Virus record (IMG/VR): IMGVR_UViG_3300006350_000047
Span: 1 to 28,423 of that record
Source of the DNA: a virus
Length of the DNA: 28,423 nt
Strand: one strand, 5' to 3'
How positions within the stretch are numbered: position 1 is the first letter of the stretch; each line of letters opens with the position of its first letter. The translations under genes were made by a program, and so were the position numbers. This document shows, piece after piece, positions 1 through 28,423 of this stretch. The notes under the pieces were generated by a model, which did no database searches, was not told where the DNA came from, and saw nothing but the letters and a program-made list of their open reading frames with translations.

Positions 1-45
1 ATCTTCTCCTTTATTATTTCATTGTTTGCAAATCATCTACCTGTC

Positions 46-255
46 ATGTACGTTCAAGTACCACAGTGGGCAGATGATTGGGCAGTGTGTGCTGTAGATA
101 TACCTGACGCTAAGTGTCATTGGTATGTTGTTGCACCTGATAATACATTTGGAGAAGGATTTAGTTGGGAAGAAGCACCTTGGTTTGATGCTAATGGTCT
201 CAGTGATGTAGCACCTATGCAAAAAGAAACCGTGGTACAAAAATTACAACATTAA
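46..255 (+). CDS. Conserved-type small protein of unknown function, possibly cut at its 5' end
   Basis: This is an acidic, Trp-rich protein of about 69 residues if it starts at the ATG at 46. The frame stays open to base 1, and the upstream codons (1-45) would encode a hydrophobic stretch rich in Ile, Phe and Leu, so the gene may begin before the window and carry an N-terminal membrane segment. No clear ribosome binding site precedes the ATG, so the start is uncertain. I do not recognise the family. It ends 4 bases before the next gene and is probably co-transcribed with it. Confidence 0.55.
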   Translation: MYVQVPQWADDWAVCAVDIPDAKCHWYVVAPDNTFGEGFSWEEAPWFDANGLSDVAPMQKETVVQKLQH

Positions 256-259
256 CATT

Positions 260-559
260 ATGAAAGATCAAGCATCAGTAGGAAAAGAGTCCTCTGCTAT
301 CAAATATGATAGAGCATTATCTCTATTCACAGAGTCAGTAATGAAACCAGACCATGACCTTCGTGGTTGTGCACATAACCAAGGTTGTTATGATGAATTA
401 ATGGAGATACGTGAACACGTTTTAGAGTATCTTAGAACATTAAAAGAAGTCACACATCATACTAATCCAGATGAGAGTGATGAATTAGAAACTGAAAAAT
501 TAATTGCAGCAAAGGACAAAACAGATGTAGAATCTCTACGATATACAAAGTGGAGATAG
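260..559 (+). CDS. Hypothetical protein, 99 aa
   Basis: A soluble, charged protein with no membrane segment or signal peptide. Residues from about 25 on look mostly helical, with two Cys (in the stretch GCAHNQGC, residues 36-43) that could be a metal or disulphide pair. It lies between two other small genes: the stop at 559 abuts the ATG at 560. I do not recognise a family and assign no function. Codon usage matches the neighbours and the frame is intact, so it is very likely a real gene. Confidence 0.7.
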   Translation: MKDQASVGKESSAIKYDRALSLFTESVMKPDHDLRGCAHNQGCYDELMEIREHVLEYLRTLKEVTHHTNPDESDELETEKLIAAKDKTDVESLRYTKWR

Positions 560-1033
560 ATGAGCGACGTTAATTTTAACGAACACAAAGTGTTTCGTGA
601 GACAGAAGATGTTATCTTCTATGATATATCTGTAGAGGAATCAAACGCTGCTGATCTTGTAGTGCATACAGGTCCTGCTATCTCACCTCCACCTGATTGT
701 GTAGGAGGTAAACAGTTTTACATTCATAGTTTTCAAGATGATTGTAATCGTGTAGTATCAGGTGAAAGAACCTTTGAGTTGATCAATAGAGATTGGAAGA
801 ATCAATACCATATAGTACATCTTAATAGACACAGTGGTGCTTTAGTAATACCACGTAATACATTTCATAGGTCAGTGTCAGGTAAGGATGGATCTATAGT
901 AATCAATCAAGCAACAAGGTATCCTGGTTTCGATCCTCATGCTGAGTTCTATCCAGTATCCACAGCAGAGAACAGAGAATTGTATAATATACTAAGAAAT
1001 GTGAATCCTGTTATACATACTTTAGGTGAGTAA
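560..1033 (+). CDS. Cupin-like protein, 157 aa
   Basis: The middle of the protein (about residues 50-120) has the short alternating hydrophobic strands expected of a single cupin/jelly-roll barrel. It includes the pattern ALVIPRNTFHRS near residues 94-105, which resembles the second cupin motif (G-x-x-x-x-P-x-x-x-x-H). The first cupin motif is weak, with one His (FYIHSF, near residue 55) rather than the usual HxH, so metal binding and catalysis are uncertain. The start directly follows the previous stop. The fold call comes from reading the pattern, not from a database match; the substrate is unknown. Confidence 0.6.
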   Translation: MSDVNFNEHKVFRETEDVIFYDISVEESNAADLVVHTGPAISPPPDCVGGKQFYIHSFQDDCNRVVSGERTFELINRDWKNQYHIVHLNRHSGALVIPRNTFHRSVSGKDGSIVINQATRYPGFDPHAEFYPVSTAENRELYNILRNVNPVIHTLGE

Positions 1034-1041
1034 ATCAAAAC

Positions 1042-1650
1042 ATGGATCAAGATGAAGCGATGTTTGGTGCTGAGGTAAAACCACAGAAACCAAAGAGAAA
1101 AACAAATTGGACTAAGATAGGTGTTGTAATTGTTAGTACACTAGTTGGTCTTTCACATATTGGTATGATCGGTACGATTGCCAATCGTAGAACTACAAAA
1201 CTACCAGAAATTAATCTACCTGTAGGTCCTTATACTTCTTATCAAGTTGAAGCAAGTAAAGAAGGATATAAGATTGCTTATAAATCAAATGACCCGAAAG
1301 TCATGTATACCACTAAGGATATTAAAACTAAAGGTGGTTTCCTAGGACTTTCAAACAACACTCAGAAGAGTGTCGAAGAGTATACTATGACTGGAGATGT
1401 TCATATTAAACCAGAGTCATCACAAGCAAGTAAAGGTACTTTAAAATCAGAAGCATGTATCGAAGCAATCGGTGCTGCAAAAGGAACAGGTAAACTTGTA
1501 GGTACTAGTATGGGTGCTGCTGCTGCACCTGCTGTGAGTGGTATTCCTTTCGTAGGTTGGGTTGCTGCAGGTTGGATAGCAATGTTCGGTGGAGAACAAG
1601 GTGCACAGATAGGTGGTAACATGGCAGAAGATCTTAACAAAAATTGTTAG
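1042..1650 (+). CDS. Membrane-anchored protein with C-terminal glycine-rich hydrophobic region, 202 aa
   Basis: After about 24 mostly charged residues there is one clear membrane helix (residues 25-45, IGVVIVSTLVGLSHIG). A mainly hydrophilic domain of about 90 residues follows. The C-terminus (residues 145-192) is rich in Gly and Ala with GxxxG-type spacing (LVGTSMGAAAAP, GWVAAGWIAMFGG), like a glycine zipper that can insert in or pack against a membrane. It ends with Cys. The positive-inside rule suggests the short N-terminus is cytoplasmic and the larger part lies in the periplasm. I do not recognise the family. A role at the envelope during infection or entry is only an inference. Confidence 0.65.
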   Translation: MDQDEAMFGAEVKPQKPKRKTNWTKIGVVIVSTLVGLSHIGMIGTIANRRTTKLPEINLPVGPYTSYQVEASKEGYKIAYKSNDPKVMYTTKDIKTKGGFLGLSNNTQKSVEEYTMTGDVHIKPESSQASKGTLKSEACIEAIGAAKGTGKLVGTSMGAAAAPAVSGIPFVGWVAAGWIAMFGGEQGAQIGGNMAEDLNKNC

Positions 1651-1683
1651 ATATATATTAAGTAACAAAACTTAACATATTAA

Positions 1684-1791
1684 ATGATCGGAGCACTCTC
1701 TACATTGAAGATGGTAGGGTTAATACTAGTAAATGTAACAGTACTGACAACAGTAGTGATACTAACCCTACAATATGTCATCAAAGAATAA
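1684..1791 (+). CDS. Single-helix membrane microprotein, 35 aa
   Basis: An ATG at 1684 opens a 35-codon frame ending with TAA at 1789-1791. Almost all of it is one hydrophobic helix (MVGLILVNVTVLTTVVIL), followed by a short polar tail. There is no strong ribosome binding site. The same DNA carries a 9-base inverted repeat (1714-1722 with 1763-1771) enclosing a second 5-base hairpin (1742-1746 with 1751-1755), so part of the signal could be RNA structure rather than protein. Size and composition resemble other small membrane proteins in this window. Confidence 0.4.
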   Translation: MIGALSTLKMVGLILVNVTVLTTVVILTLQYVIKE

Positions 1792-1792
1792 C

Positions 1793-1821
1793 TTGACAAC
1801 TGTTTAGTATAGTGGTATACT
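1793..1821 (+). promoter_or_regulatory. Near-consensus sigma-70-type promoter overlapping a palindrome
   Basis: TTGACA at 1793-1798 and TATACT at 1816-1821 are separated by exactly 17 bases. A perfect 9-base inverted repeat, TTTAGTATA (1803-1811) and TATACTAAA (1816-1824) with a 4-base GTGG loop, covers the spacer and the -10 box, which is where an operator would block RNA polymerase. CTAAATA (1820-1826), a late-promoter-like motif of T4-type cyanophages, overlaps it. Transcription would run into the leader of the secreted protein at 1943. Confidence 0.7.
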
Positions 1822-1840
1822 AAATAAATTCATAACAAAG

Positions 1841-1925
1841 GGATCGAAAGATCGTGCCCCTGCGTATGTAAAAGTACCCCATGTCGGGGGTGCTATCATC
1901 CGCAAGGGTTTTTTATTGCCTTGCG
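1841..1925 (+). promoter_or_regulatory. Structured 5' leader, candidate attenuator
   Basis: The leader before the ATG at 1943 can form several hairpins: GATC pairing across GAAA (1842-1853); ACCCC (1876-1880) with GGGGT (1887-1891); and CGCAAGG (1901-1907), which can pair downstream with CCTTGCG (1919-1925) or, with one bulge, upstream with CCCTGCG (1858-1864). T6 at 1909-1914 directly follows CGCAAGGG. The upstream pairing would therefore look like an intrinsic terminator, and the downstream pairing would break it up. This mutually exclusive arrangement suggests attenuation. No known riboswitch class is recognised. Confidence 0.45.
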
Positions 1926-1942
1926 AGATAATTCAAACAAAC

Positions 1943-2302
1943 ATGTCTTTTAAATCAACAATCGCTGCAGTAGCAGCAACTCCTCTTCTAGTATCTGGTG
2001 CAGCTTTTGCTGGTCCATATGTCAATTTGGAAGCAAGTGGTTCATATCCTGATGGAGCATATACATCTGGTGCATTAGAAGCACAGGTCGGATACGAAGG
2101 AGAAACACCTAGTGGACTTGGATGGTACGTATCTGGTGGTCCTACAGTGACTCACACAGAATCTGCTGACGAGTTCGGTGACGTTGAACTAATAGGATAC
2201 CTTGGTGGTTCTTATGATAAGTTCTATGGAGAAATCTCTGGCGTAACTGCTGAAGATAACATTGACTGGGGTGCTAAAGCAGGTGTGAAGTTCACATTCT
2301 AA
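1943..2302 (+). CDS. Secreted or outer-membrane beta-strand protein, 119 aa
   Basis: The ATG at 1943 begins a typical Sec signal peptide: Lys at position 4, a hydrophobic Ala/Val/Leu core, and cleavage after AFA near residue 23. The mature part (about 96 residues) has alternating Gly/aromatic beta strands (YVNLEASGSY, LGWYVSGGP, YDKFYGEISG) and ends in Phe (AGVKFTF), like the C-terminal signal of outer-membrane beta-barrel proteins. This suggests export by the host Sec pathway and insertion in, or association with, the outer membrane. The gene has its own promoter, leader and terminator. A longer TTG start at 1916 is possible but falls in the leader hairpin and would bury the signal peptide. 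Confidence 0.75.
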   Translation: MSFKSTIAAVAATPLLVSGAAFAGPYVNLEASGSYPDGAYTSGALEAQVGYEGETPSGLGWYVSGGPTVTHTESADEFGDVELIGYLGGSYDKFYGEISGVTAEDNIDWGAKAGVKFTF

Positions 2303-2331
2303 ATAACTCTGGTTCGAGATGGATCAATTAT

Positions 2332-2357
2332 GAGGGGTGCTTGACACCCCTCTTTTT
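2332..2357 (+). terminator. Strong intrinsic terminator after the secreted-protein gene
   Basis: GAGGGGTG (2332-2339) and CACCCCTC (2345-2352) form a perfect 8-bp GC-rich stem with a 5-base loop, followed by T5 (2353-2357). It ends the unit that starts at 1793. Confidence 0.88.
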
Positions 2358-2369
2358 ATTTGCTATTAT
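2341..2369 (+). promoter_or_regulatory. Promoter overlapping the terminator, driving the glutaredoxin operon
   Basis: TTGACA (2341-2346) lies in the loop and 3' arm of the terminator hairpin. TATTAT (2364-2369, one mismatch to TATAAT) follows after exactly 17 bases. The start point would be near 2376, about 40 bases before the ATG at 2416. The spacing matches the other promoters in this window. Confidence 0.55.
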
Positions 2370-2415
2370 AAATTCGCCTTTATATAAATTAAATTAAAAG
2401 CACTAAAATAGAAGC

Positions 2416-2658
2416 ATGTTAAGCAACATTACTGTGTATTCCAAGGATAGATGTCCTTATTGTCAAAAGGTTTGTGAATTATTTGATAGTTTAGAAGTAA
2501 ATTATGTGGTGTACAAACTAGACACACACTTTGATAGACACGCTTTCGTAGAAGAATTTGGTGGAGATGCTACATTTCCTCAAGTTACAATAGGCACCCT
2601 TAGAATAGGTGGGTCTAAAGAAACAGTTACTTATTTAAAAGAACATGGATTGGTATGA
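2416..2658 (+). CDS. grx: Glutaredoxin
   Basis: At 80 residues this has the normal length of a single-domain glutaredoxin. It begins with a beta strand (ITVYSK), then the active site CPYC at residues 13-16, the cis-proline loop TFPQV at 53-57, and the glutathione-binding GGS near 65-67. It would reduce disulphides or glutathionylated proteins in the host cytoplasm. In T4-type phages such proteins usually supply electrons to ribonucleotide reductase, which is not in this window. It is the first gene after the promoter at 2341-2369, and its end overlaps the next start by 14 bases, so the two are likely coupled in translation. Confidence 0.93.
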   Translation: MLSNITVYSKDRCPYCQKVCELFDSLEVNYVVYKLDTHFDRHAFVEEFGGDATFPQVTIGTLRIGGSKETVTYLKEHGLV

Positions 2659-3010
2659 AGACGAATTCTACCCCTTGGTAGAACGTGCTATCGAAGAGTC
2701 CTTTAATGACAGGTACTTATTCAATTGTTATCAGTACCTCAAAGGAAACAAAGCAACTAAACCACAGGTTAGAAGGTTCTGTGAGAGTTCAACAGCAGCA
2801 GAACTAAGTCAAACAACTCTTGAACTAGAGCAGTATATTAAGGGAGGAGATCCTACTCTACGTGAAGCTTATGGTCACATACCCAAACCAAAAGCACGTA
2901 AGATTAAAACTTATCTTTATAAAATTTTAGAGGATGCATGGAAGTATGAACTCGAACGAAAACCAGGAAGGAAACCCAAAAAAAGAGGTCGGAAAGTTCT
3001 CTCTAAATAA
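2645..3010 (+). CDS. Hypothetical helical protein with basic C-terminus, 121 aa
   Basis: The N-terminal half is acidic and helical. The last 20 or so residues are strongly basic (KPGRKPKKRGRK), resembling an AT-hook-like or nucleic-acid-binding tail (GRKP and RGRK). It overlaps the glutaredoxin gene by 14 bases and is followed by a good ribosome binding site for the next gene. No family is recognised. DNA binding is an inference from the tail alone. Confidence 0.7.
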   Translation: MDWYEDEFYPLVERAIEESFNDRYLFNCYQYLKGNKATKPQVRRFCESSTAAELSQTTLELEQYIKGGDPTLREAYGHIPKPKARKIKTYLYKILEDAWKYELERKPGRKPKKRGRKVLSK

Positions 3011-3023
3011 AGGTGAGGAGTTC

Positions 3024-3380
3024 ATGCTTCGTAGGAGGTCGAGCAAAGAACCAAAAAATGACGAGACAGTACTAGTTTTACAGCAAGGAGGTAAAGTCAT
3101 GGATATGGCAGTTGTTCTTACCATGTCTACACTGATGGTAATTGGTGGGACAATTATGGGTTTTATAATTGGTTGGTTTGCTAATACTTATTATCTCAAT
3201 TACATCGAAGCTCTTGAGGAGAAAGAAGATGATGAAGAACTCGTTAAAATACAAGGACATCCAGAAATGATGGATGGCGATGGTAATCCCATTCCATTTC
3301 AAGTAGCAAAACTTATCAGCGTCGAATTTGAACCAAAGGATGCATTTACTAATGACCCCTTTACAGATTCGGATGATTGA
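3024..3380 (+). CDS. Membrane-anchored hypothetical protein, 118 aa (or 94 aa from an internal start)
   Basis: One membrane helix (VLTMSTLMVIGGTIMGFIIG) is followed by an acidic, probably cytoplasmic domain ending in Asp-rich residues. Two starts are plausible. ATG 3024 has AGGTGAGGAG just upstream (3011-3020) and leaves 13 bases after the previous stop. ATG 3099 has an almost perfect AAGGAGGT (3085-3092) with 6 bases of spacing and puts the helix at the very N-terminus. Both may be used. The frame also reads back into the preceding gene, but a start there would overlap a confident gene. No family is recognised. Confidence 0.65.
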   Translation: MLRRRSSKEPKNDETVLVLQQGGKVMDMAVVLTMSTLMVIGGTIMGFIIGWFANTYYLNYIEALEEKEDDEELVKIQGHPEMMDGDGNPIPFQVAKLISVEFEPKDAFTNDPFTDSDD

Positions 3381-3388
3381 TATATAAT
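3360..3388 (+). promoter_or_regulatory. Sigma-70-type promoter before the gene at 3409
   Basis: TTTACA (3360-3365, one mismatch) and a perfect TATAAT (3383-3388) are 17 bases apart, overlapping the end of the upstream gene. The expected start near 3395 is just before the ATG at 3409. Confidence 0.55.
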
Positions 3389-3408
3389 ATTACTATTGAC
3401 ATAGAATT

Positions 3409-3834
3409 ATGAAACTTTTGATTTCTGAAATTATTAGGAAGGCATCTAATGCCAAAACTAAAGCAGAGAAGATTAAGATACTACAAGACAATAATAGTCA
3501 AGCACTACGTTCAGTTCTCAAGTGGAACTTTGAACCTGCTATTGTATCTGACTTACCAGAGGGTGATGTACCATTTACAAGGAATGATGCACCTATGGGA
3601 ACCGAGCATACAATGCTTGAGAGAGAAGCAAGGAATCTTTGGAGATTCATTAAAGGTGCTAACTCTCTTAGTAGATTTAAACGTGAACAGTTGTTTGTTC
3701 AAATGCTAGAAGGACTTCATGAAAGTGAAGCAGATATAGTATGCCTTGTTAAGGATAAGCAATTGCATAAGAAGTATAGAATTACTAAATCAGTTGTAAC
3801 CTCAGCGTTCCCTAACATCCAGTGGTCTGAATGA
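3409..3834 (+). CDS. Conserved-type phage protein of unknown function, 141 aa
   Basis: A soluble, mostly helical protein. The N-terminus (residues 1-40) is Lys-rich and helical; the middle carries a Pro/Asp-rich loop around residues 50-65; the C-terminal half is helical again (LWRFIKGANSLSRFKREQLF). The layout resembles an uncharacterised family common in T4-type phages (I think DUF6433, from memory and not checked). It is the first gene after the promoter at 3360-3388. Its TGA overlaps the next ATG (ATGA at 3831-3834), so the genes are coupled. Confidence 0.72.
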   Translation: MKLLISEIIRKASNAKTKAEKIKILQDNNSQALRSVLKWNFEPAIVSDLPEGDVPFTRNDAPMGTEHTMLEREARNLWRFIKGANSLSRFKREQLFVQMLEGLHESEADIVCLVKDKQLHKKYRITKSVVTSAFPNIQWSE

Positions 3835-4187
3835 CAACAGAAGTTAAACCCCCTAACAAATCACCAGAACCTTTACTAAAGTTTAGTGAGGATGATTCTT
3901 ACAATTATCAGATCAAAGTGTTTCTTCAAAACATTAAACCTGAGAGCGTTGATCCTAATAAATATCCACAAGGCACTGCTTTAGTTGAATATACTATTGG
4001 GTCGGAGACAATCCATGACTTAGTGATGTCTCAGAAGAGTTCAAACATCTTCGATGCATATTATGATAAACTCAAAACATTGGGTGGCAAACTATTGAAA
4101 ATTAATAGTTGGTATGGTACAATCAGTCCAAAACTTTGGAATGCAAATCCAAAACCTAAATCTCGTAGAGGCAAACGCAATGGATGA
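3831..4187 (+). CDS. Hypothetical protein, 118 aa
   Basis: A soluble protein with a Pro-rich N-terminus, a central alpha/beta-looking region and a basic C-terminal tail (KPKSRRGKR). It starts by ATGA overlap with the preceding gene and overlaps the next by 8 bases, so it is firmly embedded in the operon. No family is recognised. The basic tail could bind nucleic acid, but nothing else supports that. Confidence 0.68.
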   Translation: MTTEVKPPNKSPEPLLKFSEDDSYNYQIKVFLQNIKPESVDPNKYPQGTALVEYTIGSETIHDLVMSQKSSNIFDAYYDKLKTLGGKLLKINSWYGTISPKLWNANPKPKSRRGKRNG

Positions 4188-4368
4188 TTACGAAATCAAA
4201 GCAAGAGAAGTATGTATGACTTCCTTGTCTCATTCTAAGGTACAGTTTGACAATAAAGCATATACTTTTTGTCAAAAAGCAATTGATGTAGGTGACATCA
4301 AATGGAATACTTCTGAGGAAGATATCAAAACCATGTACGGTTATTACAAAGACCAAGGTTTCATTTAA
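4180..4368 (+). CDS. Small hypothetical protein, 62 aa
   Basis: The ATG at 4180 lies 8 bases inside the end of the upstream gene, the normal pattern in this operon. Longer versions of the frame would overlap that gene by more than 70 bases and are less likely. The protein is small, soluble and helical, with two Cys (residues 12 and 31). It lies directly before thyX. No function can be assigned. Confidence 0.65.
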   Translation: MDDYEIKAREVCMTSLSHSKVQFDNKAYTFCQKAIDVGDIKWNTSEEDIKTMYGYYKDQGFI

Positions 4369-4371
4369 TTT

Positions 4372-4998
4372 ATGGTAAAACTTATTAGTATTACTCCTGA
4401 TGCTGAAAAGACAATGGGGTTCATCGCTAGGGTATCTAATCCTAAGAACCAAGAGAACCCAAATGTATCAGGACTGTTGAGTTATTGTATCAAACATCAG
4501 CATTGGTCTGTGTTTGAGCAAGCACATATGACTTTAGAAATCGAGACAACTAGAGGTCTCGGTGCACAGATCTTGAGACATAGATCTTTTACATTCCAAG
4601 AATTTAGTCAGAGATATGCTGACACTAACATGTTAGGAAGCATACCTATACCAGATTTAAGGAGACAAGACAAAACCAATCGCCAAAATTCTATCAATGA
4701 TATCCCCAAGAATCAAAAGGAGAATCTCCAAAAGAACATTGCTCGTTACTTCGCTGAAGGAATTGATCTTTATAATGAACTCATCCGTGAGGGCATTGCG
4801 AAGGAATGTGCGAGGTTTGTTCTCCCTTTAGCAACACCAACCAAGATTTATATGACAGGTAGTATACGTTCTTGGATTCACTACATAGAATTACGTTCTG
4901 CTCATGGTACTCAGAAAGAGCACATGGATATAGTAGAAGATTGTAGAACTGTATTTAAAGAACAGTTACCTGTAGTATCGGAGGCATTATCATGGTAG
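4372..4998 (+). CDS. thyX: Flavin-dependent thymidylate synthase ThyX
   Basis: ThyX makes dTMP from dUMP using methylene-tetrahydrofolate, FAD and NADPH, supplying thymidine for replication. The 208-residue protein has the family signature RHRX7S at residues 69-79 (RHRSFTFQEFS) followed by Arg81. The C-terminal region has the usual substrate-binding pattern (RFVLPLATPTK, then IRSWIHYIELRSAHGTQKEH). Length is normal for phage and bacterial ThyX. It lies in the nucleotide/DNA part of the operon and overlaps ho1 by 7 bases. ThyX is a common cyanophage gene. Confidence 0.95.
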   Translation: MVKLISITPDAEKTMGFIARVSNPKNQENPNVSGLLSYCIKHQHWSVFEQAHMTLEIETTRGLGAQILRHRSFTFQEFSQRYADTNMLGSIPIPDLRRQDKTNRQNSINDIPKNQKENLQKNIARYFAEGIDLYNELIREGIAKECARFVLPLATPTKIYMTGSIRSWIHYIELRSAHGTQKEHMDIVEDCRTVFKEQLPVVSEALSW

Positions 4999-5702
4999 AG
5001 GACTTTGCAAAGCAAATTAAAGTAGGTACTAAAAAGTCACACTCTGCAGCAGAGAACACTAAGTTCGTTGCATCATTCCTGAGAGGGGTTGTAAACAAGG
5101 AGAGTTATAGAACCTTAGTTGCTAACCTATACTTCGTTTACACTGCCTTAGAGGACGTTGCAGAGCACTTAAAAGAGAACGATGAAGTGAGTCCATTATT
5201 GTTTAATGAACTAAAACGTCATAAGTCATTAGCAAAAGATTTAGATTACTTTTATGGAGAAGGGTGGCATGAAAACATATATCCTAGTCCTGCTACCAAA
5301 AGATATATTGATAGGATAAGAGAGATTGGTCGTCAAGAACCATACCTATTCATAGGACACCATTACACTAGGTACATGGGTGATCTATCAGGTGGGCAGA
5401 TACTTAAAGGTATTGCAAAGAGATCATTGAAATTAGATGATGAAGCATTTAATTTCTATGAGTTCAAAGATATACTTAATCCAGTTGACTTTAAAAATAA
5501 CTATAGGGGTACATTAAATTGTTTGCCCTTGACACAAACGCAAGTTGATGCCATAATAACTGAAGCAAATTATGCTTTCAGATTAAACATGTATATGTTT
5601 GATGAGTTAGCAGGTGATGCTGCTAAATCAACACTACAAATTATCCTAGGATTCCTAGGAGATTTCTTATCAGAGATGATTGTATCTAAGAGGTTTAGGT
5701 AA
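4992..5702 (+). CDS. ho1: Heme oxygenase, biliverdin-forming
   Basis: It opens heme to biliverdin IX-alpha with release of CO and iron, using reduced ferredoxin in cyanobacteria. At 236 residues it matches cyanobacterial HO1. The proximal heme ligand is His17 (KKSHSAAE), and the distal helix motif YMGDLSGGQ is at residues 128-136 with the flexible Gly residues intact, so the enzyme looks active. It starts inside the end of thyX and abuts the next gene at 5702. The product biliverdin is the substrate of the PcyA-type reductase encoded at 26303-26977, giving the phage a two-step route from heme to phycocyanobilin. Confidence 0.95.
   Translation: MVEDFAKQIKVGTKKSHSAAENTKFVASFLRGVVNKESYRTLVANLYFVYTALEDVAEHLKENDEVSPLLFNELKRHKSLAKDLDYFYGEGWHENIYPSPATKRYIDRIREIGRQEPYLFIGHHYTRYMGDLSGGQILKGIAKRSLKLDDEAFNFYEFKDILNPVDFKNNYRGTLNCLPLTQTQVDAIITEANYAFRLNMYMFDELAGDAAKSTLQIILGFLGDFLSEMIVSKRFR
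5529..5557 (+). promoter_or_regulatory. Possible internal promoter in ho1, upstream of the phoH group
   Basis: TTGACA (5529-5534) and CATAAT (5552-5557, one mismatch) are exactly 17 bases apart within the ho1 coding region, about 145 bases before the gene at 5702. The same spacing at intergenic promoters in this window raises its credibility, but coding constraint could also explain it. Confidence 0.35.
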
Positions 5703-5950
5703 TGCCACTTTATGAATTTAGAAATAAAGAGACAGGAGAAATCACCGAAGAACGGATGTCTTTTACTGTCTTAGATAAATATAAGGAGGATAACCCTCAC
5801 TTAGAGCAATATCATTCCACTTATCCTGGTTTGGTTGCTGATGCTCATGTAAGAGACAAGAGACCAGATGGTTTCAAAGATGTTCTTAAGAGTATTAAGA
5901 AAGCAAATCCTGGTTCAACTATCGACACTTCCTTTACAAGCAACATCTAA
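5702..5950 (+). CDS. Hypothetical protein, 82 aa
   Basis: The N-terminus (MPLYEFRNKETGEITEERMS) resembles the first strands of FmdB-type zinc-ribbon regulatory proteins (MPxYEYxCxxCG), but the Cys residues are absent, so a zinc site is not possible. The rest is hydrophilic with a conserved-looking RPDGFKDVLKSIKKANPG segment (residues 54-71). It sits between ho1 and phoH with 1- and 0-base junctions and is therefore co-translated with them. The likeness to FmdB is only a pattern resemblance. Confidence 0.65.
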   Translation: MPLYEFRNKETGEITEERMSFTVLDKYKEDNPHLEQYHSTYPGLVADAHVRDKRPDGFKDVLKSIKKANPGSTIDTSFTSNI

Positions 5951-6703
5951 ATGCCACGTAGAAAGAAAACTTCTGATTTCGATTTCGTAAACAGTTCCCC
6001 TAAGAAGATGAGACGTAAGAAACCCATTAACTCAGAACAATTAACTGACATCAAACCTCTGACCGACAATCAGAAGTTAGTTTTTGATGCTTACGAAGAG
6101 AATAAGAACCTATTCTTATATGGTTGTGCAGGTACAGGTAAAACATTCATTGCAATGTACCTAGCATTAAAAGAGATTCTATCTAACAAGACACCGTACG
6201 AGAAACTTTATGTTGTACGTTCACTTGTACCTACTAGGGAGATTGGTTTCCTACCAGGAGATCATGAAGATAAAGCACATCTTTACCAAATACCTTACCA
6301 GAATATGGTAAAGTATATGTTCAAGATGCCTGATGATCCTGCATTTGAAATGCTTTACGATAATCTAAAAGCACAAGAAACAATCTCTTTCTGGAGTACT
6401 TCTTTCTTACGTGGTACTACTCTTGACAATGCTATAGTAATTGTTGATGAGTGTCAAAATTTAAACTTTCATGAGTTAGATTCAATCATGACTCGTGTAG
6501 GTAATGATTCTAAAATCATCTTTGCAGGTGACGTAGCACAGACAGACCTAGTTAAGACCAATGAAAAGAATGGTATCTTAGATTTCATGAAGATACTTGA
6601 GATCATGGATGAGTTCGCTAACATTGAGTTCGATGTCAACGATATTGTTAGAAGTGGTTTAATTAGAAACTACATAGTAACTAAGTTACAGATAGGTCTT
6701 TAA
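5951..6703 (+). CDS. phoH: PhoH-like ATPase
   Basis: A 250-residue P-loop ATPase with Walker A GCAGTGKT at residues 58-65 and Walker B AIVIVDECQN at 161-170. The downstream DSKIIFAGDVAQTDL segment is typical of PhoH/superfamily-1-like ATPases. The first 30 residues are a basic extension. PhoH is among the most widespread genes in marine phages. Its biochemical role in infection is not settled; links to phosphate stress and RNA metabolism have been proposed. It overlaps the exonuclease gene by one base (TAATG). Confidence 0.92.
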   Translation: MPRRKKTSDFDFVNSSPKKMRRKKPINSEQLTDIKPLTDNQKLVFDAYEENKNLFLYGCAGTGKTFIAMYLALKEILSNKTPYEKLYVVRSLVPTREIGFLPGDHEDKAHLYQIPYQNMVKYMFKMPDDPAFEMLYDNLKAQETISFWSTSFLRGTTLDNAIVIVDECQNLNFHELDSIMTRVGNDSKIIFAGDVAQTDLVKTNEKNGILDFMKILEIMDEFANIEFDVNDIVRSGLIRNYIVTKLQIGL

Positions 6704-7362
6704 TGTTTAATCATCTTATTATGGAGATGTCTCTTGAGGACATCAGTGCTAAAACTATTAAGGGTAAGAGAGTATATGAGATAGGGGATAATAAATATCC
6801 TTCAATCTCTACTATCTGTTCCTTTAGAAGTAGAAAATCAATTGCTGAGTGGAGAGCAAGAGTTGGTGCTGAAGAAGCAAACAAAATTTCTAGACGTGCT
6901 ACTTCAGTAGGTACTACAGTTCATAGTATAGTTGAGGATTACCTTAACAATGAACTAGATTTAGATAAGTATGTTGATAAGCATCTTGCTAAGATACTTT
7001 TTGCTCAAGCAAAACCATTGCTTAATCGTATTGATAACATCCATTATCAAGAAGCAGCACTCTATAGTCATGAGTTTCAAATTGCAGGTAGAGTTGACTG
7101 TATAGCAGAGTTCGATGGTAAATTATCAATCATCGACTTCAAGACATCCTCTAAAGAAAAGAAAGAGGAATGGGTTGAAGGATACTTTGTTCAAGAGACA
7201 GGGTATGCTAAAATGTATGAGGAAAGATCTGGTATTAAAGTCGAACAGATCGTTACTCTTATTACATGTCAAACTGGGGATACTCAGGTGTTTGTAAAGA
7301 ACCCTGATGATTATGTACCTCTATTAAAAGATTATATTAGTGAGTATAACGATGCCCAGTAA
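6703..7362 (+). CDS. PD-(D/E)XK exonuclease of the RecB/MGME1 type
   Basis: A 219-residue nuclease with the catalytic motifs in order: His74 (GTTVHSIVEDY), Glu117 (YQEAAL), Asp132 (AGRVDCIA), then Asp145 and Lys147 (IIDFKTSS), and a late Gln164-Tyr168 element (VQETGYA). These fit RecB-type and MGME1-like single-strand exonucleases. It lies just before 33, 59 and 32, so a role in phage recombination, replication or host DNA breakdown is likely. Starts at 6703, 6721 or 6727 are all possible; 6703 is chosen for the one-base overlap with phoH. Confidence 0.85.
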   Translation: MFNHLIMEMSLEDISAKTIKGKRVYEIGDNKYPSISTICSFRSRKSIAEWRARVGAEEANKISRRATSVGTTVHSIVEDYLNNELDLDKYVDKHLAKILFAQAKPLLNRIDNIHYQEAALYSHEFQIAGRVDCIAEFDGKLSIIDFKTSSKEKKEEWVEGYFVQETGYAKMYEERSGIKVEQIVTLITCQTGDTQVFVKNPDDYVPLLKDYISEYNDAQ

Positions 7363-7621
7363 ATCTAAAAACATTAATGAATTAATTGACGACACTTTTA
7401 TGGACAAGAACAAATTCTCTTTAACGATTGAGAACATCGTTAAAGATAGTAACAGAACCCTGAGTTACATTGATGCTATTGTTGACTTCTGTGAGTCGAA
7501 AGACATAGAAGTTGATTCAGTTACTAAGTTGATAGCACCAACTCTAAAGGAAAAGATTAAAGCAGAAGCAATAAAGTTAAACTTTATAAAGAAAACAACT
7601 AAAGCAGTGTTACCTATATGA
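7352..7621 (+). CDS. 33: Late transcription co-activator gp33
   Basis: The 89-residue protein matches the T4 gp33 layout: a variable N-terminus, then a helical core (IENIVKDS, DAIVDFCESKDIEVDSVTKLI, LKEKIKAEAIKLNFI) that in T4 binds the beta-flap of RNA polymerase and connects it to the sliding clamp gp45. The acidic-hydrophobic clamp-binding tail of T4 gp33 is not obvious here; the protein ends in a hydrophobic AVLPI. The ATG at 7352 overlaps the exonuclease gene by 11 bases; a GTG at 7340 is less likely. The next gene is 59, as in the 59-33-32 cluster of T4-type phages. Confidence 0.78.
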   Translation: MPSKSKNINELIDDTFMDKNKFSLTIENIVKDSNRTLSYIDAIVDFCESKDIEVDSVTKLIAPTLKEKIKAEAIKLNFIKKTTKAVLPI

Positions 7622-8190
7622 ATGCATTTGATTGTTATTCAATCTACCTAGCAATTAAAGCACACTTCTCTAGAAAAGGATACGATTACTTTAAATATAA
7701 TGGTCGTACAAAAGCATCTGTAGCAAATTTTAATGAAAGAAAAGACAGATACTTCTTTGAGAAACTTGCTAACAAATATAATAAACAAGAATTAGAATCA
7801 TACTTTGTATCTAACTTCTTATCTAATTCTAACCTATGGGTAGGAGAAATGAATGATAAGAACTTCCTTGATTGGAAGAAAAAGATACAGAGTATTTCTT
7901 ATTTGTATGAGAATGATTTAAAAACTATTGTTGATAGGTGTGGTAGTTTAAATAATGCAATGAAGTGTAAGAATTTCTCACACTCTACAGTAATTAAACT
8001 ATACCTTGGTGATCATATCATGCCAGAAACTATGGTATTGTTAAATAGGGTAACAGGTTTCATAGAAAGATATGATACACTACTCAGTGATTCTATCTGG
8101 AAAAATGTATCAAACCTCTTGCAAAAATATGATCCATTTGTTATAGTGGATTACGATAAGATTAAATCTATTACAATAGGAAATTTATGA
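7618..8190 (+). CDS. 59: Helicase loader gp59
   Basis: At 190 residues it is close to T4 gp59 (217). The N-terminal segment with a Tyr/Lys-rich start and RKDRYFFEKLANKYNKQELESYFVSNFLSNSNLWVG-type pattern (about residues 40-76) matches the best conserved part of gp59 well. The protein would load the replicative helicase gp41 on gp32-coated forked DNA. It overlaps gp33 by ATGA (7618-7621) and is followed, after one gene, by 32, consistent with its partner. Confidence 0.88.
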   Translation: MNAFDCYSIYLAIKAHFSRKGYDYFKYNGRTKASVANFNERKDRYFFEKLANKYNKQELESYFVSNFLSNSNLWVGEMNDKNFLDWKKKIQSISYLYENDLKTIVDRCGSLNNAMKCKNFSHSTVIKLYLGDHIMPETMVLLNRVTGFIERYDTLLSDSIWKNVSNLLQKYDPFVIVDYDKIKSITIGNL

Positions 8191-8525
8191 GCAAGTTATT
8201 CGACTCGGAAATAGTCCAAAAAGAAATAGAAGAAATGATGGCAACCTATATGGATGTGATGATGAAAGTTCCATACTTTACTAGGATGAATGAAGAGCAA
8301 AGACAAGACGTAATAGATGATCTAGAGACATTAGTGAACAAACAAGAGACCCTATATAGTAGGGCATACCTTATGAATGATGAAGACAGTGAACTTGTTA
8401 AAGAGAACTTTAGAAATGCTGCCAAGGAGTTAGGTGTACCAGAGCATCTGGTGGGTCTACCTGTTTTTAAAGAAGCGAGAAAGGCATTGCAATCTATGAG
8501 AGATAACCTTGACAAACTCTTATAA
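8187..8525 (+). CDS. DUF1825-like cyanobacterial-type protein
   Basis: The N-terminus FDSEIVQKE (residues 5-13) is the hallmark of DUF1825, a family of small helical proteins found in cyanobacteria and cyanophages. The rest (112 residues in all) is helical and acidic, ending in a Leu/Lys-rich helix. Function is unknown. It starts by ATGA overlap with 59. Its 3' end carries the consensus promoter for gene 32. Its presence in the replication cluster supports a cyanobacterial host. Confidence 0.8.
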   Translation: MSKLFDSEIVQKEIEEMMATYMDVMMKVPYFTRMNEEQRQDVIDDLETLVNKQETLYSRAYLMNDEDSELVKENFRNAAKELGVPEHLVGLPVFKEARKALQSMRDNLDKLL

Positions 8526-8537
8526 ACACTGTATAAT
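8509..8537 (+). promoter_or_regulatory. Perfect sigma-70 consensus promoter for gene 32
   Basis: TTGACA (8509-8514) and TATAAT (8532-8537) are both perfect and 17 bases apart. The -35 box lies in the last codons of the preceding gene. Start of transcription near 8544 gives a leader of about 33 bases with GGAG (8566-8569) before the ATG at 8577. Confidence 0.88.
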
Positions 8538-8576
8538 ATATACAATCCTAACAATACAAAAATACGGAGAATACAT

Positions 8577-9476
8577 ATGTCATTTGCTGCATTAAAAAAG
8601 CAAGGTTCACTACTTGATAAACTCAATAGTGAAATTAATAAGACCGAAGTAACTTCTGGTTTTATAGATGATCGTCTTTGGAAACCCCAGATGGGTAAGG
8701 ACGGTATCGGTAGTGCTATCATCAGGTTTCTACCACCTGCTAAAGGTAACGAATTACCTTGGGCAAAGGTATGGAGTCATGCATTCCAAGGACCAGGTGG
8801 ATGGTACATTGAGAACTCTTTAACTACAATAGGACAGAATGATCCTGTTGGAGAAGTTAATAGAACTCTATGGAACAGTGGGTTAGATTCGGACAAAGAA
8901 ATAGCAAGGAAGCAGAAGAGAAAACTCTCTTACTATAGTAACATATATGTTATTAAGGATCCTGCTTCACCAGAAAATGAAGGTAAGCAATTCCTTTACA
9001 AGTATGGTAAGAAGATTCACGATAAAATAATTGCTGTAATGCAACCAGAATTTGATGGTGAAGAAGCAATCAATCCATTTGATTTCTGGCAAGGTGCTGA
9101 CTTCAACCTAAGAATTAAAAAGGTTGCAGGTTTTTGGAACTATGATAGTTCTGTCTTTGGTCGTCCATCTACTCTTAGTAGTTTTGATGACGCTAAGTTA
9201 GAAGAGATCTATAATGGTCTACATGATCTCAATGAGTTCACTTCTGCTTCTAACTTCAAGACATATGCTGAACTTAAGAAGAGATTAGATACTGTTCTTA
9301 AGGGTGGTAGTACTAGTCGTGTAGATGAAGAAGAACTAGAGAATGAGATTGCTGCAAAGTTTGAATCTCAACCAAGTCCTTCAGTTGCATCACCTTCTAT
9401 AGCAACACCATCATCTGTTAATACTGATGAAGATGCATTTAGTTACTTTGATCAGTTGGCAAACGAACAGTTCTAA
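8577..9476 (+). CDS. 32: Single-stranded DNA-binding protein gp32
   Basis: The 299-residue protein follows T4 gp32: an N-terminal basic self-association region (FAALKKQGSLLDKL, with the LAST-like element), a central OB-fold core with signature segments (WSHAFQGPGGWYIENSLTT, DPVGEVN, RKQKRKLSYYSNIYV, FLYKYGKKIHDKI), and an acidic C-terminal tail (DEDAFSYFDQL) that recruits partners such as gp59. There are no Cys residues, so the Cys/His zinc site of T4 gp32 is missing. It coats ssDNA in replication, recombination and repair. It has its own consensus promoter and a strong terminator. Confidence 0.93.
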   Translation: MSFAALKKQGSLLDKLNSEINKTEVTSGFIDDRLWKPQMGKDGIGSAIIRFLPPAKGNELPWAKVWSHAFQGPGGWYIENSLTTIGQNDPVGEVNRTLWNSGLDSDKEIARKQKRKLSYYSNIYVIKDPASPENEGKQFLYKYGKKIHDKIIAVMQPEFDGEEAINPFDFWQGADFNLRIKKVAGFWNYDSSVFGRPSTLSSFDDAKLEEIYNGLHDLNEFTSASNFKTYAELKKRLDTVLKGGSTSRVDEEELENEIAAKFESQPSPSVASPSIATPSSVNTDEDAFSYFDQLANEQF

Positions 9477-9519
9477 ATAATACTGAGACCTTTCGTGCGT
9501 CTCTACACTCGGAACTTAC

Positions 9520-9543
9520 AAGACCCCTTCGGGGGTCTTTTTT
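9520..9543 (+). terminator. UUCG-loop intrinsic terminator after gene 32
   Basis: AAGACCCC (9520-9527), the loop TTCG, and GGGGTCTT (9532-9539) make a perfect 8-bp stem with a C(UUCG)G tetraloop. The T-run extends to 9543. This closes the early/middle operon. Confidence 0.92.
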
Positions 9544-9564
9544 AATGTTAAGTTTTATAACATT
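9544..9564. repeat. Inverted repeat before the gene at 9591
   Basis: AATGTTA (9544-9550) and TAACATT (9558-9564) are perfect inverted repeats with a 7-base loop, directly after the terminator and about 27 bases before the next ATG. It could be an operator or RNA hairpin. There is no T-run after it, so it is not a terminator. Confidence 0.45.
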
Positions 9565-9590
9565 ATAGATATGTTAGGAGGTAAAGACAA

Positions 9591-9773
9591 ATGTTACGTA
9601 TCAATGTATCTTTTAATAAACCAGAAGTTCCAGAATTCGACGAAGAAATCCATAATCCAGAGAGGGTCTTTGCTCTCCTGTGTTATCGAGGTGTTCATTA
9701 TGCTAAGTGGGTACTATTAAATCCATTTGGTCTAGTAGAATGGAATCTAAATAATCCCCGAAAACGAAATTGA
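9591..9773 (+). CDS. Small hypothetical protein, 60 aa
   Basis: The ATG at 9591 is preceded by a strong ribosome binding site (AGGAGGT, 9576-9582, 8 bases before the start), good support for a gene despite its size. The protein is soluble with a CYRGVHY segment (residues 31-37) that resembles the YRG-x-x-Y pattern of some small cyanobacterial proteins (DUF4278 type); this is weak. It stands alone between two terminators and faces the - strand gene 53. Function unknown. Confidence 0.6.
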   Translation: MLRINVSFNKPEVPEFDEEIHNPERVFALLCYRGVHYAKWVLLNPFGLVEWNLNNPRKRN

Positions 9774-9777
9774 CCTT

Positions 9778-9850
9778 TTTGTTTCAAAAAGTGCCGATTA
9801 AAAATCTCGGCAATTTTTCGTCAAAAGGGTCGATAGGTATTTATACCTAT
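9778..9850. terminator. Two-way terminator between converging genes
   Basis: TGCCGA (9792-9797) and TCGGCA (9807-9812) form a stem followed by T5 (9814-9818) on the + strand and by T5 on the - strand (A5 at 9786-9790), so it can stop both the gene at 9591 and gene 53. A second, AT-rich palindrome (ATAGGTAT 9833-9840, ATACCTAT 9843-9850) touches the stop codon of gene 53. Confidence 0.7.
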
Positions 9851-10467
9851 TATGCTATTCTTCTTTTTTCGTTAATAAATTTGGTACTTGGTTTAAACCT
9901 CATTTTCTCTTTAAACATCTGATTGAACTGTGGTATCAATTCTGGTTTTATTAGGTTTATTTCTCTTTTCTTTTCGTTTACGTCAATTTCGTAAGTATAG
10001 TTAGTAACACCAGTTCTTGATTGTGCCTTAGTTAAGGTTAATCCCTCAGGAGTAACATATTGGTATGATTCATCAACTTTCATACCACCTGATACTACTA
10101 TATTACCTTTATATGTCTGTTCTATTGCTTCGTAATGATGAATATCCTCTATATTTTGGTATTTGTAATTAACATACTCATCAAGGGAATGTTTCGATTT
10201 TGGCCAATCATTATATAAACTGATCATATTGTTTATTAGCAAAATAGTCCAATCGTAGTTAGGATCGTCATACATTTCATAGGAGATGGTATCTGGTCTA
10301 TCTCCATCTGCTATAAAATAATCATCAAATACGGTTACACTACCTATTTCGTCATTTACTACTTTAATTCTAGAGAATATATTCTTAATTTCCAACCATT
10401 GCCCATCAAAGGGGTTTTGGGTATATTTAAGATATAGTAAGTTTGGTATGTTACTGAAATATGCCAT
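9850..10467 (-). CDS. 53: Baseplate wedge subunit gp53
   Basis: The 205-residue protein shows the gp53 pattern: an N-terminal segment with Tyr/Phe, then Pro-Asp-Thr-(Ile)-(Ser)-Tyr and DPNYDWTILLINN near residues 75-90, matching the NPQLYWVLLMCND region of T4 gp53, followed by an insertion with DWPKSKHSLDEY. In T4 it joins the outer wedge and helps wedges assemble round the hub. The start is the ATG at 10467, overlapping the stop of gene 48 by one base; a longer version to 10509 would overlap gene 48 by 43 bases. Last gene of the - strand operon. Confidence 0.82.
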   Translation of the reverse strand: MAYFSNIPNLLYLKYTQNPFDGQWLEIKNIFSRIKVVNDEIGSVTVFDDYFIADGDRPDTISYEMYDDPNYDWTILLINNMISLYNDWPKSKHSLDEYVNYKYQNIEDIHHYEAIEQTYKGNIVVSGGMKVDESYQYVTPEGLTLTKAQSRTGVTNYTYEIDVNEKKREINLIKPELIPQFNQMFKEKMRFKPSTKFINEKRRIA

Positions 10468-11468
10468 TAGGTTGTAGCTTCCTCTCTTTGTTTTTCTACC
10501 CAACCCCAATCTTCTGAGGTAGCAGTATCCTCAACTTCATGAATATCTTGCCTTGTTAGGTTTGTTAGTTCATTAAAGGATAGATTTAAAGAAACTGCTT
10601 GTACAAAATTACCACGTGTTAAAGAAAATACATCATGAGGTGTATAATCAACAGTTACATCAGTTAAAGCACAATATTTGGTACTTGGTAAGAATTGCTC
10701 CATGAATCTAGAAGGTGACCAATACTTTTGACCTTTAGTTTTACCTGATTGGATTATTCTAAAGATATATGGATATGTTAGGAATAAACTAGTATTTGTT
10801 CCAGATCTTTTACTACCAGGATGCATTGCCATTTTAAAGAATTTGATTATTTTCTTAATATCTTGTTCTTCGTCTTCATTTCTTGCTGCCAGCATATAAC
10901 TGAATGAAAATGACCTTGGTTTCATTTTAGTAAATGTTTGTAAGGTATTATCATTAAATGTCATTCCAAATGCACCTGCCATTAATGTATCACCACTTAT
11001 ACCATCTGCTTTAGGTGCTTCATTTAATTTATTTGCTATTATCTTATCAAACATATTAGCAGTGACTGATGCACTTGCTGAACCAAGAGCATTACCTGCA
11101 CCACCTACTCCAGCACCAACAGCACCAAATTGAGTTGCATTCCATTCAGCACCATATTTGTATTCTAGTTTTGGGGGAATATAAAGTTTTACCACACCTT
11201 CCATAGTATTAGAAGGTGTATCGGTATCTCTACTCCATTCTCCCGTAGTATCTCCCGTGGCAGTTGTACCAGTATCAACGTTTAAACTTTCTAATTCTAA
11301 TAATTTATCCCCATTCTTAGTATCAGCTATAGCACCAGAAAGCATATCTCTCATAGATTTTGTATTGAGAGCTTGTGCTTTATTATAATCATATGCATAG
11401 AAACTCATGTAGTAACCTGTGTTAACTACTGATCTCGGATACATTAGATTTGGAACTTCTTTAGACAT
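10467..11468 (-). CDS. 48: Baseplate tail-tube cap protein gp48
   Basis: A 333-residue structural protein. Its N-terminal YPRSVVNTGYYMSFYAYDY and central MKPRSFSFSYMLAARNEDE segments, then a C-terminal beta-rich part (FLPSTKYCALTDVTVDYTPHD), match the gp48/tail-tube-like cap that in T4 sits on the hub and starts tail-tube growth with gp54. A Gly/Ala-rich low-complexity stretch (about residues 113-133) looks like a flexible linker. It lies between an unknown gene and 53 with 1-base overlaps. The call rests on pattern and gene order. Confidence 0.8.
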   Translation of the reverse strand: MSKEVPNLMYPRSVVNTGYYMSFYAYDYNKAQALNTKSMRDMLSGAIADTKNGDKLLELESLNVDTGTTATGDTTGEWSRDTDTPSNTMEGVVKLYIPPKLEYKYGAEWNATQFGAVGAGVGGAGNALGSASASVTANMFDKIIANKLNEAPKADGISGDTLMAGAFGMTFNDNTLQTFTKMKPRSFSFSYMLAARNEDEEQDIKKIIKFFKMAMHPGSKRSGTNTSLFLTYPYIFRIIQSGKTKGQKYWSPSRFMEQFLPSTKYCALTDVTVDYTPHDVFSLTRGNFVQAVSLNLSFNELTNLTRQDIHEVEDTATSEDWGWVEKQREEATT

Positions 11469-11917
11469 TATTTTTGAACTGATTTGGCACTAATAAATTT
11501 ATTACGCTTATCATAAAATTGTTCTAATGGCAATGCTGCCATTTCTAACACATCTTCTTCTGGAATTTTAAAGAATAAATTATCTGCTTTCTCCATTATA
11601 TATCTATGCCATATATAACGAGGTATATTACCACCACTATTTATTAAGGATTCTGCTAAATTTACTCTATTTGCTGGTGGCATATAATGTAGATTAGCAC
11701 CATAGAACCCATTAGGGGTAGGATCACCTACAAGTACCATTGGATATCTATCCCAATGATCTAATCTTTTAAGGAATTTTGGTTTATATTCAAAAAGGTA
11801 AAATTGAGCAGGTGTTACGCTATCTACTGCATGATCAAAGAGGTAGTTAAACGCTTCCGTTCTTTGTTTTGCTCTATTTGTTATTTTCTTCTCTTTTATT
11901 ATAGTAAGAATACTCAT
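11468..11917 (-). CDS. Conserved-type structural-operon protein of unknown function, 149 aa
   Basis: A soluble, aromatic-rich protein. A basic helical N-terminus (residues 1-20) is followed by a stretch rich in Tyr/Phe/Pro (QFYLFEYKPKFLKRLDHWDR) and PMVLVGDPTPNGFYGANLHYMPP, whose turn-rich character suits a virion assembly protein. It is coupled to both neighbours: ATGA with gene 4 upstream (11914-11917) and a one-base overlap with 48 downstream. A head or baseplate assembly role is likely from context only. Confidence 0.7.
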   Translation of the reverse strand: MSILTIIKEKKITNRAKQRTEAFNYLFDHAVDSVTPAQFYLFEYKPKFLKRLDHWDRYPMVLVGDPTPNGFYGANLHYMPPANRVNLAESLINSGGNIPRYIWHRYIMEKADNLFFKIPEEDVLEMAALPLEQFYDKRNKFISAKSVQK

Positions 11918-12348
11918 ACCCTTAGTTCTTTTTCTGTTAGTATCTTAAATACCATGTTTCGCTGATTGCAATACTTTTTAGCAGCCAGCCATTTTGCTTC
12001 ATTAATGGCATATCTAGTAACTTCTGTTAAATACTTTTTAGTTACTCTTTTCTTCTTCTCTGGTGGAGATGTCTGTTTTAGTGGTTTTACCTCAATAACG
12101 TATTTTGCTGTAGTACCATGTGTGGTACGACATTTTACATAGAAGTCAGGAAAGTACCTATGAACTCTTTTATCAACTGGAGAACGATATGGTATAAAGA
12201 ACTCTTCAGACCCCCATTCTAATATATTTGTGTTTAAATCACACCACTGCATGAACTTTCGTTCCCATAATGACCTATAAATTACATTAGTTGGATCACC
12301 TTTATACTTTCTAGGATTAGAGGGTCTGTATTTTCCAGAGTATGCCAT
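11914..12348 (-). CDS. 4: Head completion protein gp4 (TnsA-like nuclease fold)
   Basis: At 144 residues it is close to T4 gp4 (gp50/gp4, about 150). The N-terminal GKYRPSNPRKYKGDPTNVIYRSLWERKFMQWCD-type region, the SEEFFIPYRSP strand, the HRYFPDFYVK motif (about residues 63-72) and the VIEVKPLKQ motif (about 84-92) match the gp4 family. The D..ExK arrangement (Asp69, Glu86, Lys88) is that of a TnsA-like PD-(D/E)XK fold. gp4 finishes DNA-filled heads before tail joining. First gene of the - strand operon, with a late-type promoter motif upstream. Confidence 0.85.
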   Translation of the reverse strand: MAYSGKYRPSNPRKYKGDPTNVIYRSLWERKFMQWCDLNTNILEWGSEEFFIPYRSPVDKRVHRYFPDFYVKCRTTHGTTAKYVIEVKPLKQTSPPEKKKRVTKKYLTEVTRYAINEAKWLAAKKYCNQRNMVFKILTEKELRV

Positions 12349-12354
12349 ACTAAA

Positions 12355-12362
12355 TATAAATA
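12355..12362 (+). promoter_or_regulatory. T4-type late promoter for the tail operon
   Basis: A perfect TATAAATA (12355-12362), the -10 element recognised by gp55-type late sigma factors, lies 21 bases before the ATG at 12384. A CTAAATA at 12350-12356 overlaps it. Confidence 0.75.
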
Positions 12363-12376
12363 AACCATCTCAAAGC

Positions 12377-12383
12377 TATTTAG
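12377..12383 (-). promoter_or_regulatory. Late-type promoter motif for the gene 4 operon
   Basis: Read on the - strand, CTAAATA (12383 down to 12377) lies 28 bases before the gene 4 start at 12348. Together with the + strand motif at 12355-12362 it would make two interlocked, diverging late promoters in a 35-base gap. The motif is short and occurs elsewhere by chance. Confidence 0.5.
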
Positions 12384-13049
12384 ATGAAAATAGAAGATAT
12401 TAGAAAGAATATAGTAGGTGAATTTGGTATTGCCAATTCAAATAGGTATCAGATAGCTTTTTTACCTAAAACAGGTTCACGTTCTCTTGGTGAAGCATTA
12501 GGTTATTCACCTACTGAACAACCAATTACTATGGAAAGGAAATTTGCAGGTGATTTAGATACACAACAAACGCAAAAGATTAGTTTCCTTGCCGATGAAG
12601 TACAAGTTCCTGGATATAGTATTGCTACTGGTGATTTAAGAGGTGCAGTTCCTGGTATTAATATGAAGTATGCTCATACTAAGTCATTTCCAGAGTGTCA
12701 GATAACATTTATGATGGATTATGACCATACTCCATATAAAATAATTCAAAAATGGGGTGAATTTATATTTCAGCATGATGAAAGTGATATAGCAGCTTCT
12801 AGAGGACGTGCATCACCCGATAGTTTTATAAGAACTAATTATTATGATGATTATACTGCAGATCTTATTATTGATAAGATTGAAACAGGAGATAAGGTAG
12901 TATCTAGATATAGATTAATTAATGCCTTTCCTTATACTGTATCTAGTATGACTTATAGTAATGGTCCTAACCAACCAGTTAAATTTATGGCAAACTTTTA
13001 TTTTGAAGTTTTGAGAGAAGAAAAAGATATCGCTGAAGTCGATATATAG
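12384..13049 (+). CDS. Tail-tube-like baseplate protein, gp54/gp19-type
   Basis: The 221-residue protein has the tail-tube fold pattern: FLADEVQVPGYSI (about residues 68-80) is the typical start of the tube strand-loop, then KSFPECQITFMMDYDHTPYKIIQKWGEFI near 101-128, and a late strand pair (SRYRLINAFPYTVSSMTYS, FMANFYFEVL). In T4 the tube-like proteins near the hub genes are gp48 and gp54 (tube initiator), while gp19 forms the tube itself. The position next to 26 argues for a gp54-like initiator. It is first in the tail operon, behind a late promoter. The exact T4 equivalent is uncertain. Confidence 0.65.
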   Translation: MKIEDIRKNIVGEFGIANSNRYQIAFLPKTGSRSLGEALGYSPTEQPITMERKFAGDLDTQQTQKISFLADEVQVPGYSIATGDLRGAVPGINMKYAHTKSFPECQITFMMDYDHTPYKIIQKWGEFIFQHDESDIAASRGRASPDSFIRTNYYDDYTADLIIDKIETGDKVVSRYRLINAFPYTVSSMTYSNGPNQPVKFMANFYFEVLREEKDIAEVDI

Positions 13050-13070
13050 AATATAACTATATCATAAATT

Positions 13071-13772
13071 ATGGCATTACCGTCGTTAAATACCCCGACC
13101 TATGAGTTGACTGTACCATCAACTAAAAAGAAAATAAAGTATAGACCATTTTTGGTCAAAGAAGAAAAGATTCTCTTGTTGGCATTGGAGTCAGAAGATG
13201 ACAAACAAATTTCATTGGCAATGCAGGATCTTATGGAAGCATGTATTTTAACAAAGGGGATTAAAGTACAGGATCTTGCATCTTTCGATGTTGAATATAT
13301 CTTTTTAAATATTAGGGCTAAATCTATAGGTGAAACAATTGATGTTAAATTGATTTGCCCTGATGATAATACAACTGAGGTTACAACTAGAATACCTATT
13401 GATAAAATCAAAGTGAAGTATGATAAAGAACATACTAATCAAATACAAATTAATGATGATCTTTGGGTTGAAATGAAGTATCCAAATATTGATTCTCTTG
13501 CTATACAAGAAGAAACTATAGATGATACATTTAAACTTATATCAAAATCAATTGCTAAGATTTATAATGAAGAAGATGTTTGGGATTCTTCTACAACTTC
13601 AGACAATGAGTTTGAAGAATTTATTGAATCAATGAATAGTAAGCAGTTTGCTAAAATTCAGACATTCTTTGAAACTATGCCATCACTTAAGCATACCGTT
13701 AAGATAAGAAATCCCAATACTAAGGTCGAAAGTTCTTATACAATTGAGGGGTTGTCCAATTTTTTCATGTAG
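13071..13772 (+). CDS. 26: Baseplate hub assembly protein gp26
   Basis: A 233-residue protein beginning MALPSLNTPTYELTVPSTKK, then KYRPFLVKEEKILLLALES, the conserved start of the gp26-type hub assembly family (T4 gp26, 208 residues). The C-terminal half is acidic and helical. In T4 it is needed to build the central hub. The last codons AAT TTT TTC ATG TAG contain a slippery heptamer (13760-13766). About 5% or more of ribosomes could shift to -1 and add 64 residues (see the feature at 13766-13960); that rate is a guess, the site is seen. The gene lies just after the tube-like protein. Confidence 0.82.
   Translation: MALPSLNTPTYELTVPSTKKKIKYRPFLVKEEKILLLALESEDDKQISLAMQDLMEACILTKGIKVQDLASFDVEYIFLNIRAKSIGETIDVKLICPDDNTTEVTTRIPIDKIKVKYDKEHTNQIQINDDLWVEMKYPNIDSLAIQEETIDDTFKLISKSIAKIYNEEDVWDSSTTSDNEFEEFIESMNSKQFAKIQTFFETMPSLKHTVKIRNPNTKVESSYTIEGLSNFFM
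13760..13766 (+). promoter_or_regulatory. Slippery heptamer T TTT TTC for -1 frameshifting
   Basis: The sequence T TTT TTC fits the X XXY YYZ rule in the gene 26 frame. It sits two codons before the stop TAG, so a shift to -1 just after it enters the open frame at 13766. An SD-like GAGGGG (13746-13751) ends 8 bases upstream, the kind of element that stimulates -1 slippage in bacteria. No clear downstream hairpin or pseudoknot is visible. Confidence 0.72.
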
Positions 13773-13960
13773 CCCTCTTCCATACCTCACTTGAAATCCA
13801 TATAAGGATTAATTTTGGTTTGATGCAACATCATAAGTATAGCTTTGCAGATATTAATAATATGCTTCCTTGGGAAAGAGACATATACGTTGACTTATTA
13901 AGGCAACACTTGGAAGAGGAAAAGAAAAAGATACAAGAAGCAAAACAACGTAGAATGTAG
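13766..13960 (+). CDS. 51: gp51-type frameshift extension of gene 26
   Basis: In the -1 frame, 64 codons stay open from the slippery site to TAG at 13958-13960, reading HVALFHTSLEIHIRINFGLM and on to NMLPWERDIYVDLLRQHLEEE. The last part is a Trp/Glu-rich helix followed by a Lys-rich coil, the usual character of tail assembly chaperone T-type extensions. Expected fusion product: 232 + 64 = 296 residues. The nearest start in this frame, ATG 13823, has no good ribosome binding site at the right distance, so fusion is more likely than a separate 45-residue protein. In T4 genes 26 and 51 are adjacent hub assembly genes. Confidence 0.72.
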   Translation, partial: HVALFHTSLEIHIRINFGLMQHHKYSFADINNMLPWERDIYVDLLRQHLEEEKKKIQEAKQRRM

Positions 13961-15742
13961 ATGACTGCACTCTTAAAGTCAAATAAAGATTCTTTAGCTA
14001 TGCGAGGTTATACTAATCTCGTGAAGTCAATTCATGATGTCAAAACTGCAGTTTTCGGAAAACATCCAGATAAACCTCCAGAGGAAGAAGAGAAGAGTGA
14101 TACAAAAGCTGAAGGTAGTTTAAAGAAAGAAACTGCTGAATTAGCAAAAGTTGCTAGATTACTACTTTCTATCACTAAAGCACAATTAGATTATGAACGT
14201 AAAAGGTTTGGTTCATTAAAGCTTGGTAAAGATAAAGTTGTGCATTCTGCTGCCTTTTCAAGGCGTATGAAGAAAAAGAAAGAACTTGAAACGGATTATG
14301 CATTAAATCTAGATAAGGGTTTTCGTAGATTGATCAGAAACATGCTTAGAAATGCATGGAAAGCAGTTTGGAAAAGATTAAAGAACGGAATAAAGAGATT
14401 AATAGGTAAGAAGGGAATAAAGTTAGTTAGAAAGGTAGCTCGTTTTCTAAGGAAATGGAAATTAATAGCTAAACGTGCTTGGAGAACTTTATTAAGACCT
14501 TTTAGACAATTAAGAAGATTTATAACAAGTTTACCTAAGAAAGCAGCAAAGTTTGTTTGGAATAGAGCAGCTAAACCTTTATTAAGTGGTGCAAAGAATT
14601 TAGCAAAGAATGTATGGGGTAAAGTTACTGGTAAAGGACTTGCTAAGATAGGTACTAAGCAAATTGCCAAGAAAACTGCTGAGAAAACAGCTACTAAAGG
14701 TATGCTGCAGATGTTTAAGAACTTTTATAAAGGTGCTGTAGCACCAGGTTTGAAACGAATAGCAATCGTTGGTGCTCTAATTGATTTTGCTATAAATTAC
14801 TTTATATTTAAGGAACCTCTTCCACAAGCAGGAGTTAAAGCAGTAGGATCTGGTCTTGGTGCTTTCGTAGGTATGAAACTTGGTTTATTGGCAGGTCCTG
14901 CTATCGGAGCAGCATTAGGTAGTTTTATACCTATTCCTGGTGTTGGAACATGGCTTGGTGGTCTTAGTGGTGCTAAAGTAGGTCTATTTGTTGGTGGTTT
15001 AGTTGGTAGTTTTATTGGTGAATTTATTGGTGGATGGTTGTATAACATGTTCACTGGGGGTGCTAAAGAAGGTGCTAAGGTTAAGAAACCTCAATTAATC
15101 ATGGTGGGTGAGGGTAAAGAGGATGAGTATATCGTTCCTAAGAGTAGATTGGCATGGTTTGTTGCACCATTACTTGGTGATATGGTTAGTGAAGCATTAC
15201 CAAAAGAAACAGAACAAGAAAGTGCTGAATTAGAAAGAGAAACAAAAGATTTAAAAGGTGATCAACCTGCAGATATAGAAAAGATGCTTCCTAAAGAAGA
15301 AAAGAAACAAGGATTATGGAATAATTTGAAATCAGGAGTTACATCATATCTCAAGCGTACACCTATAGGTATGGGTATGAAGTTGTTTAGTCATATTAAG
15401 AATAAGTTTAGTAAATCTAATACTATTAACAAAGGTGCTGTGCATACTACTATGCAGAATTTGGACAATTTCATTTCTAAATATAATTCACCTAAAGGTG
15501 ATAGTCCAGATCAAATAACACCTGATACTGCACAACCTACATCACCTAAACTAAATAACATAGAACCAGAACCAGAACCAGATTTATCTGAAGTTGTACC
15601 TCCATTAATAGAGGTTATAGGTTCTATACCAAGTGCATCTACTCAAAAACCACAATTATTACCTTTCCCAATTCCAGTTAATGTTGGTGGTAGTGAAAAA
15701 GAAGCATATGCTGTATGGGGCAAGAAGATAGTAGGTAACTAA
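13961..15742 (+). CDS. Tape-measure-like tail protein with glycine zipper, 593 aa (positional match to gp29)
   Basis: The protein has an acidic N-terminus, a strongly basic region of amphipathic helices (about residues 100-245, many Arg/Lys/Trp), then a long Gly-rich hydrophobic region (about 286-365, repeated GxxxG such as GSGLGAFVGMKLG) and the motif VGEGKEDEYIVPKSRL (about 381-396). That motif resembles the VGE-x-G-x-E-x-x-P-x-S segment of phage tape measure proteins. The C-terminal part is low complexity. T4 gp29, the tape measure, is of similar size (about 590) and follows the 26/51 genes. The membrane-active segments could help make the DNA channel. Start ATG directly abuts the previous stop. 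Confidence 0.6.
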   Translation: MTALLKSNKDSLAMRGYTNLVKSIHDVKTAVFGKHPDKPPEEEEKSDTKAEGSLKKETAELAKVARLLLSITKAQLDYERKRFGSLKLGKDKVVHSAAFSRRMKKKKELETDYALNLDKGFRRLIRNMLRNAWKAVWKRLKNGIKRLIGKKGIKLVRKVARFLRKWKLIAKRAWRTLLRPFRQLRRFITSLPKKAAKFVWNRAAKPLLSGAKNLAKNVWGKVTGKGLAKIGTKQIAKKTAEKTATKGMLQMFKNFYKGAVAPGLKRIAIVGALIDFAINYFIFKEPLPQAGVKAVGSGLGAFVGMKLGLLAGPAIGAALGSFIPIPGVGTWLGGLSGAKVGLFVGGLVGSFIGEFIGGWLYNMFTGGAKEGAKVKKPQLIMVGEGKEDEYIVPKSRLAWFVAPLLGDMVSEALPKETEQESAELERETKDLKGDQPADIEKMLPKEEKKQGLWNNLKSGVTSYLKRTPIGMGMKLFSHIKNKFSKSNTINKGAVHTTMQNLDNFISKYNSPKGDSPDQITPDTAQPTSPKLNNIEPEPEPDLSEVVPPLIEVIGSIPSASTQKPQLLPFPIPVNVGGSEKEAYAVWGKKIVGN

Positions 15743-15744
15743 CT

Positions 15745-18408
15745 ATGGCAGATAAGGTATGGATGTCACAAAGAAGATCTGTATTAGATCAAGCCGAATA
15801 CTTTAGAAGTATAGGTAAGACAGATCTACAGGCAAAGTTAGAAACCCATGTCAAGGCAATGGACTATGGTGTTGACGGATTTGGTAAGCCATATAAGAAA
15901 TTAAATAAATCTCAGTTAGCTAACTTAATGGCAGCTGAGCCAGTTCCAAATAAATTACCTAAAGCATCTAAAAGTGATAAAACAGATGCTATTGATGTTG
16001 CTGCAATACCATCAGGTAAACCAAGAAAATCAATGGATGGTTTACTTAAAGAAGCACAACAGAAAGGTGGTGCTCTTGTAACTCAGAAACCATCAACTCC
16101 TGTTGTTAAAGGTGGAGCAATTGTTCCATCACCAGGAGGAGCATTAACAAAAGATGGTGGTGGAATTCCTCCTGGTAAATCAAAGAAAGATATATTAAAA
16201 CAACAACTACGTATTGGTGCTAAACGTGGACTTCGTGGTGCTAAACGTATAGGTAAAGCTATAGGTGAATGGGATGGTACATTCACTGATAGATTGACTA
16301 TGGCATCAAAACCAAAGGGTATGGAACCTGGTGATGTTGCTATTGAAAGAAAAAAAGGGCAGAAAGCATTACCAGCAAGTGTATCTCCTATGCAAGATAC
16401 TAGTTGGGATAAGGATCCAGATGAAGATTGGGAAGGTGATCCAATGGATCATCGTGATATTCCATGGGCTAAAAGAGGTATAGATGATTTAAGAGATCAA
16501 ATAGATAAAGATCCAAATATACCATTCCCTAAAGATAAGACACCATGGTATGATGATATTACGGGTCTTATGAAGAAACGTGATGAGTCAATAGAACAGG
16601 ATGAACAAGAAAAGAAAGCAAAAGCAGATGTAATAGAACCTGAGGTATTAGATGAAGGTAGTACTGAAGGTGATAAAGCTCTTCCTATTGCTGATGGTAA
16701 AAAGAGAAGGAAAACTAGAGGTAAAACTGGAGTAGGATTTGGTAGTAAAGCAAAACCTAAGAAAGGTAGTGGATCTCCTTTAACAGGAGGAATGAAATCA
16801 GTATTAGAAAATATAATTAAAACTAGAAAAGCAATATTTGATCTTTATAAGATTTCAAAAGATAGGTTTAAGTTAAGAAAGAAAGTTGATAAACAAATGG
16901 ACACCTCAATCGGTGCCAAGACAAGAGAAAGGAATATTGAAGGACCACCTGATAGTGATCAGAAAGCACTTCCAGGTTCTAAAGGTACAGATGACAACTT
17001 AAAAGAAGATAAAGATAATAATGAAAGTTGGCTTGAAAAGATGCTGATGGATACTATGGGAACTTGGTTAGCTATGTTCCTTACTCCATTGTTTATTGAT
17101 TCAATGCATAATATGCTTAATGATCAAGCAGATGAAATTGAAGATCAAGAAAAAGAATTAGATAAACAAGATCCAACTAAGGGTGAAGAGAAAGAATTAG
17201 CTGATGCAGAGAAACAAGCTGCTGATATTCAAGCAGAAGTAGATACTGCTGGAGAACCTAAACTAGCACCAGATAAACCAGAAGATGAAAAAACTGTAGG
17301 TGAAGGTGGTAAAATTGACACTAATAAATTCTTAAGTACTCCTACTCCACGAGAGACATCTAACTTTGGTGGAATGGAACCTAATGATGGTGGTCAGCAA
17401 GAAGTTCCTCAATTTAAAGAAGGTGGTGTAATCAAACCTTCACCTTCTGTTAATAGTAAGAGTGGTGGTGGCAACTTAGGTAAACAACCAAAAATACCAT
17501 CGAAATCAGTTAGTAAACCTGGTCCAACTTCAAAAAGTACAAATACTAAAACTGGATTATCTCAACTTGGTAAAACAGATATTGGTGGTATTGGAAAGAA
17601 AGTACTTGAGAAAGTTGTTAGTCCAGCAAAGTCAATCTTTAAATTACCTAACTTAGTAGCAAAGAAAGCTTTAAAGATTGGTAAGAGAATATCTAAACCA
17701 TTAGGTAAGTTGATGAAGAGTGATACCATGAAGAAATTAGCCATGAGTCCTCTGAATCCTTTTGCTGGAGCGATTAAAGGTATTCGTGGAATGATGGGTA
17801 AGGATGGTAAGGATGGTGAAGATCTTTCAAGAGGTGAACAACTAAAACAAGATTTCCAGACCAAAAAGCAAGAATTAAAAGATAGAGTTGCTAGTGGTGG
17901 GGGAGATAAAGTAGTTAATGTTGGTGGGACAACAATGAATCTCCAACAAGTTAAGGAGGACTATCCTAATATACATGCAGCTATAACACAATCTGGTCAA
18001 ATATCTGAAGGAAGTACTAGTACAACTATGACTACTGGTACTACTACATTTGGTGCTGTAAAAGATACTATAAGTAAGGGAAGAGAAAAGTTAAAAGGTA
18101 TTAGAAGTGCTTTAGGTAGTGGTCTTAAACGTGGATTACTTGGTATTGCTGATCACTATACAGGTAATAGATTTGACTTTGATGGTATGAATGTAAAACC
18201 AGATGAAGTTAAAGATGCTTCTATAGAAAAAGGTCAGTCAGTAACAGATAAAATGATGCAAGCAATGGAAAGTATAAACACAAAGAGTGTATCTACTGCA
18301 CAAAAGAATCAACAATCAACAGATAATAACAAAATGTCTCTAAATAGCCAAAAGAGTTCTACAATGTCTCCAGCTGCTAGAAATTCATCTCTACAACCAC
18401 GATTATGA
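15745..18408 (+). CDS. Large low-complexity tail protein, tape-measure or hub-associated, 887 aa
   Basis: The longest gene here, rich in Lys, Asp, Gly, Pro and Ser, with long stretches predicted to be disordered. A single hydrophobic helix (about residues 434-452, MDTMGTWLAMFLTPLFIDSM) divides it. QFKEGGVIKPSPS (about 554-566) resembles the first half of the tape measure segment FxxGGVxxxP, and KDGKDGED gives a short collagen-like run. The C-terminus is Ser/Gln-rich. It lies between the glycine-zipper protein and gp27, so it is a virion component by context. It has no recognised T4 match. Whether this or the preceding protein sets tail length cannot be decided from sequence. Confidence 0.6.
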   Translation: MADKVWMSQRRSVLDQAEYFRSIGKTDLQAKLETHVKAMDYGVDGFGKPYKKLNKSQLANLMAAEPVPNKLPKASKSDKTDAIDVAAIPSGKPRKSMDGLLKEAQQKGGALVTQKPSTPVVKGGAIVPSPGGALTKDGGGIPPGKSKKDILKQQLRIGAKRGLRGAKRIGKAIGEWDGTFTDRLTMASKPKGMEPGDVAIERKKGQKALPASVSPMQDTSWDKDPDEDWEGDPMDHRDIPWAKRGIDDLRDQIDKDPNIPFPKDKTPWYDDITGLMKKRDESIEQDEQEKKAKADVIEPEVLDEGSTEGDKALPIADGKKRRKTRGKTGVGFGSKAKPKKGSGSPLTGGMKSVLENIIKTRKAIFDLYKISKDRFKLRKKVDKQMDTSIGAKTRERNIEGPPDSDQKALPGSKGTDDNLKEDKDNNESWLEKMLMDTMGTWLAMFLTPLFIDSMHNMLNDQADEIEDQEKELDKQDPTKGEEKELADAEKQAADIQAEVDTAGEPKLAPDKPEDEKTVGEGGKIDTNKFLSTPTPRETSNFGGMEPNDGGQQEVPQFKEGGVIKPSPSVNSKSGGGNLGKQPKIPSKSVSKPGPTSKSTNTKTGLSQLGKTDIGGIGKKVLEKVVSPAKSIFKLPNLVAKKALKIGKRISKPLGKLMKSDTMKKLAMSPLNPFAGAIKGIRGMMGKDGKDGEDLSRGEQLKQDFQTKKQELKDRVASGGGDKVVNVGGTTMNLQQVKEDYPNIHAAITQSGQISEGSTSTTMTTGTTTFGAVKDTISKGREKLKGIRSALGSGLKRGLLGIADHYTGNRFDFDGMNVKPDEVKDASIEKGQSVTDKMMQAMESINTKSVSTAQKNQQSTDNNKMSLNSQKSSTMSPAARNSSLQPRL

Positions 18409-19694
18409 ACCTTAGTGATCCATTACAGACGAATAGTTTTGAGATAGAATCTGCTTTTATTCATCCACATGAAGGTAAGAAAGAGAAGGTAGCTATTGAT
18501 GTATCAGCAATTAAACAGTTTGAATATTCTGAAGGATTAATGCAGAAGTATTTAACTGTTACACTTAAGATTGAGGATACTACTTCTAGTTTATTTGAAG
18601 CAATCTATGGTATGGAAGAGATTGAAATTGTTGTATTTGATGAGTTTAGTGATAAGAGATTAGAGTTTACAAGAGAATCTGCAAATGGATCTTTATTCAT
18701 ATATCAAGTTCATAGTAAAGAAGTAAATGATACTAAAAAGGACTTCGTTATTGAACTTTGTAGAGAAGATGCTTTGAATAATGCTGTTACAAGAATTGGT
18801 AAGAAATATACATCTATTAGTGCTAAAGAATTAGTTAAGGATGTTATAGAAAAGGAATTAAAATCTAAGAAACCAATAGATTTAGATGGTATAGATGATA
18901 GTTATAATAAGGTTACATTTATACCACCTAATTCAAAACCATATGAAGTTTTAGTATGGACTAGAAATAAGTTTATATCTATGGATCAGAAAACTTCAAA
19001 GTCAGGTGGTGCTAATGTTAGTGCTGGTTATTTCTTTTGGGAAGGATATGATTCATATCAATTTAGATCATTTGATTCTATTGCTGGACAAAGTGGACAA
19101 GCTGCTGCATATAGTGTTGGTCAAGGTACTGGTGGTGGTGCAGATGAAGCATTTAGATTACAAGCTATAAATTTCCCTAAAACATTAAATATAATGGAGA
19201 ATTTTGATCAAGGATTCTATTCTGGAGAGATAGATTTCTTTGATGTTGTAGATTGTGAAGTAGACACATATAGATATAATATAAAGGATAATTATGCAAA
19301 ATGGCAGAAAGTTGCTGCCCAGGAGGACTTACCTGAACTATATAAGTCAGCATTGTCAGATGTATCAACACGTACTATGACAATTGCATATACTAAAGAT
19401 TTGTTCTTAGGATCTGATCAAGACAACACTAGCGACAAGTTAATGTTCCTTGAAACAGTTGGACAAGCAGTTAGTAGATTCGGTGTTTTTACTGGTCAAA
19501 TACTAACTGGGACATGTATGTCAAACCTTGAGTTACGAGCTGGTGACATTATTTCGATAGAGATATATGGTGCAGACGGTGAGGTTGACAAAAACCAATC
19601 AGGGCGTTATATTATCTTTGAGTTACGCCATATTGGATATGACGAAACCATGAGAACACATCTTTCACTTGTACGAGATTCTTTCGGAGTTTAA
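18405..19694 (+). CDS. 27: Baseplate hub subunit gp27
   Basis: At 429 residues it is near T4 gp27 (391). The N-terminal region (IESAFIHPHEGK, then LMQKYLTVTLKIEDTTSSLFEAIYGMEEIEIVVFDE pattern) and the central KPYEVLVWTRNKFISMDQ segment, plus a C-terminal beta-rich domain (LELRAGDIISIEIYGADGE), fit the two tube-like domains of gp27. The trimer links the tail tube to the gp5 needle. It starts by ATGA overlap with the upstream gene. A TTGACA/TATATT pair with 17-base spacing lies near its 3' end, ahead of cp12. Confidence 0.8.
   Translation: MNLSDPLQTNSFEIESAFIHPHEGKKEKVAIDVSAIKQFEYSEGLMQKYLTVTLKIEDTTSSLFEAIYGMEEIEIVVFDEFSDKRLEFTRESANGSLFIYQVHSKEVNDTKKDFVIELCREDALNNAVTRIGKKYTSISAKELVKDVIEKELKSKKPIDLDGIDDSYNKVTFIPPNSKPYEVLVWTRNKFISMDQKTSKSGGANVSAGYFFWEGYDSYQFRSFDSIAGQSGQAAAYSVGQGTGGGADEAFRLQAINFPKTLNIMENFDQGFYSGEIDFFDVVDCEVDTYRYNIKDNYAKWQKVAAQEDLPELYKSALSDVSTRTMTIAYTKDLFLGSDQDNTSDKLMFLETVGQAVSRFGVFTGQILTGTCMSNLELRAGDIISIEIYGADGEVDKNQSGRYIIFELRHIGYDETMRTHLSLVRDSFGV
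19585..19613 (+). promoter_or_regulatory. Possible internal promoter in gene 27, upstream of cp12
   Basis: TTGACA (19585-19590) and TATATT (19608-19613, one mismatch) are exactly 17 bases apart within gene 27, about 85 bases before the cp12 start. It would let cp12 be read early by host polymerase while gp27 and gp5 await late transcription. Confidence 0.45.
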
Positions 19695-19698
19695 ACTT

Positions 19699-19926
19699 AT
19701 GAAAACAATAGAAGATCACATTCAGCATGATAAAGAGATCTTAGAAGATCCACAAACTAATCCTGCTGCAAGAAGACACTATAAAGAAGAACTACATGAA
19801 CTAGAAGTTTATGCAGATCATCACAAAGATGAAATCAAAGCAGGCGATCATCATGATCCCAATGCTTTAGAATTATTCTGTGATATGCACCCTGACGAAC
19901 CAGAATGTTTGGTCTACGATGATTAA
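19699..19926 (+). CDS. cp12: CP12-like Calvin-cycle inhibitor
   Basis: In cyanobacteria CP12 ties glyceraldehyde-3-phosphate dehydrogenase and phosphoribulokinase into an inactive complex. The 75-residue protein ends ELFCDMHPDEPECLVYDD; Cys61 and Cys70 with 8 residues between them, NP-like His-Pro and the C-terminal Tyr-Asp-Asp match the GAPDH-binding C-terminus of CP12. The helical core (AARRHYKEELHELEVYADHHKDE) resembles the AAWDxVEELQAEASH segment. The N-terminal Cys pair of canonical CP12 is absent, as in some cyanobacterial CP12 variants. The start at 19699 is preferred; a TTG start at 19669 lies inside gene 27. Cyanophages are known to carry cp12. Confidence 0.78.
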   Translation: MKTIEDHIQHDKEILEDPQTNPAARRHYKEELHELEVYADHHKDEIKAGDHHDPNALELFCDMHPDEPECLVYDD

Positions 19927-22055
19927 TGGCAGTTGCAGATACCTTAGAATCTAATTATTGGTTTGGTGCCCAAGGAAATCGTCTTTGGGTAGGTCAAGTC
20001 GAGGGTGATGGTGCTATTGATATAGATCATGAAGATTTAATTGATAAGCAAGAGAGTAACAGAATAAAAGTAAGAATCATGGGTTATCATGCTCGTGATA
20101 GACAGACCTTACCACCTAAAGATTTACCTTGGGCAACTGTTATGATGCCTTCTAGTGCCCCACAATGGCATAAGAGTCAAGGTTCTATTCATGGATTAGG
20201 TATCGGTGCATGGGTTATAGGAACATTTTTAGACGGAGAGAGTGCTCAACAACCTTTGGTTTTTGGGTCTCTTGGTGTAGTTGAAAAAGGTAATCAATAT
20301 ACAGATGTAGCAGGTAATCTTGGTTTAAGTAATAACTATGAACCAACACGTGCAGATACTGCTGCTAACAATAAACCTGCAGAAGGTGAAGGAACAGTAG
20401 GACCTTCTGGTAGAGGACAGAGAACAGGTAAAAATAGTACTAATGATTCTCAACAATTAGATATAGAGAAGATCACATTTTCAGTATCAAATGGAAAATG
20501 TGGTCATAGACCAGAATCTGAGTTTCAAAGAATACTTAGTGAATTATTTACAAAGAAACGTAGAAATGATATTGTTGGTGATTTACTTATTGATAAAGTA
20601 ACTGGAAAGATATCCAATAAAGATGAACTAACAAGATCATATGTAGCAAGATTACAACAAGTTTCTAATGGTATACTAGGTGATACTAAACAAGTAATAC
20701 TATATGAATTAAAGAAGTTCTTCCAAGAGAATGTTCTTACACCATTAACTAAAGCATTAAATTTAACTCCTGATAAAGATCCAGAAGTTGTATTTAATGC
20801 TAGTGAAATATTTGAGACATTTATGGAAATTGTTAAATGTCTTTTTGATAATCTTGCCAAGCAATTATTAGGAACTCTTACTAATATGGTAAATGATTTA
20901 TTTGATAATTTACTTAATGCTGGTTTCTGTGTTGCTAGAGATTTAACTGAGTTATTAGTATCAATGATTGGTGATGGTATTCAAGCAGCATTAGATGCAA
21001 TTTCAAATGCAGCATCAATTATAGAATCTAAAGGAAGTTATGAAAATGGATTCTTAGATAAATTAGGAGATGTATTAAATCAGTTCTGTAATGTAGATAT
21101 GTCATGTTACACAGGAACTGGAGAGTATACAACTAAAGAAGGAGATAGACCAGATAATTTTGTTGATTCATTATTTAATAGAGTAGAAGCATTTGGTGAA
21201 GATGTTGTACCATCATTGTTTGGTGATGCTGCCTTCTTTAAAGATATGGATAGTACTAGAATTATGAATGGTGCTAAAGCTTCTGATAGAACAATTAACT
21301 GTTCTAAAGCAAATGATACATTAATACCTGCATTTCCTAGTACTTTCTTTACTGGTTGGCAAGGTATTCCTGGATCTAATATTGATCCACCAAAAGGGAT
21401 ACCTGCAATTAATCATTTTGGACAAGTAGTTGGTATTAACGTTACTAATGGTGGTAATAATCTAAAAACAGTACCAAGTGTTTCTGTAGTATCCTATGCA
21501 GGTTATGGTGATGGTGCTACAGCACAACCAATATTAAAAGATGGAAAGGTAACAAATGTAGTTGTTACTAAAAGTGGTGGTGGTTATCCATATTTTGATG
21601 GATCTGTATCTAACAATCCTTTAAAACTTGACGATAATGGAGATCCATTGTATGATCAAATGTATGGTATAGATGTAGAGAATCCATACTGGATTGGTAT
21701 TATTACTTTTGCTCAACCACCTGCAATATTTAATGCAGGATATGGTTTAACTGCTGGCACCAAAGTTTGTGTCAAAAAAGGTAAGAAAGAAACTGCTAAT
21801 CCTATTTTACCAGAGTTCCATCCTATAATGGACAATGGTAGATTAGTATCATTAAAGATTATTAAAGAAGGATTTGGGTTTACTGCTCAACCTGAGATAT
21901 ATCTTTGTGGTGAAGGTGATGTTGGTGGATTACGATCTGCTGTAATAGTACCAGTAATTAACTATGTTCCTAGAAAAGATGTTGAAAATTACATCACAGA
22001 TTATGCTAGGTATCAAACAATCATTGATTGTGTCGGTCATCCTGGAGATCAATAA
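19926..22055 (+). CDS. 5: Baseplate hub protein gp5, OB-fold form without a visible lysozyme domain
   Basis: The first 120 or so residues form the gp5 N-terminal OB domain (RIKVRIMGYHARDR, LPWATVMMPSSAPQ, GLGIGAWVIGTFLDGE, QPLVFGSLG). T4 gp5 then has a lysozyme domain and a C-terminal beta-helix needle. Here the middle instead shows a Cys-containing segment, amphipathic helices (about residues 230-400) and a beta-rich Gly/Asn region (about 500-600); I see no lysozyme catalytic pattern. The needle is encoded by the next gene. The 709-residue length exceeds T4 gp5 (575). One-base overlaps with cp12 (TAATG) and the next gene. Confidence 0.78.
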   Translation: MAVADTLESNYWFGAQGNRLWVGQVEGDGAIDIDHEDLIDKQESNRIKVRIMGYHARDRQTLPPKDLPWATVMMPSSAPQWHKSQGSIHGLGIGAWVIGTFLDGESAQQPLVFGSLGVVEKGNQYTDVAGNLGLSNNYEPTRADTAANNKPAEGEGTVGPSGRGQRTGKNSTNDSQQLDIEKITFSVSNGKCGHRPESEFQRILSELFTKKRRNDIVGDLLIDKVTGKISNKDELTRSYVARLQQVSNGILGDTKQVILYELKKFFQENVLTPLTKALNLTPDKDPEVVFNASEIFETFMEIVKCLFDNLAKQLLGTLTNMVNDLFDNLLNAGFCVARDLTELLVSMIGDGIQAALDAISNAASIIESKGSYENGFLDKLGDVLNQFCNVDMSCYTGTGEYTTKEGDRPDNFVDSLFNRVEAFGEDVVPSLFGDAAFFKDMDSTRIMNGAKASDRTINCSKANDTLIPAFPSTFFTGWQGIPGSNIDPPKGIPAINHFGQVVGINVTNGGNNLKTVPSVSVVSYAGYGDGATAQPILKDGKVTNVVVTKSGGGYPYFDGSVSNNPLKLDDNGDPLYDQMYGIDVENPYWIGIITFAQPPAIFNAGYGLTAGTKVCVKKGKKETANPILPEFHPIMDNGRLVSLKIIKEGFGFTAQPEIYLCGEGDVGGLRSAVIVPVINYVPRKDVENYITDYARYQTIIDCVGHPGDQ

Positions 22056-22975
22056 TGGCAATAGATCCTAAAACACAAGAAGTATTAAATTTTCTCGCTG
22101 AAAATAATGACGGTGGAGAAAAGAGATATCCTTATAATAGAACTACACAATATTCATGTGGTCATAAAATAGAGTTCTATGAAGAGAAAGGTGAGGAACA
22201 TATACAGATAAGACATGGTACTACTGGGTCTTATATTAAGATGTATCCTACTGGTGATATACAGATTCATTCACCTGCAAGAGATATAAACATTGTTGCT
22301 GCTAGAAATATTCATGTTAAAACTGGTGAGAAAGTAGATACAGAACAAAAAGATGCTAGTGATAGATTTGTATTACATGTAGTTGGTAATGCTCATCTTG
22401 ATGTTGAAGGTGATATGCATACTCATGTACGTGGTAATAGGCATGATAAGGTAGATGGTTTATACACACTTGATGTTGGTGATAAGTATATCATTAACAT
22501 GGCAGAGGGTGGTGTAAATGCTAGAGGAACATATCAGGTAGATGTAAACAAATACAATTTAGATGGTGCTTATTTGTTTCGTAATTTAAAGAAAGGTGGA
22601 GTCATGAAAGATTCCTTTGATGGGACGTATATCATTGAGCAAACAAGTAAAGGGGGAGTTCTTCAACTTAAGAGTGAAGGTGATATGCAAATAGATGTTA
22701 AGGGTCATATGAGAACAACTGTTAAGAGTAATTCAATAAATGACATAACTGGTAAAGTTGAATGGAATGTAGGTGGCAAAAGGGTTATTGGTTCTCCAAC
22801 TGGTCAATCTACTGGTTCAATAGGGGCATCAACACCCTCATTTGATATTAATACCTCATCTGGTAAAATAAATATATCAGCAGCAGGTCAATTTGGGATG
22901 GATTGTGGAAGTACCTCCTTGTTTGATTCTGGAGGAAACATGAAACTTGAAGCACCACGTATTGACCTTAACTAA
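22055..22975 (+). CDS. gp5C-like needle protein, separate from gp5
   Basis: The 306-residue protein has repeated short beta segments with Asp/Gly/Val pattern (SYIKMYPTGDIQIHS, INIVAARNIHVKTG, LHVVGNAHLDVEGDMHTHVRGNRHDKVDG, LQLKSEGDMQIDVKGHMRT, GKINISAAGQF), as in the triple-stranded beta-helix of the T4 gp5 C-terminal needle and VgrG-type spikes. In T4 gp5 is cut into gp5* and gp5C; here the two parts are separate genes with a one-base overlap (TAATG at 22053-22057). It would form the cell-puncturing tip. No PAAR-type tip is seen in the window. Start ATG 22055. Confidence 0.72.
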   Translation: MAIDPKTQEVLNFLAENNDGGEKRYPYNRTTQYSCGHKIEFYEEKGEEHIQIRHGTTGSYIKMYPTGDIQIHSPARDINIVAARNIHVKTGEKVDTEQKDASDRFVLHVVGNAHLDVEGDMHTHVRGNRHDKVDGLYTLDVGDKYIINMAEGGVNARGTYQVDVNKYNLDGAYLFRNLKKGGVMKDSFDGTYIIEQTSKGGVLQLKSEGDMQIDVKGHMRTTVKSNSINDITGKVEWNVGGKRVIGSPTGQSTGSIGASTPSFDINTSSGKINISAAGQFGMDCGSTSLFDSGGNMKLEAPRIDLN

Positions 22976-22976
22976 C

Positions 22977-23189
22977 ATGAACGATGTAACTGGTCACTTT
23001 GAAGTATTAGTAAATGGTAACTTAGAGACCTATAATCGTATAGGTGACATACCTCTAATAATAGATAATATTATAAAGTTTCAACCAGATATACCTGATG
23101 GTCCTCATAGTGAGGAACAGCATAATGAGTATGCCAAGTATTCTTGGTATCTTCAACAGATAATGGGTAGAGAGACAAATGGCAGTTAG
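22977..23189 (+). CDS. Small hypothetical protein of the tail operon, 70 aa
   Basis: A soluble protein with a beta-strand N-terminus (GHFEVLVNGNLETYN) and a helical end with Tyr/Trp (EYAKYSWYLQQIMG). The ATG at 22977 follows the needle gene stop by one base and its own stop overlaps the next start by 11 bases, so it is translated with the structural genes. No family is recognised. Confidence 0.68.
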   Translation: MNDVTGHFEVLVNGNLETYNRIGDIPLIIDNIIKFQPDIPDGPHSEEQHNEYAKYSWYLQQIMGRETNGS

Positions 23190-23745
23190 TATAACATGTT
23201 CACCTGCTGGTGAAATACCTGCGAGTCAGTTTGCTGAGAAGACAAGACCTGACTATACATTAAGTCATTCTGTCTCTGCTAGTACAAATACACAAACTAA
23301 TAATCAGAATTGGTCTGTTACAAGTACTAACTGTACTGCAGTAACATATTCTTATTATGACGGTGATGGGAGTAATGTAGGTGGAGGAACTGACTTAACA
23401 AGTACGTTGTCTATTACACCTAGTACTAATAGTGTTAGCATCTCTGGGACTTTTGATGATCCGTTTTCCGATAGTTTTACTTACGTAGAGAAGGGTGGTA
23501 CTGATTTAGTAGACACTCCTACTACAGTTGTTGGTGTTTCTAATATGCCAGCAGGTAAGGATTTCTATTTTCTCGATCAAGACCAACGATGGTATGTTCT
23601 TGTAACATTTACCATACAAGTAGTCGAAACTCAACCCTTAACATTAGGTGGAGCAACTAACACTGTTACTCGATACCCTACGTTAAGAGTAAAGAACTCA
23701 TGGGAAGGAATACGATCATTTGTAGATACCTATTACGACTCATGA
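23179..23745 (+). CDS. Predicted structural protein, beta-rich, 188 aa
   Basis: The protein is rich in Ser, Thr, Val and Gly, with alternating strands (LTSTLSITPSTNSVSISGTFDD, YVLVTFTIQVVETQ) that suggest an Ig-like or other beta-sandwich domain. Two Cys (residues 7 and 51) could form a disulphide. It is the last larger gene of the tail operon and is likely a baseplate or tail accessory part. No signal peptide. I do not recognise the family. Coupled by ATGA with the next gene. Confidence 0.68.
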   Translation: MAVSITCSPAGEIPASQFAEKTRPDYTLSHSVSASTNTQTNNQNWSVTSTNCTAVTYSYYDGDGSNVGGGTDLTSTLSITPSTNSVSISGTFDDPFSDSFTYVEKGGTDLVDTPTTVVGVSNMPAGKDFYFLDQDQRWYVLVTFTIQVVETQPLTLGGATNTVTRYPTLRVKNSWEGIRSFVDTYYDS

Positions 23746-23906
23746 ACGGACGATTAGACAAAGTAGCAATGACCAACAGGTTGATGCAACTTAAAAGAGA
23801 GTTACATTATAAGTGCGAGATTGGAGAAAAAAATGAAGGGTATTGCGTAGGGGCAAATGACTATCTCAATAGAACTTTTGATGTATTAGATGAATACTGG
23901 CAATAA
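23742..23906 (+). CDS. Small hypothetical protein, 54 aa
   Basis: The ATG at 23742 overlaps the previous stop (ATGA). A helical, charged protein with two Cys (residues 25 and 35) and a C-terminal DVLDEYW. Longer readings from 23700 would overlap the upstream gene by 46 bases. It closes the tail operon, just before a new promoter. Function unknown. Confidence 0.6.
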   Translation: MNGRLDKVAMTNRLMQLKRELHYKCEIGEKNEGYCVGANDYLNRTFDVLDEYWQ

Positions 23907-23919
23907 TATATAGCTCTAA

Positions 23920-23958
23920 TTGACAGAAAAAAACAAGTATGTCATAATAAACTAAATA
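23920..23958 (+). promoter_or_regulatory. Tandem early-type and late-type promoter before the duplicated microprotein
   Basis: TTGACA (23920-23925) and CATAAT (23943-23948, one mismatch) are 17 bases apart. CTAAATA (23952-23958), a cyanophage late-type motif, follows directly. The first ATG is at 23969 and the preferred start at 23975. Confidence 0.6.
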
Positions 23959-23974
23959 TGAAAAATACATGACG

Positions 23975-24343
23975 ATGTTAGAAACAATAATCAGAGAGTT
24001 CCCCATCACTGATTTTTCAAAAGATACAAAAAGTATGTCAAACAATCGTAGTACATATACGAAAGAAGAAGTTGATACTTTAATAGCAGAAGCATTAGAA
24101 GAAGCAAGACGTATTGATGAAGAATCAATGCGTAAGCATAATAGAGATGCAACAATTATTTCTATGATCTTAGGTTTCACAGCACTAGCATTGTTTGTAG
24201 ATGGATTACTAAGATTATTAGGAATCATCCCACCATTTATGAATATAGATATTGATATTCTTGAAAGAATAGCAGAAAGAGTAGAGACTGATGTTATTGA
24301 TAAAATTAGACAAGTTCCAATTCAAAAACTCTTAAGACGATGA
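23975..24343 (+). CDS. Membrane microprotein, copy 1 of a duplicated pair, 122 aa
   Basis: After a charged helical N-terminal region (residues 1-55) there is one membrane helix (ISMILGFTALALFVDGLLRLLG) and a short C-terminal part with IPPF and an acidic amphipathic helix. The protein at 24990 is clearly related: both have REFP near the start, HNRxA, ISMxLGF, LALF, and IPPFxxIDIxI. The start at 23975 is chosen because it aligns with that of the second copy; ATG 23969 would add two residues. ATGA overlap with the next gene. No known family; a membrane role is inferred. Confidence 0.72.
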   Translation: MLETIIREFPITDFSKDTKSMSNNRSTYTKEEVDTLIAEALEEARRIDEESMRKHNRDATIISMILGFTALALFVDGLLRLLGIIPPFMNIDIDILERIAERVETDVIDKIRQVPIQKLLRR

Positions 24344-24486
24344 CTATCTGGAAATCAAAAAACACCGATGACACATGTGTAAAAGTGCCAATCGGTGAAA
24401 TGAAAATTATTCTTCGTCAACTATGGAAGTCTAGAACGACTGAACCAGATGTGGGAAAAATATATGAAAAGTATAAAAACCTGTAG
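24340..24486 (+). CDS. Small hypothetical protein, 48 aa
   Basis: A 48-codon frame starts with an ATGA overlap (24340-24343) at the end of the first microprotein copy and ends at TAG 24484-24486. It is soluble and basic (MTIWKSKN..., LRQLWKSRTT), with one Cys. The overlap pattern, common throughout this genome, supports translation. Too short for a family guess. Confidence 0.5.
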   Translation: MTIWKSKNTDDTCVKVPIGEMKIILRQLWKSRTTEPDVGKIYEKYKNL

Positions 24487-24494
24487 TCCACACA
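24485..24494 (+). repeat. Direct repeat, copy 1
   Basis: AGTCCACACA here and at 24673-24682, each followed by a TAG-x-GAG-type sequence, bracket the 55-codon gene at 24503-24670. This looks like the remains of a duplication or recombination junction. Confidence 0.5.
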
Positions 24495-24502
24495 CTAGGA
24501 GA

Positions 24503-24670
24503 ATGACCTCAAGTTATCACATCTACTTTAGACAAGAAGTCCTCTTTAAAAATTTGACACTAGAAGAGTTTACTTTAATATGGGATAAACTTTATACTTC
24601 ATATTGGAAAGACGACATAACATACTCAGTTTGTTATGATGAAGTCTGTATTGAAGAAGCATCTTATTAG
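24503..24670 (+). CDS. Small hypothetical protein, 55 aa
   Basis: The start at 24503 begins MTSSYHIYFRQEVLF, a strand-like start followed by a helix (LTLEEFTLIWDKLYTSYW) and an acidic end with two Cys. The pattern HIYF...LF.NL..EEF...W resembles small proteins I believe are shared by cyanobacteria and cyanophages (recalled, not checked). Starts at 24449 and 24464 would overlap the upstream gene. AGGAG lies only one base before the ATG, an unusual spacing. It is flanked by 10-base direct repeats. Confidence 0.55.
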   Translation: MTSSYHIYFRQEVLFKNLTLEEFTLIWDKLYTSYWKDDITYSVCYDEVCIEEASY

Positions 24671-24672
24671 CG

Positions 24673-24682
24673 AGTCCACACA
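24673..24682 (+). repeat. Direct repeat, copy 2, with adjoining short tandem repeat
   Basis: Second copy of AGTCCACACA. It is itself enclosed by two copies of ATTAGCGAG (24666-24674 and 24682-24690), 16 bases apart, so the junction has repeats at two scales. Confidence 0.5.
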
Positions 24683-24711
24683 TTAGCGAGACCAAAAGGT
24701 TTGGCTTCTTA

Positions 24712-24718
24712 CTAAATA
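24712..24718 (+). promoter_or_regulatory. Late-type promoter motif
   Basis: CTAAATA at 24712-24718, 24 bases before the ATG at 24743, in a short gap between genes. Position fits a cyanophage late promoter; the motif is short. Confidence 0.4.
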
Positions 24719-24742
24719 TAAGCAGTATTAGACGGAGACCTC

Positions 24743-24904
24743 ATGGCACATTACCTGATTGGTTATCATGACAATTCCAACCATACAAAAGAAATTTGCG
24801 AGTATGCCGACGATGCATACAATGCAATTCGACAAGCACAACTGGATTTACCTGAGTTAATGGGACATCCACACGCAAGCGAATATGTAGTTAAACTAGA
24901 TTGA
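24743..24904 (+). CDS. Small hypothetical protein, 53 aa
   Basis: The ATG at 24743 has GGAG (24734-24737) at good spacing and a late-type motif further upstream. The protein (MAHYLIGYHDNSNHTKEICEYADDAYNAIRQ...) is soluble, acidic and His-rich, with a helix in the middle and a strand at the end (SEYVVKLD). It is complete and independently supported by its start signals. No known function. Confidence 0.65.
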   Translation: MAHYLIGYHDNSNHTKEICEYADDAYNAIRQAQLDLPELMGHPHASEYVVKLD

Positions 24905-24912
24905 ATATATCC

Positions 24913-24941
24913 TTGACAAATAATATATCAACATCTATAAT
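24913..24941 (+). promoter_or_regulatory. Perfect sigma-70 consensus promoter before microprotein copy 2
   Basis: TTGACA (24913-24918) and TATAAT (24936-24941), both perfect, are 17 bases apart. A late-type CTAAATA (24963-24969) lies between it and the ATG at 24990, so the gene may be read both early and late. Confidence 0.85.
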
Positions 24942-24962
24942 GGTGTTGACTTACCTTATTAT

Positions 24963-24969
24963 CTAAATA
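24963..24969 (+). promoter_or_regulatory. Late-type promoter motif
   Basis: CTAAATA at 24963-24969, 20 bases before the ATG at 24990, downstream of the perfect early-type promoter. Confidence 0.45.
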
Positions 24970-24989
24970 ACCCTTAGTAGAGAAAGTCC

Positions 24990-25295
24990 ATGTTATCAAC
25001 AGCATATAGAGAGTTTCCAGTAACAACTGTTTTGAAGGATAAGAAACCATCCAAAGAAAAAACAATCACTGTAACTGAAGCACAAGTACAAGAAATGATA
25101 GACGATGCTATCCGTCAGCACAATAGAAATGCTGGCTTGATTAGTATGGTATTAGGTTTTGTTTTTCTAGCATTGTTTGCAGAAGGTTTCTTTAGAATGA
25201 TTGGATTTATTCCACCATTTTTGGGTATAGATATCAATATCGTTGGCGAGATTGCAGATAAGGTAAAGGAGCAAATACTACCACTTATTACATAA
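24990..25295 (+). CDS. Membrane microprotein, copy 2 of a duplicated pair, 101 aa
   Basis: A charged N-terminal region, one membrane helix (LISMVLGFVFLALFAEGFFRMIG) and a C-terminal IPPFLGIDINI segment followed by an amphipathic helix. It shares these elements in the same order with the protein at 23975-24343, so the two arose by duplication. It has its own perfect promoter and starts a chain of overlapping small genes (TAATG at 25293-25297). No known family. Confidence 0.75.
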   Translation: MLSTAYREFPVTTVLKDKKPSKEKTITVTEAQVQEMIDDAIRQHNRNAGLISMVLGFVFLALFAEGFFRMIGFIPPFLGIDINIVGEIADKVKEQILPLIT

Positions 25296-25378
25296 TGTCT
25301 GGTTATGGTCTTGAGATAGTTTTCTGGGTAACACTAGGACTATTTCTAATATACCAATACGAAGAATCTAAGAAATGA
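25295..25378 (+). CDS. Single-helix membrane microprotein, 27 aa
   Basis: A 27-codon frame starting one base inside the previous stop: MSGYGLEIVFWVTLGLFLIYQYEESKK. One membrane helix and a charged tail, which suggests the C-terminus stays in the cytoplasm. Ends in an ATGA overlap with the next small gene. The double overlap and clear membrane pattern support it despite its size. Confidence 0.5.
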   Translation: MSGYGLEIVFWVTLGLFLIYQYEESKK

Positions 25379-25506
25379 CTGTCGTCCATTCCGTGAATGT
25401 AATGATACTCATATTAGTTATTTCGGTGTCTATTGTCATCGGCTATATAATGAAGTATGCATACTCGGAGATGAACGATGGGAGCAATGACACCCCCAAG
25501 TCGTAA
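25375..25506 (+). CDS. Single-helix membrane microprotein, 43 aa
   Basis: It starts by ATGA overlap (25375-25378) with the 27-residue gene. One long hydrophobic helix (VNVMILILVISVSIVIGYIM) is followed by a polar, acidic tail. Its last 29 bases overlap the nuclease gene in a different frame. Its role is unknown; holin-like or envelope roles are possible but unsupported. Confidence 0.5.
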   Translation: MTVVHSVNVMILILVISVSIVIGYIMKYAYSEMNDGSNDTPKS

Positions 25507-25942
25507 AAGTTGTTATAACTTTCGCGTCACAGAAATTGTTAAAGTAGTTGATGGTGATACCATCGATGTTGTTATTGACTTAGGATTTGATATCTACAAA
25601 CACGAGCGTGTTAGAATTGCGGGTATCGATACACCTGAGAAAAGGACAAGAGACTTAGAAGAAAAAGCATTGGGTATAGATGCTACTAACTGGATGAAAG
25701 CAACTTTGGAGGACACAATCAGTGGAGAGCATGAACTTACTATACGAACTGAACTCCAAGGCGGGATGGGTAAGTATGGGCGTCTGCTTGGTTGGTTATA
25801 TGTTGGTGATGATAATGTATCGCTCAACGAACAAATGATTGCCGAAGGGTATGCGTGGGAGTATGATGGGGGCACAAAGAATAAAAATTTTGAAGAGCTA
25901 CGTGAAATTCGTAGGTCTCAAGGTACACTATTAGAAGGTTAA
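25478..25942 (+). CDS. Thermonuclease (staphylococcal nuclease family)
   Basis: The 154-residue protein has the family's active-site elements: Asp25 (VVDGDT), Arg46 and Asp51 with Glu54 (VRIAGIDTPE), and Arg102 (GKYGRLLGWLY), matching staphylococcal Asp21, Arg35, Asp40, Glu43 and Arg87. There is no signal peptide, so it acts in the cytoplasm, or in the virion if packaged; degrading host DNA to feed phage replication is a reasonable role. GGAG (25467-25470) lies 7 bases before ATG 25478, favouring this start over 25487. Confidence 0.88.
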   Translation: MGAMTPPSRKSCYNFRVTEIVKVVDGDTIDVVIDLGFDIYKHERVRIAGIDTPEKRTRDLEEKALGIDATNWMKATLEDTISGEHELTIRTELQGGMGKYGRLLGWLYVGDDNVSLNEQMIAEGYAWEYDGGTKNKNFEELREIRRSQGTLLEG

Positions 25943-25945
25943 TTT

Positions 25946-26161
25946 ATGGTCAACTTGCGTGACAACATTCTGAATAATCAAATCGTATACTACAATGGTT
26001 TGATTGCAAAGCATTCACAAAACGTAGAAATTTATCTCAACCAACCTGTAGGTATAGGTGAGCACTCAGATGTTATGGCAGCGATAGATGGCGAGATTGC
26101 TGCTATTGCTCAAGCACATGAGAAAATTGAAATCATTAATCATTATTTTTTAGGCAGATGA
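25946..26161 (+). CDS. Small hypothetical helical protein, 71 aa
   Basis: A soluble, fully helical-looking protein with heptad-like Ile/Ala spacing in the second half (MAAIDGEIAAIAQAHEKIEIINHYF), perhaps a short coiled coil that oligomerises. It begins 3 bases after the nuclease gene and ends in an ATGA overlap with the next gene. No known function. Confidence 0.68.
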   Translation: MVNLRDNILNNQIVYYNGLIAKHSQNVEIYLNQPVGIGEHSDVMAAIDGEIAAIAQAHEKIEIINHYFLGR

Positions 26162-26325
26162 TATTCGCATCACACCCTTCGGTATATCATTTACCAGGTA
26201 CGTGGGAAAAGCAACCACTTATACAGCATGGTAACTGGGACCCAATCGTAACCTCTCCCCTAGTATTATTGATATTTGCTATATTATTCATTGGAGTTGG
26301 TTATGCCCTTTCCAAGCGTACGTGA
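26158..26325 (+). CDS. Single-helix membrane microprotein, 55 aa
   Basis: A 55-codon frame from ATG 26158 (ATGA overlap) to TGA 26323-26325. The N-terminal half is polar with several His and Trp residues; the C-terminal half is one membrane helix (SPLVLLIFAILFIGVGYALS) followed by Lys-Arg-Thr. The layout is like that of small photosystem or membrane-complex subunits, but I cannot assign it to one. It overlaps the start of pcyA by 23 bases. Confidence 0.55.
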   Translation: MIFASHPSVYHLPGTWEKQPLIQHGNWDPIVTSPLVLLIFAILFIGVGYALSKRT

Positions 26326-26977
26326 TGACCTTGCTAATCTAATTAGATATAGTATCGCAGACTTCCCAGAGTTAGAGCAAATAATTACTCTGCATGACTT
26401 AATAAGACACGAGAAGGTTACTATTAAGAATGAAATGTGGAAGTCTAAAGGACTAAGAAGGATTCATTTAGAGACAGCAGAAACAGATAAAATACAAATC
26501 GTCCATTGTGTCTTTTGGCCAGACCCTGCATACTATCTGCCTATATTTGGTGCAGATATAATACAAACTCCTGCAGGGGTTACTGCTGCCATAGTAGATA
26601 TATCACCTGTGGAAGGTGTGGATTGGAGTGACAAGTTATCACCCATTAGTAAACAGATACAATTTAAAGATAATCGTCAACTACCCGAATGGGGTGAGAT
26701 ATTCTCACCTTACTGTAAGTTTGCAAGACTAAAAACAGAAGAGGAGCAAAACAAATTCTATCAGGTAGTTCTCGAGTATCTCAGGATATACTGCACTGAA
26801 GTGCAAACAGCACAATGGTCTGATGATTGGGTTAGTATCATGAAAAGATTAGATGACCAGTGTTGGTATACTACTTCGCAAAGAAAAAATAAGAAGACAA
26901 AAGCAGTGCTTAGTCAATGGTTTAGTGAAGAGTGGGCAGATAAATATATAAACAACATACTATTTGATAAACCCTAG
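26303..26977 (+). CDS. pcyA: Phycocyanobilin:ferredoxin oxidoreductase, PcyA type
   Basis: It reduces biliverdin to phycocyanobilin with four electrons from ferredoxin. The 224-residue protein has the ferredoxin-dependent bilin reductase layout: IHLE (His55, Glu57), VHC (His68), LPIFGAD (Asp85), AAIVDISP, LPEWGEIFSPYCKF, and a C-terminal FSEEWADKYINNILFD. Spacing matches the catalytic set of PcyA (His74, Glu76, His88, Asp105), and the Glu favours PcyA over PebS or PebA. The start at 26303 is the natural ATG; a TTG at 26276 is unlikely. The gene stops one base before gene 17. Its substrate maker, ho1, is 20 kb upstream. Confidence 0.87.
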   Translation: MPFPSVRDDLANLIRYSIADFPELEQIITLHDLIRHEKVTIKNEMWKSKGLRRIHLETAETDKIQIVHCVFWPDPAYYLPIFGADIIQTPAGVTAAIVDISPVEGVDWSDKLSPISKQIQFKDNRQLPEWGEIFSPYCKFARLKTEEEQNKFYQVVLEYLRIYCTEVQTAQWSDDWVSIMKRLDDQCWYTTSQRKNKKTKAVLSQWFSEEWADKYINNILFDKP

Positions 26978-28423
26978 ATGGCATCAAACGAAATATATCT
27001 AGGTAATCCGAATCTAAAACGTGCAAACATTGCGCAAAATTTTACTGACAAACAAGTAGAAGAATTCGTAAAGTGTAGTCAAGACCCTGTATATTTCATT
27101 GTCAACTACATTAAGATTATCTCTCTAGACAAAGGTCTAGTTAACTTTGACTTGTATGACTTCCAAGCAGACATGGTTGAGAAGTTTCATGAGAATAGAT
27201 TCAACATTGCTAAACTACCAAGACAGTCAGGTAAGTCTACAGTTGTTACTGCTTATCTGTTATGGTATACGCTGTTTAATGATAATGTAAACGTTGCAAT
27301 CCTTGCTAACAAAGCAGCGACTGCAAGAGAAATGCTACAAAGATTACAACTGTCATATGAAAACCTCCCAAACTGGATGCAACAAGGAGTCGTCAACTGG
27401 AACAGAGGCTCTCTGGAACTTGAGAACGGCAGTAAAATCATGGCTGCTTCTACTTCCGCTTCTGCTGTCAGGGGTATGTCATTTAATGTTATATTTTTGG
27501 ATGAATTCGCGTTCATTCCGAATCATATCGCTGATCAGTTTTTTAGTTCTGTTTATCCAACTATCTCCTCAGGTAAGTCTACGAAAGTTATTATCATATC
27601 TACTCCTCACGGAATGAATATGTTCTACAAACTCTGGCATGATGCCGAGCGTGGAACGAATGAATATGTGCCTACAGAAGTTCACTGGTCAGAAGTGCCA
27701 GGTAGAGATGACGTATGGAAGGAGCAAACTATCAAGAACACATCAGAATCTCAGTTTCGTGTTGAGTTTGAGTGTGAGTTCTTAGGATCTGTTGATACAT
27801 TGATTGCTCCTAGCAAGTTGAGAATCATGCCATATCATGATCCGATTACATCTAATCGTGGACTTGCAGTATATGAACAAGTAATTCCAGAACATAATTA
27901 TATTATTACTGTTGACGTATCAAGAGGTGTTGGTAATGATTACTCAGCATTTTGTGTAATAGATACCACAACTATTCCTTATAAGATGGTTGCTAGATAT
28001 AAGAACAATGAAATAAAACCTATCGTTCTACCAAATATTATTGTAGATGTGGCAAAAAATTATAACAACGCATACATCTTATGTGAAGTAAATGATATTG
28101 GTGGACAGGTCGCGGATATTATTCAGTTTGATTTGGAATATGAGAATTTGTTGATGGCTGCAATGAGAGGTCGTGCAGGTCAACAACTAGGTCAAGGTTT
28201 CTCTGGTAAGAAAACTCAACTTGGTGTTAAGATGTCTACAGCAACAAAACAAGTTGGTTGTTCTAACCTTAAAGCATTAATAGAAGAAGATAAACTTCTT
28301 ATCAATGATTATGACACTATTGCAGAGTTAACTACATTTATTGCAAAAGGTCAAACATTCCAAGCGGAAGAAGGTTGTAACGATGACCTTGCTATGTGTT
28401 TAGTAATCTTTGGATGGATGGCA
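26978..28423 (+). CDS. 17: Terminase large subunit gp17, 3' end beyond the window
   Basis: This motor cuts and packages phage DNA into the head. The first 482 residues are present. The N-terminal ATPase has Walker A PRQSGKST (81-88), Walker B VIFLDEF (171-177) and a coupling STPHG (208-212). The C-terminal nuclease has the acid triad Asp313 (TVDVSRG), Glu370 (LCEVND) and Asp470 (NDD), an RNase H-like layout as in T4 gp17 (610 residues). The ATG directly follows the pcyA stop. The frame is open at the window edge, so the stop lies outside. Confidence 0.95.
   Translation, partial: MASNEIYLGNPNLKRANIAQNFTDKQVEEFVKCSQDPVYFIVNYIKIISLDKGLVNFDLYDFQADMVEKFHENRFNIAKLPRQSGKSTVVTAYLLWYTLFNDNVNVAILANKAATAREMLQRLQLSYENLPNWMQQGVVNWNRGSLELENGSKIMAASTSASAVRGMSFNVIFLDEFAFIPNHIADQFFSSVYPTISSGKSTKVIIISTPHGMNMFYKLWHDAERGTNEYVPTEVHWSEVPGRDDVWKEQTIKNTSESQFRVEFECEFLGSVDTLIAPSKLRIMPYHDPITSNRGLAVYEQVIPEHNYIITVDVSRGVGNDYSAFCVIDTTTIPYKMVARYKNNEIKPIVLPNIIVDVAKNYNNAYILCEVNDIGGQVADIIQFDLEYENLLMAAMRGRAGQQLGQGFSGKKTQLGVKMSTATKQVGCSNLKALIEEDKLLINDYDTIAELTTFIAKGQTFQAEEGCNDDLAMCLVIFGWMA

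Follow-up and report, generated by a model that had tools for sequence, protein, structure and literature searches.

A predicted programmed -1 frameshift linking a gp26-type tail assembly chaperone gene to a gp51-type extension in a T4-like viral sequence

The gp26 locus

The sequence analysed here, referred to throughout as the window, is a stretch of 28,423 nucleotides of viral DNA (IMG/VR record IMGVR_UViG_3300006350_000047). It carries a gp26-type hub gene together with genes for head closure, a tail tube, a tail lysozyme and a ferredoxin oxidoreductase that belongs to a phage auxiliary family, a gene content that fits a T4-like cyanophage. The oxidoreductase (26276-26977; phrog_7278, 1.5e-86) falls in the PHROGs category auxiliary metabolism and host takeover, and may be a cyanophage-type bilin reductase. 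The gp26 gene lies between a tail tube-type gene on its 5' side and a tape-measure/lysin-like gene on its 3' side (Table 1), which is the position of a tail assembly chaperone; as a tape measure gene the latter is weakly assigned (phrog_167, 2.5e-7). The tail gene cluster also includes an 887-aa ORF (15745-18408) for which neither Pfam nor PHROGs gave a match at E <= 1.

Table 1. Features of the gp26 locus, in window coordinates
Feature	Position	Strand	Evidence or remark
Preceding gene, tail tube protein type	12384..13049	+	PF23849 1.3e-20; phrog_45 7.7e-33
gp26-type gene for the short form of the tail assembly chaperone; 233 aa, counting the stop	13071..13772	+	PF12322 1.7e-68; phrog_150 2.3e-71
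SD-like GAGGGG	13746..13751	+	8 nt 5' of slip site; GAGG[A/G] enriched there in relatives; putative function
Slippery heptamer T TTT TTC	13760..13766	+	In frame, TTT and TTC being gp26 codons; X XXY YYZ form
-1 extension, gp51-type C-terminal domain	13766..13960	+	64 codons and TAG; phrog_634 1.5e-24; phrog_150 C-terminal end
Conserved beginning of extension, ahead of any conserved ATG	13769..13822	+	pN/pS 0.505 vs 1.1 or more in other frames; first helix spans segment
Zero-frame stop TAG closing the short form	13770..13772	+	Sequence
Next gene, tape-measure/tail-lysin-like, 593 aa	13961..15742	+	phrog_1047 1.8e-13, phrog_167 2.5e-7; weak

The 3' end of gp26 reads GAG GGG TTG TCC AAT TTT TTC ATG TAG. 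An earlier, sequence-only reading of this DNA had proposed a slippery T TTT TTC here, in the correct frame and two codons ahead of the stop, with GAGGGG eight bases upstream, and the sequence agrees on all these points. A -1 slip at the heptamer reads TTT TTT, then CAT GTA GCC CTC and onward as far as a TAG at 13958-13960, which abuts the ATG at 13961, just as had been stated for the 64-codon frame; the predicted fusion has 232 + 64 = 296 residues. The ATG that was noted in this frame at 13823 is present, though a TTG at 13820 is an earlier standard start, and no ATG, GTG or TTG precedes 13820.

Searches of PDB sequences with a profile gave no convincing gp26 relative, and an NCBIfam search gave no match. 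When the fold was checked against the HK97 tail assembly chaperone, 2ob9 was among the top matches (probability 0.60/0.44), but with E values of 1.3/2.6.

Two other sites in the window resemble shift sites. The ORF at 25946-26161 (region 25946-26325) has T TTT TTA three codons ahead of its stop and a -1 frame open for 57 codons; since the ATG at 26158 in that frame begins an ORF (26158-26325) with a family of its own, phrog_8051, a plain overlap is likelier. The DNA helicase loader ORF (7618-8190, region 7618-8525) has A AAT TTA one codon ahead of its stop, and the ORF at 8187-8525, in the -1 frame relative to it, has an overlapping ATG; this is probably ordinary coupling.

Conservation of the slippery heptamer

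Relatives were drawn from viral-contig scans and from named phages; a viral-contig scan with KVP40 gp26 returned only two loci. An in-frame TTTTTTN lay one to three codons ahead of the stop in 250/251 loci with a readable junction, many of which are near-duplicates. The set was thinned for comparison to 91 sequences sharing <85% amino acid identity, with three Ackermannviridae left out, and T TTT TTN was in frame, one to three codons ahead of the gp26 stop, in every one of these (91/91). Despite this variable spacing, the extension keeps the -1 register. As in-frame TTTTTTN heptamers number only three in the 7,927 codons (35 ORFs) of the window, yet occur in all 91 relatives in the same context, chance is excluded as the source of the heptamer.

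Among 228 codon columns of gp26, the third base is invariant in just two (next best column 0.90, median 0.52). The first is the X codon ahead of TTT, which may specify Ser, Asn, Asp or Ala but has T as its last base throughout, and the second is the TTT codon itself, which is always TTT. The Z codon, by contrast, varies (TTC in 67 relatives, TTT in 12, TTA in 9 and TTG in 3). A variable Z codon beside two fixed columns fits the X XXY YYZ prediction, and is not a pattern that amino acid conservation predicts. The codon-usage expectation for the two invariant columns is about 1e-18 and 1e-17, figures that are not true P values, as the sequences share ancestry. These data bear on the reading that the heptamer is a by-product of Ser/Asn-Phe-Phe conservation and AT-rich codon usage, the -1 frame being a degraded gene. 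The second codon does always specify Phe, the genome is AT-rich, and TTT makes up 65% of Phe codons in the compared genes; however, this reading leaves the constant T ending of a codon of changing meaning unaccounted for, the codon past TTT alternates between Phe and Leu, and every relative has a -1 frame that is open and subject to purifying selection. It is already contradicted, and its probability is negligible.

Selection and start codons in the -1 frame

The -1 frame was open in 106/106 sequences, and both other frames were closed in 106/106. Over the 17 codons ahead of the first usable ATG, pN/pS was 0.505 in the -1 frame (pS filter 0.1-0.6; 0.431 when the filter was omitted) and 1.1-1.36 in the others, which were computed without the filter; the count is rough, and only the contrast between frames is used. 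Judged from this comparison of sequences, the extension is under protein-level selection from the slip site on. The alignment of the -1 frame across related cyanophages that the sequence-only reading had proposed as a check returned both an invariant heptamer and a frame that stays open, with conservation beginning at the slip site.

In addition to its phrog_634 match, the extension aligns with positions 239-280 of 282 at the C-terminus of phrog_150, and certain members of the gp26 family therefore carry it. It is modelled as helical (pLDDT 88), with a helix at residues 2-23, and the closest viral structure models include gp51 proteins.

The main alternative is that gp51 exists as a protein in its own right, whose synthesis begins by translational coupling or reinitiation past the gp26 stop; its start would be a non-standard codon (GTA or the like) near 13769, the TTG at 13820 or the ATG at 13823. 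In the public records of many phages (S-PM2, P-SSM2 and KVP40), gp51 is entered as a distinct CDS, and an ATG at +2 (TRATG) overlaps or abuts the gp26 stop in KVP40, K571, YB07, phiM9, AF3, Atu_ph04, Cr30 and phiM12, with a TRATG start also in Pootjesviridae. Reinitiation is possible in certain relatives, in which the gp26 stop coincides with an ATG or GTG or is closely followed by one. In the window, however, there is no standard start ahead of 13820, and in 46/91 relatives no ATG, GTG or TTG occurs at or before +11 (11 nt past the stop); in several, TAA stands immediately 5' of TTT TTT in the -1 frame. Initiation at 13823 cannot reach 13769..13822, and by both the alignment and the model it would cost the protein conserved residues and the greater part of its first helix. 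Separate initiation also leaves the invariant third bases of the heptamer unexplained, and relatives that bear an ATG keep them too: relatives with a gene 51 start and no heptamer had been named as the finding that would speak against a frameshift, but KVP40, K571, YB07, Pootjesviridae, Cr30 and phiM12 all retain the heptamer, as do phiM9, AF3 and Atu_ph04. The expected lack of a start codon held for the window clade and about half of the relatives, but not for those with an ATG or GTG at the stop. Coupled initiation may add to the frameshift in ATG-bearing relatives, or replace it there, but it cannot account for the window, because the window has no start at the gp26 stop; as an explanation of this locus, a separately initiated gp51 is very unlikely.

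The three Ackermannviridae (Det7, KpS110 and Bue1) have a related gp51-like extension in the same -1 register but no canonical heptamer. The junction in Det7 (L088, 2290-2470), KpS110 (L255) and Bue1 (L256) reads ATT TTC ATT TAA, with no X XXY YYZ and no ATG, GTG or TTG near the stop. The Det7 extension corresponds to phrog_9633, a family of unknown function.

Signals flanking the slip site

Canonical bacterial -1 frameshifting involves an upstream SD-like stimulator about 8-14 nt ahead of the site, and a downstream stem-loop or pseudoknot is common, not obligatory. Where relatives have an upstream Glu-Gly pair, the Glu codon is GAG in 46/75 (29% elsewhere) and the Gly codon is GGA or GGG in 56/75 (35% elsewhere); on codon choice, this GAGG[A/G] enrichment is an SD-like signal about 8 nt ahead of the heptamer. 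The 45 nt on the 3' side fold better than shuffles across the 91 relatives (mean z -1.8 vs 0.04 for an upstream control). Unlike many relatives, the window has no significant stem-loop 3' of the heptamer (z -0.32 and 0.19). Two clades of cyanophage relatives have differing strong hairpins of 12-17 bp that begin 4-5 nt 3' of the slip site, although the sequences in the per-clade stem counts were picked for having a stem, and hence are not independent evidence. The hairpins occur 4-50 nt 3' of the heptamer in L039, L045, L112 and their clade mates. RNAalifold on mixed relatives found no common structure, different clades using different stems. A GAGGGG/CCCTC stem around the slip site was considered and set aside, as it folded no better than shuffles (z -0.06).

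A fusion protein identical to that of ribosomal slippage would also arise if RNA polymerase slipped on the T run to give mixed mRNAs; the window has a T run of six, and in certain relatives the run extends to eight. Efficient transcriptional slippage requires runs longer than six; in most relatives the run is no longer than the X XXY YY that tRNA slippage requires, and enrichment of an upstream SD-like sequence is not predicted. Transcriptional slippage is consequently regarded as extremely improbable.

T4 genes 26 and 51

The sequence-only reading had also taken the order of genes 26 and 51 in T4 as a sign of the same chaperone pair, and gp51 as equivalent to the extension domain. The two T4 genes are indeed adjacent and homologous, but they are divergently transcribed (L254, 103-1529). 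T4 gp51 (249 aa) is more than the extension, being a full gp26 paralog plus the extension: residues 3-248 match positions 13-280 of 282 in the phrog_150 profile (E 2.6e-84). It also matches PF12322 (3.9e-52), which is common to window gp26, T4 gp26 and T4 gp51, and its C-terminus aligns with the window extension (E 2.4e-5). As T4 gp26 (208 aa) ends ahead of the extension, T4 encodes the short and long forms as two genes; by this family matching, gp51 of T4 represents a long form that is naturally encoded in frame. The two T4 proteins are paralogs, yet are annotated with different roles. Both are listed among hub assembly chaperones (PMC3004832), and PMC10885494 describes, after Vladimirov et al. 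2022, separate short-form and long-form genes in 'some T4-like phages'.

Discussion

The sequence evidence makes it highly probable that gp26 and the extension form one gene, in which a programmed -1 frameshift would give a short form and a long fusion. With an invariant heptamer, an open and conserved -1 frame and no start in the window clade, the proposal that gp51 is here the tail of a 296-residue fusion, and not a separate gene, is well supported. In the proposed mechanism, the gene would encode the short tail assembly chaperone (233 aa) as its major product; at T TTT TTC, the Phe-tRNAs in the P and A sites would shift back by one base, probably aided by pairing of the upstream GAGGGG with 16S rRNA. 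A minority of ribosomes would then pass the TAG at 13770 and read 64 further codons to 13960, yielding as a minor product the fusion, whose gp51-type domain is predicted to be helical. If lambda G/GT is a guide, both forms would act jointly on the tape measure protein in tail and hub assembly.

More tentatively, and with less than even probability, the gp26 family may switch during evolution between ways of making both chaperone forms. These would be the slip site alone (window clade), the slip site with clade-specific hairpins, the slip site with coupled initiation at TRATG (KVP40, Pootjesviridae), duplication of the full gene (T4), and the -1 extension lacking a canonical heptamer in Ackermannviridae, which may use an undescribed slip signal.

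For annotation, the gp26/gp51 locus of cyanophages and related marine phages is best entered as one frameshifted gene, neither as two genes nor as a gap. The result backs the view that gp26 and gp51 of T4 are paired tail assembly chaperones, and the many naturally occurring versions of the site, which differ in Z base, hairpins or TRATG, offer a ready comparative set for frameshift signals in cyanobacterial hosts.

The window extension aligns with phrog_634, the cyanophage 'baseplate hub assembly catalyst' gp51 (E 1.5e-24), but that family is annotated as a stand-alone gene whose assigned start codons are not conserved. The slip sequence of lambda G/GT differs from that of the window, where the site lies two codons ahead of the stop, and gp26 showed no sequence homology to lambda-type chaperones. 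Common to both are a short chaperone with a minor -1 fusion, predicted in the case of the window, a shift near the 3' end, and a gene directly 5' of the tape measure gene (Xu, Hendrix, Duda 2004, as cited in PMC3711429). In Vandenendeviridae and Andersonviridae, a -1 shift occurs at a T-rich 3' site of TAC-N adjoining the tape measure gene, and annotations often show the extension as a hypothetical gene in its own right (PMC12846349); these are other phage families, however, and their invariant motif is GTTTTT, not T TTT TTN. In the T4-like phages, gp26/gp51 are described as tail assembly chaperones (TAC-N/TAC-NC; Vladimirov, Gautam, Davidson 2022, Virology 566:9-15, as cited in PMC12846349 and PMC10885494), and poly-T slippery sequences in TAC-N genes are known (PMC12846349). 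A short and a long chaperone from one frameshifted gene are usual in long-tailed phages and, by these citing papers, already described for the T4-like group. The window shares with that group the PF12322/phrog_150 family, the (here predicted) short and long forms and the poly-T slip site; it would produce its long form by a -1 shift within one gene, whereas in T4 that form comes from a distinct gene, the paralog 51.
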